NCBI RefSeq assembly: GCF_001422985.1
Contig: NZ_LMNL01000001.1
Span: 774,009 to 838,008, forward strand
From: Methylobacterium sp. Leaf117
Lineage (GTDB): Bacteria; Pseudomonadota; Alphaproteobacteria; Rhizobiales; Beijerinckiaceae
DNA: 64,000 nucleotides
Direction: 5' to 3'
The notes under the pieces are model-generated. The model was not told the DNA's origin, searched no databases, and was given only the letters and a program-made list of their open reading frames with translations. Both the position numbers and the translations under genes were made by a program. Below, piece by piece: positions 1 through 64,000 of this stretch (position 1 is the first letter of the stretch; each line of letters starts with the position of its first letter).

Positions 1-2
1 TC

Positions 3-2912
3 GGCGTGGTCGAAATCACCGCGCAATTCCAGCCCGGCACCGATTCGAGCCTCGCGGGCGTCGAGGTGCAGAACCGCCTCAAGCGCGTCGAGGCCCGCCT
101 GCCGGCGGAGGTGCGCCAGCAGGGCACCCTGGTGGAGGAGGCCTCCGCCGCGACCCTGCAGATCATCACCCTGGTCTCGCCCGACAAATCGATGGACGAG
201 ATCGCCCTCGGCGACTTCCTGATCCGCAACGTCATCAACGAGATCCGCCGCATCCCGGGCGTCGGGCGCGCGACGCTGTATTCCACCGAGCGCAGCCTGC
301 GCATCTGGATCGATTCCGACAAGCTGCGCGGCCTGTCGCTCAACGCCTCCGACGTGTCGAAGGCGATCTCCAACCAGAACGTCCAGATCGCGTCCGGCGC
401 CGTCGGCGCGATGCCCAGCCCGCAGAGCAACCCGGTCAACTTCCCCATCATCGTGAAGGGCCAGATGACCGCGCCGGAGGAGTTCGGCGCCATCGTGCTG
501 CGCGCCAATTCCGACGGCTCCAACGTGCGCCTGCGCGACGTCGCCCGGATCGAGCTCGGCGGCGAGGACTACAAGTTCACCACCCGCCTCGACGGCGGCG
601 AGGCCGCCGGCATCTCGGTGACCCTGGCCCCCGACGGCAACGCCCTCCAGACCGCCTCGGCCATCCGCGCCAAGATGGAGGAGCTGTCGCAGTTCTTCCC
701 GTCGAACGTGAAGTGGGACATCCCCTACGACATCACCCCGGCGGTCGAGGCCTCCATCGAGAAGGTTCTGCACACCCTGGTCGAGGCGGTGGTGCTGGTC
801 TTCATCGTGATGTTCGTCTTCCTCCAGAACATCCGCTACACGCTCATCCCCACCATCGTGGTCCCGATCGCCCTGATGGGCACCTGCACGGTGATGCTGC
901 TCGCCGGCTTCTCGGTGAACGTGCTCACCATGTTCGGCATGGTGCTGGCCATCGGCATCCTCGTCGACGACGCCATCGTGGTGGTCGAGAACGTCGAGCG
1001 CATCATGAACGAGGAGGGCCTCTCCCCGAAGGAGGCCACCCGCAAGGCGATGACCCAGATCACCGGCGCCATCATCGGCATCACGCTGGTGCTGATCGCG
1101 GTGTTCATCCCGATGGCGTTCTTCCCCGGCTCGGTCGGCATCATCTACCGCCAGTTCTCCATCGCGATGGTGACGTCGATCGCCTTCTCGGCGCTGCTGG
1201 CCCTGTCGCTGACCCCGGCCCTGTGCGCCACCCTGCTGAAGCCGATCGAGAAGGGCCACGGCCATTCCAAGGGCGGCATCTTCGGCTGGTTCAACCGGGT
1301 GGTGGACCGCGAGACCGCCCGCTACGGCCGCGGCGTCGCCGGCCTGATCAAGCGCTCCGGCCGGGTCATGCTGGTCTACCTCGCCCTGGTCATCGGCCTC
1401 GGCTACGCCTTCCTGCGCCTGCCGGAGGGCTTCCTGCCGGTGGAGGACCAGGGCTTCTTCACCGTCGACATCCAGACCCCGCCCGGCTCCTCCTTCAACC
1501 GCACCGAGGCGGCGGTGAAGAAGGTCGAGGAACATCTCCTGGCGCAGCCGGGCGTCGCCACCGTGACCGTCGTCAACGGCTTCTCGTTCTCGGGCCAGGG
1601 ACAGGTCACCTCACAGGCCTTCGTCACCCTGAAGCCCTGGGGCGAGCGCGATGCCGACAACTCGGCCGCCAAGCTGATCGAGGGCACCAACAAGGCGCTG
1701 GCATCCTACAAGGACGCGGTGATCCAGGCCCTCGAGCCGCCGCCGATCGACAATCTTGGCAACGCCTCCGGCTTCAGCTTCCGACTCCAGGACCGCGCGC
1801 AGAAGGGCTACTCGGCCCTGATGGCGGCCCAGGAGCAGTTGCTGTCGCTCGCCCGCAAGAGCCCCGTCCTGCAGAAGGTCTATGTCGAGGGCCTGCCCCC
1901 GGCGCCGCAGGCGGAACTCGTCATCGACCGCGAGAAGGCGGCCGCCCTCGGGGTCGATTTCGAGGAGATCAACAACACCATCCAGGTCAATCTCGGCTCG
2001 GTCTACACCAACGACTTCCCCAATCGGGGCAAGATGCAGCGCGTCATCGTCCAGGCGGAAGACGCGCAGCGCCTGAAGGCGGCCGACATCCTGAATTACG
2101 GGGTGAAGAACGCCTCCGGCACCATGGTGCCGATGTCCTCCTTCGCCGACCTGAAATGGGGCGTCGGCCCGGCCCAGATCATCGGCTTCAACGGCTACCA
2201 GTCGGTCCGCATCACCGGCGAGCCGGCCCCGGGCTACACCTCGGGCGACGCGCTCAACGAGATGGAGCGGCTGATGGAGCAGCTGCCGAAAGGCTTCGGC
2301 TACGCCTGGACCGGTCAGTCGCTGCAGGAGAAGCAGGCGGGCTCGCAGGCCTCGCTGCTGCTCGGGCTGTCGATCCTGATCGTGTTCCTGTGCCTCGCCG
2401 CGCTCTACGAGAGCTGGTCGATCCCGTTCTCGGTGCTGCTCGTGATCCCGCTCGGGGTGATCGGCTCGGTGGCGGCGGTCTACCTGCGCGGTCTGCCCAA
2501 CGACGTCTACTTCAAGATCGGCATCATCACGATCATCGGTCTCTCGGCCAAGAACGCGATCCTGATCGTGGAATTCGCCAAGGACCTGTGGAAGCCCGGG
2601 ACCTCCCTGGTGGACGCGACCATCGAGGCGGCGACGCTGCGCTTCCGGCCGATCGTGATGACCTCGCTGGCCTTCATCTTCGGCGTGGTGCCGCTGGCGA
2701 TCGCCACCGGCGCGGCCTCGAAGAGCCAGCAGGCGATCGGCACCGGCGTGCTCGGCGGCATGGTCTCGGCCACCGTGCTGGCCGTGCTGTTCGTGCCGGT
2801 GTTCTTCGTGGTGGTGATGCGGATCTTCCGGCGCAAGGACGCCACCGAGGGCATCCGGTCGGAGGCCGAGCCCGGTGCCGTGCACGTGCCGCACCACGCA
2901 CCCGCCGAGTAG
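3..2912 (+). CDS. RND multidrug efflux permease, HAE1/AcrB-like (5' truncated by window)
   Basis: Inner-membrane pump subunit of a tripartite resistance-nodulation-division exporter that moves hydrophobic compounds out using the proton gradient. About 969 residues are visible against a usual 1030-1060, so only the N-terminal helix and the start of the first periplasmic loop lie outside the window. Visible features are two periplasmic porter halves, hydrophobic segments from about residue 255 onward, the acidic proton-relay stretch GILVDDAIVVVEN in TM4, and the late segment IGLSAKNAILIVE. The reading frame is open to the first base of the window and stops with TAG. A membrane-fusion partner would be expected upstream, outside the window. 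Substrate cannot be read from sequence. Family assignment is firm. Confidence 0.95.
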   Translation, partial: GVVEITAQFQPGTDSSLAGVEVQNRLKRVEARLPAEVRQQGTLVEEASAATLQIITLVSPDKSMDEIALGDFLIRNVINEIRRIPGVGRATLYSTERSLRIWIDSDKLRGLSLNASDVSKAISNQNVQIASGAVGAMPSPQSNPVNFPIIVKGQMTAPEEFGAIVLRANSDGSNVRLRDVARIELGGEDYKFTTRLDGGEAAGISVTLAPDGNALQTASAIRAKMEELSQFFPSNVKWDIPYDITPAVEASIEKVLHTLVEAVVLVFIVMFVFLQNIRYTLIPTIVVPIALMGTCTVMLLAGFSVNVLTMFGMVLAIGILVDDAIVVVENVERIMNEEGLSPKEATRKAMTQITGAIIGITLVLIAVFIPMAFFPGSVGIIYRQFSIAMVTSIAFSALLALSLTPALCATLLKPIEKGHGHSKGGIFGWFNRVVDRETARYGRGVAGLIKRSGRVMLVYLALVIGLGYAFLRLPEGFLPVEDQGFFTVDIQTPPGSSFNRTEAAVKKVEEHLLAQPGVATVTVVNGFSFSGQGQVTSQAFVTLKPWGERDADNSAAKLIEGTNKALASYKDAVIQALEPPPIDNLGNASGFSFRLQDRAQKGYSALMAAQEQLLSLARKSPVLQKVYVEGLPPAPQAELVIDREKAAALGVDFEEINNTIQVNLGSVYTNDFPNRGKMQRVIVQAEDAQRLKAADILNYGVKNASGTMVPMSSFADLKWGVGPAQIIGFNGYQSVRITGEPAPGYTSGDALNEMERLMEQLPKGFGYAWTGQSLQEKQAGSQASLLLGLSILIVFLCLAALYESWSIPFSVLLVIPLGVIGSVAAVYLRGLPNDVYFKIGIITIIGLSAKNAILIVEFAKDLWKPGTSLVDATIEAATLRFRPIVMTSLAFIFGVVPLAIATGAASKSQQAIGTGVLGGMVSATVLAVLFVPVFFVVVMRIFRRKDATEGIRSEAEPGAVHVPHHAPAE

Positions 2913-2980
2913 GACGCCGCCACCCTGAGGCCGCTGCGCGGCCTCAGGGCAGGCTACGAACATCGGGCAATGGACAATCA

Positions 2981-3015
2981 AAAAGGGCGCGCGGTTCAGA
3001 ACCGCGCGCCCTTTT
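2981..3015. terminator. Bidirectional intrinsic terminator between the RND gene and sdhB
   Basis: A perfect 16-bp inverted repeat (2981-2996 with 3000-3015) surrounds a 3-nt loop. Each arm carries AAAA/TTTT at its outer edge, so both strands give a GC-rich stem followed by a T run. It sits between two convergent genes, as expected for a shared terminator. Confidence 0.9.
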
Positions 3016-3043
3016 CAGTGGGTCTTACGAGGAGGGGGAAAAG

Positions 3044-3847
3044 CTACACCTCTCGGGCGATCATCATCTTCTTGATCTCCGCGATGGCCTTGGCCGGGTT
3101 CAGGCTCTTCGGGCAGGCGTTGGCGCAGTTCATGATCGTGTGGCAGCGATAGAGCCGGAACGGATCGTGCAGGGCGTCGAGGCGCTCGCCGGTGCTCTCG
3201 TCGCGGCTGTCGATCAACCAGCGATAGGCTTGGAGCAGGGCGGCCGGGCCAAGGAAGCGATCACCGTTCCACCAGTAGCTCGGGCACGAGGTGGTGCAGC
3301 AGGCGCAGAGGATGCACTCGTACAGGCCGTCGAGCTGGGCCCGGTCCTCGGGGGTCTGCTTCCACTCGCCCTCGGGCGCGGGCGTCTCGGTCTGGAGCCA
3401 GGGCTCGATCGAGGCGTGCTGAGCGAAGAAGTTGGTCAGGTCCGGAACGAGGTCCTTCAGCACCGGCATGTGCGGCAGCGGGTAGATCCGCACCGCGCCG
3501 GTCTTCTTGCCCTTGGCGTGCTCCTGGCACTCGTCGATGCCCATGGTGCAGGCCAGCGCGTTCTGGCCCTCGATGTTCATGGCGCAGGAGCCGCAGATGC
3601 CCTCGCGACAGGAGCGGCGGAACACCAGGGTCGAGTCGACCTTGCTCTTGATCCACAACAGGGCGTCGAGCACCATCGGCCCGCAATCGTCCCGGTCGAC
3701 CTGGTAGACGTCGACGCGCGGGTTCTTCCCGTCGTCGGGATTCCAGCGATAGATCCGGAATTCCTGAAGGTTGTTGGCCCCCGCGGGCCGAGGCCAGGTC
3801 TTGCCCTCGGTGACCTTGGAGTTCTTGGGAAGGGTGAATTCAGCCAT
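3044..3847 (-). CDS. sdhB: Succinate dehydrogenase iron-sulfur subunit
   Basis: SdhB passes electrons from the flavoprotein SdhA to quinone through three Fe-S clusters at the inner face of the cytoplasmic membrane (TCA cycle, complex II). The 267-aa protein is full length. Cluster ligands are visible as CREGICGSC for [2Fe-2S], [12 protein letters not shown] for [4Fe-4S], and a C-terminal cysteine set [12 protein letters not shown] completing the [3Fe-4S] and [4Fe-4S] sites. It is the last gene of sdhC-D-A-vapD-B on the minus strand. The ATG lies only 2 bp after the stop of the inserted vapD-like gene, so sdhB translation now depends on ribosomes finishing vapD or on a binding site inside the vapD 3' end. 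Confidence 0.98.
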
Positions 3848-3849
3848 GA

Positions 3850-4200
3850 TTAGTCGTCGTCCTCATCATCGAGGGCAATCATCAGATCGTTATTTTCTTC
3901 GATTCGGAGCATCCGGATGTCGCGAACGGATGGTTTGAACCAAGCATAACGGCGGGAAAGTTTTTGGATCACGCGCACACAACGAACAGCATCGACGGTT
4001 TCATCGCCGAAATACGCGCTTCCTTGCTTCCACTCGAAGCCGCGAGACGTCAGATAGTTTCGGACATCGGCGTAAGGGTTGTTCCAGGATGGATTTGGAT
4101 AGAGCTGCCGCAGGGTCTCTGTGTCGAAATCGAAGACGATAGCGTACACCCGCCCACCCCCTCGGCTGTTATGACCTATTGAAGCAGATCGTGACGCCAT
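3850..4200 (-). CDS. VapD-family (Cas2-fold) putative endoribonuclease inserted in the sdh operon
   Basis: A 116-aa protein whose core, [16 protein letters not shown], then [30 protein letters not shown], matches the virulence-associated protein D family from memory. VapD proteins are small Cas2-like RNases, in some species the toxin of VapX/VapD pairs. The Asp pair in FDFD sits where VapD/Cas2 place catalytic acid residues, and the acidic tail ALDDEDDD is seen in relatives. Two starts are possible: ATG 4200, 4 bp after the sdhA stop, or an internal GTG at 4149 preceded by a GAGGGGG-like site, giving the usual 99 aa. The longer form adds an IGHNS peptide that I recall near the N-terminus of many alphaproteobacterial accessory proteins. 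The gene is visibly AT-richer than its neighbours, so it is probably acquired. No VapX-type antitoxin is evident. Confidence 0.85.
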
Positions 4201-4204
4201 CAGC

Positions 4205-6031
4205 TCAATACACCCGTGCCTTCGGCTCGATGTACTGGATCTCGTTCGACATCGTGTAGGTGTGGACCGGGCGGTAATCGATGCTGACCTGCTTCGACGT
4301 GTCGTCCATCCAGGCGAGCGTGTGCTTCATCCATTCCTTGTCGTCGCGGTCCGGGAAGTCCTCGCGGGCATGGGCGCCGCGGCTCTCCTTGCGGTTGGCC
4401 GCAGATTCCATGGTGACGACGGCCTGACCGATCAGGTTGTCGAATTCCAGGGTCTCGAGGAGGTCGGTGTTCCAGATCAGCGAGCGGTCGTTGACGTGGA
4501 TGTCCGGAATGCCGGCGGCGACCTTGTGGATGAGGGTCTTGCCCTCCTCCAGAACCTCGCCGGTGCGGAACACCGCGCAGTTGTTCTGCATGGTCTTCTG
4601 CATCTCGGCACGCAGCTGCGCGGTCGGGGTGCCACCGTTGGCGTAGCGGAAGCGGTCGAGGCGGGCGAGCGCCTTGTCGGCGGAGTCCTTCGGCAGGTCC
4701 ATCTGGCGGGCGCCCGGCTCGACGATCTCGGCGCAGCGCAGCCCGGCGGCCCGGCCGAACACCACGAGGTCGATCAGCGAGTTCGAGCCGAGGCGGTTGG
4801 CGCCGTGCACCGAGACGCAGGCCGCCTCGCCCAGCGCCATCAGGCCCGGCACCACCGTATCGGGGTTGCCGTTCTTCAGGGTCAGCACCTCGCCGTGATA
4901 GTTCGTCGGGATGCCGCCCATGTTGTAGTGCACCGTCGGCAGCACCGGGATCGGCTCCTTGGTTACGTCGACGCCCGCGAAGATCTTGGCCGATTCGGAG
5001 ATGCCCGGCAGGCGCTGGTGCAGGATGGCCGGGTCGAGATGGTCGAGGTGCAGGTAGATGTGGTCGTTGGACTTGCCGACGCCGCGCCCGGCCCGGATCT
5101 CCATGGTCATCGAGCGCGAGACCACATCGCGGGAGGCGAGGTCCTTGGCCGAGGGAGCGTAGCGCTCCATAAAGCGCTCGCCCTCGGAATTGGTCAGGTA
5201 GCCGCCCTCGCCGCGGGCGCCCTCGGTGATCAGGCAGCCGGCGCCGTAGATGCCGGTGGGGTGGAACTGCACGAATTCCATGTCCTGCAGCGGCAGGCCG
5301 GCGCGCAGCACCATGGCGTTGCCGTCGCCGGTGCAGGTATGGGCGGAGGTGGCCGAGAAGTACGAGCGGCCGTAGCCGCCGGTGGCCAGGATGGTCTGCT
5401 GGGCGCGGAAACGGTGGATCTCGCCGCTGGCCTGGTCGATGGCGATGACGCCGAGGCAGCGGCCCTCCTCGTCCATGATGAGATCGAGGGCGAAGTACTC
5501 GATGAAGAAGTTGGTGTGGTTCTTCACCGCCTGCCCGTAGAGGGTGTGCAGCATGGCGTGGCCGGTGCGGTCGGCCGCCGCGCAGGTGCGCTGGGCGGTG
5601 CCCTTGCCGTAATCCGTGGTCATGCCGCCGAACGGGCGCTGATAGATCTTGCCCTCTTCGGTTCTGGAGAAGGGCACGCCCCAATGCTCCAGTTCGTAGA
5701 CCGCCGCCGGGGCGTTGCGCACGAGGTACTCGATCGCGTCCTGGTCACCGAGCCAGTCCGACCCCTTCACGGTGTCGTACATGTGCCAGCGCCAGTCGTC
5801 CGGTCCCATGTTGCCGAGGGAGGCCGAGATGCCGCCCTGGGCCGCAACGGTGTGCGACCGGGTCGGAAACACCTTGGAGATGCAGGCGGTGCGCAGGCCA
5901 GCCTGGGAGCAGCCCACGGTGGCGCGCAGGCCCGCGCCGCCGGCGCCGACCACCACCACGTCGAAGGTGTGGTCGTTGATGGTGTAGGCGGGGGCGCCGT
6001 TGCCGTCGCTGGCGGTTCCGTTGGTGGCCAT
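4205..6031 (-). CDS. sdhA: Succinate dehydrogenase flavoprotein subunit
   Basis: SdhA oxidises succinate to fumarate with covalently bound FAD. The 608-aa product begins [10 protein letters not shown] at an ATG (6031); the frame stays open upstream but that part overlaps sdhD and is not coding. An FAD-binding GAGGAG motif lies near residue 30, the flavinylated histidine is in [10 protein letters not shown], the substrate region is FHPTGI with GARGEGG, and [11 protein letters not shown] is the conserved C-domain motif. The distance from sdhD is 47 bp. Its TGA is followed 4 bp later by the ATG of the vapD-like gene, so the two are probably translationally coupled. Confidence 0.98.
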
Positions 6032-6078
6032 GGGCAGATCCTTCGGGTTCGGGATGCGGGTCAGACGAGCGTGCCGGG

Positions 6079-6492
6079 CTAGACGAGCTTGCCGAGGCTG
6101 ACGCGGAGGATCGCGTACAGGCAGGCCACGGCGACGATGACCGCGTAGAAATTGTTGGCGAAGAAGGCCGTGAGCTTCAGTCCCTTGTGGTGGACGTAAT
6201 CCTCGATGACGACCTGCATGCCGATCCTCATGTGGAGCGTGACCGAGATCACGGCGAGGATCAGGATGAGCGCAACCGCCGGGTGCGACATCAGGGCGAT
6301 CGCCTCGGGGTAGGAGCGATTGGCCATCAGCGCGACGATGACCACGAACGCGATCATCAGGGGAGCGTTGGAGGCGGCGGTGAGCCGCTGCAGCCACCAA
6401 TGGCCGGCGCCGTGGCCGGAGGCGCCGAGGCCCTTCACGCGGGCGCGCGGCGTACGCATGGTGACGTTGGTGTTCTGGCGGTTATCGACCAT
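6079..6492 (-). CDS. sdhD: Succinate dehydrogenase membrane anchor subunit
   Basis: A 137-aa protein with three predicted membrane helices (roughly residues 44-60, 70-90 and 108-130) that, with SdhC, anchors SdhAB and forms the quinone and heme b sites. The segment [17 protein letters not shown] carries the histidine expected for heme ligation and the conserved D-Y pair. The ATG is preceded by GAGGAG, which overlaps the end of sdhC (12-bp gap). Standard second gene of the sdhCDAB operon. Confidence 0.95.
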
Positions 6493-6504
6493 CGGGACGG
6501 CTCC

Positions 6505-6906
6505 TCAGCGCAGCACGAGGGCGAGCGCCCAGATCAGGACAGTCAGGATCACGGAGCCGATGAGCGTGCCGCGAGCGAGCCACATGCGGCGCTCCCGGTC
6601 GAGGCCGTGGCCGAAATCCCAGATGAAGTGGCGCAGGCCCCCGAGCATGTGGTGCATCAGGATCCAGGTGTAGACGAACAGCACGAGGCGCCCGACGATC
6701 GAGCCGAAGAACCAGGCCACGGTGCCGTAGGCGCTCGGACCCGAGGCGAGGGCCACCAGCCAGATCGCCACCAGGGCCGAGCCGCCATAGAGGGCGGTGC
6801 CGGTGATGCGATGGAACACCGACATCGCCATGGTCCAGGTCCAGCGGTAGATCTGGAGATGGGGCGAGAGCGGTTGGGCGACCGTGGGACGGACGGTGGG
6901 AGCCAT
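6505..6906 (-). CDS. sdhC: Succinate dehydrogenase cytochrome b556 subunit
   Basis: A 133-aa membrane subunit with three hydrophobic helices. The family signature is visible near the N-terminus as RPLSPHLQIYR in variant form (QPLSPHLQIYRW) followed by SVFHRITG, where Ser and Arg contribute to quinone binding, and HHMLGGLRHFIWD contains the heme ligand histidine. It is first in the operon. The 167-bp upstream region is AT-richer than its surroundings (with a run of T and an AAAAATTT stretch) and probably holds the operon promoter, but I cannot assign -35/-10 boxes with confidence. Confidence 0.95.
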   Translation of the reverse strand: MAPTVRPTVAQPLSPHLQIYRWTWTMAMSVFHRITGTALYGGSALVAIWLVALASGPSAYGTVAWFFGSIVGRLVLFVYTWILMHHMLGGLRHFIWDFGHGLDRERRMWLARGTLIGSVILTVLIWALALVLR

Positions 6907-7073
6907 CGTGCGGAAGGTCCTCGACTGGGCGACGCCATCCTTTTTTCAGATGGGCCACAAGAAAAATTTGGACTGTCTCTAAAGTGCTAGCGGGCACCCG
7001 CCAATGCGCAACCCCGGCTTGCTGCAGTGCACATGCGACACAGCCGCCGATTCGTCATTCGTCCATCGGACCC

Positions 7074-8411
7074 TCATGGCAGCCACCCGAGCGCACGCCA
7101 CCAGAGATAATCCAGGGGTGCGACGACGACGAGCGAGGCGAAGCCCATGGCCAGGGTCAGCTTCGTCGCGGCCCGCAGCGGCACCGTTCCGAGCTCGATC
7201 GCGAGGACGATGGGCGGCGCCTGATACGGCAGGAACAGGGTCGAGTAGCCCACGACCTGGATCATCACCACGGCCATCAGGTCGAGGCCGCCGGCCCGGG
7301 CCATCTCGCCGGCGAGCGCGGTGTAGAGCGCGGGCGCGCCGTTGGCCGTGACCGCGATGGCCAGGATTGAGGCCAGCCCGGTCAGGATCGCGAAATTCGC
7401 GGCCGGGGCGTCGGGCGTCAGCGGCGCGACGTGGAGCAGGGCGTGGCCGAGGCGGGCGCCGAGCCCGGTCTCGTTGACGGTGGCGACGAGGCCGAGGAGC
7501 GCGGCGACGTAGAAGCAGGTCCGCAGATTGACCGCGCCGAAGGCCTCGGCCGGCAAAACGCCGATGCGCGGCATCAGGCACAGGATCGCCGCGACGAGGC
7601 CGACCCAGGCGGGGGCGATGTGGTGCAGGCTGTCGGTGACCCAGAAGGCCAGGGTGGCGGCCAGGATCACGGCGAGGCGCCGGGCCTCGGGGCGCAGGGG
7701 TTCAGGCGGTAAGGGCTCCGTCGCCGAGGCGGTGCCGGTCGAGTCCGGGTCGAGCCGATCCGGAAACAGCCAGAGAATAGCCAGGACGAGAAGGGCGCCC
7801 TTCGCCAGCGCCAGGACCGGTGCGTGCAGCAGCAGATAGGGCAGGTAGGCGATGTGCAGCCCGTACTGCGTCTCCGCGGTGCCGGCCATCACGAGATTCG
7901 GCACGTTGGCGGGCAGGATCGCGGCCGAGAGGAGGGGGGTTGCGAGGCCCACCGCCAGCACGGCGCCGTGGCGGCCGGCCCGGCCGGCACCGAGGCCGAA
8001 GGCATCGCAGAGGGCGAGGACGACCGGGACCAGAAGGGCGATGCGCCCGAGATTGGACGGCATCACGAAGGCGACGGCGAAGGACAGGGCGACGATGCCG
8101 GCGATGAAAGCCGGGTAGGAGGCCGAAAGATGGCCCGAGAGGCTTCGCGCCAGACGGTCGCCGAGGCCGGACCGCGTCATGGCGAGCCCCACCACCATGC
8201 CGCTCAGGACCAGCCAGAACGCCGAGGAGGCGAACCCCGAGAACACGGTCGCGGGGGGCGCCAGCCGGAACAGCATCGCGCCGGCGAAGAACAGCATCGC
8301 GGTGACGATCTCGGCGACGAGGCCGCTCGCCCACAGGCCCATGCAGAGCACGAGCAAGAGCGCGGTCACCGCGACCGTCGCCTCCCCGCCCATGAACGTC
8401 CCTGCCGGCAT
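7074..8411 (-). CDS. SLC13/DASS-type anion permease
   Basis: A 445-aa, very hydrophobic protein with about 11-12 membrane segments in two halves, resembling the divalent anion:Na+ symporter / ion-transporter superfamily (dicarboxylate, sulfate or related anions). Supporting stretches are [15 protein letters not shown] in the first half, PSNLGR and [10 protein letters not shown] after the first re-entrant region, and [15 protein letters not shown] with YQAPPIVLA in the second half. The start is uncertain: ATG 8411, or ATG 8393 which has an AGGGAC site and removes six residues. It is a single gene, convergent to nothing and divergent from the sdh promoter region. Substrate cannot be inferred. 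Confidence 0.8.
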
Positions 8412-8511
8412 CGACCGCTGCCATCCCGATGATGAGCCGGGACACTGCTCCTACCTTGGACCGGTTCGCAATTCGAGATTTTCCGATTCAGCCTTCGCGT
8501 GCGGCGAAGGC

Positions 8512-10737
8512 TCAGAAGCGCGCGGGATCGAGTTCGAAGGTCGGCGGCAGGGCTTCGAACCATTCGCCATAATAGGGATCGCGCGGGAGCTTCGCCGCCC
8601 AGCGATCCCGGAAGCGCCGGTGCTCGGCCGGGTCGACGATGCGTGCCCGGTTGCGACTCTCGTAATGGTAGAGGCTGGCCTGCGGGCAGTAGACGCTGCG
8701 CAGGTTACGCTCGCGCAGCCGAAGACACAGATCGACGTCGTTGTAATTGACCGCGAAGCCTGCATCGAACCCGCCGATGCTCTCGAAGTCGGCGCGGCGC
8801 ACCATCACGCAGGCGCCCGTGACCGCGAGATAGTTGCGCGTTCCCACCGTGGAGAAGAAGTGCCCGGGATCGTCGCCCGGATAGCCGCGCCGGACATGGT
8901 CGGGCGTCGCATCGACGATCGAGACGCCCGCGTGCTGGATCTCGCCGGTCTCGAACAGGAGCTTGGGGCCGACCGCGCCGACGCCGGGGATCTGCAGCTG
9001 CGCCAGCAGGGCCTCGATCCAGTCGGGGGTGATGACGGCGATGTCGTCGTTGAGGAAGACCAGGACTTCGCCGCTCGCCGCGGCGGCGCCGAGATTCATC
9101 TTGGCGGCCACGTTGAAGACCGGCTCCGCCCAGGTGACGCGCCGGGCGCCGTGGCGGACGAGGGCCGCCTCGGTTGCCGGGCGCAGGTCGCCGTTGTCGA
9201 CCACCACGAACTCGATGTCGGGGTAGGTGCTGAGGGCCGCCACGCTGTCGAGGCAGGCGGCGAGGAGATCGACCGCCTTGCCGCCGACGAGGCTGTCGCG
9301 CCCGGCGGTGGGAATCACGATCGAGACGCGGGGGCGCGCGGTCAGCCTGCGCCGCATCTCGAAACAGCCCTTGAACGCGCTCGGGCGGGCGAAGTCGAGC
9401 TCGCCCGTGCGCCGGGCACGGTCCTCCAGACCTCGGATCGCCGCGGCGATGACGTAGTCCTTGTTGTCCATGGTCTGGGCGGTGGAGCCCGGAATCGCGC
9501 GCCAGTGATAGAGCACCTTCGGCACGTGCACGACGTTGCGGACGTGCTCGGTGTAGCGCAGGGCGAAGTCGTAATCCTGCGCGCCGTTGCAGGCATCGCG
9601 AAAACCGCCGATCCGCCGGACGATGTCCATGCGGTAGAGCGCCAGATGCGCGGTGTACATGCAGGCTTCGAGGGCTTCCGGCGACCAGTCCGGCTTGAAG
9701 AACGGCTCGTAGCGCACGCCGTCGATCGAGATCTTGTCCTCGTCCGAGTAGATGAAATCGACCGTGTCGTCGGCGTTCAGGACGCGGGCGAACGCGTAGA
9801 GCGCGTTGTCGGGGATCAGGTCGTCGTGATCCATCAGCGTCATGTAGGCGCCGGTCGCCAGCGCCATGGCGTCGTTCGAAGCGCCCGAGATGCGGCCGTT
9901 GGTGGCGCGGCGATGGATCTTGATGCGCGGATCGGCGGCGGCGTAGGCCTGGAGCATCGGCCAGATATGCGGTGCCGGCGAGTTGTCGTCACAGAGGCAC
10001 AGTTCCCAATCCTCGTACGCCTGCGCCTGCACCGACGCGATGGCGGCCTCCAGCCAGCGCTTCGGCGTATCGTAGACCGGCATGACGATCGAGATGCGCG
10101 GACGCAGGCGAAAACCCGCGATCTCGGCGCGCATCGCCGCCACGCTGAGACGGGACGGGGTTTCGACCTTCTCGATCCAGGCGGTGTAGGAGGCTGGCAC
10201 GGGGCGCGGCCGGGCGCTGGCGCGGAAGTCGCGCCAGAGGTCGCGCACCGGTCGTTCGCGCGCGGCGGCCCGGATCGCGGACACGATGCCGGCGGCCGTG
10301 CGCGCCTCCGCCGGCAGCCGGTCCAGAAGTCGACGGGCGGTCTCCAGTGTGGCGCCGACGACGCCGAGATGCGTCAGGCTGACATGGCCGAGGTGGAAGC
10401 GGCCGGCACCGCTCATCGGATCGAGGCGCAGGCCGCGGACGCGACGGGGCAGGTGCACCAGGTTGTCGATGCCGGCGGCATCGGCCTCGAGCGGGATGGT
10501 CAGCGTCTCGCGAAACCCCTTGCCGTCATCGACGTAGAGGATCGGGACGAGCTTGGTCCGGTCGAGGGCGGTGAGGTCGGCGCGGATGCGGACCCAGCCG
10601 CCGCGATGACGCCTGCGTCCGGCCGCCGGCCAGAGCCGGAAATGCGGGTCCGACCCGGTCGCGCGCCACGTGTCGGGGGAACCGTCCGCCTCGATCTGGC
10701 TGAACGGGTCGAGGCGACAGCGTAGAATGCGCGGCAA
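8512..10737 (-). CDS. Tandem GT2-type glycosyltransferase
   Basis: A 741-aa protein with an N-terminal region of about 210 residues without a recognised domain, then two family-2 glycosyltransferase modules. The first (about 215-450) has RISIVMPVYDTP, the DDNSP nucleotide-binding acidic pair, LMDHDDLIPDNAL and YSDEDKI; the second (about 470-720) has RVSIVIPTAGR, FVVVDNG, VFLNDDIAVI and NYNDVDLCLRLR. Such enzymes build surface polysaccharides from nucleotide sugars on the cytoplasmic face. The start is a TTG at 10737, supported by AGAGGA 7-12 nt upstream. There is no polysaccharide cluster next to it, so acceptor and sugar are unknown. Confidence 0.88.
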   Translation of the reverse strand: MPRILRCRLDPFSQIEADGSPDTWRATGSDPHFRLWPAAGRRRHRGGWVRIRADLTALDRTKLVPILYVDDGKGFRETLTIPLEADAAGIDNLVHLPRRVRGLRLDPMSGAGRFHLGHVSLTHLGVVGATLETARRLLDRLPAEARTAAGIVSAIRAAARERPVRDLWRDFRASARPRPVPASYTAWIEKVETPSRLSVAAMRAEIAGFRLRPRISIVMPVYDTPKRWLEAAIASVQAQAYEDWELCLCDDNSPAPHIWPMLQAYAAADPRIKIHRRATNGRISGASNDAMALATGAYMTLMDHDDLIPDNALYAFARVLNADDTVDFIYSDEDKISIDGVRYEPFFKPDWSPEALEACMYTAHLALYRMDIVRRIGGFRDACNGAQDYDFALRYTEHVRNVVHVPKVLYHWRAIPGSTAQTMDNKDYVIAAAIRGLEDRARRTGELDFARPSAFKGCFEMRRRLTARPRVSIVIPTAGRDSLVGGKAVDLLAACLDSVAALSTYPDIEFVVVDNGDLRPATEAALVRHGARRVTWAEPVFNVAAKMNLGAAAASGEVLVFLNDDIAVITPDWIEALLAQLQIPGVGAVGPKLLFETGEIQHAGVSIVDATPDHVRRGYPGDDPGHFFSTVGTRNYLAVTGACVMVRRADFESIGGFDAGFAVNYNDVDLCLRLRERNLRSVYCPQASLYHYESRNRARIVDPAEHRRFRDRWAAKLPRDPYYGEWFEALPPTFELDPARF

Positions 10738-10755
10738 ACCCGGATCCTCTTCGAT

Positions 10756-10800
10756 GCGGGCTCAGGGCTGGCCGAGCCGGCCGGCAGGCCCTGAGCCCGC
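10756..10800 (-). terminator. Strong hairpin after the allophanate hydrolase operon
   Basis: A perfect 13-bp inverted repeat (10756-10768 with 10788-10800) encloses a loop that itself contains a GGCC/GGCC mini-stem. It lies just past the stop of the allophanate hydrolase gene on the minus strand and before the glycosyltransferase start, with no clear T tract, so it could be a Rho-independent terminator of the GC-rich type or a 3'-end stabiliser. Confidence 0.6.
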
Positions 10801-10856
10801 CGCGCCCGGGGTTTAGGGCATGCCCGCCGACCCTCGCAAGGGCGGCCGGGGCCGCC

Positions 10857-12680
10857 TCAGGCCGACTCGGCCGCGAGGTAGGCGCGCCAGCCCCCGTACC
10901 GGGTGATCTCGGGGGCGCCCGCCACCGCATGCGCCTCGCACAGGAAGCCCGAGACGGATTCGCCGTCGGCCAGGGTGATCTTGCCGATGCCGAGCGGCGC
11001 CGGGATCGCGGCGGCGAAATGCCCGAAAGCCGCCGGCTCGAGGCCCCAGACCTCGACCTCCAGGCCCGGGCCATCGAAGCCGGGTGCGCGCACGAGGCCG
11101 GGCTTCGGCGGCACCGTACCGGGCAGGGCGTAGAGCCGGTAATCGGACGCCGTCCGGGTGGCGCGCAGAAAAGTGGCGCCGAGATCCTGAAGTTGGTGGT
11201 TCAGGGCGAGCCCGGTGAGATGGGCGCCGACCACCACCAGGGGGATCTGCCCGGAGGCGACGGGCGGAACCCGGCTCGCCTCGGGCAACGCGCGCCCGCG
11301 CTCGATGCCCATGCCCGCGCCCGCGCCCGCGCCCGCGCCCAGCGCGCGATGCAGCGCATCGGCCCAGGGTGCCAGTGCCTCGTCGCTGAAGCCCGGGCCG
11401 ACCAGCATCACGCCGGCCGGCAGCCCGTCGCGGCGGAACCCGGCCGGGACCGCGATGGCGGCCATGCCGAGCAGGTTGGCGAAATTGGTGTAGCGGCCGA
11501 AATGACTGTTCCGCGCGATCGGCTCGGCCTGCATCTCGGCCACCGTGTAGATGGTCGGGGAGGTCGGCAGCAGCAGCACGTCGAGATCGGCCAGGATGGT
11601 GTCGGTGCGGCGTTTCAGGGCCTCGAAGGCGTAGCGGCCGCGGAAGGCGTCGACCGCGCTGTAGCGCTTCGCGGATTCGACGATGGCGCGCACGCTCGGG
11701 TCGAGGGCGTCGGGGTGGTCGGCGTAGAATTCGGCGATGGCCGCCAGCCGCTCGGCGACCCAGGGGCCGTCATAGAGCAGCGCGGCGATAGCGCGGAACG
11801 GCGCGTAGTCGAACGGCACCGCGACGCCGCCGAGGCGCTCGAGCCGGGCGATGGCGCCGTCGTAGAGCGCCGCCGTCTCGGCATCGCCGTAGAACTCCCG
11901 CTCGGCGGGGCCGAGCACCCCGAAGCGCAGGCCCGTGCCCGGGAGCGGATGCGGCCGCGCGGTCCGCGAATAGGGATCGGCCGGATCGAAGCCCTCGGCG
12001 ATCCGTCGCACGGCGATGCCGTCGCCGACGGTGGCGGAGAAGATCGTAATGCAGTCAAGGCTGCGGCAGGCCGGGACAAGGCCGGTGGTGCTGAGCGCCC
12101 CCGGCGTCGGCTTGATGCCCACGAGATTGTTGAAGGCCGCCGGCACGCGGCTGGAGCCGGCGGTGTCGGTGCCGAGGCTGAAACAGGCAAGCCCCGCCGC
12201 CACGGCCACGGCCGAACCGGAACTCGATCCGCCGGAGACGAAATCGGGGTTGAACACGCTGCGCGGGGCACCGTAGGGCGAGCGGGTGCCGTTCAGGCCG
12301 GTGGCGAACTGGTCGAGGTTGGTCTTGCCCGTCACCAGGGCGCCAGCGGCCTTCAGGCGCGCCACCACCGCGGCATCGCGCTCCGGCACGGAGGCGAAGG
12401 CCGGGCAGGCGGCGGTGGTGGGCAGGCCCGCCACATCGATGTTGTCCTTGACGGCGAAGGGCAGGCCCCAGAGCGGCAGGGAATTCGGCTCCGGGTGCGC
12501 CTGCATCAGGGCGCGGGCCGCCGCGATCAGGTCGGCGCGCGGCACCGGCGTGATGAAGATGGCCGGGTCGGACGCGGCCGCCATCCGCTCGGCGACGAAC
12601 TCGGCGAGACCGACCGGGTCGAGACTCCCGTCGGCGAAGGCCGCGCGCAGACTCGCGATGTCCAGGATCGTGGGCAGCAT
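10857..12680 (-). CDS. atzF: Allophanate hydrolase
   Basis: Hydrolyses allophanate to ammonium and carbon dioxide, the last step of guanidine or urea degradation by the ATP-dependent route. The 607-aa protein has an amidase-signature domain (about 1-440) with the Ser-cisSer-Lys triad visible: Lys78 in FAVKDN, the GGSSSGS loop near 150-156 and the nucleophile Ser near 176 in DTAGSSR. A separate C-terminal domain (about 450-607) is the allophanate hydrolase C domain. A low-complexity Ala-Gly run (GAGAGAGAG) links the two. It starts 4 bp after the carboxylase stop with AGGAG well placed upstream. Last gene of the operon. Confidence 0.95.
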   Translation of the reverse strand: MLPTILDIASLRAAFADGSLDPVGLAEFVAERMAAASDPAIFITPVPRADLIAAARALMQAHPEPNSLPLWGLPFAVKDNIDVAGLPTTAACPAFASVPERDAAVVARLKAAGALVTGKTNLDQFATGLNGTRSPYGAPRSVFNPDFVSGGSSSGSAVAVAAGLACFSLGTDTAGSSRVPAAFNNLVGIKPTPGALSTTGLVPACRSLDCITIFSATVGDGIAVRRIAEGFDPADPYSRTARPHPLPGTGLRFGVLGPAEREFYGDAETAALYDGAIARLERLGGVAVPFDYAPFRAIAALLYDGPWVAERLAAIAEFYADHPDALDPSVRAIVESAKRYSAVDAFRGRYAFEALKRRTDTILADLDVLLLPTSPTIYTVAEMQAEPIARNSHFGRYTNFANLLGMAAIAVPAGFRRDGLPAGVMLVGPGFSDEALAPWADALHRALGAGAGAGAGMGIERGRALPEASRVPPVASGQIPLVVVGAHLTGLALNHQLQDLGATFLRATRTASDYRLYALPGTVPPKPGLVRAPGFDGPGLEVEVWGLEPAAFGHFAAAIPAPLGIGKITLADGESVSGFLCEAHAVAGAPEITRYGGWRAYLAAESA

Positions 12681-12684
12681 GGGT

Positions 12685-15600
12685 TCAGATCTCCTCGATC
12701 ACCGCGACCAGGTCGCCGCCGCGCAGGGTCCGGCCGGGCTGGGCCCGGATCTCCCGCACGGTCCCGGCCACGGGCGCGACCACGGCGATTTCCATTTTCA
12801 TCGATTCCAGGATCGCCACGGTGTCACCCGCCGCGATCCCGTCGCCCGGGGCTACCAGAAGCTTCCAGACATTGCCCGGCACCGTCGTCGGCACGCCGAC
12901 GCAGCCGGCCGGGATCGCATCCTCCGTGCCGTCCGAGATCGCCTCCTCGGCCACGAAGCTGTCGAGCCCCTCCGCCTTCCAGCGCTGGCGCTCGGCTTCG
13001 TAGGCCGCCTGCTGGCGCGCCTTGGCGGCCGTGATCTCGGGCGCGTTCGCCGCCAGTTCGGCGCGGTGCGCCGCATAGGAGAACGTCCCGTCCTCGATCG
13101 TCACGGGATAGGCCCCGTGCGGGAAGGCGGCGCGCGCTTCGGTCAGTTCGGCCGGCTCGACCGGGAAGAACCGGATGCGATCGAAGGGGCGCAGCAGCCA
13201 GGGATGGCCCGGCACGAACTCCCGGGTGGTGCGCCAGGTGTTCCACATCTGGATGGTGCGGCCGAAGAGCTGGTACCCGCCCGGCCCCTCCATGCCGTAG
13301 ATGCACATGTAGGCGCCGCCGATGCCGACGGCGTTTTCCGGCGTCCAGGTGCGGGCGGGATTGTACTTCGTGGTCACGAGGCGATGGCGCGGGTCGACCG
13401 GCGTCGCCACCGGTGCCCCGAGATAGACGTCGCCGAGCCCCATGACGAGGTACTGGGCGTCGAAGATGATGTCCTTGACCGCCTGCTCGTCGGCGAGCCC
13501 GTTGATCCGGCGGATGAACTCGATGTTCGAGGGGCACCACGGCGCATTGGGGCGCACCAGCTCCTGGTACTTGCGCATGGCCAGCGCCGCCTGCGGGTCG
13601 TTCCAGGACAGCGGCAGGTGGACGATCCGGCTCTCGACCGTGACGTCCTCCACCCGCGGCAAGCCGGCCTCGATCTCCCGCAGGGCGCCGAGGAGGCGCT
13701 GCCGGGGCAGGGCTGCGCCGTCGTAGTGGATCTGCAGCGAGCGGATGCCGGGGGTCAGATCGATCAGCCCCGCCAGCCGCGCCTCGGCGACCGCCCGGGC
13801 CAGCAGGTGGACGCGCATCCGGATGCCGATGTCGAGGGCCATCGGCCCGTACTCGACGAGCAGGTTGTCGTCGCCCTGGCGGCGGTAGACCACCGGGACG
13901 GGACCGGATTCGTCCCGGGCCAGGATGGGCGAGCCGCGCCGGATCGCAGGCGTCGGGAGGCCGGCGGTTGGCTCCACCGCGGCGTCGTCCTCCGGCCGTG
14001 CCACGGCCTCGAACCGGACCCGGTCGCCGGGGCGGAGCTGACCCATCTTCCACAAATCGTCGCGGGCGATCACCGCCGGGCAGACGAAGCCGCCGAGGCT
14101 AGGGCCGTCCGGCCCGAGCAGGATCGGCATGTCGCCGGTGAAGTCGATGGCCCCGATGGCGTAGGCGTTGTCGTGCAGGTTGGACGGGTGCAGGCCGGCC
14201 TCGCCGCCATCGGCCCGGGCCCAGCGCGGGGTCGGCCCCATCAGGCGGATGCCGGTGCGGGCGGAGTTGAAATGCACCTCGTAGGTCGCCGAAAACAGGT
14301 CGGCGATGTCGGCGTCCTGGAAGAAGTCCGGCGCCCCGTGCGGGCCGTAGACCACCCCGAGCGTCCAGTCGTGGGTCAGCGGCGCCGGCGCCGGGGTCTC
14401 GGCCGGGACTTCCGGGACTGCCCCGAGATGCAGCACGTCGCCGGCCTTCAGCACGCCGGTGGCGTGACCGCCGAAGGCCCCGAGGGCGAAGGTGGCGCGC
14501 GATCCGAGTACGATCGGCGCCGTGAGCCCGCCGTGCAGGGCGAGGTAGCTGCGCTGTCCGGGGCCGGCGATCGCCCCGAGGAGGAGGGTCTGGCCGGCCC
14601 GCACGGGGAAGGCGGCGTCGTGGGGCTGCGCGATGCCGTCGAGGGTCGCCGGCATCCGCGCCCCGCACAAAGCCACGATCGTGTCGGCGTGGAAGCGCAG
14701 GGTCGGGCCGGAGACGGTGAGCTCGAGAGCACAGGTGTCGGGCGGGTTGCCCACCCGAGCATTGGCCGCGCGGAACGAGCGCGCATCCATCGGCCCGCTC
14801 GGGGGCACGCCGACGTGCCAGAGCCCGATGCGCCCGGGCAGCTCCTGCAGGCTCGACTGGGCACCGGGCAGCAGCACCTCGACGCTGCGCGGATGAAACG
14901 CGAAGTCGCGCAGCGCGGTGGTGGCGACCCGGCCCTCGGCGAAGAAATCGGAGCCCGCGATGGTGCGCAGGTAGTCGCGGTTGGTCTCGATGCCGGACAC
15001 CGCCGTCCCGTCGAGGGCCGCGCGGAGGGCCGCGAGCGCGGCCGGACGGTCGGCCCCGGTGACGATGATCTTGGCGAGCATCGGATCGTAGAACGGCGTC
15101 ACCTCGGTGCCGGTCTCGATCCAACCGTCGATCCGGGGGCCTTCGGGAAAGCGCACCTCGGTGAGCAGGCCGGCGCTCGGGGCGAAGTTGGCGTGCGGGA
15201 TCTCGGCATAGAGCCGCGCCTCCATGGCGGCGCCCCGCGGCACCAGCGGACCGGCATCCGCCAGGACGTCCTCGCCGGCGGCCTGGCGGATCATCCACTC
15301 GACGAGGTCGATGCCGAACACCGCCTCGGTCACCGGATGCTCGACCTGGAGGCGGGTGTTGACCTCCAGAAAGGCGAAGTCCTCGCGCACCGGATCGTAG
15401 ATGAACTCCACCGTCCCGGCCGAGGCGTAGGCCACGCTCGCCCCCAGGGCGACGGCCGCCGCGTGCAGGCGGGCGCGCACCGCATCGGGCAGGTTCGGCG
15501 CCGGGGTCTCCTCGATCACCTTCTGGTTTCGGCGCTGGAGCGAGCAGTCGCGTTCGCCGAGCGCCACAACGCGGCCGCGGCCGTCGCCGAAGATCTGCAC

Positions 15601-16227
15601 CTCCACGTGCCGGGCCTCGCCGACGAAGCGCTCGAGATAGACCCGGGCGTCGCCGAAGCTGGCCCGCGCCGTCCGCTCGACGGCGCCGTAGTGCTCGGAC
15701 AACTCCGCGGCGGAAGCGCAGAGGCGCATGCCGATGCCGCCGCCGCCGGCCGTGCTCTTCAGCATCACCGGATAGCCGATGGCCTCGGCCTCGCGCAGAG
15801 CCGTCGCGAGGTCGGGCAGCAGGCCGGTGCCGGCCAGGAGCGGCACCCCGCTGGCCCGGGCGAGGTCGCGTGCCGTGTGCTTGAGTCCGAAGGCGGAGAG
15901 GTGCTCGGGCTTGGGGCCGATGAAGACGATGCCCTCGTCCGCCAGCCGCTCGGCAAAGGCGACGTTCTCGGACAGGAAGCCGTAGCCCGGATGCACCGCT
16001 TGCGCGCCGGTGGCCCGGCAGGCGGCGATCACGGCCTCGACGTCGAGGTAGCTTTCGGCGGCGGGCGCCGGACCGAGACGGACTGCCCGGTCGGCCTCCA
16101 GCACGCCGCGGGTGAAGCGGTCGGCATCGGAATAGACCGCCACCGAGGCGATCCCCATGCGGCGGCAGGTTCGCACGATGCGGCGGGCGATCTCGCCCCG
16201 GTTGGCGATCAGGAGGGTGTCGAACAT
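12685..16227 (-). CDS. Biotin-dependent carboxylase, 'urea carboxylase' family; probably guanidine carboxylase
   Basis: A 1180-aa biotin enzyme that carboxylates an amidine or amide nitrogen using ATP and bicarbonate. Domains in order: biotin carboxylase (about 1-450; LLIANRGEIARRI, GGGGIGM, HVEVQIFGD, EVNTRLQVEHPVTE), the two KipA/KipI-like carboxyltransferase halves (about 490-1080), and a C-terminal biotinyl domain with Lys near 1144 in ESMKMEI. The true start is the ATG at 16227, overlapping the upstream TGA as ATGA; the open frame continues upstream but is not coding there. Annotated widely as urea carboxylase. Because it follows two DUF1989 genes and a guanidine-II-type riboswitch, guanidine is the more likely substrate (product carboxyguanidine). 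Substrate is inferred from context, not from active-site residues. Confidence 0.93.
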   Translation of the reverse strand: MFDTLLIANRGEIARRIVRTCRRMGIASVAVYSDADRFTRGVLEADRAVRLGPAPAAESYLDVEAVIAACRATGAQAVHPGYGFLSENVAFAERLADEGIVFIGPKPEHLSAFGLKHTARDLARASGVPLLAGTGLLPDLATALREAEAIGYPVMLKSTAGGGGIGMRLCASAAELSEHYGAVERTARASFGDARVYLERFVGEARHVEVQIFGDGRGRVVALGERDCSLQRRNQKVIEETPAPNLPDAVRARLHAAAVALGASVAYASAGTVEFIYDPVREDFAFLEVNTRLQVEHPVTEAVFGIDLVEWMIRQAAGEDVLADAGPLVPRGAAMEARLYAEIPHANFAPSAGLLTEVRFPEGPRIDGWIETGTEVTPFYDPMLAKIIVTGADRPAALAALRAALDGTAVSGIETNRDYLRTIAGSDFFAEGRVATTALRDFAFHPRSVEVLLPGAQSSLQELPGRIGLWHVGVPPSGPMDARSFRAANARVGNPPDTCALELTVSGPTLRFHADTIVALCGARMPATLDGIAQPHDAAFPVRAGQTLLLGAIAGPGQRSYLALHGGLTAPIVLGSRATFALGAFGGHATGVLKAGDVLHLGAVPEVPAETPAPAPLTHDWTLGVVYGPHGAPDFFQDADIADLFSATYEVHFNSARTGIRLMGPTPRWARADGGEAGLHPSNLHDNAYAIGAIDFTGDMPILLGPDGPSLGGFVCPAVIARDDLWKMGQLRPGDRVRFEAVARPEDDAAVEPTAGLPTPAIRRGSPILARDESGPVPVVYRRQGDDNLLVEYGPMALDIGIRMRVHLLARAVAEARLAGLIDLTPGIRSLQIHYDGAALPRQRLLGALREIEAGLPRVEDVTVESRIVHLPLSWNDPQAALAMRKYQELVRPNAPWCPSNIEFIRRINGLADEQAVKDIIFDAQYLVMGLGDVYLGAPVATPVDPRHRLVTTKYNPARTWTPENAVGIGGAYMCIYGMEGPGGYQLFGRTIQMWNTWRTTREFVPGHPWLLRPFDRIRFFPVEPAELTEARAAFPHGAYPVTIEDGTFSYAAHRAELAANAPEITAAKARQQAAYEAERQRWKAEGLDSFVAEEAISDGTEDAIPAGCVGVPTTVPGNVWKLLVAPGDGIAAGDTVAILESMKMEIAVVAPVAGTVREIRAQPGRTLRGGDLVAVIEEI

Positions 16228-16868
16228 CAGGCCGCGTCCCGGATCGTGACCCGGATCGGCGTCGGGTTGAAGCCGTTGCAGGGGTTGTTGATCTGCGGGC
16301 AGTTCGAGATCACGCAGATCACGTCCATCTCGGCCGTGACCTCGACATAGTCGCCGGGCGCCGAGACGCCGTCGACGATGGCGAGATCGCCGTTCTGCTC
16401 GATCGGCACGTTCATGAAGAAGTTGATGTTCGGCGGGATGTCGCGCTTGGTCAGCCCGTACTTGGCGACCTCCAGAGCGAAGTTCTCGCGGCAGGCATGG
16501 AGGTACTTCGTGGCGTGGCCGAAGCGGACGGTGTTGCTCTCGCACGAGCAGGCCCCGGCCGAGGTGTCGTGCCGCCCGCAGGAATCGGCGGTGACCCGGG
16601 CCATGATCCGGCCCTCGCTGGACACCAGGGGCGTGCCGACGGTGACGTAGGCGGCGCCCTGCACCCGCACGGTGTCCTGGGAGGAATAGCGCTCGCCCAT
16701 GTCGTCGGCCCGGTAGAACAGGGTGTCGACCGCCTGGCAGCCTTCGCTGTCGGTGATGCGGATCGTCTGGCCCCGGCGCACGAGGCCGGACCAGGGTGCC
16801 TGGGCCGGCACGGTGACGTCGAGGATCACGGTGACGTCGAGGATGGTGGGTGCGTCGGTCATCGTCAT
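16227..16868 (-). CDS. DUF1989 protein, probable carboxyguanidine deiminase subunit
   Basis: A 213-aa DUF1989 protein, the shorter member of the pair long called urea carboxylase-associated proteins. Work on the family (Biochemistry 2020, Wackett/St. Maurice groups, from memory) showed that the pair forms a carboxyguanidine deiminase that releases ammonia from carboxyguanidine to give allophanate. The conserved DSCGRHD motif and several cysteines (ACSCESN, CENC-like spacing further on) probably provide metal or catalytic ligands. The N-terminus contains a short duplication, ILDVTVILDVTV, encoded by a repeated sequence near 16815-16855. It starts 6 bp after the upstream DUF1989 gene and overlaps the carboxylase start as ATGA, so all three are one translational unit. 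Confidence 0.9.
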   Translation of the reverse strand: MTMTDAPTILDVTVILDVTVPAQAPWSGLVRRGQTIRITDSEGCQAVDTLFYRADDMGERYSSQDTVRVQGAAYVTVGTPLVSSEGRIMARVTADSCGRHDTSAGACSCESNTVRFGHATKYLHACRENFALEVAKYGLTKRDIPPNINFFMNVPIEQNGDLAIVDGVSAPGDYVEVTAEMDVICVISNCPQINNPCNGFNPTPIRVTIRDAA

Positions 16869-16874
16869 CTCCCC

Positions 16875-17681
16875 TCAGAACCCGGCCCGGGCGTTGTTCT
16901 CGAAACCCCGCACGGCCTCCGGCGTGGCCGTGCGGCACAGGTCGTCGGCCCCCGGGACGGGCGCCCGGAAGCGCGTGACCTGGACCGGGTTCGGCGCATA
17001 GGTCGGAGCCGGATCGAGGGGATGCGGGCAGTTCGACAGGGTGACGGTCAGGTCCATCTCGGCGCGCAGGTCGACGAAGTCGCCGGCCCTGCGTCCGGCC
17101 TCGTTCCACACGAGGCGGCCTTCCGGCCCGACGCCGACGGGCGCGAAGACGCTGACCAGGGCCGGGATGTCGCGCCGGTCGAGCCCGGCCTTCAGGGCGG
17201 CGAGGACGAGGTTGTCGCGGGTGTTGCGGTGGGGGCCGCCGGGATAGCGCGCGGCGTTGGACGCGGCGTTCGACCCCCCGGCCAGCGAATCGTGGGCGCC
17301 GCAGGAATCCTCCGTCAGCGCGAGCATCACCCGGCCCATGTCGGAGAACAGAACCCGGCCCTTCTGCAGGGCGGTGGTCCACTGCACCTTGACGGTGTCG
17401 GCGTAGTTCAACCGCTCGGACGGGTCGGCCGCGCTCCAGGCCACCAGGGCGACGCTTGCCGGGCCGTGCGCGAGGGCGATGCGCAGGGCTTCGCCGCGCG
17501 CCAGATGCGTCGTCCAGTACCAGCCTCCCGGGATGGTCTCCACATGGAGGGCCGCGCCGGGGAGCGGCAGCCCGTGCGGGGAGGGCGGCGGCAGGGCGCG
17601 GGGCGCCTGATCCTGCCCGGCGCGCTTCAGCGCTTCGTAGCGCTGCCGGTACGCGGCGATCGTCTGGTCTGTGGTGGTCAT
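16875..17681 (-). CDS. DUF1989 protein, probable carboxyguanidine deiminase partner subunit
   Basis: A 268-aa DUF1989 protein, the longer member of the pair, with the matching motif EDSCGAHDSLAGG and a conserved SNCPHPLDP near the C-terminus. By family knowledge it combines with the 213-aa paralogue downstream to deiminate carboxyguanidine. Its ATG at 17681 is preceded by GAGGAA and lies 19 nt after the second hairpin of the riboswitch described at 17701-17756, which places it as the gene directly controlled by that RNA. Which of the two paralogues is CgdA and which CgdB cannot be decided here. Confidence 0.9.
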   Translation of the reverse strand: MTTTDQTIAAYRQRYEALKRAGQDQAPRALPPPSPHGLPLPGAALHVETIPGGWYWTTHLARGEALRIALAHGPASVALVAWSAADPSERLNYADTVKVQWTTALQKGRVLFSDMGRVMLALTEDSCGAHDSLAGGSNAASNAARYPGGPHRNTRDNLVLAALKAGLDRRDIPALVSVFAPVGVGPEGRLVWNEAGRRAGDFVDLRAEMDLTVTLSNCPHPLDPAPTYAPNPVQVTRFRAPVPGADDLCRTATPEAVRGFENNARAGF

Positions 17682-17700
17682 GCCCGTTCCTCAAACGTCC

Positions 17701-17756
17701 GCCGGGTCGTCCCGGCCGATGGTGAGCCCTGTTCGCGGGGCCGGGTCGTCCCGGCC
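17701..17756 (-). promoter_or_regulatory. Candidate guanidine-II (mini-ykkC) riboswitch
   Basis: On the minus strand the leader of the DUF1989 gene folds into two near-identical hairpins. P1 (17756-17739) is a perfect 7-bp stem GGCCGGG/CCCGGCC with an ACGA loop; P2 (17716-17701) is a perfect 6-bp stem GCCGGG/CCCGGC with the same ACGA loop. The linker is 22 nt. Tandem hairpins with ACGR tetraloops closed by G-C pairs are the defining pattern of the mini-ykkC RNA, shown to be a guanidine-sensing riboswitch. The Shine-Dalgarno (GAGGAA) follows P2 by a few bases, so ligand binding would most simply control translation start. The element sits inside the operon, 28 nt after the glutamine synthetase stop. 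Confidence 0.85.
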
Positions 17757-17784
17757 GGGCAGGTGAGGGGGTTTCGGAGGGCGC

Positions 17785-19158
17785 CTAGAACAGGTGGCTG
17801 TAGCGCTCGATCTCCCAGGCGCTGACGGTCAGATGATAATCCTGCCACTCGGCGGTCTTGTAGCGGATGAACTCGTCGCGCAGGGCCTTGCCCAGGGTCC
17901 GTTCCACCAGGGGATCGGCCGCGAAGGCCTCCACCGCCTCCATCAGGGTCTGCGGCAGGAAATCGATGCCGCGGGCGGCGCGCTCGGCGTCGGAGAGATC
18001 GTAGAGATTGTCCTCGTTCGGCGCGCCGGGATCGATCCGCTCGCGCACGCCCTCCAGCCCGGCGGCGAGCACCAGGGCGGCGGCGAGGTAGGGGTTCACG
18101 GCACCGTCCGCGTTGCGGCTCTCGCAGCGCCCGCCGCCGGCCGGCACCCGCACCGAGTTGGTGCGGTTGTTCGAGCCGTAGGAGTTGAACACCGGCGCCC
18201 AGGAGAAGCCCGCCATCGCGCCCTGGCGCACGAGGCGCTTGTAGCTGTTCACCGTCGGAGCGAAGGCGGCGCAGAGGGCGCGGCCGTGCTTCAGCACGCC
18301 GCCGATGAAGTGATAGCCGGTTTCGGTCAGACCGAGGCCGCGCGGATCGGTCGAGGGGTCGCACGCGAAGGCGTTGCGGCCGGTCTCGCGGTCGAACAGC
18401 GACATGTTGAAATGGGCGCCGTTGCCGGTGCGGTCGGCGAAGGGCTTCGGCATCATGGTGGCCAGCAGACCCTCCTCCTTGGCGTAGTGCTTCGCCATCA
18501 TGCGGAAGAAGGTCAGCCGGTCGCACATGGTCAGCGCATCGGCGTAGTTGAAATCGAACTCGAACTGGCCGCAGGCATCCTCGTGGTCGAAGGAATACAG
18601 GTCCCAGCCGAGGTCGTTGATCGTGGTGGCGACCTTGTCGAGCCAGGAGAAGTTGTCGGTGAAGCCGCGGACGTCGTAGCAGGGCTTCACCAGCTTATCG
18701 TCCGGCACCGGCGTGTGCAGCGAGCCGTCCGCCGCCTGCCGCAGCAGGAAGATCTCGCACTCGATGCCGAGGTTGAAGCCGAAGCCCATCGCCTCCGCCT
18801 GGGCCAACACGGATTTCAGCGCGACACGGGTGGAGAGGGGGTAGGGCTTGCCCTGGAAGGTGAGGTCGGCCGGGGTCCAGGCCAGCTTCGGCTCCCAGGG
18901 CAGCTGGATCACGTGGGCGAGGTCCGGCACCGAGGCCAGTTCGTCCTCGTTGGGGGCCTGGCCGAGGCCGTCGAGGGCGTAGCCGGTGTAGCGCTCGGAG
19001 CCGGCGGCCATCTGGGGCAGGTGGTCGATGGGCACGACCTTGGCCTTCTGGGCCCCGTGGATGTCGACATAGGCGCCGATGACGTATTTCACGCCCTTTC
19101 CCCGCAGGTCGTCCTGCAGCGCGCGGATATGGGGATCGATGTCAGTCGTGTGAGCCAC
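17785..19158 (-). CDS. glnT: Glutamine synthetase-like protein, GlnT/type III
   Basis: A 457-aa member of the glutamine synthetase superfamily most like rhizobial GlnT, which ligates ammonia or an amine to glutamate with ATP. Visible elements are FSFDHE-like metal site ([16 protein letters not shown]), the ATP-site loop [11 protein letters not shown], and the glutamate-binding segment [11 protein letters not shown] with [11 protein letters not shown]. The start is a GTG at 19158, overlapping the end of the creatininase-like gene by 17 bp. In this operon the simplest role is capturing ammonium released by deiminase and allophanate hydrolase; ligation of another amine (gamma-glutamyl-amide synthesis) is an alternative because GlnT proteins differ from ordinary GlnA. 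Confidence 0.88.
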
Positions 19159-19945
19159 GGGCTCGCTCCTCTGGACCGGATGGGTCGTCGGGTGGGGACA
19201 GGGGCGGGGTCTCGGCGAGGCCGCGCCGGACGAGAGCGGCGAGGTCCGCGACCATCCAGCCGAACAGGCGCTCGCCCTCGGCGAGGCTCGCCTGCGACGG
19301 ACGGCCGGTGACGCCGTTGCGGCTGGTGCGGTTGACCGGGTGGGCGAACACCAGCCCCTCGGTCCGGTCGGGATCGTCGGCGGCCGTGATCCGGTCCGGG
19401 CGGACCAGGGCCGGGGCGGTCGCCATCATCAGCGCGGTCTCGGCGGCATTGGCGTGCCAGTCGGCGGCATCGGCAAAATGGGCCGCGCGCACCCGCTCGC
19501 TGATCGTCGCCGAGTTCACCAGGGCGACCATCAGGTCGTCATGAGCGGCGCGCAGCATCTCCAGGGCACAGCGCAAGGGGGCCGCGTTGGTGACGTGGGC
19601 GTTGACCAGGAACAGGCGCCGGACGCCCGAATGATAGGCGGAGGTGCCGATCTGCGTTACCACCTGGGTCATCACCAGGGGATCGAGGGTGATGGTGCCG
19701 GGCCAGCGCCGGCTGTGGCCGAGCGAGCAGCCATAGGGCAGGGTCGGCAGCACCGGCACGCGGGTCTGCGCCGAGACCGCGTGGGCGAGGCGCTCGGCCA
19801 GCACGAAATCCATGCCGCAGCCGAGATGCGGTCCGTGCTGCTCGGTGGCGCCCACCGGCAGGATCGCGGCCTGCGACGCGGCCGCGAGGTCGCCCGGGAT
19901 CTCCTCCCAGGTGCGGTCGGCCCAGAGCAGGGCGGAGGCGTCCAT
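19142..19945 (-). CDS. Creatininase-family amidohydrolase
   Basis: A 267-aa protein of the creatinine amidohydrolase superfamily (cyclic amide or formamide hydrolases with a two-metal site). Metal ligands appear as Glu and His in [10 protein letters not shown], Asp in GMDFVLAE, and His/Glu in DWHANAAET. The usual NGHGGN loop is replaced by NAHVTN. The start used is ATG 19945, which overlaps the TGA of the ABC ATPase gene as ATGA; a GTG one codon earlier is possible. Its position inside a guanidine operon suggests hydrolysis of a guanidino- or creatinine-like compound, but substrate is not readable from sequence. Confidence 0.85.
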
Positions 19946-20883
19946 CACTCGACCTCGTCGCCGGTCGGCGCCATGCGGGTGACGAGGGCGGTGGCGGCGG
20001 GCTCGTCGGCATCGGCCTCCGCCTCGTCCTTCGCCGGGTGGATCAAGGCGTCGAGCCGGGCGCGGGTGGCGCGGAATTCCGGCCCCAGCATCTGGTCCGG
20101 GCTGCGCGGGCGCGGCACCGGCACCTCGATGAGTTCAGCCACCTCGCCCGGATGCGCCTTCAGCACCAGGATGCGGTCGGCGAGGTACACGGCCTCGTCG
20201 AGGTCGTGGGTGATGAACACGATGGTGATGTCGATCTTGCGCCAGATCTCGATGAGGTAGGCCTGCATCCGGGCCCGCGACTGGGTGTCGAGGGCCGAGA
20301 ACGGCTCGTCCATGAGGAGGATGCGCGGCCGGGTGGCCAGGGCGCGGGCGATGGCGACGCGCTGCTTCATCCCGCCCGAGAGCTGGTGCGGGTAGGCGTC
20401 CGCGAAGGCTTCGAGGCCGATCAGCGCCAGCCATTGCCGGGCCTCGCGCTCGGCCTCGCGCCGGGGGGTGCCGTTCTCCTCCAGGCCGAAGGCGACGTTG
20501 CGCAGGACGCTGAGCCAGGGGAACAGCGTGTAGCCCTGGAACACCATGCCACGATCGGCGCCGGGGCCGGAGACCGGCACGCCGCCGACCCGGACCACGC
20601 CGGAACTGGCCGTCTCGAGCCCGGCGAGAATGCGCACGAAGGTGGACTTGCCGCAGCCGGACGGGCCGACCACGCAGAGGAATTCCCGCCGGTGGGTGAC
20701 GAGATCGATACCCCGCAGGGCCGTGGTCTCGCCGCCGGCGGAGCGGAACACCTTGCCCAGCCCCTCGACGCTCAGGGCCACGTCCCGGCTCTTCAGCTTG
20801 GCGAAGCGCGCCCGCACCGGCTCGCATTGGGTGCGGTAGTCGCAGGGCTCCACCGGCAGGGGAATCGTGCTCCCGCGCGTCAT
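19945..20883 (-). CDS. ABC transporter ATP-binding protein, nitrate/taurine (NitT/TauT)-type
   Basis: A 312-aa cytoplasmic ATPase energising the importer encoded by the two upstream genes. Walker A is GPSGCGKST, the signature is LSGGMKQR, Walker B is [13 protein letters not shown] and the switch histidine is in THDLDEA. The start at ATG 20883 overlaps the permease stop (ATGA); a longer open frame upstream is not coding. The C-terminal extension after about residue 265 is acidic and not part of the nucleotide-binding domain. By operon context the cargo is probably guanidine or a guanidino compound. Confidence 0.93.
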
Positions 20884-21956
20884 GCCTCGCTCCGATCGTA
20901 GGGGAACAGCCGGCGCCCGATCCACGCCAGGGCAAGGTCGGTGGCCGATCCGACGAGGCCGATGACGAGGATCGCCGCGTAGACGTTGTCGAAATGCTGG
21001 TAGCGGGCCTGCTGCGTGATGAAGAAGGTGATGCCCGACGAGGTGCCGATCAGTTCGGCGACGATGAGGTAGGTCCAGGCCCAGCCCAGCAGGATGCGCT
21101 GGTCGCGGTAGAGCTGCGGCAGCATTGCCGGCACGATCACGCGGCGGATCAGGCGGAGGTTGCGCGCCCCGAGGGTCAGGGCGGCCTCGATCAGCAGCGG
21201 CTCGATCCGCCGCGTGGTGTTGGCGATCACCAGCACCTGCTGGAAGAAGGTCCCGATGACGATGATGGCGATCTTCGGCCCGTCATAGATGCCGAGGATC
21301 GCCACCATCAGCGCCCCGAAGGCGGGGGCCGGCATGTAGCGGACGAACTCGATCACCGGTTCGGTGAGGCGGGCGAGCGTCGGCTGCGCTCCGCACAGGA
21401 TGCCGAGCGGCACGCCGACCACCGACGAGAGCAGGAAGCCCCAGACGATGATCTGGATCGAGTGCCACAGGCTCAGAGGCAGGCGGATCGCGTCGCGCTG
21501 GGTCGGCGTCGCGGTGAGGGAGGTCCAGAGCGCCGCCGCGACGGCGTGGGGCGTGGGCAGGTAGACCGGGTTGGCGGGAATGCCGACAGGCGCCGCGCCG
21601 TTGGCGGCCCCCGCGCGCGCGACCTCCTCCGCGAAGGCGGCCTTCGGCACCCGCATGCCGGGCTCCATCCAGGCCACATCGCCGGGCTCGGTCACCTCCA
21701 CCAGGGGATGCCACAGGAACGGCACGTAGGAGACCGCCGCCCAGGCCAGGACCGGCAGCAGGAAGGAGAGCACCGCCAGCACGGTCCGGCGCCGGGTCGA
21801 GAGCGGCCGGGCGACCCCGATCCAGGAGCGGCGCCGGGCGCCGGTCCGCACCGGCGCGGCCATGGCCTGCTCCGGTCGGGCACTGGTCGCCTCCGCTGGC
21901 GCGCCGGCCGCCGGAATGGGGCGCTGCCTCTCGTCGCTGCGCGGCGCGGCGCTCAT
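20880..21956 (-). CDS. ABC transporter permease, NitT/TauT-type
   Basis: A 358-aa inner-membrane subunit with one N-terminal helix (about residues 58-78), a periplasmic stretch (80-150) and the BPD_transp_1 core with five to six helices. The coupling motif region is [20 protein letters not shown], which matches the EAA loop that contacts the ATPase. The start ATG 21956 overlaps the stop of the substrate-binding protein gene (ATGA). The N-terminal 45 residues are a low-complexity Ala/Arg/Pro segment, unusually long for this family. Confidence 0.92.
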
Positions 21957-22966
21957 TTGCCGTCCGTCAGCGCCGGATCGATGTAGCCCTTCACGTCCTG
22001 TGCGGCTTTGTAGACCTCGTACCGGACGTTGAAGGCGTCGGCGTAGCGGCTCGACCCGTAGAGCGAGCCGAAGCCCTCGGCATCGGCCATCACCTTGCGG
22101 CCGTCGGCCAGGGTCAGGAGCCGGGTGCCCTTGAGGAAGCGGGTGAAGGTCGCGGGCTCGATGCCGACCTTGCCCGCCATGATGGCGACGGCGTCGGCCT
22201 GGGTCTTCGGGTCCTGGATGTAGGCGACCACCTTGTCCCAGACGGCCACGAACTTGATCCAGTCGGCGCGGCGGGCGGCGAGGCTCGCGGGCGTCACCGT
22301 GACCACGTCGTAGATCAGGCCGGGCTCGTCGGCGGAGGTGTAGAGCGGCCGGGCCCCGGCGGCGCCCTTCATCGCCTGTCCGGCGATGGGCTGCCAGGCG
22401 CCGATGGCCGACACGTCCCCGGAGGCGAGGACCTGGGGCGTCTCGTTGGTCTTGACGTTGACGAAGGTGACGTCGGTCTCCTTCAGGCCGATCTTGTTCA
22501 GCCCGTTGATGAGGAGCAGCTGCTCGACCAGGCCGACTTCGAGACCGACCTTCTTGCCCTTCAGCTCGGCCAGCCCCTTCACGCCCGGCTTGCCGACGAT
22601 CATGTCGTTGCCGTTCGAGTAGTCGGTCAGCATGATCATGACGTTTCGGGCGCCATTGCCGCCCATCACGAGGGCATCGCCGTTGGTGCAGGTCACGGCG
22701 TCGAGCTTGCCCGCCGAGAAGGCATCCATGGAGGCGGAGTAGTCGAACCACTCGAACGTGACGTCGAGGCCGGCCTGCTTGAGCCAACCCTTTTCGATGG
22801 CGACCTGCCAGGCGACCCAGCCGGGCCAGTCGCTGTAGCCGATGCGCAGGGGCTCGGCGGCGTAGGCGGGTGTGACCGGGCCGGGCAGCACTGCGAGCAG
22901 GCCCAGGGCCATGAGGCCGCCGGCGACGTTCCTGCGGGTGGCGGCGAGAACCGAGGACAGGCGCAT
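21953..22966 (-). CDS. ABC transporter periplasmic substrate-binding protein (probable guanidine/urea-type importer)
   Basis: A 337-aa periplasmic binding protein of the NMT1/SsuA/NrtA-like type. A Sec signal peptide is visible (positively charged start, hydrophobic core around residues 14-30, cleavage near TPAYAAEP). The mature protein begins with LRIGYSDWPGW, typical of the family, followed by AIEKGWLKQAGLDV. It is the first gene of the operon; GGAG lies 8 nt before the ATG. Proteins of this kind are regularly found with 'urea carboxylase' and DUF1989 genes. The divergent regulator and the repeat at 22984-23012 lie immediately upstream. Confidence 0.92.
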   Translation of the reverse strand: MRLSSVLAATRRNVAGGLMALGLLAVLPGPVTPAYAAEPLRIGYSDWPGWVAWQVAIEKGWLKQAGLDVTFEWFDYSASMDAFSAGKLDAVTCTNGDALVMGGNGARNVMIMLTDYSNGNDMIVGKPGVKGLAELKGKKVGLEVGLVEQLLLINGLNKIGLKETDVTFVNVKTNETPQVLASGDVSAIGAWQPIAGQAMKGAAGARPLYTSADEPGLIYDVVTVTPASLAARRADWIKFVAVWDKVVAYIQDPKTQADAVAIMAGKVGIEPATFTRFLKGTRLLTLADGRKVMADAEGFGSLYGSSRYADAFNVRYEVYKAAQDVKGYIDPALTDGK

Positions 22967-22983
22967 CTGTGATCTCCAAGACG

Positions 22984-23012
22984 CGTAATACGATCATTGG
23001 AAATCGTAATAC
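22984..23012. promoter_or_regulatory. Candidate operator between the transporter operon and the NikR-like regulator
   Basis: Within the 104-bp divergent region there is a direct repeat CGTAATAC (22984-22991 and 23005-23012) spaced exactly 21 bp, two helical turns. The same stretch contains the inverted repeat TACGAT-N8-ATCGTA (22989-22994 with 23003-23008). Ribbon-helix-helix tetramers such as NikR bind separated half-sites of this kind. The location, 18 bp before the binding-protein ATG, fits repression or activation of the operon. Binding is an inference. Confidence 0.55.
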
Positions 23013-23070
23013 CGACGGGATTTCACGCATACAAAAGCCGTGCCAGAATGGGCGAGTGGGAGGAAATCAG

Positions 23071-23568
23071 ATGTCCGACAACGCGACCGCGACGACCGGC
23101 CCGGAGGAGGCCGAGGGGACGCGCAAGCGGCCGGTGAGCCGGATCAGCCTGTCGCTGTCCGAGGACCTGCTCTGCGAACTCGACACCATGGTGGGCGAGC
23201 GCGGCTTCGCCAGCCGCTCCCAGGCGGTGGCGACGATCCTGCACCGCTCCCTGGTGGAGCACCGGCACGAGGTCGGCGACCGCGTCATGGTGGGCACCAT
23301 CACGCTCTGCTACGACAACCTCGCCCATGGGCTGCAGCAGCGGCTGGCCGAATTGCAGCGCCGCTTCATCGCCGAGGTGATCTCCTCGCTGCACGTGCAC
23401 CTGATGCACAACCAGACCCTGGAGGTCGTGCTGGTGCAGGGTCCGGCCGACACGCTCCAGACCATCGCGGACGCGATGATCACCGAGCGCGGCGTCATCT
23501 CGGGGCGGCTCGAACTCGTGGCGGCTTTGATCCCGCCGATCCACCCGTTCCCCGGGGCGCCGGCGTGA
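23071..23568 (+). CDS. NikR-like ribbon-helix-helix transcriptional regulator
   Basis: A 165-aa protein with an N-terminal ribbon-helix-helix (RISLSLSEDLLCELDTMV then GFASRSQAVATILH) and a C-terminal ACT-like ligand domain, the architecture of nickel regulator NikR. In NikR the square-planar nickel site uses three His and one Cys. Here LHVHLMHN keeps the two His of the HxH pair, but the Cys position reads Thr (NQTLEV) and the His that comes from the partner subunit appears as Arg (LQRRF). It therefore may not sense nickel. It is divergent from the guanidine-type operon, with GGGAGGA before ATG 23071, so it probably controls that operon. Confidence 0.85.
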   Translation: MSDNATATTGPEEAEGTRKRPVSRISLSLSEDLLCELDTMVGERGFASRSQAVATILHRSLVEHRHEVGDRVMVGTITLCYDNLAHGLQQRLAELQRRFIAEVISSLHVHLMHNQTLEVVLVQGPADTLQTIADAMITERGVISGRLELVAALIPPIHPFPGAPA

Positions 23569-23575
23569 CGGCCCC

Positions 23576-24514
23576 TTAACTCTGCCAGACCCGGGGCAGG
23601 GGTCGTTCGCGATAGGCGGTGAGGACGCGCTGGGCGACGCTCCGCAGGGCGTCCGGATCGCGGCCGAGGAGGCGCAGGACGAGGTGGCCGTTCCAGGCGC
23701 TGGCCGCTGCCGCGACCCCCTCCGCCCCCGCCGCGTCGAGAAGAGCGCGGGCCTCGTCCAGCCGGCCCTCCGCCGCGGGCGAGACGTCGAGCATCGTCGC
23801 CATGGCGCGGGCACCGTTGCCAATGGCCGCCCGGGCGAGCTGGTCCGACACCGCGCCGTCGAGGCGCAGGGAATCGGCATAGACGAGGCGCCCGTCGCGG
23901 CGGATGCGCCAGGTGTCGGAGAGGTGGCCGCGCGTGATCGACTCGTTGCGGGCGGTGCGTCCGAAGGTGACGGCCTCGAAGGCGAGGAGATGCGCATCCG
24001 GCGCCAGATCGGCCTCGAAGCGGCGCGCCAGGGCGGACCGGTCGAACAGGATCGTCTCCTGCGGGAGGTGCGCGAGACGGGCGCCGGCCCCGAGCGTGAC
24101 CCGCGTCTCGAACCGGCTCACCGGGCCGTCGGAGCGGTAGACCTTCTCGGCGGCGGTCGTGGTCAGGGTCAGGTCGGCGCCCGCCTCGGCCTCGATGGTG
24201 ACCCGAAACGCATCACCGCAGGCGATGCCGCCGGCGGTGTTGAGCAGCACCGCCTCGCACGGCCCCTTCGGCCGGCGCGGCAGGCGCAGACGCAAGGGGC
24301 CGCCCTCGCCGATGTCGAGGATGCGGGTGTCGTGCCCGTCCACGCAGGCGACGCGCAGGTGAATCCGCCCCTGCGAGCGTTGCCGCTCCGGCGCGGCGAC
24401 CGGGCACGCCGGAGGGTCCGGGTTCAGCAAGGCGGAGGCTTCAGGCCGGGCCGGTGGCGACGGGACGCTCGGGGTCCGAGCCCCATTCCGACCAGGAGCC
24501 GTCGTAGAGGGCAC
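23576..24514 (-). CDS. ureD: Urease accessory protein UreD (orphan)
   Basis: A UreD/UreH family protein, a scaffold that with UreF and UreG loads nickel into apo-urease. Family stretches are LNTAGGIACGDAF, TTAAEKVYRS, LPQETILFD and EAVTFGRTA. The GTG at 24514 would overlap the sulfurtransferase gene by 74 bp; a TTG near 24433 just after that gene's stop is an alternative, giving about 285 aa, the normal length. No ureA, B, C, E, F or G is present within the window. It ends 7 bp from the convergent NikR-like gene. Family assignment is firm; the start is not. Confidence 0.88.
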   Translation of the reverse strand: MPSTTAPGRNGARTPSVPSPPARPEASALLNPDPPACPVAAPERQRSQGRIHLRVACVDGHDTRILDIGEGGPLRLRLPRRPKGPCEAVLLNTAGGIACGDAFRVTIEAEAGADLTLTTTAAEKVYRSDGPVSRFETRVTLGAGARLAHLPQETILFDRSALARRFEADLAPDAHLLAFEAVTFGRTARNESITRGHLSDTWRIRRDGRLVYADSLRLDGAVSDQLARAAIGNGARAMATMLDVSPAAEGRLDEARALLDAAGAEGVAAAASAWNGHLVLRLLGRDPDALRSVAQRVLTAYRERPLPRVWQS

Positions 24515-25289
24515 GGGGGGGACGCCCCAGGGTCTCCAGGGCCAGTCCGACGATGGCGGCGGTGACGCCCGAGCCGCAGGTGGTGACCACGGGCTTGCCC
24601 ACGTCGACGCCGTTCTCGGCGAAGACCGCGCGCAGAGCCGCCTCGTCCTTCAGGCGCCCCCCGCTCTGGAGCGCGGAATAATGGACGTTGCGGGCGCCCG
24701 GCATGTGGCCGGGGCGGACGCCGGGGCGCGGCTCCGCCTCCTCACCGCGGAAGCGCGGGCCGGAGCGGGCATCGACGACCTGGGCATTGCCGGTGTCGAG
24801 GGCGCGGGCGATGTCCCCGGCCTCCGCCACGGCGCCGTTGTCGAACCGTGCGGTGAAGTGACGGCGGGTGCGCAGCCGGCCCTCGCCTTCCTCGACCGGA
24901 TAGCCCGCCGCGACCCAGGCCGGGAATCCGCCGTCGAGGATCTCGACGTCGCGGACGCCGTAGGTCTTCAGCATCCAGCGCACCCGCGGCGCCGAGAACA
25001 GGCCCATCCCGTCATAGACCACGAGGTGGGCGCCGTCGCCGATGCCCAGAGCCCGCATGCGCGAGGCGAAGACCTCCGGGCGCGGCAGCATGTGGGGCAG
25101 GGGAGAGGTCTCGTCGCTCATCGTGTCGATGTCGAAGCGGATCGCGCCGGGGATGTGCGCGGCGAGATACTCGGCCCGGGCGTCGCGGCCCTGGGCCGGC
25201 AGGTACCACGAGCCGTCGAGGATCACGATGTCGGGCGCGCCGAGCCGGGTGTGGAGCCAGTCTGCCGTGACAAAGGGCGTCGTCGCCAT
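24441..25289 (-). CDS. sseA: Two-domain rhodanese, 3-mercaptopyruvate sulfurtransferase type
   Basis: A 282-aa protein with two rhodanese domains (about 1-140 and 160-282) that transfers sulfur from 3-mercaptopyruvate or thiosulfate to an acceptor. The catalytic cysteine is in TTCGSGVTA, the loop type associated with mercaptopyruvate sulfurtransferases rather than thiosulfate sulfurtransferases. Other family segments are ILDGSWYLP, AHIPGAIRFD and DGGFPAW. The start is ATG 25289; the frame remains open upstream but lacks a convincing start. Its 3' end may overlap the ureD start. Confidence 0.93.
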   Translation of the reverse strand: MATTPFVTADWLHTRLGAPDIVILDGSWYLPAQGRDARAEYLAAHIPGAIRFDIDTMSDETSPLPHMLPRPEVFASRMRALGIGDGAHLVVYDGMGLFSAPRVRWMLKTYGVRDVEILDGGFPAWVAAGYPVEEGEGRLRTRRHFTARFDNGAVAEAGDIARALDTGNAQVVDARSGPRFRGEEAEPRPGVRPGHMPGARNVHYSALQSGGRLKDEAALRAVFAENGVDVGKPVVTTCGSGVTAAIVGLALETLGRPPRALYDGSWSEWGSDPERPVATGPA

Positions 25290-25494
25290 GGGGTTCTCTG
25301 TTCGATGCGGCGGAGGGCTCCGCCGGGAAACGGCTTCCCGCCGGACTGCGCCTCGGGTCAAGCGGGAGGTACCACCAAATCACATCCGGCGGCGTGTTGC
25401 ACGCCTTGCGGACCGGGCGGCGATCTGAACCGGCCCATCCCGCGCCGCGTTGACGGGGTACGATCGATCCCATCCGGTTCAGGAGACCTCGCCA

Positions 25495-25827
25495 ATGCGT
25501 CACCTCCCACTCGCCCTCGCCCTCGCCACCGCCGCCGCGCTCACCCTCGGGGGCGCCGCCCAGGCCCAGTCGACCGCACCGGGTGCCGGTTCGGGCAGCG
25601 TCGGAAATTCCGGCAGCGTCGGAAATTCTGGCACCGTCGGCAACTCCGGCACAGCCGGCAGCTCGATCGGCAGTCCCGCCGCAGGCGGCATCGGCGGATC
25701 GCCCGCGACCACCGGGACGGCGCCCGGCGCCGGGGCCGTCCGCAACCCGAGCGCCGCCCCCATCCCGAGCGCCGGCCGGGGCATCGGGCCGGGTTCGGCG
25801 CCCACCACCGGCACCCCGGCGCGCTGA
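25495..25827 (+). CDS. Secreted Gly/Ser/Pro-rich low-complexity protein
   Basis: A 110-aa hypothetical protein. A clear Sec signal peptide (hydrophobic core LALALATAAALTLGG, cleavage around AQAQS) is followed by a tandem GNSG(S/T)VGNSG repeat (residues about 36-56) and a Gly/Pro/Ala-rich tail. AGGAGA lies 9 nt before the ATG, and a perfect terminator follows 23 bp after the stop, so this is a complete monocistronic unit. No known domain; a periplasmic or envelope-associated disordered protein is the most that can be said. Confidence 0.75.
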   Translation: MRHLPLALALATAAALTLGGAAQAQSTAPGAGSGSVGNSGSVGNSGTVGNSGTAGSSIGSPAAGGIGGSPATTGTAPGAGAVRNPSAAPIPSAGRGIGPGSAPTTGTPAR

Positions 25828-25850
25828 GCCGACGCGCCGGACCGCGTGCG

Positions 25851-25877
25851 GGCCGGGCCGACAGGCCCGGCCTTTTT
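25851..25877 (+). terminator. Intrinsic terminator after the Gly/Ser-rich gene
   Basis: Perfect 9-bp stem GGCCGGGCC/GGCCCGGCC (25851-25859 with 25864-25872), loop GACA, followed by TTTTT at 25873-25877. Confidence 0.93.
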
Positions 25878-25962
25878 CGTCGCAGCCGGGCCGGCGCCGG
25901 TGCCAAGGACCGGCGCCTGTGCGTATGGATGGTGGAGACCGAGCCAGCCGGATGGAGCCGTC

Positions 25963-26217
25963 GTGAACCCGCGCGAGACCTACCACATCGAAGTCCTCGC
26001 CTCCGAGGACGAGGCCGGGGCGCGCGGCGAGGACCTGGTGCGCCAGCGCATCTCGGTGCGCACCGGCACCGTCGAGGCGGCCAAGGAACGGGCGCTGACG
26101 CTGTTCGCCAGGGCCCGTGCCCCGCAGCGCTCCGGCGCTCCGGCCGAAGCGGTGCGGGTCATCGACGGGGCCGGCACGGAGGTGTTCCGCTGGAGCCGGT
26201 ACGACGAACCGGCCTGA
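25963..26217 (+). CDS. Hypothetical 84-aa protein
   Basis: A small soluble protein of unknown function. The open frame extends upstream to 25846, but that part runs through the preceding terminator, so the GTG at 25963 with GGAG 8 nt upstream is the better start. The product begins VNPRETYHIEVLAS, is mixed alpha/beta in character (alternating hydrophobic pattern YHIEVLA and VRVIDGAGTEVFRW) and highly charged. It precedes the 127-aa membrane protein gene by 16 bp, so the two are probably co-transcribed. Confidence 0.65.
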   Translation: MNPRETYHIEVLASEDEAGARGEDLVRQRISVRTGTVEAAKERALTLFARARAPQRSGAPAEAVRVIDGAGTEVFRWSRYDEPA

Positions 26218-26233
26218 CGGGGAGCGATCGGCC

Positions 26234-26617
26234 ATGCCCACCTCCCGCCTTCGCACCCTCGTCCATCCGGGCCTCCTGATGCCCGGCCTCGTCCTGCTGT
26301 TCGCCGCCCTGTTCCTGCGCAGCTACACGGTGCCGCCGGCACCCGACCGGCGCGGCGGCACCGCGGTCTCGCTGGCCTGGCCGAACCGGCCGTTCTTCGG
26401 AAGCCCCCGGGCGGACTGCCTTAGCTTCCCGGCGGACGAGCCCGTCATCGCCTGCCTGATCGGCTCGGTGGCACGGGCGCGGGCCGATGGCCTCCCTCTG
26501 ATGCAGTTCGGGTTCTGCGGGACCTGCTACGCCCTCTCGCAGCGAATCGCCGGCCTCGGACGCGACGAGGCCGCTATCCGGGCGCGCCTCGACGCGATCG
26601 CCCGCTTCGGCTGGTGA
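26234..26617 (+). CDS. Hypothetical single-pass membrane protein with a CGTC motif
   Basis: A 127-aa protein starting at ATG 26234 with GGGGAG upstream. One membrane helix is predicted near the N-terminus (GLLMPGLVLLFAALFL), with the remainder probably periplasmic. Four cysteines are present, including a CxxC in FGFCGTCYALS, which could bind a metal or form a disulfide. No family recognised. Confidence 0.6.
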   Translation: MPTSRLRTLVHPGLLMPGLVLLFAALFLRSYTVPPAPDRRGGTAVSLAWPNRPFFGSPRADCLSFPADEPVIACLIGSVARARADGLPLMQFGFCGTCYALSQRIAGLGRDEAAIRARLDAIARFGW

Positions 26618-26671
26618 GGCGCGCCGGATCGGATTGACCGCGCCGGCGATCCCGCCCTAGAAGCTCGCACC

Positions 26672-26719
26672 ATGACACCGTCGTTCCGCCCCGCCTCCTA
26701 TTCGGCGCCGCACCCTTAG
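26672..26719 (+). other. Candidate leader peptide upstream of the TyrA-like gene
   Basis: A 15-codon reading frame (MTPSFRPASYSAPHP) begins at ATG 26672 and stops with TAG 26717-26719. It contains one Phe and one Tyr codon and overlaps two mutually exclusive hairpins (see 26688-26766). Position upstream of an aromatic-pathway gene suggests a transcription-attenuation leader, but the two aromatic codons are separated and the ribosome-binding site is weak, so this is only a candidate. Confidence 0.3.
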
Positions 26720-26766
26720 CGGCGCGGGGCTTGTCATGTCTCAACCGCTGCATCGTCGGCGGTTGA
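26688..26766 (+). promoter_or_regulatory. Alternative hairpins, possible attenuator before the TyrA-like gene
   Basis: Three stems can be drawn: A, 26705-26711 with 26719-26725 (GCGCCGC/GCGGCGC); B, 26688-26694 with 26724-26730 (GCCCCGC/GCGGGGC), which shares bases with A and so competes with it; and C, an 8-bp perfect stem 26741-26748 with 26759-26766. C is followed by a pyrimidine-rich but not T-only stretch. The layout resembles pause, antiterminator and terminator stems of an attenuator. Seen by hand only, no folding energy computed. Confidence 0.35.
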
Positions 26767-26818
26767 TCTCTTCCTCAGGACCATCGTCGACGGCCCGGCT
26801 CCAACCGAGGTTCCGTCC

Positions 26819-27685
26819 GTGTCGTCCGCATTCCCCGCACACCTCCGTCCTCCCCTCGGCCTGATCGGCTTTGGGGCCTTCGGCCGCCTCATCGCCCTCC
26901 ATCTGGCGCCGCATTTCGCGATCCAGGCCTACGATCCGGCCATGTCCGCGGCATCGGTCGACGACGTCACGCGGGCGACCTTGCGCGAGGCCGCCGGCTG
27001 TCCCGTCGTCATCCTGGCGGTTCCGGTCGCGGCGATCGCGGCGGTCGTGGCCGAGATCGGCCCGCACCTGCCTCCGGGCGCCCTCGTGCTCGACGTCGGC
27101 TCGGTGAAAGTGGCCGCCGCGAACGCGATGCGTGCCGGCCTGCCGGGTCACGTCGCGATCGTCGCCACCCACCCGCTCTTCGGTCCGCAGAGCGCGCGGG
27201 GCGGCATCCGCGGGCTGAAGATCGCGCTCTGCCCGGTGCGCGGTGGACGGCCCCGGCGGGTCGCCGCCTTCCTGCGCCGCCGGCTCGGGCTCGACGTCAT
27301 CGTGACGACGCCCGAGGCACATGACCGCGACGCCGCCGCCGCCCAGGGCCTGACCCACCTGATCGCGAAGGTGACGGTGCAGATGGAGCCGCTGCCGACC
27401 CGGATGACCACGCGCAGCTTCGACCTGCTGATGCAGGCGGTGGCGATGGTGCGCCACGACGCACCCGAAATCTTCGAGGCGATCGAGCGCGCCAATCCCT
27501 ATGCGGGCGCGGTCCGCCGCCGCTTCGTCGCCCACGCGGCACGCCTCGCCACCGACCTGTCGGAGATGCAGGATCAGGAGGGGCAGAATCGGGAAGTCCA
27601 GGATGCGGATATCCAGGATCAGACCATCCAGGATCAAAACGTCCAGGATCAAAACATCCAGGATCGCGCGGTGCGCGCCGCCTGA
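26819..27685 (+). CDS. Prephenate/arogenate dehydrogenase-like protein
   Basis: A 288-aa NAD(P)-dependent dehydrogenase of the TyrA type that would convert prephenate or arogenate on the way to tyrosine. The N-terminal Rossmann motif is GLIGFGAFGR; later family segments are LAVPVAAI, LDVGSVK and THPLFGPQSARGG. The start is a GTG at 26819. The last ~30 residues consist of five near-perfect pentapeptide repeats of the form (I/V)QDQ(N/T), absent from ordinary TyrA proteins and encoded by a 15-bp tandem repeat. A short leader with alternative hairpins precedes the gene. Confidence 0.85.
   Translation: MSSAFPAHLRPPLGLIGFGAFGRLIALHLAPHFAIQAYDPAMSAASVDDVTRATLREAAGCPVVILAVPVAAIAAVVAEIGPHLPPGALVLDVGSVKVAAANAMRAGLPGHVAIVATHPLFGPQSARGGIRGLKIALCPVRGGRPRRVAAFLRRRLGLDVIVTTPEAHDRDAAAAQGLTHLIAKVTVQMEPLPTRMTTRSFDLLMQAVAMVRHDAPEIFEAIERANPYAGAVRRRFVAHAARLATDLSEMQDQEGQNREVQDADIQDQTIQDQNVQDQNIQDRAVRAA
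27596..27670 (+). repeat. 15-bp tandem repeat encoding the C-terminal tail of the TyrA-like protein
   Basis: Five consecutive 15-bp units begin at 27596, 27611, 27626, 27641 and 27656, each starting (A/G)TCCAGGAT. The middle units are almost identical (ATCCAGGATCAAAAC). The unit length keeps the frame, so copy number can change without breaking the gene. Confidence 0.9.
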
Positions 27686-27693
27686 CCCCGCTC

Positions 27694-28884
27694 TCAGCCG
27701 CCCGGCAGGAACCGGCGCAGGCGGTCGCGCCACGCCCTGAGGCATCGATTGGCCTCGGCGCGCCCGCGCTCGAGGCGGACCGCGAGGGCGAACAGCGGAT
27801 CGCCGCTGCGGCTCTCCACGAGGATGTGAGCGAGGGGCAGCCGCCCGGTCCAGAAGGTCTCGGGCAGCGGATAATGCGGCGGCGCGCAGGAATCCGCCGT
27901 GGTGAGCGCCGGGTCGGCGGCGATGGCCTGTGTCAGGCGCTGGAAGGCGAGGGCGCCGGGCGAGTGCTTGGCCGCCGCGGCCGCATAGGAGATCTTGAGG
28001 GTCCAGACCTGCTCGCGCGTGACGAAGCTGACCAACGCCGCGAGGGTCCGGCCGTTCTGGCGAAGGCGATCGATGCGGGCACCGCCGCGCGCGCCGAAGC
28101 GCAGGACGAGGTCGCGCATCATCCGGGTCTGGGCCGCATCGCCCGCGATGGCGGTGCCGCGCGCGCCCTTCCAGCCCGCGCCCTCGAGCGCGATGTAATC
28201 GTCGAGGGCGGCAGGCAGCACGGCGGGATCGCGGATCGTCTCGAAGGTGATCGGTCCGTCCGTGCTCAGGCGATCCCAGGCCTGGCGCAGCTTGCGCTGC
28301 TTGCGGGATGAGAGATGCGCGAGATAAGCGGCGCGGGCTGCCGCGTCGCGGCCCGCGAGGTCGAGGAAGGCGCGCTCATGCGGCCAGAACCGGGCATGGC
28401 GCAGCCGGCCTGCGGCGAGGCGCCCCCAGAGGAGATCCGCGAAGGGGCCGGCGGTCGGCACGTGCGTCAGCATCAGGCGCGGCCCGAGGAGTCGGCTCAG
28501 GCCGAGGAACAGCGCATCGAGGGCGCGGCCCGGCTCGGCGCCGTCGAGGAGCGGTGCACCGAAGATGCCGAAATCATGCATCCAGCCCGTGACCAGGCTC
28601 ACCGGCAGACCCCAGCGCCAGCGCCGTATCCGCACGGGCCAGACGGCCACGAGGCGCAGACCCGGCTCTTCGGGCGCACGGTCTCCCACCAGCGCCAGCT
28701 GCACGCCCTGCCCGAAGACCGCGGAGGCGGGACGCGCGTAATCGGGATCGTAGAACAGATTGTCGACCAGCGCCCGGTGGCCGAGGTCGCGCCAGGCCGC
28801 GATCCAGGGCGCGTCGTCGGTGATCGGGCGCAGGCAGACCACGAGCCCGTCCGGCGTGACCACGCTCGGCGCGGGTCGGCTCAC
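27694..28884 (-). CDS. GNAT/FemAB-like (BioF2-type) acyltransferase
   Basis: A 396-aa protein with a C-terminal acetyltransferase-like half similar to the CelD/BioF2 GNAT proteins common in polysaccharide loci. Supporting segments are LSSRKQRKLRQAWDRL, a basic helix typical of this group, YIALEGAGWKG, and LVSFVTREQVWTLKISYAAAAAKHSPG. The GTG start at 28884 overlaps the flippase stop as GTGA, so the pair is translationally coupled. Likely role is acylation of a surface glycan or lipid carrier product exported by the flippase; substrate unknown. Confidence 0.75.
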   Translation of the reverse strand: MSRPAPSVVTPDGLVVCLRPITDDAPWIAAWRDLGHRALVDNLFYDPDYARPASAVFGQGVQLALVGDRAPEEPGLRLVAVWPVRIRRWRWGLPVSLVTGWMHDFGIFGAPLLDGAEPGRALDALFLGLSRLLGPRLMLTHVPTAGPFADLLWGRLAAGRLRHARFWPHERAFLDLAGRDAAARAAYLAHLSSRKQRKLRQAWDRLSTDGPITFETIRDPAVLPAALDDYIALEGAGWKGARGTAIAGDAAQTRMMRDLVLRFGARGGARIDRLRQNGRTLAALVSFVTREQVWTLKISYAAAAAKHSPGALAFQRLTQAIAADPALTTADSCAPPHYPLPETFWTGRLPLAHILVESRSGDPLFALAVRLERGRAEANRCLRAWRDRLRRFLPGG

Positions 28885-30311
28885 GGGGTAGCCCTGCGGG
28901 AGCGCTCCCCCCGGAGACGCGTCAGCAGATCGGCGACGCCGAGGATGTTGAACCCCCAGGCCGTCCCGGCCGAGACCAGGGCGAGGCAGCCGAGCCGGAG
29001 GCCGAGGGCGAGACCCGGATCGAGGGGGAGCCGCTCGAGGCCGGCGATCACCCCCGCACAGGCGAGCGCCAGCCCGCCGATGACGGCGAGGTCGCGCAGG
29101 GGCACCGGCATGCGGAAGCGTTCGCGGGAGCCGAGGATGAAGACGAGGCAGGCGAGGCCCTGGCCAATCGCCATGGCGATGGCCGCTCCCTCGACGCCGA
29201 GGCGCGGAATCAGCACCGCCGACAGGCCGCCGATGGCGATCAGCAGGGTCACCGACGCGATCGCGTCGAGGTGGCTCTTCTGGGTGAAATAGATCACCTG
29301 CCCGAAATAATACGACCGGAACATCTGCAGGATGCTGGCGGCGACCAGCAGGGGCGCCACCCGCAGGGCGGTGTCGCGGTAATCCGGCCCGAGCAACAGG
29401 GTCACGAGGATGTCGTCGAAGGCCAGGAAGAACACGGCACCGAAGGCGGCGATCACCGTCAGCAGCCGGATGGCATCCTCCAGCACCGGGCGGGCGGTGG
29501 CGATGCCGCCGTCGCGGGCATCGCGCTTGGCGATCGAGATCAGCGCCAGGGCGACGCTGTCGCCGAACACGACGAAGCTCTGGCGCAGGAAGTCGGCGAA
29601 GGCGCCGTAGGCGCCGAGTTCCGAGACGCCGATGCTGGCGCCGATGACGAGGCGGTCGGCCGTCTGGGCCAGGGCGGCGGCGCCGAACGAGAGCACCAGC
29701 GGCCAGCCATAGGCGAGAAGGCGGCGCGCCTCGGCCCAGCTGCCGCCGCCGCGCAACAGGACGCGAAGGACGTAGAGCGTGGGCAGGGCCGCCAGCATGT
29801 TGGCGCCGGCGGTGGCGAGCAGGAGGGCGATGGCCCCGCCGCCGAGGAGGAGGGCGGTGCTGCCCAGTGCCAGGACCAGGACCGCGCGCATCACCACCGA
29901 AAGGGCGACGGCGCCGACCTCCAGGCGGGTGCGCGCGATCTCGGCGGCGCCCTCGAAGGCCATCATGCCGAACACCGCCGTAAAGATCGCGAGCGCCGAC
30001 CGCGGCTCCAGCAGCCCCAGCCCGGCCGCGCCGGCCGCCACCAGGGCCGCGAGGGTGACCATGCCGCCGAGCAGGCGCACCACGGTGCCGACCTGAACGG
30101 CGGCCCGGTCCTCGGCATAGAGGGCGAAGAACGAGAATTTCGGCCATTGGCAGGTGGCGCTGTAGAGCACCAGCGCCCAGGACAGCACCAGCAGGTAGAG
30201 CCCGAACACGTCGGTGGGCGCGAGCCGGGTGAACACCGCGAGAGCGCCCATGTTCAGGGCTGCGGCGACGCCCCGTGAGCCGACATAGGTGAGGGTGTGG
30301 CGCGCGATCAT
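28881..30311 (-). CDS. Polysaccharide/oligosaccharide flippase, Wzx-like
   Basis: A 476-aa protein with about 12-14 hydrophobic segments in the MOP (Wzx/MviN) exporter fold, which flips lipid-linked oligosaccharides across the inner membrane. The N-terminus TLTYVGSRGVAAALNMGALAVFTRL is characteristic: helix 1 with the conserved G-R/K and N residues. It is coupled to the downstream acyltransferase. There are no neighbouring glycosyltransferases (the nearest is 18 kb away), so this looks like a small accessory export pair. Confidence 0.88.
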   Translation of the reverse strand: MIARHTLTYVGSRGVAAALNMGALAVFTRLAPTDVFGLYLLVLSWALVLYSATCQWPKFSFFALYAEDRAAVQVGTVVRLLGGMVTLAALVAAGAAGLGLLEPRSALAIFTAVFGMMAFEGAAEIARTRLEVGAVALSVVMRAVLVLALGSTALLLGGGAIALLLATAGANMLAALPTLYVLRVLLRGGGSWAEARRLLAYGWPLVLSFGAAALAQTADRLVIGASIGVSELGAYGAFADFLRQSFVVFGDSVALALISIAKRDARDGGIATARPVLEDAIRLLTVIAAFGAVFFLAFDDILVTLLLGPDYRDTALRVAPLLVAASILQMFRSYYFGQVIYFTQKSHLDAIASVTLLIAIGGLSAVLIPRLGVEGAAIAMAIGQGLACLVFILGSRERFRMPVPLRDLAVIGGLALACAGVIAGLERLPLDPGLALGLRLGCLALVSAGTAWGFNILGVADLLTRLRGERSRRATP

Positions 30312-30755
30312 CCGGACCCGTGACCTGCCGGGCGGCCCGGCTCGGGATCAGAGGTAACACCCCACGGGTGCGGCGGCGTCAAATCATTCCGCATCCGGCT
30401 ACTCCGTATCGGCTTCCTCCGATGGCGCCAGCGCCGCCGCATGCGTGGGCGGAGGACCCGCCCTGCGTGGGCCGCCGGCCAAGGTCGGCCACACGGATTG
30501 ACTTCGCAGGCGCGAAGGCTCATATCGCAGGTGCAGCGTCAGCGGCCGTCATGGTTCCGCTTGAGAGGGCTGCGTGACGGATTGCCGGATCGCATCTGCG
30601 GCCCCCGAGCGACCTGAGCCCCTCTCTTCAACGTGCATGCACCCGGACTGCCCCAGCACGCGGGCGGCTCCAGCTCAACGGACCGACCACACTCTTCGAC
30701 GTTTCCCCTTGCCACGAGGGCGTCCGGCACGGTCCCGCTGCCTGAAAGTACCTCC
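30312..30755. other. 444-bp intergenic region, long 5' leader of the DEAD-box gene
   Basis: No gene is supported here. It separates the divergent flippase and helicase genes and includes a possible promoter at 30498-30526, which would give the helicase mRNA an untranslated leader of more than 200 nt. Long leaders are common for cold-inducible RNA helicase genes, but I could not identify a defined RNA element in it. Confidence 0.5.
30498..30526 (+). promoter_or_regulatory. Possible sigma-70 promoter for the DEAD-box gene
   Basis: TTGACT (30498-30503), a 17-bp spacer, then CATATC (30521-30526). The -35 box matches five of six consensus bases; the -10 box is weak (three of six). Confidence 0.35.
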
Positions 30756-32255
30756 TTGACCCAATTCACCGATTTCGGCCTCGCCCAGCCCGTGCTGCGC
30801 GCCCTGGAAGAGGCCGGCTACAAGAGCCCGACCCCGATCCAGGCCCAGGCCATCGCCCCCGCCATGCAGGGCCGCGACCTCTGCGGCATCGCCCAGACGG
30901 GCACCGGCAAGACGGCGGCCTTCGCGCTGCCGATCCTGCACCGCCTCGCCGAGACCCCGCGCAAGGCGATCCGTCGCGGCTGCCGCGTGCTGGTGCTCTC
31001 GCCCACCCGCGAGCTGGCCAACCAGATCGCCGAGAACTTCTCCGATTACGGAAAATACCTGTCGTTCACCAACACCGTGGTGTTCGGCGGCGTCACCATC
31101 TCCCGCCAGGAGAAGGCGCTGGCCAACGGCGTCGACATCCTGGTCGCGACCCCCGGCCGCCTGATGGATCTCATCGAGCGCCGCTCGCTGACCCTCGAGG
31201 CCGTCGAGATCCTCGTCCTCGACGAGGCCGACCAGATGCTCGACCTCGGCTTCATCCACGCTCTCAAGCGTATCGTGAAGATGCTGCCGAAGGAGCGTCA
31301 GAGCCTGTTCTTCTCGGCCACCATGCCGAAGAACATCGCCAGCCTCGCCGACCAGTATCTGCGTGATCCGGTCCAGGTCGCGGTGACCCCGGTCGCCACC
31401 ACCGCCGAGCGCGTCACCCAGGAGGTCATCTTCGCCCATACCGGCGCGAAGCAGGCCCTGCTCAATCACATTCTGCGCGATCCGGTGATCGAGCGCGTGC
31501 TCGTCTTCACCCGGACGAAGCACGGCGCCGACCGCGTCGTCCGCGGCCTGGAGAAGGTCGGGATCAACGCCTCGGCCATCCACGGCAACAAGTCCCAGCC
31601 GCAGCGTGAACGGGCGCTCGCCGCCTTCAAGGACGGGTCCTGCCGGGTGCTGGTCGCCACCGACATCGCCGCCCGCGGCATCGACGTCGAAGCGGTGAGC
31701 CACGTCATCAACTACGACCTGCCGAACGTGCCGGAGAGCTACGTCCACCGCATCGGCCGCACCGCGCGCGCCGGGGCGAACGGGCTCGCCATCTCGTTCT
31801 GCAACGACGAGGAGAAGGCCTACCTGCGGGATATCGAGCGCACCACGCGCCAGAAGATCCCCGTCGGCGCCTTCCCCGAGGGCTTCACCCCGCCGTCCCG
31901 CCAGGAAGCGGCCGACAACGCCCAGGCCGAGGAGCGCCGTCCGGCGCCGCACGGCCAGCGTCCCGGCCAGCGCCAGGGCCAGCGTCCGAGCAGCCGCCCG
32001 GGTGGCCGTCCCGGCCAGGGTCGTGGCTTCGACGGGCGTGGCGGCGAGGGTCGCGGCGGCGAGAACCGCGGCGGCGGACGCCCGAGCCGTCCCGAGGGTG
32101 CCGCCCGTCCCCAGGAGCCGCGCGGCGATCGTCGCCCGGCCAGCGCCGGCGAGGCCCGCACCGAGCCCCGTGGCGAGCGTCCCCGCACCCCGCGTCCGCA
32201 GGGCGGCGGCGAAGGCCGCGCCATCGGCTGGCTCGACCGCGGCCCGCGTTCCTGA
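30756..32255 (+). CDS. DEAD-box ATP-dependent RNA helicase
   Basis: A 499-aa RhlE/DeaD-like helicase that unwinds short RNA duplexes in ribosome assembly and mRNA decay. Motifs in order: the Q motif (F..FGL..PVLRAL, with PTPIQAQAI), motif I AQTGTGKT, Ia PTRELA, Ib [38 protein letters not shown] and [12 protein letters not shown]. After about residue 390 there is a 110-residue basic, Gly/Arg/Pro-rich tail with RGG-like repeats, probably disordered and RNA-binding. The frame is open upstream to 30633, but homology begins at LTQFTDFGL, so the TTG at 30756 is chosen; its ribosome-binding site is weak. Confidence 0.95.
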
Positions 32256-32280
32256 ACCCAGTCTCCTGACATCGTGATGC

Positions 32281-32310
32281 AGCGCCGCCCCGGTCCGCCG
32301 GGGCGGCGCT
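32281..32310 (+). terminator. Perfect hairpin after the helicase gene
   Basis: A 13-bp perfect stem (32281-32293 with 32298-32310) with a TCCG loop, 25 bp after the helicase stop. There is no T tract after it, so it may act as an atypical terminator or as an mRNA 3'-end stabiliser. Confidence 0.65.
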
Positions 32311-32430
32311 GTCATGTCCGGGACCCGCGTTGCAGCGAAGACATCGCTCAGCGGAGACATTGCCAATGCGGTGCGTCTCGCCATTTCAGGGTGAGCCGGA
32401 CGGTGCGTCCGGCCGCGTGGAGGCGGGACG

Positions 32431-32616
32431 ATGCGGTTTGAACTCTACAGGGATTCTGCTGGGGGCTGGCGCTGGCGCCTTCGGTCTCAGAACGGAAACG
32501 TCATCGCGGATTCGGCGGAAGCTTACGTCCGCCGGGAGGATTGCGAACACGGGATCGCGCTGGTCAAAGGCAGCGCCGAGGCCGCTGTCGTCGACATGAC
32601 GCTCAAGATTGCCTGA
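32431..32616 (+). CDS. YegP-like DUF1508 protein
   Basis: A 61-aa single-domain DUF1508 (YegP/UPF0339) protein. The motif FELYRDSAGGWRWRLRSQNG, followed by I-A-D-S-A-E-A-Y and a C-terminal VKGSA stretch, is typical. GGAGGCGGG lies just before ATG 32431. The function of the family is unknown; homologues usually carry one or two copies of this fold. Confidence 0.85.
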   Translation: MRFELYRDSAGGWRWRLRSQNGNVIADSAEAYVRREDCEHGIALVKGSAEAAVVDMTLKIA

Positions 32617-32779
32617 GGGCGTCGGCGCCCAATGCTTCGCAAGCCTTCATTGACCATTACGGTCACGCTTGGGTGAGCCGAGGGAAACGCTTTCGGCGTT
32701 TGTGCGTTTTCTGCGTCCGGGCCTCGCGGACAAGCGGGCACGGAATGTCGAGTCTCGACAGATCCAGGGAGTTGAAAAC

Positions 32780-33076
32780 GTGCTGAGGAAACTCGTGCTG
32801 GCCGCGCTGCTGGCCCTAGGCTTCGCTGCCACGGCGCCGCAGGGCGCTTCGGCCGCCCCCATCGGCCCCGCCCTCGCCCTCCAGAGCGAGGCTGCCCCGG
32901 CCGCCGTACAGACCGTGCAGTATTACGGTTACCGCCGCCGCTTCTATGGCCCGCGTCGCTTCTACGGCCCGCGCCCCTTCTACGGCCGCCGCTACTATGG
33001 CCCGCGCCGCTTCTACGGCCCGCGTCGTTTCTATGGTCCGCGCCGCTTTTACGGCCCGCGCCGCTTCTACTACTAA
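32780..33076 (+). CDS. Secreted protein with FYGPRR repeats
   Basis: A 98-aa hypothetical protein. GTG 32780 with AGGGAG 8 nt upstream starts a Sec signal peptide (LRKLVLAALLALGFAATA, cleavage near ASAAP). After a short linker, the last ~45 residues are repeats of RRFYGP or close variants, ending FYY, so the mature protein is extremely rich in Arg, Tyr, Phe, Gly and Pro. A small hairpin (33090-33104) follows the stop. No known domain. Aromatic/Arg-rich repeats of this kind are candidates for self-association or binding to acidic surface polymers, which is speculation. Confidence 0.7.
   Translation: MLRKLVLAALLALGFAATAPQGASAAPIGPALALQSEAAPAAVQTVQYYGYRRRFYGPRRFYGPRPFYGRRYYGPRRFYGPRRFYGPRRFYGPRRFYY
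32935..33070 (+). repeat. 18-bp coding repeat in the FYGPRR protein
   Basis: Imperfect repeats with the unit CGCCGCTTCTACGGCCCG (varying at wobble positions) recur about seven times in frame, one copy shortened or altered (RPFYGRRYYGP). Synonymous variation between copies shows that the protein repeat is maintained rather than freshly duplicated. Confidence 0.85.
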
Positions 33077-33261
33077 GCGTCCCGAACCGGTCCCCTTCGG
33101 GGACGTCTGATCTCTCGCGGCCCGGCCTTCGTGAATCGAAGGTCGGGTGTCGTCGTTTAGAGCACTAAAATTCGTATCTTCGGATGGGAAGTGGCGTCAT
33201 CCTGCGCTAAACTGCCGAGCTGGAGACGACCCGCATCAGACGGCATCGCTCCCGAGGGAAC

Positions 33262-33393
33262 ATGATGAACGCCATCGCCGCCCGGCGCGCCTCCGCGCGC
33301 CCGATCTGGGAGTCGATCCCCCTCGAACTCCTCGTCTCGATCAGCGCCGTGATCCTTGCGGGCGCGCTCAAACTGGCCGACCTGATACCCTGA
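33262..33393 (+). CDS. Hypothetical 43-aa single-helix membrane peptide
   Basis: A short frame starting at ATG 33262 with GAGGGA 2 nt upstream of the initiator trinucleotide region and a second ATG directly following. The product is basic at the N-terminus (AARRASARP) and then hydrophobic (PLELLVSISAVILAGALKLADLI), consistent with one membrane helix. No family recognised. It is shorter than the usual gene-calling cutoff, and I rate it plausible rather than certain. Confidence 0.45.
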   Translation: MMNAIAARRASARPIWESIPLELLVSISAVILAGALKLADLIP

Positions 33394-33538
33394 GGCGGTG
33401 AAGCGCGGTCCGGCGTCTCTCCCGAGGAACGCTGTGCGGGGCGGGATCGGCCGCCACGCGGGCTGGCCCCCGGAATGCAGGCGAAACGGCGCGCGATTGG
33501 GCGTGGACGTAGGCGTGGACGTAGGAATGAGTGGGATC

Positions 33539-33934
33539 ATGGCGGAAACCGAGGCGGTGCGGCTCCCGAGCGGCGACCTGACGGTGCGCACCATCGCGAT
33601 GCCGGCGGACACCAACGCCAACGGAGACATCTTCGGCGGCTGGGTAATGTCGCAGATGGATCAGGCCGGGGGCATCGCGGCCGTCGAGCGCTCGCAGGGG
33701 CGGGCGGTCACCGTCGCGGTCGATGCCATGACCTTCATCCGCCCGGTGCGGGTGGGCGACGTGCTCTGCGTCTACACCCGGATCGCGCGCGTCGGGCGCA
33801 GCTCGATGAAGATCGAGGTTCAGGCCTGGGCCCGGCGCTTTCGCACGCAGTTGCGCGAACAGGTCACCGAGGCGACCTTCACCTTCGTGGCGATCGACGA
33901 CGAGGGCCGGCCGCGTCCGCTCGAAACCGCCTGA
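33539..33934 (+). CDS. yciA: Acyl-CoA thioesterase, YciA-like hotdog fold
   Basis: A 131-aa single hotdog-domain thioesterase that cleaves acyl-CoA to free acid and CoA. The family motif TNANGDIFGGWVMSQMDQAGGIAA contains the catalytic Asp and helix residues; VDAMTFIRPVRVGD follows. ATG 33539 is chosen; an in-frame ATG four codons earlier (33527) is also possible. A 12-bp tandem duplication (GGCGTGGACGTA, 33500-33524) lies just before it, outside the coding region. Confidence 0.92.
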   Translation: MAETEAVRLPSGDLTVRTIAMPADTNANGDIFGGWVMSQMDQAGGIAAVERSQGRAVTVAVDAMTFIRPVRVGDVLCVYTRIARVGRSSMKIEVQAWARRFRTQLREQVTEATFTFVAIDDEGRPRPLETA

Positions 33935-33962
33935 CCGAGCGCGGCGACGGTCGGACCGCGCC

Positions 33963-35111
33963 TCACGCGTTCGGGGCCGCCACTTTCTGGCGCAGGCCGG
34001 AAATCACCGCTTTGAGGATGTCGGCATCGGAATCGTTGCTGCCCATGCAGCGGACGGATTCGATGCGCTCATGCACGAAGGACAGCTTGGCGATCACCGC
34101 CGGCGTCAGCTTGAACGGGAACAGGGCCGGCTGGCCCATGCTGCGGCTGAGGGAATTCACCGCGTAGGTCAGGGGCAGCCAGGCCTCGACGATGCGGCTG
34201 AAATCCGTGGTCCGGTACGGGTCGAAATCGATCACCACCGGCTCGGCCGGGCCGTGGCGCAGGCGTGGGCGCACGCGCATCTCGAAGGTGCTGGCGGTCT
34301 CCAGGGTGTCGACGATGTGGAGGTACTGCGCCCAGGTCTCGGCGAAATCCTCCCACGGATGGGCCGTGGCGTAGGCGCTGACGTAGCCTTCCTCCCAGTC
34401 CGCCGGCGCTCCGTGCGCATAATGACGCTGCAGCGCCCCCGAGTAGTTCAGCCGCTCGTCGCCGAACAGCGACCGGAAGGTCCACAGGCTCTGGTCGAAG
34501 CGAACCAGCACATTCCAGAAATAATGCCCGATCTCATGGCGGAAATGCCCGAGGAGCGTGCGGTAATACTCACCGAACAGCATCCGCCGGCGCTCCCGCT
34601 CGACATCGTCGGCCTCCGCGATGTTGAGGGTGATGAGGCCGCTGCGATGCCCGGTGAGGACGGGCGGTCCGATCTGGTAGCTCTCCGAGGGATCGACCAG
34701 GAAGTCGAAGGCGAGGCCGGTGGTGGGGTTCTCGTCGCGGGTCATCAGCGGCAGGTCGAGCCGCAGGAGCGAGTAGAACAGCCGGTGCTTGGCCGCCTCG
34801 ATCTGGCGCCAGCGGGTCAGGTTCCAGGCGATCGAGAGATCCGGCACGACATGGTTGTGCCGGCAGGTGATGCAGTAGCGGTTCGGCGAATCCTCCGGCA
34901 CCAGCCAGTTGCAGGCGTCGTGATCGGCGTTGGCGCAGAAGCGGTAGCGGCGTCCGGGATTGGCATAGGCGTGCCACAGGCCGCCCACAGGCTCCAGGGC
35001 CGACATCTCGTGGATCTCGCAGGCATAGCCCAGCCGGCGCTCGCAGCTCTCGCAATGGGTGCTCTCGAAGCTGATCGGCTGGTCACAGGCCTGGCACTGG
35101 AAGATTTTCAT
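33963..35111 (-). CDS. Zinc-ribbon putative zinc-dependent metallopeptidase
   Basis: A 382-aa protein with an N-terminal zinc ribbon (CQACDQPISFESTHCESC, and further cysteines CANADHDACNW, CITC) and a central zincin-type motif HEIGHYFW near residue 197, with a downstream Glu-rich segment (DFAETWAQYLH) that could supply the third ligand. This matches the family of zinc-ribbon-containing putative metallopeptidases found widely in proteobacteria. No signal peptide, so it should act in the cytoplasm. Substrate unknown. It is a single gene with no operon partners. Confidence 0.85.
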   Translation of the reverse strand: MKIFQCQACDQPISFESTHCESCERRLGYACEIHEMSALEPVGGLWHAYANPGRRYRFCANADHDACNWLVPEDSPNRYCITCRHNHVVPDLSIAWNLTRWRQIEAAKHRLFYSLLRLDLPLMTRDENPTTGLAFDFLVDPSESYQIGPPVLTGHRSGLITLNIAEADDVERERRRMLFGEYYRTLLGHFRHEIGHYFWNVLVRFDQSLWTFRSLFGDERLNYSGALQRHYAHGAPADWEEGYVSAYATAHPWEDFAETWAQYLHIVDTLETASTFEMRVRPRLRHGPAEPVVIDFDPYRTTDFSRIVEAWLPLTYAVNSLSRSMGQPALFPFKLTPAVIAKLSFVHERIESVRCMGSNDSDADILKAVISGLRQKVAAPNA

Positions 35112-35583
35112 GGATTCGTCGCGAAACGCCTTTCCTGTCTGTCGATCACGCGTCGCATGCCGCCCGTGAAGGAACCCTCATAGCCTATTCGCGTGCGGCA
35201 GGGGGGCAAAGCATGGGCCGAGGCCGAAGTTCCTGTCCCCCGCACCGCATCGGGACTGCCGGCCGACCCTTCGGGGCAGGATGCCGGCAGCATACGGGAA
35301 CACACACGAAGCGCCTGCGGTGCACGAAACTTGCTAGTCGATGGCGCCCGTACACGTCCTGGCTGCTTCCGGCCCGCCGGCGGCGGGCGCGGCGGGCGGG
35401 TCGCCCCGAAGGCTTGCAGCCCGGCGGGCCATCGCTCCGAAGGCCATCGCGTGCGGGTCGCCGTTCGCGTATGTCTCTGGTGAAGCTTCTTCCGGGTCAC
35501 CGCAGGGTGGTGCCCCGTTTCTCCGCCGCCGGTGCGTGCCCCGCACATGTCCGGCGCCCTGTCCAGATACAGCGGGAGCCCCC
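35112..35583. other. 472-bp intergenic region upstream of the amidoligase cluster
   Basis: I see no supportable gene. The frame of the downstream gene stays open back to 35341, but the protein family begins at the GTG at 35584. The region is GC-rich with several short CCGCC/GGCGG inverted repeats (around 35375-35400) and probably contains both divergent promoters. Confidence 0.5.
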
Positions 35584-38500
35584 GTGTCGATCAAAGCCGC
35601 CCTGCACCACGTCACCCACTACACCTACGATCGGCCGATCGCGCTCGGACCGCAGGTGATCCGCCTGCGCCCGGCGCCGCACACGCGCACCGCCGTGCCG
35701 GCCTATTCGCTCAAGGTCCTGCCCGAGAACCACTTCATCAACTGGCAGCAGGACCCGAACGGCAACTGGCTCGCCCGGCTGATCTTCCCGGAGAAGACGA
35801 CCGAGCTGAAGATCGAGGTCGACCTCACCGCCGACATGTCGGTGATCAACCCGTTCGACTTCTTCGTCGAGGATTACGCCCAGGCCCGCGGCTTCACCTA
35901 TGCGGACGACCTCACCGCCGAGCTGAAACCCTACCTCGTCCTCGACGACGCCATGGCGCCGGAAGTCGACGCCTTCCTGGAGCGCCTGCCGGCCGAGCCC
36001 AACACGGTGCTGTTCCTGGTGGCGCTCAACGCCCAGGTGGCGGGCGAGATCACCTACGGCGTTCGCATGGAACCCGGCGTGCAGAGTGCCGCCGAGACCC
36101 TGACGCTCAAGAGCGGCTCCTGCCGCGACTCGGCCTGGCTGATGGTGCAGATCCTGCGCCGCATCGGCCTCGCCGCCCGCTTCGTCTCGGGCTACCTGAT
36201 CCAGCTCGTGCCAGACACCACGGCGGTCGACGGCCCGGCCGGCACCACCACCGACTTCACCGACCTGCACGCCTGGGCCGAGGTCTACCTGCCCGGCGCC
36301 GGCTGGATCGGGCTCGACGCCACTTCGGGCCTCCTCTGCGGCGAGGGGCACATCCCCCTGGCGGCCACCCCGCACTACGCCTCGGCGGCCCCGATTTCGG
36401 GCCTCGCCGAGCCGGCGAAGGTCGAGTTCGGCTTCGAGATGACGGTGACCCGCGTGGCCGAGGCGCCGCGCATCACCAAGCCGTTCTCCGAGGAGGTCTG
36501 GTCCGCCATGGACGCGCTCGGCGAGCGCATCGACGCCGATCTCGCCGCGCAGGACGTCCGCCTGACCATGGGCGGCGAGCCGACCTTCGTCTCCATCGAC
36601 GACTTCGAATCGGCCGAATGGAACGCGGCCGCGGTCGGCCCGACCAAGCGCGGCCTCGCCGACAAGCTGATCCGGCGCCTGCGCACCCGCTTCGCCCCCG
36701 GCGGCATGCTGCATTACGGCCAGGGCAAGTGGTATCCGGGCGAGAGCCTGCCGCGCTGGGCCTTCGCCCTGTACTGGCGCCGGGACAGCGTGCCGGTCTG
36801 GACCGATGCCGACCTGATCGCCGCCGAGGACGGCCCGCGCGACGCGACCATCCACAAGGCCAAGGACCTGATCGACGGAGTCGCCAAGCGCCTCGGTCTC
36901 GGCGCCTACGTGTTCCCGGCCTTCGAGGACCCGGTCTACTGGACCGAGAAGCGCGACGAGCTGCCCGTCAACGTCACCACCGCCGAGCCGCATTACCCCA
37001 ACCCCGAGACCAATGCCCGCATGGCCCGGGTGTTCGAGCGGGGACTGGGCGAGGCCGCCGGCTACGCCCTGCCGCTGGCCAGCCTGCCCACCGGCAAGGA
37101 TGGGGATTCCGACCGGCTGTGGATCTCCGAGCCCTGGGAGTTCCGCCGCGGCCACGCCTTCCTGACGCCGGGGGACTCGCCCGTGGGCTATCGCCTGCCG
37201 CTCTCCGCGCTGCCCCACGTGCCGCAGGAGCACTATCCCTACTACCAGCCGCAGGACACGCTCGAGGAGCGCGATGCGCTGCCCGAAAGCCATCCCGGCC
37301 CCGAGACCGTCAACGGCTCCGGCGTCACCGGCGTGGCCGTGCGGACCGCCTTCGCGGTGGAGCCGCGCGACGGCATCCTGCACGTCTTCATGCCGCCGCT
37401 GCAGCGGGTCGACGAGTACCTGGAACTGCTCGGCCACCTGGAGGGTGCCGCCGCCGAGTTGAAGCAGACCCTGCACATCGAGGGCTACGAGCCGCCCTTC
37501 GACCCGCGCCTGAACGTCATCAAGGTCACGCCCGACCCCGGCGTGATCGAGGTCAACGTGCATCCCGCCCCGACCTGGCGCGACGCGGTGCGGATCACCA
37601 CCGACCTCTACGAGGATGCCCGCCAGATCCGTCTCGGCGCCCAGAAGTTCATGACCGACGGGCGCCATACCGGCACCGGCGGCGGCAACCACGTGGTGCT
37701 GGGCGGCGCGACCCCCAACGATTCGCCGTTCCTGCGCCGGCCCGACCTGCTGAAGAGCTTGGTGCTGTACTGGCAGCGCCACCCGGCCATGTCCTACCTG
37801 TTCTCCGGCCTCTACATCGGTCCGACGAGCCAGGCGCCGCGCATGGACGAGGCGCGCCATGACGGGCTCTACGAGCTCGAGATCGCGATGGCGCAGGTAC
37901 CCAAGCCCGACGAGCCCAACATCCCGCGCTGGCTCGTCGACCGCATCTTCCGCAACATCCTGGTGGACGTGACCGGCAACACCCACCGGTCCGAGATCTG
38001 CATCGACAAGCTCTACTCGCCGGACGGCCCCACCGGCCGCCTGGGCCTGCTCGAGTTCCGCTCCTTCGAGATGCCGCCGGACCCGCGCATGAGCCTGGCG
38101 CAGCAGCTCCTCCTGCGCGCCATCGTGGCCTGGCTCTGGCGCGAGCCGCAGGCCGGCGGCTGTGTCCGCTGGGGCACGGGCCTGCATGATCGCTTCATGC
38201 TGCCCCACTTCTTGTGGGCCGACTTCCTCGGCGTGCTGGAAGACTTGCGGGCAGCCGGCTACGACTTCGACCCGGCGGCTTTTGTTGCGCAGCGCGAGTT
38301 CCGCTTCCCGGTGTTCGGGACGGTGGAGCAGGGCGGCGTCAAGCTGGAGCTGCGCCAGGCCCTCGAACCCTGGCACGTGCTGGGCGAGGAGGGCGCGATC
38401 GGGGGCACCGTGCGGTACGTGGATTCGTCGGTGGAGCGGCTGCAGGTGAAGGTCGAGGGCTATGTCCCCGGCCGGCACATCATCGCCTGCAACGGCCGGC

Positions 38501-38868
38501 GCCTGCCGATGACCGGCACCGGGACCTCGGGCGAGGCGGTGGCGGGCCTGCGCTTCAAGGCGTGGCAGCCGGCCTCCTCGCTGCATCCGACGATCCCCGC
38601 GCACTCGCCGCTCACCATCGACATCCTCGATGCCTGGAGCGGCCGGTCGCTCGGGGGCTGCCGTTACCATGTCAGCCATCCGGGCGGGCGCAACTACGAG
38701 ACCTTCCCGGTCAACACCTACGAGGCGGAGGGGCGTCGCCTCGCCCGCTTCCAGGCCCACGGCCACACCCCGGGCAAGATCGCGATGCCGCCGGAGGAGA
38801 CCAACCGCGAGTTCCCGATGACGCTCGACCTGCGCATGCCGGCCCCGCCGGGCGTCACGCCCCGATGA
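35584..38868 (+). CDS. Transglutaminase-like / DUF2126 putative amidoligase fusion
   Basis: A 1094-aa protein. The N-terminal part (about 1-300) is a transglutaminase-like cysteine peptidase fold with a Bacterial transglutaminase N-region; the triad is Cys near 180 in SGSCRDSAW, His in DLHAWAEVY and Asp in GLDATSG. From about residue 328 ([13 protein letters not shown]) to the C-terminus it is DUF2126, described as a putative amidoligase of the glutamine synthetase-like group. It begins with GTG 35584 preceded by GGGAG and overlaps the next gene as ATGA. Conserved gene neighbourhoods of this type were predicted by Aravind's group (2009) to synthesise or modify a peptide; the product is unknown. 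Confidence 0.93.
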
Positions 38869-41384
38869 GCGAGGCGGCTACGGCGGAGAGACAGGGACGG
38901 GCCGAGCGCCTCGCGCGCTGGACCTCCGCCTATCGGCCGCAGCCGGGCGTGCCGGACGAGTTCATGGACCGCGATGGCCGGCCGAAGGGGGCTTGGCTAC
39001 GCTTCCTCGACCGGCTCGGCGACCTCGACGAACTGGAGATCGGCGCACGCTTCGTCTCGGCGGTGCGCCGTATCCGCGACACCGGCATCTCGTACCGGAT
39101 CTACGGCGACAAGCGCGAGCACGCCTGGCCGCTCGGATCGCTGCCGCTGGTCATCGAGCAGGGGGACTGGGAGGCCCTGAGCGCCGGCATCGTCGAGCGC
39201 GCCGGTCTGATGGAATCGATCCTTTCGGACCTCTACGGCGCGGGCCGGCTCGTCGCCGGCGGCCTGCTGCCGGCCGCCGTGGTGGCGGGCAGCCCCGAAT
39301 TCATGCGGCCTCTCGTCGGCGTCACGCCGCCGGGCGGGCGCTACCTCAAGCTCTACGCCGCCGACGTCACCCGCGGGCCGGACGGGCGCTGGCGCATCCT
39401 GGCCGACCGGACGCAATCGCCCTCCGGCCCCGGCTACGCGCTGGAGAACCGCCTCGTCCTGACGCGGGCCTTCCCGGACCTCCACGCCGATCTCCGGGTC
39501 GAGCGTCTCGCGGCCTTCTTCCAGGCGTTTCGCGATGGCCTCGCGGTGGGGGCCGAGCGCAGCGACCCGCGCATCTGTCTCCTCACCTCCGGGGTGTTCA
39601 GCTCGACCTATGTCGAGCAGGCCGCGCTCGCGCGCTATCTCGGCCTGCTGCTGGTGGAGGGCGACGACCTCGTGATGCAGGACGGCGCCCTGCATGTCCG
39701 CACCGTCTCGGGCCTCAAGCGCGCCGACGTGCTGTGGCGCCGGATCGATTCGGACTACATCGACCCCCTCGAACTGAACCCGGGCTCCCGCCTCGGCGTG
39801 CCCGGCCTCGTGGAGGCCCTGCGCAACGGCAGTCTCGTGGTCGGCAACATGCCGGGCTCCGGCATCCTCGAATCCGGCGCGCTGGCCGCCTACCTGCCCG
39901 GCATTGCCCGACACTTCCTCGGCCGCGACCTGCAGATCGCCGGGCCGCGAACCTGGTGGTGCGGCGACCCGGATGCCCTGGCGCAGGTGCGCGACAACCT
40001 CGACGGGCTGAGCCTGCGCCCGGTGGCCACCCCGCCGAAGGGCGCGGTGCGCGACGCGATCCTGGCCCCGCACGCCCTCGATGCCGAGCGCGACCGGCTG
40101 CTCGCGGCCCTGCGCGACCGGCCCTTCGACTACGTGGCCCAGGAGACCATGCCGCTCGCCACCATGCCGGGCTGGGACCGGAGCGGCGGCGGTCTCAGGC
40201 TGGTGCCGCGCCCCTTCGTGCTGCGCGTCTTCGCGGCGGCGACTCCGGACGGCTGGCGCGTGATGCCGGGCGGCTTCTGCCGCATCTCGGAGCGGCCGGA
40301 GGTCGAGCCCCTGGAGATGCGCGCCGGCATCAAGTCGGCCGATGTCTGGGTGCTGTCGCGCGATCCGGTCGATACGGCGACGCTGATCCAGCCGGGCTCC
40401 GCCCGGGTGCGCCGCATCGCCGGCCACCTGCCGTCGCGGGCCGCCGACAACCTGTTCTGGTTCGGGCGCTACGTCGAGCGGGCCGAGGCGGTGATCCGCC
40501 TCGTCGTCGCCCATCTGGGCAGCGTCGGCTCCGCCGTCATCGCCGACATGGCGGGCGACGCCAAGGCCCCGACGGCCCTGCGCATCCGGGCGCTGCTCGA
40601 CGAGTGGGGCGCCATCGAGGCCCCGAACCTGCCCACCGCCGCCCTGGCCCAGCAGGCGCTGAGCGGCGCGGACGCCTACGGCTCGGCCCTGCGCCACAGC
40701 CTGTCGGCCCGGGCCAACGCCGCAACCTTGCGCGAACGCCTGTCGGGCGAGGCCTGGCGGGCCCTCGCCGATCTCAAGGACCTGCTGGAGATCGACGCGG
40801 GCCACGTCCTGTCGGAAGCGGAACTGCTCAGCCTCGCCGAGCGAGCGCTCAGCCACATCGCGGCCCTGTCGGGTCTGGCGCAGGAGAATATGAACCGCAC
40901 CGCCGGCTGGCACTTCGTCGATCTCGGCCGCCGCATCGAACGGGCGATCAACACCTGCGCCTTCGCGACGCGCTTTGCGGGCGACGAGGCCACGGCGGAG
41001 GATCTCGGCGTGATGCTGTCCCTGTGCGATTCACACGTCTCGTTCGGCGCCCGGTACCTTCAGGGCGTAGCCCTGGACCCGGTGCGCGACATGGTGCTGC
41101 TCGATCCGTTCAATCCGCGCTCGGTGGCCTTCCAGGTCGAGGCGATCGTCCGGCATCTCGGGGAGTTGCCGGTCCTACGGGTCGACGGGCTGCCCGAGCC
41201 GCAGCAGCGCCTCGCCGCTAGGCTCGCGGCCGAGTTCGCCACCGGCGAGGCGGCGGAGTTCGACGGCGCGGCCTTGACCCGACTCGAGAACGCGGTCGAG
41301 GGCCTCGCCGACGCCATCGCCACCCGCTACTTCCCCAACGGGCCGCACGCCCTGCGCCCCGAGAAGCTGGTGGGGCTCGCGTGA
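38865..41384 (+). CDS. Circularly permuted ATP-grasp / alpha-E domain fusion
   Basis: An 839-aa protein. Residues about 1-490 form a circularly permuted ATP-grasp type 2 domain (peptide or amide ligase chemistry), with segments [35 protein letters not shown] and [13 protein letters not shown]. From about 521 ([21 protein letters not shown]) to the end it is an alpha-E helical domain. In many bacteria these are two separate genes; here they are one polypeptide. ATG 38865 overlaps the upstream TGA, and its own TGA overlaps the GTG of the next gene, so all three proteins are made in a coupled way. Confidence 0.93.
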
Positions 41385-42298
41385 TCTATACGCTGCGCCA
41401 CCTCACCACCTACCGCTATGCCCGCCCGGTCCGCTTCGCCCGCTGCGCCCTGCGCCTGCGCCCGCGCGACGGCGAGGGCCAGACGGTGCTGGAGAGCAGC
41501 CTGACGATCGCGCCCGACCCGCGCACGCGGGTGGTGCGGCGCGACTATTTCGGCCTCGACGTGACCGTGGTGACGATCGACGCGCCCCATACCGAACTGC
41601 GGGTCGAGGCGCTGTCGCGGGTGCGCGTCGAGCGCGCGCCGCTGCCCGCCCCCGAATCCGGCCGCGCCTGGGAGCAGGTGCGCGACGAGTCCGTCACCGG
41701 ACGCCGCCTCGGTCCCGACGAGCCGGTGCATTTCCAGTTCCCGAGCGTCCGCGTGCCCCTGGTGCCGGCTGTGACGGACTATGCCCGCGTCAGCTTCCCG
41801 CCCGGCCGCAGCGCCTACGGGGGCGCCGTCGATCTCATGCAGCGCATCCGGGCGGATTTCCGGTTCGACGCGAAGGCGACCACGGTCCACACGCCCCTCG
41901 CCGAGGCCTTCGCCCTCAGGGCCGGCGTCTGCCAGGACTTCACCCACATCATGATCGCGGGCCTGCGCGGGCTCGGCCTGCCGGCCGCCTATGTCAGCGG
42001 CTACCTGCGGACGATCCCGCCGGTCGGGCGCCCGCGCCTGCGCGGCGCCGATGCGAGCCACGCCTGGGTCTCGGTCTGGTGCGGCGACAGCTGGATCGGC
42101 CTCGATCCCACCAACGGCATCGGCATGTGCGACGATCACATCGTGGTGGCGCGCGGGCGCGACTACACCGATGTCTCACCCATCGACGGCATCGTCTCCT
42201 CGTCCGGTCCGCAGAAGCTCAAGGTCGAGGTCGACGTGGTGCCGGACGGCGAGCCGATGCCCGAGGCCGCCGCCGCCCCCCAGACCGTCCCGGCCTGA
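41381..42298 (+). CDS. Transglutaminase-like family protein
   Basis: A 305-aa transglutaminase-like cysteine peptidase-fold protein with an N-terminal beta region (about 1-150) and a catalytic core. The triad is Cys near 184 (GVCQDFTHIM), His in DASHAWVSVW and Asp in GLDPTNG. It starts with GTG 41381 overlapping the upstream stop as GTGA. Third member of the amidoligase cluster; the combination suggests that one enzyme builds an amide or peptide linkage and the transglutaminase-like ones cut or transfer it. Confidence 0.92.
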   Translation: MIYTLRHLTTYRYARPVRFARCALRLRPRDGEGQTVLESSLTIAPDPRTRVVRRDYFGLDVTVVTIDAPHTELRVEALSRVRVERAPLPAPESGRAWEQVRDESVTGRRLGPDEPVHFQFPSVRVPLVPAVTDYARVSFPPGRSAYGGAVDLMQRIRADFRFDAKATTVHTPLAEAFALRAGVCQDFTHIMIAGLRGLGLPAAYVSGYLRTIPPVGRPRLRGADASHAWVSVWCGDSWIGLDPTNGIGMCDDHIVVARGRDYTDVSPIDGIVSSSGPQKLKVEVDVVPDGEPMPEAAAAPQTVPA

Positions 42299-42338
42299 GC
42301 CGGTCCCCGGCGCACGCCCCGCAAGAATTTCGCACCGG

Positions 42339-42791
42339 TCAGGCCGACTTCGCCGTGAACAGCCGAAACGCCTCCAGGGTCTCGGCGCTGACATGGTGCT
42401 CGATGCCCTCGGCGTCGCGGCGCGCGATCTCGGGGCTGACCCCGAGAGCGCACAGGAACTGCTCGACGATGCGGTGGCGCTCGCGGCTCTGCACGGCCAG
42501 GGCCTGACCCGCCTCCGTCAGGAACACACCGCGATAGGGGCGCTGCTGCACCAGGCCGTCCTCGGCCAAACGCTTGAGCATCTTGGCCACGGTGGGCTGG
42601 GCCACTCCGAGGCGGGCGGCGATGTCGACCTGACGCGCCTCGCCGCCATCGCCGATCAGGTCGGCGATCAGCTCGACGTAATCCTCCACCAGTTCGAGCC
42701 GGCGCGCCTCGCGGGCCTGCCGGAAGCTCTCCACGTGGACGTCGGGATCGACGAGGGCCGTATCGGGGGCGGGGGCGGTCGAATCCTGCAT
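42339..42791 (-). CDS. mntR: Manganese-responsive regulator MntR-like (DtxR family)
   Basis: A 150-aa DtxR/MntR-type metalloregulator. The N-terminal winged helix includes [38 protein letters not shown]; metal-ligand positions appear in FLCALGV (Cys) and EGIEHHVS (Glu, His). The start is ATG 42791; the longer open frame upstream is not family-like. In relatives it represses the manganese importer mntH, but no mntH is present within the window. It is convergent with the transglutaminase gene. Confidence 0.88.
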
Positions 42792-42897
42792 CTGGCCGGC
42801 GAACTCCCCCGAATTCAGGCGCCCGGGATAGGCGCCCGAGCCGGGTTGTACCGAAGCGATGTCCCTGATGGGAGCCCCCAGGCGTCCGAAAGCCGCC

Positions 42898-43785
42898 TTA
42901 ACCGCGCAGGTCGGCCACAAAATCCCGCGTGAACCGCGGCAGGTCGGCCAGCGAGCGCACGCAGATGGTGAGGTCGCGCAGGGCCCAGGCATCCTCGAGC
43001 GGAACGATGGCCAGCGGCATCGTGCGGGCGGCCCGCGCCGCCGTGGTCTCCGGCACGATGCCGAGCCCGACGCCGCAGGCGACGAGCCGGCAGATCGCGT
43101 CGAAGCTGCGCAACTGCACCCGCAGCCGCATGGGCGGGCGCCCCGTGCGCGCCGCCTTGTCGGCGAGGAACCGGGTCAGCGCGCTGGTGCGGTCGAGCCC
43201 CACCAGGGGATGCTCCATCACCTCCGCGAAGGCGACCGCGTCCCGCGCCGCCAGGGAATGGTCGGCAGCCGCCACCATGACGAAGCGGTCCTGGCGGAAC
43301 GGGTAGGTCTCCAGCGCGCCAGTATCCACCGTGCCGGCGACGATGCCGAGATCGGCCGAGCCCTCGGCCACCAGCCCGACGATCTCGTCCGAGGTCCGCT
43401 CCTCGATATCGACGCTGACCCCCGTCCGGCGGGCCAGGAACGCGCTCAGAACCTCGGGCAGGAATTCGGTCAGCGCATTGGTGTTCGAGACCAGCCGGAT
43501 CTGCCCCACCGTGCCGCCGGAGAACGCCGCCAGGTCCTCCTGCATCCGGTCGATCCGCTCCAGGAGCCCGCGCGCATGGGCGAGCAGGCTGCGCCCCGCC
43601 GGGGTCGGGACGACGCCCTGGCGCCCGCGCGTCAGGAGGGCCGCCCCCAGGGTCTCCTCCATGGCGCGAATCCGCACCGAGGCGGCGGCCAGCGCGAGAT
43701 TGGCCCGGGCCGCGCCGTGGGTGATCGATCCCGCCTCGACCACGTGGCGGAACAGGCCGAGATCGACGAGGTCGAACCGCATCAT
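42898..43785 (-). CDS. LysR-family transcriptional regulator
   Basis: A 295-aa LysR-type regulator: N-terminal helix-turn-helix ([36 protein letters not shown]) and a C-terminal effector domain from about residue 90 ([17 protein letters not shown]). ATG 43785 or the next codon starts the family homology; the open frame continues upstream through an 18-bp repeat region encoding a His/Asp/Gln-rich string, which I regard as non-coding. It is divergent from ftsB, and its target is unknown. Confidence 0.88.
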
Positions 43786-43864
43786 CGCATCCGCATACCC
43801 GTGCGCAGAGCCCTGTGCCGCATGGCCCTGTACCGCATGGTCTCGTTCGCCCTGGTCCTGGTCC

Positions 43865-43918
43865 CCATGCTGGTCCTGATCTCCATGCCGGTTCTGATCT
43901 CCATGCTGGTTCTGATCA
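43865..43918. repeat. 18-bp tandem repeat in the lysR-ftsB divergent region
   Basis: Three consecutive 18-bp units (43865-43882, 43883-43900, 43901-43918) of the form CCATGCTGGTTCTGATCT with one to three substitutions. An incomplete unit precedes them at 43853-43864. The units are open in both strands but lie outside the two family-supported coding regions. Confidence 0.85.
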
Positions 43919-43995
43919 TCATGGCCTCGAACATTATGGCCCAGCCTCATCGTCGCGTCAGGACTTCCTTAACCGTACGCGCGCATCGTGCCCGC

Positions 43996-44307
43996 ATGGT
44001 GGTCCGTCGTCGTGTCCGTGCTGTTCTGATGCCCCTCGGCCTCTACGCCGTGTCGGGCCTCGTCGTGGGCTTCTTCGTGCATCAGGCCGAGAGCGGGAAT
44101 CGCGGCCTCGAGGCCAAGCGCGCCCTCAAGGTCCAGGCCCGGGCCCTGAACCAGGAACTGAACGCCGCGAAGGCCGACCGGGCGATCTGGGAGCATCGGG
44201 TGGCCCTGCTGCGCAGCGATCAGATCGACCGCGACCTCCTGGAGGAGCGCGCCCGGGTCATGCTCGGCCGTGTCCATGCCAACGACGTGGTCATCATCGA
44301 TCCCTGA
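43996..44307 (+). CDS. ftsB: Septum formation initiator, FtsB/DivIC-like
   Basis: A 103-aa bitopic membrane protein: short cytoplasmic N-terminus, one membrane helix (LMPLGLYAVSGLVVGFFV) and a coiled coil (about 35-75, with heptads in KVQARALNQELNAAKADRAIWEHRVALL) ending in LLEERARVMLG. FtsB-type proteins form the FtsQ/FtsL/FtsB complex that activates septal peptidoglycan synthesis. The gene just upstream of pdhA is characteristic of Hyphomicrobiales. ATG 43996 is used; the frame is open upstream but the family starts here. Confidence 0.88.
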   Translation: MVVRRRVRAVLMPLGLYAVSGLVVGFFVHQAESGNRGLEAKRALKVQARALNQELNAAKADRAIWEHRVALLRSDQIDRDLLEERARVMLGRVHANDVVIIDP

Positions 44308-44453
44308 CCCCCGCGGCGACACGGGACAGCGCGGCGAAACCATCCCGGCCCCGCCTGACAACTTCCCGGTTCTGTCGGGATGCCGGCCTCGCTTTCCCGA
44401 AGGGCGTGTCCTAGAACGCCGATGAGAACAGATGTTCCCCGGGGAGTCCGCCG

Positions 44454-45560
44454 ATGGTTGCCGCGAAGGATGCAGGCCGAGCCGCCTCCGACACACGTCC
44501 GCCGGAGAGCAGCGAACCTGCGAAGACGGGCCAGTCCGGCGGGGCCGCGAGCCCGGCCGAGATCCATGCCCCGGCTGCGAATTCCCCCCAGTTCACCCGC
44601 GAGGAAGACCTCCACGCCTATCACGAGATGCTGCTGATCCGGCGCTTCGAGGAGAAGGCCGGCCAGCTCTACGGCATGGGCCTGATCGGCGGGTTCTGCC
44701 ACCTCTATATCGGCCAGGAAGCGGTCGTGATCGGCATGCAGATGGCCTCGGTCGACGGCGACCAGGTCATCACCGGCTATCGCGACCACGGCCACATGCT
44801 GGCCTGCGGCATGGACCCGAAGGGGGTCATGGCCGAGCTGACCGGCCGGCGCGGCGGCTACAGCCGCGGCAAGGGCGGCTCGATGCACATGTTCTCCCGC
44901 GAGAAGCAGTTCTTCGGCGGCCACGGCATCGTCGGCGCCCAGGTCTCCCTCGGGACCGGTCTCGCCTTCGCCGACGCCTACAAGAAGAACGGCAATGTCA
45001 GCCTGACCTACATGGGCGACGGCGCGGCCAACCAGGGCCAGGTCTACGAGAGCTTCAACATGGCGCAGCTGTGGAAGCTGCCCGTGGTCTACGTGATCGA
45101 GAACAACCGCTACGCCATGGGCACGTCGGTGGCCCGGGCCTCGGCACAGACCGACTTCTCGCGGCGCGGCATTTCCTTCGGCATTCCCGGCGAGCAGGTC
45201 GACGGCATGGACGTCCGCACCGTGCGCGAGGCCGCCACCCGGGCGATCGAGCACGCCCGTTCGGGCGAGGGTCCCTACATTCTCGAGATGCAGACCTACC
45301 GCTATCGCGGCCACTCGATGTCCGATCCGGCCAAGTACCGGACCAAGGACGAGGTCTCGAAGATGCGCGAGGAGCACGACCCCATCGAGATGGTGCGCAA
45401 GCGCCTGATCGAGATGCACGGGGTGCCGGAAGCCGACCTCAAGACCACGGACGCCAAGGTGCGCGAGACCGTCAACGAATCCGCCGAGTTCGCCACGCAC
45501 GATCCCGAGCCGGACCCCTCCGAGCTGTGGACCGACATCCTGCTGGAAGCCCGCGCCTGA
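44454..45560 (+). CDS. pdhA: Pyruvate dehydrogenase E1 component, alpha subunit
   Basis: The thiamine diphosphate-dependent E1 alpha subunit, decarboxylating pyruvate and transferring the acetyl group to lipoyl-E2. 368 aa, with GGGGAG before the ATG. The TPP/Mg motif is [13 protein letters not shown]...[11 protein letters not shown]; the region [10 protein letters not shown] near the C-terminus holds the phosphorylation-loop equivalent. A Pro/Ala/Ser-rich N-terminal extension of about 40 residues precedes the catalytic core. First gene of the pdhABC-lpd operon. Confidence 0.97.
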
Positions 45561-45660
45561 GACCCATCACGTGTCGGAGACGGGGGCCGCGTCCCGCATG
45601 CGCGGCCGCGCCCCTGCCTCCGAAGGGCTGACCGCCTCATCCTCGATCGACGAGCATTCC

Positions 45661-47103
45661 ATGGCGACCGACATCCTGATGCCTGCCCTGTCTCCCACGA
45701 TGGAGGAGGGCAAGCTGTCCAAGTGGCTCAAGAACGAGGGCGACGCGGTCAAATCCGGCGACGTGCTCGCCGAGATCGAGACCGACAAGGCGACGATGGA
45801 GGTCGAGGCCATCGACGAAGGCATTCTGGCCAAGATCCTGATCGCGGAAGGCACCGAGGGCGTGAAGGTCAACACGCCGATCGCCGTCATCGCCGCCGAG
45901 GGCGAGGACGTCTCGGCCGCCGCGGCGGGTGGCGGCGCCCCGAAGGCCGATGCCCCGGCACAGGCGGCGCCTGCACCCGACATGCAGGCGGAGGGCCAGG
46001 CCGAGAGGCCGGCGCCGAGCGCCAAGACCGCGGACGATGCGCCCAAGGCCCCGGCCGCCCCCGCCACCATCACCAACAAGGCGCCCGCGCCCGTGATGGC
46101 GGAATTCCCCGAGGGCACCGAGATGGTGACCACGACCGTCCGCGAGGCCCTGCGCGACGCCATGGCGGAGGAGATGCGCCGCGACGACGCCGTCTTCGTG
46201 ATGGGCGAGGAGGTCGCCGAGTACCAGGGCGCCTACAAGATCACGCAGGGGCTGCTGCAGGAGTTCGGCGCCCGCCGCGTGGTCGACACCCCGATCACCG
46301 AGCACGGCTTCGCCGGCATCGGCGTCGGCGCCGCATTCACGGGCCTGCGGCCGATCGTCGAATTCATGACCTTCAATTTCGCCATGCAGGCGATCGACCA
46401 CATCATCAACTCGGCGGCCAAGACCCTCTACATGTCCGGCGGTCAGCTCGGCTGCCCCATCGTGTTCCGCGGCCCGAATGGCGCGGCGGCCCGCGTCGGC
46501 GCCCAGCACAGCCACGACTACTCGGCCTGGTACTCCAACGTCCCCGGCCTCAAGGTGATCGCGCCCTACACCGCGTCCGACGCCAAGGGGCTGCTCAAGG
46601 CCGCGATCCGCGACCCGAACCCGATCATCTTCCTGGAAAACGAGATCCTGTACGGCCAGAGCTTCCCGGTGCCGAAGCTCGACGATTTCGTCCTGCCGAT
46701 CGGCAAGGCCCGGGTCCACCGCACCGGCAAGGACGTGACCATCGTGTCGTTCTCGATCGGCATGACCTACGCCCTGAAGGCGGCGCAGGCGCTGGCCGAG
46801 GAGGGCATCGAGGCGGAGGTGATCGACCTTCGGACGCTTCGCCCGATGGACACCGAGACGGTGGTGGAATCGGTCAAGAAGACCGGCCGCTGCGTCACCG
46901 TGGAGGAGGGTTTCCCGCAATCGGGCATCGGCGCCGAAATCTCGGCCCGCCTGATGGTCGATGCCTTCGACTACCTCGATGCCCCGGTCCTGCGCGTCAC
47001 CGGCAAGGACGTGCCGATGCCCTACGCCGCCAATCTCGAGAAGCTTGCGCTGCCCAACGTCGCCGAGGTGATCGAGGCGGTGAAGGCCGTCTGCTACCGC
47101 TGA
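45661..47103 (+). CDS. pdhB: Pyruvate dehydrogenase E1 component, beta subunit with N-terminal lipoyl domain
   Basis: The 480-aa E1 beta subunit carries an extra N-terminal lipoyl domain (about 1-80, with the lipoylated Lys in [12 protein letters not shown]) followed by an Ala/Pro-rich linker (85-140) and the transketolase-like beta domain. This fusion is typical of alphaproteobacterial PdhB. Family segments are [35 protein letters not shown] and [12 protein letters not shown] 45661 starts the lipoyl domain; the frame is open 30 codons upstream but that part is not conserved. Confidence 0.97.
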
Positions 47104-47159
47104 GGGCGTTGCGCGTTCCCCTCCAACTCTTCCCGGTCCGGGGAGAGACCGGAGACGAG

Positions 47160-47444
47160 ATGATGACCCAGAAATTCGAAGAACTCTCCGCCCCGCCGGA
47201 TGCCATCGAGAACGGTGGCATCGAAGTGTTGCGGGCCAGCGTCGTCGACGGCGCGGTGAGCATCGCGCTGCGGCGCTCGTTCGACGATCCGGCGACCTGG
47301 GGCCGCCTGCTGGCCGACCTCGCCCGGCAGGCGGCGCGGGTCTACGCGCTGGAGACCGAGATGTCCGAGGACGAGGCTTTCGCCCGCATCGGCGCCGGCT
47401 TCGAAGCCGAAAGCCTCGACCCCGACGCACCGATTCTGAACTGA
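47160..47444 (+). CDS. DUF5076 domain protein in the pdh operon
   Basis: A 94-aa soluble protein matching DUF5076, a family found between pdhB and pdhC in this group of bacteria. Features visible are the stretch EVLRASVVDGAVSIALRRSFDDP and an alpha-helical second half (WGRLLADLARQAARVYALE). Two ATGs occur in tandem; GGAGACGAG lies upstream. Function unknown; co-transcription with pyruvate dehydrogenase suggests a role in the complex or in its regulation. Confidence 0.85.
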   Translation: MMTQKFEELSAPPDAIENGGIEVLRASVVDGAVSIALRRSFDDPATWGRLLADLARQAARVYALETEMSEDEAFARIGAGFEAESLDPDAPILN

Positions 47445-47500
47445 CCGCCGCCCTTTGACGCCGCCCGCCACCGACCGCTGACGCTCAGGATCTTCACCCC

Positions 47501-48937
47501 ATGCCCATCAACGTCCTGATGCCCGCCCTGTCGCCCACGATGGAGAAGGGCACCCTCGCCAAGTGGCTCAAGAAGGAGGGCGACGCGATCAAGTCCGGCG
47601 ACGTGCTCGCCGAGATCGAGACCGACAAGGCGACGATGGAGGTCGAGGCCATCGACGAGGGCATCCTGGCCAAGATCCTGGTGGCGGAGGGCACCGCCGA
47701 CGTGCCGGTGAACGACCTGATCGCCATCATCGCGACGGATGGCGAGGACCCCGCCGGCGTGCAGGCCTCCGGCGGCGGCGGGGCGGCTGAAGCTCCGAAG
47801 GCCGAATCCGCGAAAACGGATGCCGCCGCGAACGCGACGCCCGGCGGCGGCACGATGGCGTATGCCCGCGTCAACGAGGCGCCGGACGGCGCCCAGCCTC
47901 GCGACGCCAAGCCCGAGGGTGGCAACACGGGGGGCAACACGGGGGGCGCGACGTCCGAGAGCGGGCGCGTCTTCGCCTCGCCGCTGGCCCGCCGAATCGC
48001 CAAGCAGGAGGGCGTCGATCTCGGCGCGGTGACGGGCTCCGGTCCGCGCGGGCGGGTGATCGAGCGCGACGTCCGCGCAGCGCTCGCCGCAGGCACCGGC
48101 AAACCAGCCGAGGCTGCCCCGAAGGCGGTCGACACGCCGAAGGCCGCCGCCGCGCCGGCCGCCCCGGCGCCCGCCAAGGCGGCGGCACCGGTCGGCCTCA
48201 CCGTCGATCAGGTCCGCGGCTTCTACCCGAAGGGCACCTTCGAGGAGGTGCCGCTGGACGGGATGCGCAAGACCATCGCCAAGCGCCTGACCGAGGCGAT
48301 GCAGGTGGCGCCGCACTTCTACCTCACGGTGGATTGCGAACTCGACGCCCTGATGGCCCTGCGCGAGCAGCTGAACAGCAGCGCGGGCAAGACCAAGGAC
48401 GGCAAGCCGCTGTTCAAGCTCTCGGTCAACGACTTCGTCATCAAGGCGATGGGCCTCGCCCTCATGCGGGTGCCGGCCGCCAACGCGGTCTGGGCCGAGG
48501 ACCGCATCCTGCGGTTCGACAATGCCGAGGTCGGCGTCGCGGTGGCGATCGACGGCGGGTTGTTCACGCCGGTGATCCGCCGGGCCGACCAGAAGACGCT
48601 CTCCTCCATCTCCAACGAGATGAAGGATTTCGCCGCCCGGGCGCGGGCCAAGAAGCTGAAGCCCGAGGAATACCAGGGCGGCGTCACCTCCGTGTCCAAC
48701 CTCGGCATGTTCGGCATCAAGCACTTCACCGCGGTGATCAATCCGCCGCAATCCTCGATCCTCGCGGTGGGGGCCGGCGAGAAGCGCATCGTGGTGCGCG
48801 ACGGCGCCCCGGCCGTGGCGCAGGTGATGACCGCGACCCTCTCCTGCGACCACCGCGTCCTCGACGGTGCGCTGGGTGCCGAGCTGATCTCGGCGTTCAA
48901 GGCCCTGATCGAGAACCCGATGGGGATGCTGGTCTAG
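47501..48937 (+). CDS. pdhC: Pyruvate dehydrogenase E2, dihydrolipoamide acetyltransferase
   Basis: The 478-aa E2 core transfers acetyl from lipoamide to CoA. Domains: one lipoyl domain (1-78, Lys in [12 protein letters not shown]), an Ala/Pro-rich linker with a Gly-Asn repeat ([13 protein letters not shown]), a peripheral subunit-binding domain (about 155-190, [18 protein letters not shown]), a second linker and the catalytic domain (about 250-478), whose catalytic His and Asp lie in CDHRVLDGA. The first 65 codons of pdhB and pdhC are nearly identical in the lipoyl region, indicating gene conversion or recent duplication. Confidence 0.97.
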
Positions 48938-49023
48938 GCGGAACGCAGAGACCGCTAGGCGAATACGGCTGAACCACCCTCACCCCGGTCCCTCCCAGAG
49001 CGTGGAGGACGTAGGAGCGCCCG

Positions 49024-50463
49024 ATGGCCGACACCTATGACATCCTCATCATCGGCGCCGGCCCCGGCGGCTACGTGGCGGCGATCCGGGCGGCGCAGCT
49101 CGGGTTCAAGACGGCGGTAATCGACCGCGAGCATCTCGGCGGCATCTGCCTGAACTGGGGCTGCATCCCGACGAAGGCCCTGCTGCGCTCGGCCGAGATC
49201 TACCACTACATGCAGCACGCCGCCGATTACGGGCTGTCGGCCGAGAAGGTCGGGTTCGACACGGCCGCGATCGTCAAGCGCTCGCGCGGAGTTTCGAGCC
49301 GCCTCAACGGCGGCGTCGGCATGCTGCTGAAGAAGAACAAGGTCGACGTGATCTGGGGCGAGGCCACCGTGACGGCCTCCGCCAAGGGCAACCAGCCCGG
49401 CCAGGTCACCGTCAAGGAGACCACCCGCGCCCCGGCCCCGAAGGGCGCGCTGGCGGCCGGCTCGTATTCCGCCAAGCACATCATCGTCGCCACCGGCGCG
49501 CGGCCCCGCGCGATCCCCGGCATCGAGCCGGACAAGAAGCAGATCTGGACCTACTACGAGGCCATGGTGCCCGAGACCATGCCGAAGAGCCTGCTGGTGA
49601 TGGGCTCCGGCGCCATCGGCATCGAATTCGCCTCGTTCTACCGCACCATGGGCGCCGAGGTGACGGTGATCGAGCTGCTGCCGCAGATCCTCCCCGTCGA
49701 GGATACGGAGATTTCAGGCCTCGCCCGCAAGCGCTTCGAGAAGCAGGGCATCAAGATCCTCACCGGCGCCAAGGTGACGAAGGTGGAGAAATCCGCCGAC
49801 GCCGTGACGGCGACGATCGAGACGGGGGACGGCAAGTCCCAGCAACTGACGGCGGAGAAGCTGATTTCGGCGGTGGGCGTCGTCGGCAACATCGAGGGCA
49901 TCGGCCTCGAAGCGCTCGGCGTTACCATCGAGCGCGGCATCGTGGTGACCGACGGGCTCGGCCGCACCAACGTGCCGGGCCTCTACGCCATCGGCGACGT
50001 CGCCGGCCCGCCGATGCTTGCTCACAAGGCCGAGCACGAGGGCGTGCTGTGCGTCGAAACGATCAAGGGCCTGCTTACCCACGCCATGGACAAGGCCAAG
50101 ATCCCCGGCTGCACCTATTGCCAGCCTCAGATCGCCTCCGTGGGCCTCACCGAGGCCAAGGCGAAGGAGCAGGGTTTCGCCGTCAAGGTCGGCCGCTTCC
50201 CGTTCGCGGGCAACGGCAAAGCCATCGCGCTCGGCGAACCGGACGGCCTGGTGAAGACCATCTTCGACGCCAAGACCGGCCAGCTCCTCGGCGCCCACAT
50301 GGTCGGCGCCGAAGTCACCGAGCTGATCCAGGGCTACGTCGTCGCCATGAACCTGGAGACCACCGAGGAAGACCTGATGCACACGGTCTTCCCGCACCCG
50401 ACGCTCAGCGAGATGATGCACGAGAGCGTGCTCGATGCGTACGGGAAGGTGATCCACAGCTAG
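49024..50463 (+). CDS. lpdA: Dihydrolipoamide dehydrogenase (E3)
   Basis: Reoxidises dihydrolipoamide with FAD and NAD+, completing the pyruvate dehydrogenase cycle. 479 aa. N-terminal FAD site IIGAGPGGYVAA; redox-active disulfide in GGICLNWGCIPTKAL; NAD site MGSGAIGIEFASFY; catalytic base pair His-Glu in HPHPTLSEMMHE near the C-terminus. It is 86 bp downstream of pdhC and is followed by a hairpin at 50492-50520. Confidence 0.97.
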   Translation: MADTYDILIIGAGPGGYVAAIRAAQLGFKTAVIDREHLGGICLNWGCIPTKALLRSAEIYHYMQHAADYGLSAEKVGFDTAAIVKRSRGVSSRLNGGVGMLLKKNKVDVIWGEATVTASAKGNQPGQVTVKETTRAPAPKGALAAGSYSAKHIIVATGARPRAIPGIEPDKKQIWTYYEAMVPETMPKSLLVMGSGAIGIEFASFYRTMGAEVTVIELLPQILPVEDTEISGLARKRFEKQGIKILTGAKVTKVEKSADAVTATIETGDGKSQQLTAEKLISAVGVVGNIEGIGLEALGVTIERGIVVTDGLGRTNVPGLYAIGDVAGPPMLAHKAEHEGVLCVETIKGLLTHAMDKAKIPGCTYCQPQIASVGLTEAKAKEQGFAVKVGRFPFAGNGKAIALGEPDGLVKTIFDAKTGQLLGAHMVGAEVTELIQGYVVAMNLETTEEDLMHTVFPHPTLSEMMHESVLDAYGKVIHS

Positions 50464-50491
50464 GGCGACGGACCGGATCGCCCAAACAGAA

Positions 50492-50520
50492 CCCCGCCGG
50501 AACGCTCTGTTCCGACGGGG
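50492..50520 (+). terminator. Hairpin after lpdA
   Basis: Imperfect 12-bp stem (50492-50503 with 50509-50520, one C/A mismatch) and a 5-nt loop, 29 bp after the lpdA stop. No T tract follows, so a terminator is likely but not certain. Confidence 0.65.
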
Positions 50521-50552
50521 GAATCACCCTCTGGTTGTGGTGCGATCGGCGA

Positions 50553-50786
50553 TCAGACGTGGGCCGACGCCCGCCACGTCGAGAGGAAGTGGGCATTCAC
50601 TCGTGCGGGGCGGCGTGGTCCCGCGTCTAACGCTCCGCGCGCCAGTGTGACGGCTGCGGCGCCGAGAACGGCGAGGCTTCCGCCGAGCGGAGCCGCGATG
50701 ACGGCTTCGAGAAGGCCGTGCGACCACATCAGCGCAGAGCCGCCCAGAGCACCCAGAAGCGCGACAGGAATGAATCCAACGATCAT
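50553..50786 (-). CDS. Hypothetical small membrane protein
   Basis: A 77-aa hydrophobic protein with two putative membrane helices (about 2-22 and 28-50) separated by a short loop, then a basic C-terminus (RRPARVNAHFLSTW). The ATG at 50786 has GGAGG at 7-11 nt upstream, a good ribosome-binding site. The frame is open further upstream but lacks a supported start. No family recognised. Confidence 0.6.
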   Translation of the reverse strand: MIVGFIPVALLGALGGSALMWSHGLLEAVIAAPLGGSLAVLGAAAVTLARGALDAGPRRPARVNAHFLSTWRASAHV

Positions 50787-50997
50787 GATCTTGCCTCCGT
50801 GGTTCGTATCGGGCCAACGCCCGGACACGGAGCTTGTTGCACGTGGGCGTTGCGTTTTCGGCGGACCTGACGACGCAGATCCGGGCCGGCCTCGGCGCAC
50901 GGCTTGGGCAGCGCACCCGCCCGCGACCTGCCACGATTGAAAATCCATGGCGGCCGCCGCAGCGAATGCCGCGACCGCCCGCGCGCCAAGGCTCGGG

Positions 50998-53217
50998 TCA
51001 GGCGGCGTCCGGCATCTGCCCGAGCAGCTTATCGAGGGTGATCGGGTAGCTCCGCACCCGCACGCCGGTGGCGTTGTAGACCGCGTTGGCCACCGCCGCG
51101 CCGACGCCGCAGATGCCGAGTTCGCCGACGCCCTTGGCCTTCATCGGCGAGGATTGCGGATCGACCTCGTCGAGGAAGATCACCTCCTGATGCGGGATGT
51201 CGGCATGCACCGGCACTTCGTATCCGGCCAGATCGTGATTGACGAAGAAGCCCCGCTTGGTGTCGACCGCGAGTTCCTCCATCAGGGCAGCGCCGACCCC
51301 CATGGTCATGCCGCCGATGACCTGGCTGCGCGCCGATTTCGGATTGAGGATGCGGCCGGCCGCGCACACCGCCAGCATGCGCCGGACCCGGATCTCCGCC
51401 GTGTCGACGTCGACGCCGACCTCGACGAAGTGGCCCGCGAAGGTCGATTGCTGCTGCTTCTTGGCGAGATCGCCGTACTCGATCGAATCCTCGGCCACGA
51501 GTTCGCCGTCGCCGGCTGCCTTCGCCAGCGCTTCGGTCCGGTTGCCCGAGCGGACCTCGCCGTCGGCGAAGGCGGCATCGGCCGAGTTGAAGCCGAGGCG
51601 CTGGGCCACCGCCTCGCGCAGCTTCACGCAGGCCGCGTAGACGCCCGCCGTCGAATTGTTGGCGCCGAACTGACCGCCGGAGCCAGCCGAGACCGGGAAA
51701 TCCGAGTCGCCGAGGCGCACCACCACCTTGTCGAGGGCAACGCCCATCATCTCCGCCGCCGTCTGGGCGATGATGGTGTAGCTGCCGGTGCCGATATCGG
51801 TCATGTCCGTCTCGACCGTGACCACGCCATCGCGGCCGAGCCGGACGCGCGCGCCCGATTTCATCAGCAGGTTGTTGCGGAAGCCGGCGGCCATGCCGAT
51901 GCCCACGAGCCAGCGCCCGTCCCGAACCTGTCCCGGCTTCGGGTTCCGCTTCGACCAGCCGAAAGCCTCCGCCCCGCGCTCGAGGCAGCCAACGAGATTC
52001 CGGTGCGAGAACGGACGCTCCGGGTGGCCCGGATCGACCTGGGTGTCGTTGCGGATGCGGAAGGCCACCGGGTCCATGCCCAGCTTCTCCGCCATCTCGT
52101 CCATGGCGACCTCCAGGGCCATCAAGCCAGGCCCCTCGCCGGGCGCCCGCATCGAATTGCCTTCCGGCAGATCGAGATGCGCGAGCTTCATGCCCGTCAG
52201 GCGGTTGGCGCCCGCATACAGGAGCTTGGTCTGGTCGACCGCCGTCTCGGGCTTGCCCTGCGGGAGGTTGCCCGAGGTGCTCTCGTGCGCGATGGCGGTG
52301 ATCGTGCCGTCCGGAGTCGCGCCGATGCGGATGCGCTGGATGGTCGCCGGACGGTGCGTGGTGTTGTTGGCCACCAGCGGACGCGTCAGCGCGACCTTGA
52401 CCGGGCGACCGGCAGCCTTGGCGGCCAGGGCCGCCACCACCGCGTCGGAGCGTACGAACAGCTTGCCGCCGAACCCGCCGCCGATATAGGGCGAGTCGAT
52501 CCGCACGGATTCCGCCGGGATGTTCAGGATCTTGGCGATGCTGCCCTTGGTCCAGGCGATCATCTGGTTGGAGGTCCACAGGGTGAGCTTGTCGCCCTCC
52601 CAGGCCGCGATGGTGGCGTGCGGCTCCATCATGGCGTGGCTCTCGTCGGGCGTCGTGTAGGTCTCGTCGAACGTGACGGGGGCCTTCGCGAAAGCGCCCT
52701 CGAAATCACCCGCCCGGTCCTCGCCGCCGCTGCTGCTCCCCTCACCGCTGTCGCCCGGGACCGGCTTGGCCGAGGGCGCCACCGCAGCGAGGTCGAACTG
52801 GCCGGCCTCTCGGGCATAATCGACCTTGACCAGGAAGGCGGCGGCCCGTGCCTGCTCGAAGGTCTCGGCCACCACCACGGCGATCGCCTGATGGTAGTGC
52901 TGAATCTCCGCGCCGCCGAAGAGGTTCGCGGCGTTCATCTTGCCGAGGCCGAGCTTCGGCATGTCGAGGGTGGTCACGATGGCGACGACGCCGGGCGCGC
53001 GCTTGGCGGCCGCGGTGTCGATGGCGCGCACCCGCCCCTTGGCGATGCCGGCGCCGAGCACGTAGCCATAGGCCTGGTTCGCCGCGACGTCGTGGCGCTC
53101 ATAGGCATAGGCTGCCGTACCGGTGGTCTTGTACTTGCCGTCGATGCGGTCGGTGGCCTTGCCGACGAGCTTGAGCTGGTCGATCGGGTTCTGCCCCGCG
53201 GGGGTGTCGAACTTCAT
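50998..53217 (-). CDS. paoC: Aldehyde oxidoreductase molybdenum-binding subunit, PaoC-like
   Basis: The large molybdopterin-cytosine-dinucleotide subunit of a periplasmic aldehyde oxidoreductase of the xanthine oxidase family. 739 aa. It includes the substrate-binding and Mo-cofactor regions GGGFGGKLFV and GSGGQFGANNSTAG, and the catalytic Glu in GVGELGICG near the C-terminus. A short Gly/Ser/Glu-rich insert (GDSGEGSSSGGEDRAGD, about residues 155-172) is not typical of the family. It follows paoB by 4 bp. No signal peptide: export is through the Tat signal of PaoA. Confidence 0.92.
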   Translation of the reverse strand: MKFDTPAGQNPIDQLKLVGKATDRIDGKYKTTGTAAYAYERHDVAANQAYGYVLGAGIAKGRVRAIDTAAAKRAPGVVAIVTTLDMPKLGLGKMNAANLFGGAEIQHYHQAIAVVVAETFEQARAAAFLVKVDYAREAGQFDLAAVAPSAKPVPGDSGEGSSSGGEDRAGDFEGAFAKAPVTFDETYTTPDESHAMMEPHATIAAWEGDKLTLWTSNQMIAWTKGSIAKILNIPAESVRIDSPYIGGGFGGKLFVRSDAVVAALAAKAAGRPVKVALTRPLVANNTTHRPATIQRIRIGATPDGTITAIAHESTSGNLPQGKPETAVDQTKLLYAGANRLTGMKLAHLDLPEGNSMRAPGEGPGLMALEVAMDEMAEKLGMDPVAFRIRNDTQVDPGHPERPFSHRNLVGCLERGAEAFGWSKRNPKPGQVRDGRWLVGIGMAAGFRNNLLMKSGARVRLGRDGVVTVETDMTDIGTGSYTIIAQTAAEMMGVALDKVVVRLGDSDFPVSAGSGGQFGANNSTAGVYAACVKLREAVAQRLGFNSADAAFADGEVRSGNRTEALAKAAGDGELVAEDSIEYGDLAKKQQQSTFAGHFVEVGVDVDTAEIRVRRMLAVCAAGRILNPKSARSQVIGGMTMGVGAALMEELAVDTKRGFFVNHDLAGYEVPVHADIPHQEVIFLDEVDPQSSPMKAKGVGELGICGVGAAVANAVYNATGVRVRSYPITLDKLLGQMPDAA

Positions 53218-53221
53218 GGCT

Positions 53222-54172
53222 CTAGGCCCTCGCTTCGGTCAGCGCCGCCGAGAGGGTGCGCTCGGCCAAGGTCAGCTTGTAGGCATTGTCGTGAGTGGGT
53301 TTGGCCCCGTCGAAGGCCCGGGCGGTCACCGCCTTGGCACCGCGCGCCATCTCGCCCTCGGCGGCTTCCACCCGCCACGGCTTGTGCGCCACGCCGCCGA
53401 AGGCCGCCCGGCCGGAGCCGTCCGGCTGCACCACCGCCGCCACCGACACCAGCGCGTAAGCATAGGAGGCCCGGTCGCGGACCTTGCGGTAGATATGGGC
53501 GCCGCCGAGGGGCTTGGGCAGCGTCACCGCGGTGATCAGCTCGCCCGGTGCCAGCGTGGTGTCGACCTCCGGCCGGTCGCCCGGCAGGCGGTGGAACTCG
53601 GCCATCGGAATGGTGCGCGTCGCGCCCTTGGCGTTCACGGTCTCGACGGTGGCGTCGAGCACCCGCATGGCCACCGCCATGTCGCCCGGATGGGTGGCGA
53701 TGCAGGCCTCGCTCGCGCCGATCACGGCGAGCTGGCGCGAGACACCGTCCAGGGCCGAGCAGCCCGAGCCCGGCTGGCGCTTGTTGCAGGCCTGGGCCGT
53801 GTCGTAAAAATACGGACAGCGGGTGCGCTGCAGGAGGTTGCCGGCCGTGGTCGCCTTGTTGCGGAGCTGGCCCGACGCGCCAGCCAGCAGCGCCCGGCTT
53901 AGCACGGCGTAGTCCTTGCGCACCCGGGCATCGGAGGCGAGATCGGTGTTGCGCACCAGGGCGCCGACGCGAAGACCGCCCTCGGGAGTGGGCTCGATCT
54001 GATCCATGCCGAGGCCATTGACGTCCACGAGATGGGTCGGGGTCTCGATCTGCAGCTTCATCAGATCGAGAAGGTTGGTGCCGCCGGCAATGAACTTGGC
54101 GTTCGGGTTGCGGGCAACGGCGGCGGCCGCCTCGGCGGCGGAGGCCGGGCGCTCGTACGTGAAGGACTTCAT
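53222..54172 (-). CDS. paoB: Aldehyde oxidoreductase FAD-binding subunit, PaoB-like
   Basis: The 316-aa FAD-binding subunit of the PaoABC complex. [11 protein letters not shown] is the FAD pyrophosphate-binding segment. Between the FAD domain and the C-terminal CO-dehydrogenase-like domain, [22 protein letters not shown] has three cysteines plus one nearby in the same loop, matching the [4Fe-4S] cluster site characteristic of PaoB rather than ordinary xanthine dehydrogenase. The start is ATG 54172; it overlaps the paoA stop as ATGA. Confidence 0.92.
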
Positions 54173-54909
54173 GCCTGCTTCCCCGCGACTTCGGTCATCG
54201 CTTCGACGATGTTGGAATAGGCGCCGCAGCGGCAGATGTTGCCGCTCATGCGCTCGCGGATCTCGGCGTCGGTGACCTGCATCGGTGCGTTCAGATCGAC
54301 GGTGACGTGGCTCGGGATACCGGCCTTGATCTCGGCGAGCACCGCGACGCCGGAGCAGATCTGGCCCGGCGTGCAGTAGCCGCACTGGTAGCCGTCATGT
54401 TTGATGAAGGCGGCCTGCATCGGGTGCAGGGCGTCTGGCTGGCCCAGACCCTCGATGGTGGTGATCTCCGAGCCCTGATGCATGACCGCGAGGGTCAGGC
54501 AGGAATTGATGCGTCGGCCATCGACGATCATGGTGCAGGCGCCGCACTGGCCGTGGTCGCAGCCTTTCTTCGAACCGGTCAGGTGCAGGTGCTCGCGCGC
54601 GGCGTCGAGCAGGCTGGTGCGGGTGTCGAGGTCCAGATCCCGGCGCTGGCCGTTCACCGTCAGCGAGACCTTCGCCATCACCGGCTTGTCCGGGCCGGAC
54701 AAGGGACCAGCCTTGGGACCGGCCTCGGGGCGGGATTCGGCACCGGCCCGGGACGGCACCGCCGCCAGAGCTGCACAGGCCGTCGCACCGGCCATCACGT
54801 CGCGTCGACTCACGTCATTCTCTCCAGCACTGGCCTTCTCCCGGAAACTGGCCTTCTCTCCGGGACTGGCCTTCTCTTGGAGACTAGACTTTTCTCCACG
54901 ACTCGACAT
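54169..54909 (-). CDS. paoA: Aldehyde oxidoreductase 2Fe-2S subunit with Tat signal, PaoA-like
   Basis: The 246-aa iron-sulfur subunit, which carries the export signal for the complex. The Tat motif SRRDVMAG is followed by a hydrophobic stretch ending near PSRAGA. Two [2Fe-2S] sets are visible: the plant-ferredoxin type CDHGQCGAC...C and the helical type CGYCTPGQ...CRCGAY. The n-region before the Tat motif is unusually long and consists of four 18-bp in-frame repeats encoding EKAS units. Substrate is probably an aromatic aldehyde, by analogy with E. coli PaoABC. First gene of paoABC. Confidence 0.9.
54829..54900 (-). repeat. 18-bp tandem repeat in the paoA signal n-region
   Basis: Four consecutive 18-bp units starting at 54829, 54847, 54865 and 54883 (consensus ACTGGCCTTCTCnCnGGn on the plus strand), the last one diverged. 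They encode EKAS-containing hexapeptides before the Tat motif. Confidence 0.85.
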
Positions 54910-55343
54910 GGCGATCTCTGCATCTGTTGGAGAATGGAGCTGACGGCGGGGCGCCCGAAACGAGGATGTCGCAAGAACAACGCAGCCTGACAGTGGGACC
55001 GGATGCCGGCCTCGGACGATCCCATCCCGGGGGCGGAGCCGCATCCCGAAATGGCATGTCGGATGTGAACGCAGAACTCGTCGTCTTGGTCCCTGGAATT
55101 TCTCCAGACTGCCCGCCCCGGCGGAACGATGTGCTCGCTCGCACACGCCTGTGCCTCACCCGGATGCGGCCGATTCTCGCGCTAACCATCCGCTACCGCG
55201 ACCGAGGGGTCTCCGGGAACCATCGAGGCCCCGCAGCGCTTCGGCCTTCCGAAGAGCGCGAGCCGGGGCTCCCTTGAGCCATCTCGTCGCGGACGGACAC
55301 GTGCCCTAGCTCTCCGCCAGGGACCTCACAGCGAAGGTGCGCG
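54910..55343. other. 434-bp intergenic region between paoA and the secreted-protein gene
   Basis: Divergent promoter region; no convincing gene, RNA motif or strong repeat seen. Several open frames cross it in high-GC frames without start signals. Confidence 0.5.
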
Positions 55344-55808
55344 ATGCAAAAGGGATTTCGGTGGATCGGCCGGGTGGCGGTGCCGATGGCGGCCCTGATC
55401 GTCGGGGCCGGCACGGCCAGCGCCGACTGCATCCGGCACGTCTACAACCGCTCGCCCCTGGTGTTGGTCGGCAGCCAGGCGGGCGGCCCGTCCTTCACGA
55501 TCCGTCCTGGAACGTCCCGGGCGATCCGGCTGTCCGGCCCCGGGGGCCTGGACCTCGCCGGTTACTGCGCCCCATACGGACGCGGCGACGGCGATCCGGC
55601 GGCTTTCGGCCCTCCGGCGGTCCAGACGGCCCTACGCTACACCGCCGTTCTCGACCGCTGCTACATGGAGATCGGGCACGATTTCTTCGATCGCGAACTC
55701 GGCCGCGGCTTCCTGCCCCGCCGGGATACAGCTCCGTTCACCGTCAACAACCCAAAGCAGGGCGACGTAGTGCTCTACACCGACACGGCTGTGTGCGGCC
55801 CGCGCTGA
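55344..55808 (+). CDS. Hypothetical secreted protein
   Basis: A 154-aa protein with a Sec signal peptide (basic MQKGFRWIGR, hydrophobic VAVPMAALIVGAG, cleavage near ASADC). The mature part has four or five cysteines (ADCIRHVY, AGYCAPYG, LDRCYME, AVCGPR), so it may be disulfide-bonded, and a beta-rich pattern. No family recognised. It may be its own transcription unit. Confidence 0.7.
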   Translation: MQKGFRWIGRVAVPMAALIVGAGTASADCIRHVYNRSPLVLVGSQAGGPSFTIRPGTSRAIRLSGPGGLDLAGYCAPYGRGDGDPAAFGPPAVQTALRYTAVLDRCYMEIGHDFFDRELGRGFLPRRDTAPFTVNNPKQGDVVLYTDTAVCGPR

Positions 55809-55823
55809 CGGGGCCTCGGCCTT

Positions 55824-56120
55824 TCAGATCGGGTGCGGCACCTCGGGCTTGAGCTTGAGCGGCCGCGCCAGCTTCTTCGAGAGGCGTCCGGCGGCCTCGA
55901 TCGCAGCGCCTTCCGGGTTGGCCGCCGCCACGATGCCCAGGGCCTCGTCCTGGGAGGCGGCCCGAACCGCATAGACGCGCAGAGGCTCGCGCCGCTGCTT
56001 CACCGCCACGAGGAAGACCTGGCTCTTTCCGCTCCGGCGGGAGCGGGACTTGTCGGTCCCGGGCGGTTCGGTCCCGGGCGGTTGCTGGCGCTGCAGGTCG
56101 GAAACGACCGTCTGGGGCAT
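55824..56120 (-). CDS. Hypothetical basic protein
   Basis: A 98-aa hypothetical protein, Arg/Lys- and Pro-rich in the first third, then a compact region VFLVAVKQRREPLRVYAVRAASQDEALGIVAAANP with an alternating pattern. ATG 56120 has AGGA upstream; an in-frame ATG eight codons earlier is an alternative. No recognised family. Confidence 0.55.
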   Translation of the reverse strand: MPQTVVSDLQRQQPPGTEPPGTDKSRSRRSGKSQVFLVAVKQRREPLRVYAVRAASQDEALGIVAAANPEGAAIEAAGRLSKKLARPLKLKPEVPHPI

Positions 56121-56174
56121 CGTGCATCCTGGCTCATGTCGCATCCGGCCCCCGCAAGGGGGCTTCGTCCCTCG

Positions 56175-57185
56175 TCATCGCACCAGGGCGGTCAGGCCGT
56201 AGCAGGCGGCCCCGATCCCGGCGGCGGCCGGCAGGGTCAGGACCCAGGCGACGACGATATTGCTGGCAACGCCCCAGCGCACCGCAGAGGTCCGGCGCGC
56301 GGCGCCGACGCCGATGATCGCGCCCGTGATGGTGTGGGTGGTCGAGACCGGCACTCCGAGCCAGGTCGCGGTGAACAGCGTGATCGCCCCGCCGGTCTCG
56401 GCGCAGAAGCCCTGCATCGGGTTCAGCCGGGTGATCTTCGAGCCCATCGTGTGGACGATGCGCCAACCGCCGAACAGCGTGCCGAGCGCCATGGCGGACT
56501 GGCACGCGATCACCACCCAGAGCGGCACGTGGAACGCGCCGCCGAGATGCCCCTGCGAGTAGAGCAGCACCGCGATGATCCCCATGGTCTTCTGCGCGTC
56601 GTTGCCGCCGTGCCCGAGGGAGTAGAGCGAGGCCGAGACGAACTGCAGGGCGCGGAAGCGCCGGTCGACCACGAACGGCGTCGACCGCACGCACAGCCAC
56701 GACACCGCGAGCACCAGCACGAGGGCCAGCAGGAAACCGATAAGGGGCGACAGCACGATGGCGGCGGCCGTCTTGGTGAGACCGCTCCAGACCACTGCGT
56801 CGAACCCCGCCTTGGCCATGCCCGCCCCGATGAGGCCACCGACCAGGGCATGCGAGGAACTGGACGGGATGCCGAAGATCCAGGTGACGACGTTCCACGC
56901 GATAGCGCCCACCAGCGCACTGAAGATCACCTGCGGGTCGATGATGCCGGCATCGACAATGCCGGTCCCGAGGGTCTGGGCCACGTGCAGACCGAAGAAC
57001 AGGAACGCGATGAAGTTGAAGAACGCCGCCCACAGCACCGCATATTGCGGGCGCAGCACGCGGGTCGACACGATGGTGGCGATGGAATTGGCCGCGTCGT
57101 GCAGGCCGTTGAGGAAATCGAAGACCAGCGCCACGGCGATCAGGCCGACGAGAGCGGGCAGGGCGAGCGCGGTGGCCTCTGTCAT
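56175..57185 (-). CDS. pit: Low-affinity inorganic phosphate transporter, PiT family
   Basis: A 336-aa membrane protein with about 10 helices that takes up phosphate, probably as a metal-phosphate complex, driven by protons. The two PiT signature repeats are visible as DFLNGLHDAANSIATIVST near the N-terminus and the duplicated segment GNDAQKTMGI with SSSHALVGG. It lies 8 bp after a DUF47 gene, its usual partner. Confidence 0.95.
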   Translation of the reverse strand: MTEATALALPALVGLIAVALVFDFLNGLHDAANSIATIVSTRVLRPQYAVLWAAFFNFIAFLFFGLHVAQTLGTGIVDAGIIDPQVIFSALVGAIAWNVVTWIFGIPSSSSHALVGGLIGAGMAKAGFDAVVWSGLTKTAAAIVLSPLIGFLLALVLVLAVSWLCVRSTPFVVDRRFRALQFVSASLYSLGHGGNDAQKTMGIIAVLLYSQGHLGGAFHVPLWVVIACQSAMALGTLFGGWRIVHTMGSKITRLNPMQGFCAETGGAITLFTATWLGVPVSTTHTITGAIIGVGAARRTSAVRWGVASNIVVAWVLTLPAAAGIGAACYGLTALVR

Positions 57186-57193
57186 CGGATGCC

Positions 57194-57850
57194 CTAAATG
57201 TTCTCGATCACGATGCCGCTGATTTCATTGGCGACGTCCTCGAACCGGTCGACCACGTCCTCGAGGTGGCCGTAGATCTCGGCGCCGATGAGGTAGGCCA
57301 TGGTGTCGCCGTCACCGCCATCCTTGCGATGCGCCTGGTAGAGGGCCTTCAACCCGCGCTCCTGCATCTCGTCCGAACGGCCTTCGACCCGGGTGATCGC
57401 CTCGGTCAGCGTGTTGATCCGCGCCGCATGGGTGCCGATGGCGCTGAGAAGCGGGATCGCCTCGGCGGTCAGGCGGGCCGCCTCGATCACGGTCCCGCCC
57501 ATCTCGCGCATCAGCGGATCGAAGGTCCGCACTTCGTAGAGCGCGATCGTCTTCACGGTCTTGTTCATCTGGTCGATGGCATCGTCCATCGACTGGATCA
57601 GGTCCTTGATGTCCCCCCGGTCGAACGGCGTGATGAAGCTGCGGCGGACCGCGAGCAGGACCTCGGCGGTGATCGCGTCCGCCTCGTCCTCGTGGGCAAC
57701 GACCTGCTGGCAGTAACCCGGAACCGCCTCGCCGCCCCGAAGGACATTCTCGAGCGCCTCGGCCCCGGCCACCAATGTCCGCGAGTGCCGCTCGAACAGA
57801 TCGAAGAACCGATCCTCGCGCGGCATCAACGCCTTGAACCACCCCAGCAT
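57194..57850 (-). CDS. DUF47/PhoU-like protein, Pit accessory
   Basis: A 218-aa all-helical PhoU-fold protein of the TIGR00153/DUF47 group, normally encoded with Pit and thought to regulate phosphate transport. The start ATG 57850 (product MLGWFKALMPREDRFFDLFERH) fits the family N-terminus and has GGAG upstream; a GTG at 57865 is the longer option. Segments QSMDDAIDQMNKTVKTIALYEV and FEDVANEISGIV match the helical repeats. First gene of a two-gene operon. Confidence 0.92.
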   Translation of the reverse strand: MLGWFKALMPREDRFFDLFERHSRTLVAGAEALENVLRGGEAVPGYCQQVVAHEDEADAITAEVLLAVRRSFITPFDRGDIKDLIQSMDDAIDQMNKTVKTIALYEVRTFDPLMREMGGTVIEAARLTAEAIPLLSAIGTHAARINTLTEAITRVEGRSDEMQERGLKALYQAHRKDGGDGDTMAYLIGAEIYGHLEDVVDRFEDVANEISGIVIENI

Positions 57851-57871
57851 CCCGGACTCCGCCACCGAACG

Positions 57872-57887
57872 AGTTGGTTAGCCAACT
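57872..57887. promoter_or_regulatory. Small inverted repeat upstream of the DUF47-pit genes
   Basis: AGTTGG-TTAG-CCAACT (57872-57887), a perfect 6-bp inverted repeat 22 bp before the chosen start on the minus strand. Could be an operator or a 5'-leader hairpin; unproven. Confidence 0.3.
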
Positions 57888-57948
57888 AGTGTTCTGCGGA
57901 TCGCCGGACCAGGGCGGCTGGGGCGATTTCGCGCTCGTCCGCGGGCCT

Positions 57949-58389
57949 CTACCGGCCGACCACGGTGCGGATGGTGAAGCTTGATTGGATGCGGGCGACC
58001 CCGGGCAGCTTCGACAGCACCGCACGGTGCAGCTGCTCGTACTCCGCCATGTCGGCGACCCGGATCTTCAGCAGGTAATCCGAATCGCCGGTCATCAGGT
58101 GGCAGTCCTGGATGTCGGGGCATCGGCGAACGGCGGCCTCGAAGCGGTTGAGGCACTCCTCCGTCTGCCGCTCCAGCGCGATCCGGGTCATGACCACCAG
58201 GCCCGCCGAGCCGGGCCCGTCGAGGAGCACGGTGTAGCCCCGGATCGTCCCGTCGCGCTCCAGGAGGCGCAGGCGTCGCAGGCAGGCGGAGGCCGAGAGC
58301 CCGACGCGTTTGGCGAGAGCCGCGTTCGGAATGCGCGCCTCCTCACGCAGGATTCGCAGGATCGCGGCATCGATCTCGTCCGCCGGCAT
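57949..58389 (-). CDS. Lrp/AsnC-family regulator
   Basis: A 146-aa Lrp-type regulator: DNA-binding winged helix (about 1-60, [35 protein letters not shown]) and an RAM/ACT effector domain (62-140) with the conserved [18 protein letters not shown]. Start is ATG 58389; the open frame beyond is not coding. It is divergent from the D-amino acid dehydrogenase gene, which it probably controls in response to an amino acid. Confidence 0.9.
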
Positions 58390-58433
58390 GTCCGTTTCCA
58401 AGCTCCCACAACGATCGGCCGAAGAAGTGCAGG

Positions 58434-58498
58434 ATCGTGCGCTGACAGAGCACATGATCGCATGATCTGCGAAAGGTTGGCAGCAACGCTCGCACGAT
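58434..58498. promoter_or_regulatory. Inverted and direct repeats in the lrp-dadA divergent region
   Basis: ATCGTGCG (58434-58441) and its perfect inverse CGCACGAT (58491-58498) flank a central CATGATC-G-CATGATC direct repeat (58453-58467). Lrp-family octamers bind several spaced sites in this way, so these are candidate operators for the divergent regulator. Confidence 0.45.
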
Positions 58499-58614
58499 TC
58501 GGTATTTCTGTGGCGCGTGATCCCGTCGGCTCGAGCGGCCCGGTTCACCCTGGCCCTGCGCGTGCATCGCCCACGCGATCCCCGGGGCGGGATTTCCGGA
58601 GGGGAGACGGTCGG

Positions 58615-59871
58615 ATGCGGGTCCTGGTTCTCGGAAGCGGCGTCGTCGGCGTCACCACGGCCTATTACCTCGCCAAGGCGGGCCACGCCGTCACGGTGGT
58701 GGACCGTCAGCCCGCCGCCGGGATGGAGACCAGCTTCGCCAATGCGGGCCAGGTCTCGCCGGGCTACTCGGCGCCCTGGGCGGCGCCCGGCATCCCCATC
58801 AAGGCGATGAGATGGCTGATGATGCGCCACCGGCCCCTGGTGCTGTGGCCCTCCGTCGAACCGCGCTTCTACGGTTGGCTGGCGCGCATGCTCGCGAACT
58901 GCACCGAGGAGGCCTACACCCGCAACAAGGGCCGCATGGTCCGCCTCGCGGAGTATAGCCGCGACGTCCTGCGCGACCTGCGCACCGAGACCGGCATCGC
59001 CTACGACCATCGCACCGGCGGCACGCTGCAGCTCTTCCGCACCCGGAAGCAGCTCGACCATATCGGCGACGACACCCGCGTGCTCGACACCTACGGCGTC
59101 GCCTACACGGTGCTGGACCCGGCCGGCTGCATCGCCGCCGAGCCGGCGCTCGCCGGGGTTCAGGCCAAGTTCGTCGGCGGCCTCCGCCTTGCGGGCGACG
59201 AGACCGGCGATGCGCACCTGTTCACGCAGCGCCTCGCGGCCCTGTGCGAAGGTCTCGGCGTGCGCTTCCGCTACGGGACCCGCATCGACGGGCTTCGGAC
59301 CGAGGGCGATCGGGTCACGGGTGTCGTCTGCGGCGCCGACACCCTCCAGGCCGACGCCTACGTGGCCGCCATGGGCTCCTTCACCGCGGCGCTGCTGCAT
59401 CCCCTCGGCCTGCGCCTGCCGATCTACCCGGTGAAGGGCTACTCGCTGACCTTACCGGTGACGAACCCGGAGGGCGCACCGGTCTCCACCGTGATGGACG
59501 AGACCTTCAAGGTGGCGGTGACCCGCCTGGGCGACCGCATCCGGGTGGGCGGCACCGCCGAACTGGCGGGTTTCAGCGATGCCCTGCGGCCGCCGCGGCG
59601 GGCCACCCTCGAGCATTGCGTGCGCGACCTGTTCCCGAACGGCGGCGACCTCGGGGCAGCGCGGTTCTGGACCGGTCTGCGCCCGATGACGCCGGACGGG
59701 ACACCGATCGTCGGCGCAACGCGCTACGCCAACCTCTACACCAACACCGGGCACGGCACCCTCGGCTGGACCATGGCCTGCGGCTCGGGCCGGGTTCTCG
59801 CCGATCTCCTGTCCGAACGCGCGCCCGAGATCGACCATGCCGACCTCGCTTTGGCCCGCTACGCCGCCTGA
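58615..59871 (+). CDS. dadA: D-amino acid dehydrogenase
   Basis: A 418-aa FAD-dependent membrane-associated enzyme that oxidises D-amino acids to 2-oxo acids, passing electrons to the respiratory chain. The FAD motif is [18 protein letters not shown]; further family elements are [28 protein letters not shown] and [11 protein letters not shown] with the C-terminal [24 protein letters not shown] precedes the ATG by 8 nt. Divergent from an Lrp-like regulator, the usual arrangement for this function. Confidence 0.94.
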
Positions 59872-59878
59872 TGCCCGA

Positions 59879-60808
59879 TCAGGCGGTGAACCGCTCCAGG
59901 ATCAGCAGCACCAGCGGGATGGCGAGGCCGGCCAGTACCGTCTGCAGGGCGAGGATGCCGGCCATCAGGGGCGCATCACCGCCGAGCTGGCGCGCCATGA
60001 TGTAGGACGAGGAGGCGGTCGGCAGCGACTGGAACAGCAGCGCGGTCGCGGCGGCCGGCCCGTGCAGGCCGGCGACGCGGCAGGCCAGGATGGTCACGGC
60101 CGGCATCAGGATGAACTTGGCCGCCGAGGCGATCAGGACCGGCCGCAGCCAGGTCCGCACCGTGGCGGGATCGAGGGCCGCGCCGACGCAGAGCAGCCCG
60201 AGGGGGAGGGAGGCCTGGCCGAGGGCCTTCAGCATCGGCTCCAGGCCGGGCGGCAGGCCGAGGCCGCCGGCCTGCAGGAGGATGCCGATCAGGCAGGCGA
60301 CGACCAGCGGATTCAGCGCGAGCTGCCGGGCCACCGACCCCGGGGCGAGCCGGCCGGCCGAGCCGTACCGGGCGAAGACCAGGACGCACAGGATGTTGAC
60401 GGTCGGCACGATGGCGGCGTTGGCCACCGCCGCGAGGGCGATGCCCTGCGCGCCGAAGACCCCCGCCGCCGCCGAGACGCCGACGTAGTTGTTGAAGCGC
60501 ACGCCGCCCTGGAACACCGAGGTGAAGGCGGCCCCGTCGAGGCCGAGCCTCGGCCGCAAGGCCAGCAGGAGGCCGGCCACCATCAGGGTCGAGGCCACGA
60601 GGACGCCGGCCAGTGCGAAGACCGGGACCCCGTCGAGGCGGGCGGTGGCGAGGCCGTGGACGAACAGCGACGGCAGCAGCACGTAGTAGCCGAGGCGTTC
60701 GGCCTGACCCCAGAAGGTCTCCGCCACCAGCCCGCTCCGGCGCAGCACCATCCCGAGGGCGATCAGCAGGGCGATCGGCACCAGGGCGAGAATGACGGTG
60801 ACGGTCAC
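59879..60808 (-). CDS. AEC-family transporter (auxin efflux carrier superfamily)
   Basis: A 309-aa membrane protein with about ten helices in two repeats (AEC family; bacterial members include malonate and other organic-acid carriers). Supporting stretches: LGMVLRRSGLVAETFWGQAERLGYYVLLPSLFVHGL, and in the second half PAVTILACRVAGLHGPAAATALLFQSLP. The start is a GTG at 60808. Convergent with dadA, 7 bp apart. Substrate unknown. Confidence 0.85.
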   Translation of the reverse strand: MTVTVILALVPIALLIALGMVLRRSGLVAETFWGQAERLGYYVLLPSLFVHGLATARLDGVPVFALAGVLVASTLMVAGLLLALRPRLGLDGAAFTSVFQGGVRFNNYVGVSAAAGVFGAQGIALAAVANAAIVPTVNILCVLVFARYGSAGRLAPGSVARQLALNPLVVACLIGILLQAGGLGLPPGLEPMLKALGQASLPLGLLCVGAALDPATVRTWLRPVLIASAAKFILMPAVTILACRVAGLHGPAAATALLFQSLPTASSSYIMARQLGGDAPLMAGILALQTVLAGLAIPLVLLILERFTA

Positions 60809-60926
60809 GCGTCGCCCCGGTCGGGCATCGACGCGGCGGCGGGTAGGAAACCCATGGGACGGGGACTCAGGGCAGAAGTTTTAGGACGGGAACTCAGGGA
60901 GCCATCGAGGCCTCGGGGGGAGGGCG

Positions 60927-60956
60927 CCGATGCGCGGACCGGAGCCCGCGCATCGG
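60927..60956 (-). terminator. Hairpin after fghA
   Basis: Perfect 11-bp stem (60927-60937 with 60946-60956) with an 8-nt loop, 8 bp beyond the fghA stop on the minus strand; no T tract on that side. Probable transcription end of the formaldehyde pair. Confidence 0.65.
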
Positions 60957-60964
60957 CCGGCGGC

Positions 60965-61798
60965 CTATTTGAGGCGCGCCGCCGCCCAGGCGATGTGGTC
61001 GGCCATGAAGGTCGAGATGAAGTAGTACGAGTGGTCGTAGCCCTCGCGCATGTTGAGGGTCAGGGCGATGCCGGCCTTCTTGCAGGCCTCTTCCAGCAGC
61101 CACGGACGCAGACCGTCGTCGAGGAAGCTGTCGGCGGTGCCCTGGTCGACCAGGAACTCCGGGAAGCGCCTGCCGTCCTCGATCAGCGCCGTGGCATCGT
61201 GGGCACGCCACGCCGCGGTGTCGGTGCCGAGGTACTTCTCGAAAGCGGGCTTCGACCATCCGGCCGTGGAGGGCTGGGCGATCGGCGCGAAGGCCGAGCA
61301 CGACTTGAAGCGCTCGGGGTAGGTGAGGGCGATGGTCAGCGCGCCGTGGCCACCCATGGAATGGCCGAAGATGCCCTGGCGCGTCATGTCGGCCGGGAAT
61401 TCCTTGGCGATGAGGGCGGGCAGCTCCTCCGTCACGTAGCTCCACATCCGGTAGTTGGTGGCGTAGGGCGCCTGGGTGGCGTCGAGGTAGAAGCCGGCGC
61501 CGGAGCCGAACTGCCAGTTGCCCTCCTCGTCGGGAATGCCGGGGCCGCGCGGGCTGGTATCGGGCGCCACGATGATGACGCCGTGCTCGGCCGCCGCCTT
61601 GCGGTACTCGCCCTTGTCCATGACGTTGGCGTGGGTGCAGGTGAGGCCCGACAGGTACCACAGCACCGGAACCGGACCGGCCTCGGCCTGCGGCGGCACG
61701 AACACCGCGAAGGTCATCGGGCAGCCCGTCGTCTGCGCATCGTGCTTGTAGACGCCCTGCGTGCCGCCGTGGGCGCGGGCCTTCGAGATGGTTTCCAT
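60965..61798 (-). CDS. fghA: S-formylglutathione hydrolase
   Basis: Hydrolyses S-formylglutathione to formate and glutathione, the second step of glutathione-dependent formaldehyde oxidation. 277 aa, esterase D/alpha-beta hydrolase fold: nucleophile Ser in GHSMGGHGAL, oxyanion segment YLSGLTCTH, Asp in FLVDQGTADSF, and the catalytic His in the C-terminal GYDHSYYFI. ATG 61798 is used. It follows the dehydrogenase gene by 119 bp containing a GC hairpin, so the two may not be fully coupled. Confidence 0.95.
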   Translation of the reverse strand: METISKARAHGGTQGVYKHDAQTTGCPMTFAVFVPPQAEAGPVPVLWYLSGLTCTHANVMDKGEYRKAAAEHGVIIVAPDTSPRGPGIPDEEGNWQFGSGAGFYLDATQAPYATNYRMWSYVTEELPALIAKEFPADMTRQGIFGHSMGGHGALTIALTYPERFKSCSAFAPIAQPSTAGWSKPAFEKYLGTDTAAWRAHDATALIEDGRRFPEFLVDQGTADSFLDDGLRPWLLEEACKKAGIALTLNMREGYDHSYYFISTFMADHIAWAAARLK

Positions 61799-61876
61799 GG
61801 ACCGTGATCTCCTGTCCGAGGGCTGGCCCCGCTCCGGGGCATGGGGTGGGTCACCGAGAGAACGTGCAGGGGCGTG

Positions 61877-61900
61877 CCCCTCCCCCGCGGAGGGGAGGGG
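61877..61900. other. GC hairpin between adhC and fghA
   Basis: CCCCTCCCC/GGGGAGGGG, a 9-bp stem (61877-61885 with 61892-61900) with a 6-nt loop, in the 119-bp space between the two genes. Could attenuate, terminate or process the transcript between them. Confidence 0.5.
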
Positions 61901-61917
61901 ATGGACCGAGCCCGATC

Positions 61918-63054
<1,137 letters not shown>

Positions 63055-63266
63055 AGCGTTGTCCTTGTTGCTGTGATGATCACGGACGGCGGCGATGAAT
63101 GCCGGCGCTTCACCTCGCGACACCTGGACGGTGACAAGGCGAACGGCCCGAAAATCTGGGTCGTGTGTGATGCCTCCGGCGCCGAGATGCAACAGCCGTA
63201 CGGGATCGTTTGCGCGAGGGTTGCGAATTTGGAATGACGCGCGACACGCGGACAGGAGCGGGTACG

Positions 63267-63884
63267 ATGACGGATTGGGATCGAAACGGGGACGCGCTGG
63301 TCGCGCCGGCGGTCGCTCGCAACCGGGCGGCGATCCTCGACGTGCTGCGCGGCGTCCTGCCCGGCGCCGGCACGGTGCTGGAGATCGCCAGCGGATCGGG
63401 CGAGCACGTGGTGCATTTCGCGGCCGCGCTGCCCGGCCTCGCCTGGCAGCCGAGCGACCCGGACCCCACCCATCGCCGCAGCATCGACGCGCATGCGAGG
63501 GCCGCCGGCCTGACCAACCTGCGGCCGTCCGTCGATCTCGACGCGTCCGCCGCGACCTGGCCGATCGCCCGCGCCGACGCGATCCTGTGCATCAACATGA
63601 TCCACATCGCGCCCTGGCCCGCCACCGAGGGTCTGATGGGGGGCAGCGCCCGGCTCCTGGCGCCGGGCGGCGTGCTGTTCCTCTACGGCGCCTTCCGGGA
63701 GAACGGCCGGCACACGACGGAGAGCAACGCCGCCTTCGACGCAGACCTGAGGAGGCGGGACGCCCGCTGGGGCGTCCGCGATCTCGAGACCGTGGCGGAC
63801 CTCGCCGCACGGCACGGCCTGCGCCTGGAGACCCGTCTCGATCTGCCGGCTAACAACCTCGCCCTGGTGTTGGCCCGGAGCTGA
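63267..63884 (+). CDS. DUF938 SAM-dependent methyltransferase-like protein
   Basis: A 205-aa protein of the DUF938 family, whose fold is a class I SAM-dependent methyltransferase. The glycine loop is [14 protein letters not shown], followed by [12 protein letters not shown], characteristic of this family, and [14 protein letters not shown] 63267 has AGGAG upstream. Possibly divergently regulated with adhC. Substrate unknown. Confidence 0.88.
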
Positions 63885-63912
63885 TGGGTCGCCGGGGCCG
63901 ACGCGAACAAGA

Positions 63913-63941
63913 ACCCCGCCGCGGCGCGAGCCGGGCGGGGT
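63913..63941 (+). terminator. Hairpin terminator after the DUF938 gene
   Basis: A stacked stem ACCCCGCC/GGCGGGGT (63913-63920 with 63934-63941) enclosing CGGC-GCGA-GCCG with a GNRA-type tetraloop and a single bulged G. About 29 bp after the DUF938 stop. No T tract. Confidence 0.7.
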
Positions 63942-64000
63942 GTCGAGGTGCGGGTCGGGTCGGATTTGGTCTGAAACTATTCGTGAGCCCACGACGTTAT

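Follow-up and report, generated by a model that had tools for sequence, protein, structure and literature searches.

A predicted guanidine-II riboswitch with an additional helix inside a guanidine degradation operon of Methylobacterium, and the varying regulators at the operon head

Known guanidine-II systems and the operon of Methylobacterium sp. Leaf117

Class-II guanidine riboswitches bind two guanidinium ions cooperatively through loop-loop kissing. Published reports, including PMC12508155, call the class a translational ON switch, and PMC7544219 gives 7-40 nt as the range of the linker between the hairpins. Internal class-II elements have also been described: in Vreelandella boliviensis guanidine-I leads the operon and the class-II riboswitch is located between cgdB and gca (PMC12508155), and in the enterobacteria Raoultella, Klebsiella and Erwinia class I accompanies the importer and deiminase genes, whereas the carboxylase genes that come next are associated with class II (PMC12186494).

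We analysed a 64,000-nt stretch of contig NZ_LMNL01000001.1 from Methylobacterium sp. Leaf117 (hereafter the window), in which a comparable gene row is encoded on the minus strand. The first gene encodes an ABC substrate-binding protein (SBP; 21953..22966; TIGR03427, 134.9 bits, under the cut-off of 333.9), followed by an ABC permease gene with a putative start (20880..21956, taken to be the last 358 aa of a longer ORF), the transporter ATPase gene (19945..20925, from family search), a creatininase-family gene (19142..19948; PF02633, below NCBIfam cut-offs) between the ATPase gene and glnT, and glnT itself, which encodes a type III glutamine synthetase and directly precedes the riboswitch (17785..19158; TIGR03105, 647.2 bits). 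Beyond the RNA lie a cgdA-like gene for a predicted carboxyguanidine deiminase subunit (DUF1989, UAAP1; 16875..17681; TIGR03425, 282.7 bits, cut-off 205.95), a cgdB-like gene (UAAP2; 16227..16868; TIGR03424, 320.5 bits, cut-off 284.7), a guanidine/urea carboxylase gene (gca/uca; 12685..16230; TIGR02712, 1754.5 bits) and an allophanate hydrolase gene (atzF; 10857..12680; TIGR02713, 774.6 bits). These downstream genes exceed curated family cut-offs, and their profile scores bear out the original prediction, made from the sequence of this stretch, that deiminase, carboxylase and hydrolase genes lie behind an RNA element situated within a same-strand gene row, 28 nt past the glnT stop.

As in V. 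boliviensis, class II is found within a guanidine carboxylase operon, but here it precedes cgdA, and guanidine-I was not found in the genome. As in the enterobacterial operons, the importer comes first and guanidine-II stands before later genes; however, the deiminase genes tied to guanidine-I in those operons are located behind guanidine-II in the window, where a class-II element placed before them would gate the whole degradation branch. Relative to Rfam family RF01068, the RNA has the same pair of GC-rich ACGR hairpins, a linker of the 7-40 nt class and a place beside the ribosome site of guanidine genes, but it stands inside a gene row, and it possesses an additional helix, here termed P0, with a 5' strand that the Rfam model does not cover. 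We estimate at roughly 85% the probability that this element acts as an intra-operonic translational ON switch of cgdA-cgdB-gca-atzF, with the operon head setting import and P0 as a probable latch.

Class and placement of the internal RNA

The element comprises hairpin P1 (17739..17756, minus strand; GGCCGGG-ACGA-CCCGGCC, 7 bp) and hairpin P2 (17701..17716, minus strand; GCCGGG-ACGA-CCCGGC, 6 bp), both with ACGA loops and both identified from sequence, the RF01068 match and covariation, P2 additionally from a model built on relatives. Between them runs a 22-nt linker (17717..17738, minus strand), inside the class range. P1 begins 28 nt after the glnT stop (end 17785), and P2 is followed after 19 nt by the cgdA ATG at 17681, with a Shine-Dalgarno-like (SD) GAGGA read from the sequence at 17688..17692 (minus strand). 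This geometry agrees exactly with that originally described, including the stem lengths, loops, linker and gap before the first DUF1989 gene. Both ACGR tetraloops are closed by G-C pairs in the window site and in relatives, and the element adjoins the ribosome site of guanidine modification genes, namely the cgdA SD.

Taken singly, the window sequence is unremarkable. Its two copies of the apex GGGACGRCCC are not unusual by themselves, because the DNA is GC-rich and at least two copies also arise in 46 of 100 shuffles, and single-sequence folding gave a stability no better than that of shuffles (z -1.26; -0.72 in a second run). A direct-repeat search of 17600-17900 returned a single family, an exact 18-nt repeat formed by the two hairpins. 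With the apex expected by chance and the fold unexceptional, the case rests on comparison.

Covariance searches provided this comparison. With permissive filters, a genome search with RF01068 scored 17702-17757 at 34 bits against a curated cut-off of 32 (E 9e-5 per genome), the sole one of 20 matches in the 5.3-Mb genome to exceed the cut-off. Under stricter filters the site is missed: the default Rfam scan of the window gave no match there, the scan of locus L001 (also at the stricter default filters) likewise missed it, a sensitive scan of the site returned two partial matches alone (20.2 and 17.3 bits), and a class-level RF01068 run matched 38 of 385 genomes with none in the Leaf117 genome. 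A covariance model constructed from 23 relatives, with the window left out, scored 17770-17701 at 51.2 bits (E 1.6e-9), and its next-best place in the genome (22.2 bits) was the antisense of the riboswitch site itself. Among 75 distinct aligned rows, the P1 stem is formed in 95.2% of cells and that of P2 in 99.5%, and both-sided changes occur at 4 pairs of P1 and 3 pairs of P2. Whole-structure scores, from an alignment that includes P0, were reached by 0 of 500 shuffles; model R1 and alignment A3 (83 rows) were fitted to the structure with P0, 6 of the 83 rows represent loci picked after P0 had been seen, and the E cut-off applied gave 83 matches that do not include L010, L028, L032, L053 and L100. 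Given the RF01068 score, the relative-built model and the covarying stems, the window site is by sequence and structure a guanidine-II (mini-ykkC) riboswitch, with ligand binding predicted. The class originally proposed is thereby upheld by a match over the Rfam cut-off (34 bits, obtained with permissive filters only, default scans missing the site), by the relative-built model (E 1.6e-9), and by covariation of both stems across homologous loci.

We also surveyed relatives of the downstream protein, 80 of 547 being listed (Methylobacterium group, Xanthobacter, Rhizobium, Agrobacterium, Devosia and others). A loose rule detects two or more ACGR hairpins upstream of cgdA in 77 of the 80 and a strict rule in 76, the latter failing in L025, L028, L032 and L053, and the complementary YCGT loop pair was found on the gene strand in 0 of the 80. 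These counts bear on an explanation without a riboswitch, in which a regulator binds the tandem dyads as DNA, or the dyads form a repeat- or terminator-like element. The hairpins are indeed near-identical GC-rich dyads, and paired changes would preserve the symmetry of a DNA operator as well, but we regard this explanation as very improbable: the ACGR pair keeps to the gene strand and its YCGT counterpart is missing from it, the stems vary but most loop bases are constant, the position ahead of the SD is retained across the fetched relatives, and no terminator-like T-run follows the hairpins.

A second question concerns the ligand, as a guanidine-II fold might chiefly recognize a substituted guanidine such as methylguanidine. 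According to PMC12508155, the V. boliviensis class-II riboswitch binds methylguanidine as well as guanidine, and the window operon contains a creatininase-family gene and an SBP under the urea-type cut-off. On the other hand, the loop bases of the window RNA match those of the guanidine-II class, and the family search, which put names to eight operon proteins, identified among them no dioxygenase comparable to the methylguanidine hydroxylase of PMC12508155. Such a main ligand thus appears unlikely, and guanidine is the predicted one.

The original prediction had considered the internal position unusual, a view that the relatives contradict. Among the matches listed, the nearest same-strand gene within 900 nt upstream of cgdA is an ATPase gene in 66 of the 80 and a glutamine synthetase (GS) gene in 13, L028 being the single exception, with neither match before cgdA. 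Since 79 of 80 listed relatives have such a gene before cgdA, the internal position is the rule among them, and internal guanidine-II elements had already been published (PMC12508155 and PMC12186494). Several loci show individual organizations. In L014 a cupin gene (PF05899; L014:8422-8904) is inserted between the glutamine synthetase gene and the riboswitch; L037 (L037:7215-8913) retains both guanidine-I and guanidine-II with short permease and glutamine synthetase matches and missing ATPase and creatininase genes; and in the Methylobrevis locus L028 (8608-8714) guanidine-I stands directly before cgdA, without a guanidine-II pair by the strict rule. Elsewhere, in L105 (1501-2010), L107, L114 and L118, guanidine-II matches in which P1 is short (GAGG-ACGA-CCTC) lie before genes with a chlorhexidine efflux transporter domain, the domain (PF05232) having been checked in L105 and the other three judged from similar protein starts.

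The internal position would be only apparent if a promoter inside glnT produced a separate cgdA-cgdB-gca-atzF transcript, of which the RNA would be an ordinary leader. In 11 of 13 Methylobacterium-group loci the GS gene and cgdA are separated by 452-791 nt (with the cupin gene in L014), which leaves room for a promoter, and L037 keeps the riboswitch despite its reduced upstream genes. The window differs from those 11 loci, with only 28 nt from the glnT stop to P1; no sigma-70-like promoter and no terminator was found in 16800-18000, no sigma-54-like site was found in the last 900 nt before cgdA, and the scans, which covered sigma-70-like and sigma-54-like promoters, placed a good sigma-54-like site at the operon head. 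Among relatives, weak sigma-54-like sites (2-3 mismatches) occur in this 900-nt interval in 5 of 37 (L028, L029, L037, L038 and L059). We therefore view an internal promoter as a possible but rather unlikely explanation, and prefer a riboswitch within one operon, by which the cgdA-to-atzF genes would be controlled separately from the upstream importer genes.

Helix P0 and the putative off state

Comparison of the loci points to a further helix, P0, formed by the 4 nt before hairpin 1 (GCCC; 17757..17760, minus strand) and GGGC within the linker (17729-17726). With a fixed register, P0 of at least 4 bp can form in 74 of 77 cgdA loci (missing in L010, L063 and L081), this register having been fixed after the sequences had been looked at. 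Among 62 distinct cgdA-locus sequences P0 is present in 59, compared to 48.8 +- 2.1 of 62 expected when linkers are swapped among loci (59 reached in 0 of 2000 permutations) and 18.6 +- 3.4 of 62 after shuffling of the letters within linkers (0 of 500). An earlier permutation (66 of 69 distinct sequences versus 54.9 +- 2.1; 0 of 2000) included 7 loci that had been picked after P0 was seen in them, and for this reason it was repeated on the cgdA loci alone. The two strands vary together, as GCCC/GGGC, GACC/GGTC, GCCC/GGGT, CCTC/GAGG and ACCC/GGGT. P0 likewise forms in 71.3% of the cells of the model alignment, where each of its 4 pairs shows both-sided changes; this alignment was fitted to the structure with P0 and misplaces part of the Methylobacterium rows. 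By free duplex energies, a weak test, 12 of 1000 permutations were at or below the observed mean.

Beyond cgdA loci, P0 is less regular. Among 16 of 30 class-wide loci, with minus-strand loci left unturned and exporters mixed in, it was present in 12, a level reached in 207 of 1000 permutations. After turning, 27 of the 30 were parsed (L112, L113 and L117 being dropped) and sorted by eye from their first codons, and P0 of at least 4 bp was found in 5 of 12 exporter, 2 of 4 BTP-type and 9 of 11 other loci.

When P0 is formed, the linker left free before P2 measures at most 11 nt in 74 of 74 loci (median 3; 9 in the window), whereas spacers of at least 13 nt occur in the great majority of class-II riboswitches, according to PMC5486947. 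Given this shortened free linker, we infer that P0 competes with loop kissing and so acts as an off-latch, although it could alternatively be a plain structural extension. In the proposed mechanism, P0 would tie up the linker in the absence of ligand, probably holding the hairpins apart. Guanidine imported by the ABC system would be bound by both ACGA loops, which would then kiss, and kissing would open P0 and free the cgdA SD for translation of the downstream genes. Their enzymes would convert guanidine to ammonium, a possible substrate for the glnT product. The guanidine-II RNA thus probably turns on translation of the cgdA-to-atzF branch. A search for a conserved anti-SD using base-pair probabilities in 77 loci revealed no single place that stands out, mean SD pairing being 0.26 with the linker, 0.14 upstream and 0.24 downstream (0.11, 0.32 and 0.18, respectively, in the window); because no conserved anti-SD emerged, the expression platform is one that we infer.

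Regulators at the operon head

Whereas the internal RNA is widely retained, the head of the operon varies. Of the 80 listed relatives, 22 were scanned whole with Rfam: guanidine-I leads the gene row in 8 of the 13 Methylobacterium-group loci and in all 9 from other groups, and guanidine-II scores over its cut-off in 18 of the 22 (not in L010, L028, L032 and L053). The five inside the group without a guanidine-I head are L009, L010, L014 and L018, together with L015, where the contig begins within the permease gene. In the window, as in L009, L010, L014 and L018, a NikR-like regulator gene (23071..23568, plus strand; PF08753, NF003381) is instead divergently oriented from the SBP gene. A search of the Leaf117 genome with the guanidine-I family (RF00442) gave no match at E up to 1, before the SBP gene or elsewhere, and the internal RNA is the sole guanidine-I or guanidine-II match over the Rfam cut-off in this genome.

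Across the genus, cgdA was identified in 24 of 111 genomes. Guanidine-I exceeds its cut-off in 13 of the 111, each time within about 7 kb of cgdA, with matches below the cut-off in 6 further genomes, and an orthologue of the NikR-like gene (85-100% identity; next best homologue 38%) occurs in 10, Leaf117 included. The two sets do not overlap and both fall within the 24 cgdA genomes, one of which, G393 with a divergent cgdA, has neither. The NikR-like gene lies near cgdA on one contig in 8 of the 10; in G392 and G474 it is located on a separate contig. In a CgdA tree, 7 NikR-type rows grouped (support 82/82) with two rows that were then unlabelled, and the window row was unplaced. A single head-swap event in the genus appears likely from this clustering of labels.

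The NikR-like protein exceeds the cut-offs of PF08753 (81.1 over 22), NF003381 (108.7 over 105) and NF002815 (87.6 over 83), with 79.5 bits for TIGR02793 against a cut-off of 175.45. In NikR, the high-affinity nickel ligands are His76, His87, His89 and Cys95, as given in PMC7055735; aligned to these, the NikR-like protein has Arg, His, His and Thr. Among its best 120 of 1577 homologues (E 1e-20), 115 were readable at these places, and Thr occupies the Cys95 place in 114 of 115 and His the His76 place in 3 of 115. Several homologues are named nickel-responsive by their sources. With two of the four ligands replaced, usual nickel sensing by this protein is doubtful.

Comparison of heads revealed a candidate operator for the NikR-like protein, a 28-bp near-palindrome, GTATTACGAT-N8-ATCGTATTAC (22985..23012, minus strand), found at this place alone in a genome-wide search allowing up to 3 mismatches. 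The form GTATTACGAT-N8-ATCGTAYTAC is common to 9 NikR-type heads (window, L009, L010, L014, L018, L150, L154, L155 and L158), of which those of L014 and L154 may be near-copies, and an exact-arm search found the near-palindrome in 0 of 13 guanidine-I-type Methylobacterium-group heads. The E. coli NikR operator is GTATGA-N16-TCATAC, spanning 28 bp (PMC7055735). The window system resembles E. coli NikR in its NikR_C domain and in the 28-bp operator-like span (GTATTA-N16-TATTAC in the window) but differs from NikR in the Arg and Thr that replace His76 and Cys95, and in its predicted target, a guanidine operon. A UreD gene (PF01774; 23576-24514, minus strand) adjoins the NikR-like gene, as it also does in L009 and L158.

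The head of the window also contains a sigma-54 promoter-like site, CTGGCACG-N4-TTGTA (23030..23046, minus strand), with 1 mismatch to the sigma-54 consensus by which all such sites in this study were judged. In the window, L009, L010 and L014, sites with 1-2 mismatches precede the SBP match by 81-83 nt, and L018 has one with 3 mismatches, 168 nt before a partial SBP match. Outside the genus, all 8 loci tested have a site with 0-2 mismatches whose start is 28-30 nt upstream of guanidine-I, and in L028 one with 2 mismatches stands 29 nt before guanidine-I. Good sites were found in 0 of 8 Methylobacterium-group guanidine-I heads tested, and equally good ones in 31 of 3000 random 250-nt stretches. 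Import would probably be set by nitrogen state, through sigma-54, and by the NikR-like repressor in the NikR-headed lineage, and by guanidine-I in other lineages. A more speculative proposal, which we think improbable though worth stating, is that this lineage exchanged its guanidine-I RNA for a NikR-fold repressor without a nickel site that senses guanidine or nitrogen derived from it, while the internal guanidine-II RNA, latched by P0, stayed the gate to degradation.

Within the literature collection searched, we found no paper tying NikR to guanidine in Methylobacterium, none tying guanidine riboswitches to sigma54, none on urea carboxylase together with creatininase and a riboswitch, and none on mini-ykkC in rhizobia. 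P0 and the head swap go beyond what we found in print; the RNA itself is of a known kind, and the novelty lies in the P0 helix and the exchange of head sensors. The same operon in close relatives, with two head regulators and one constant internal riboswitch, offers a clean natural comparison, from which one can ask why one operon uses two guanidine riboswitches and what can replace one of them, and P0 provides a testable hypothesis for the off state of a guanidine-II switch.
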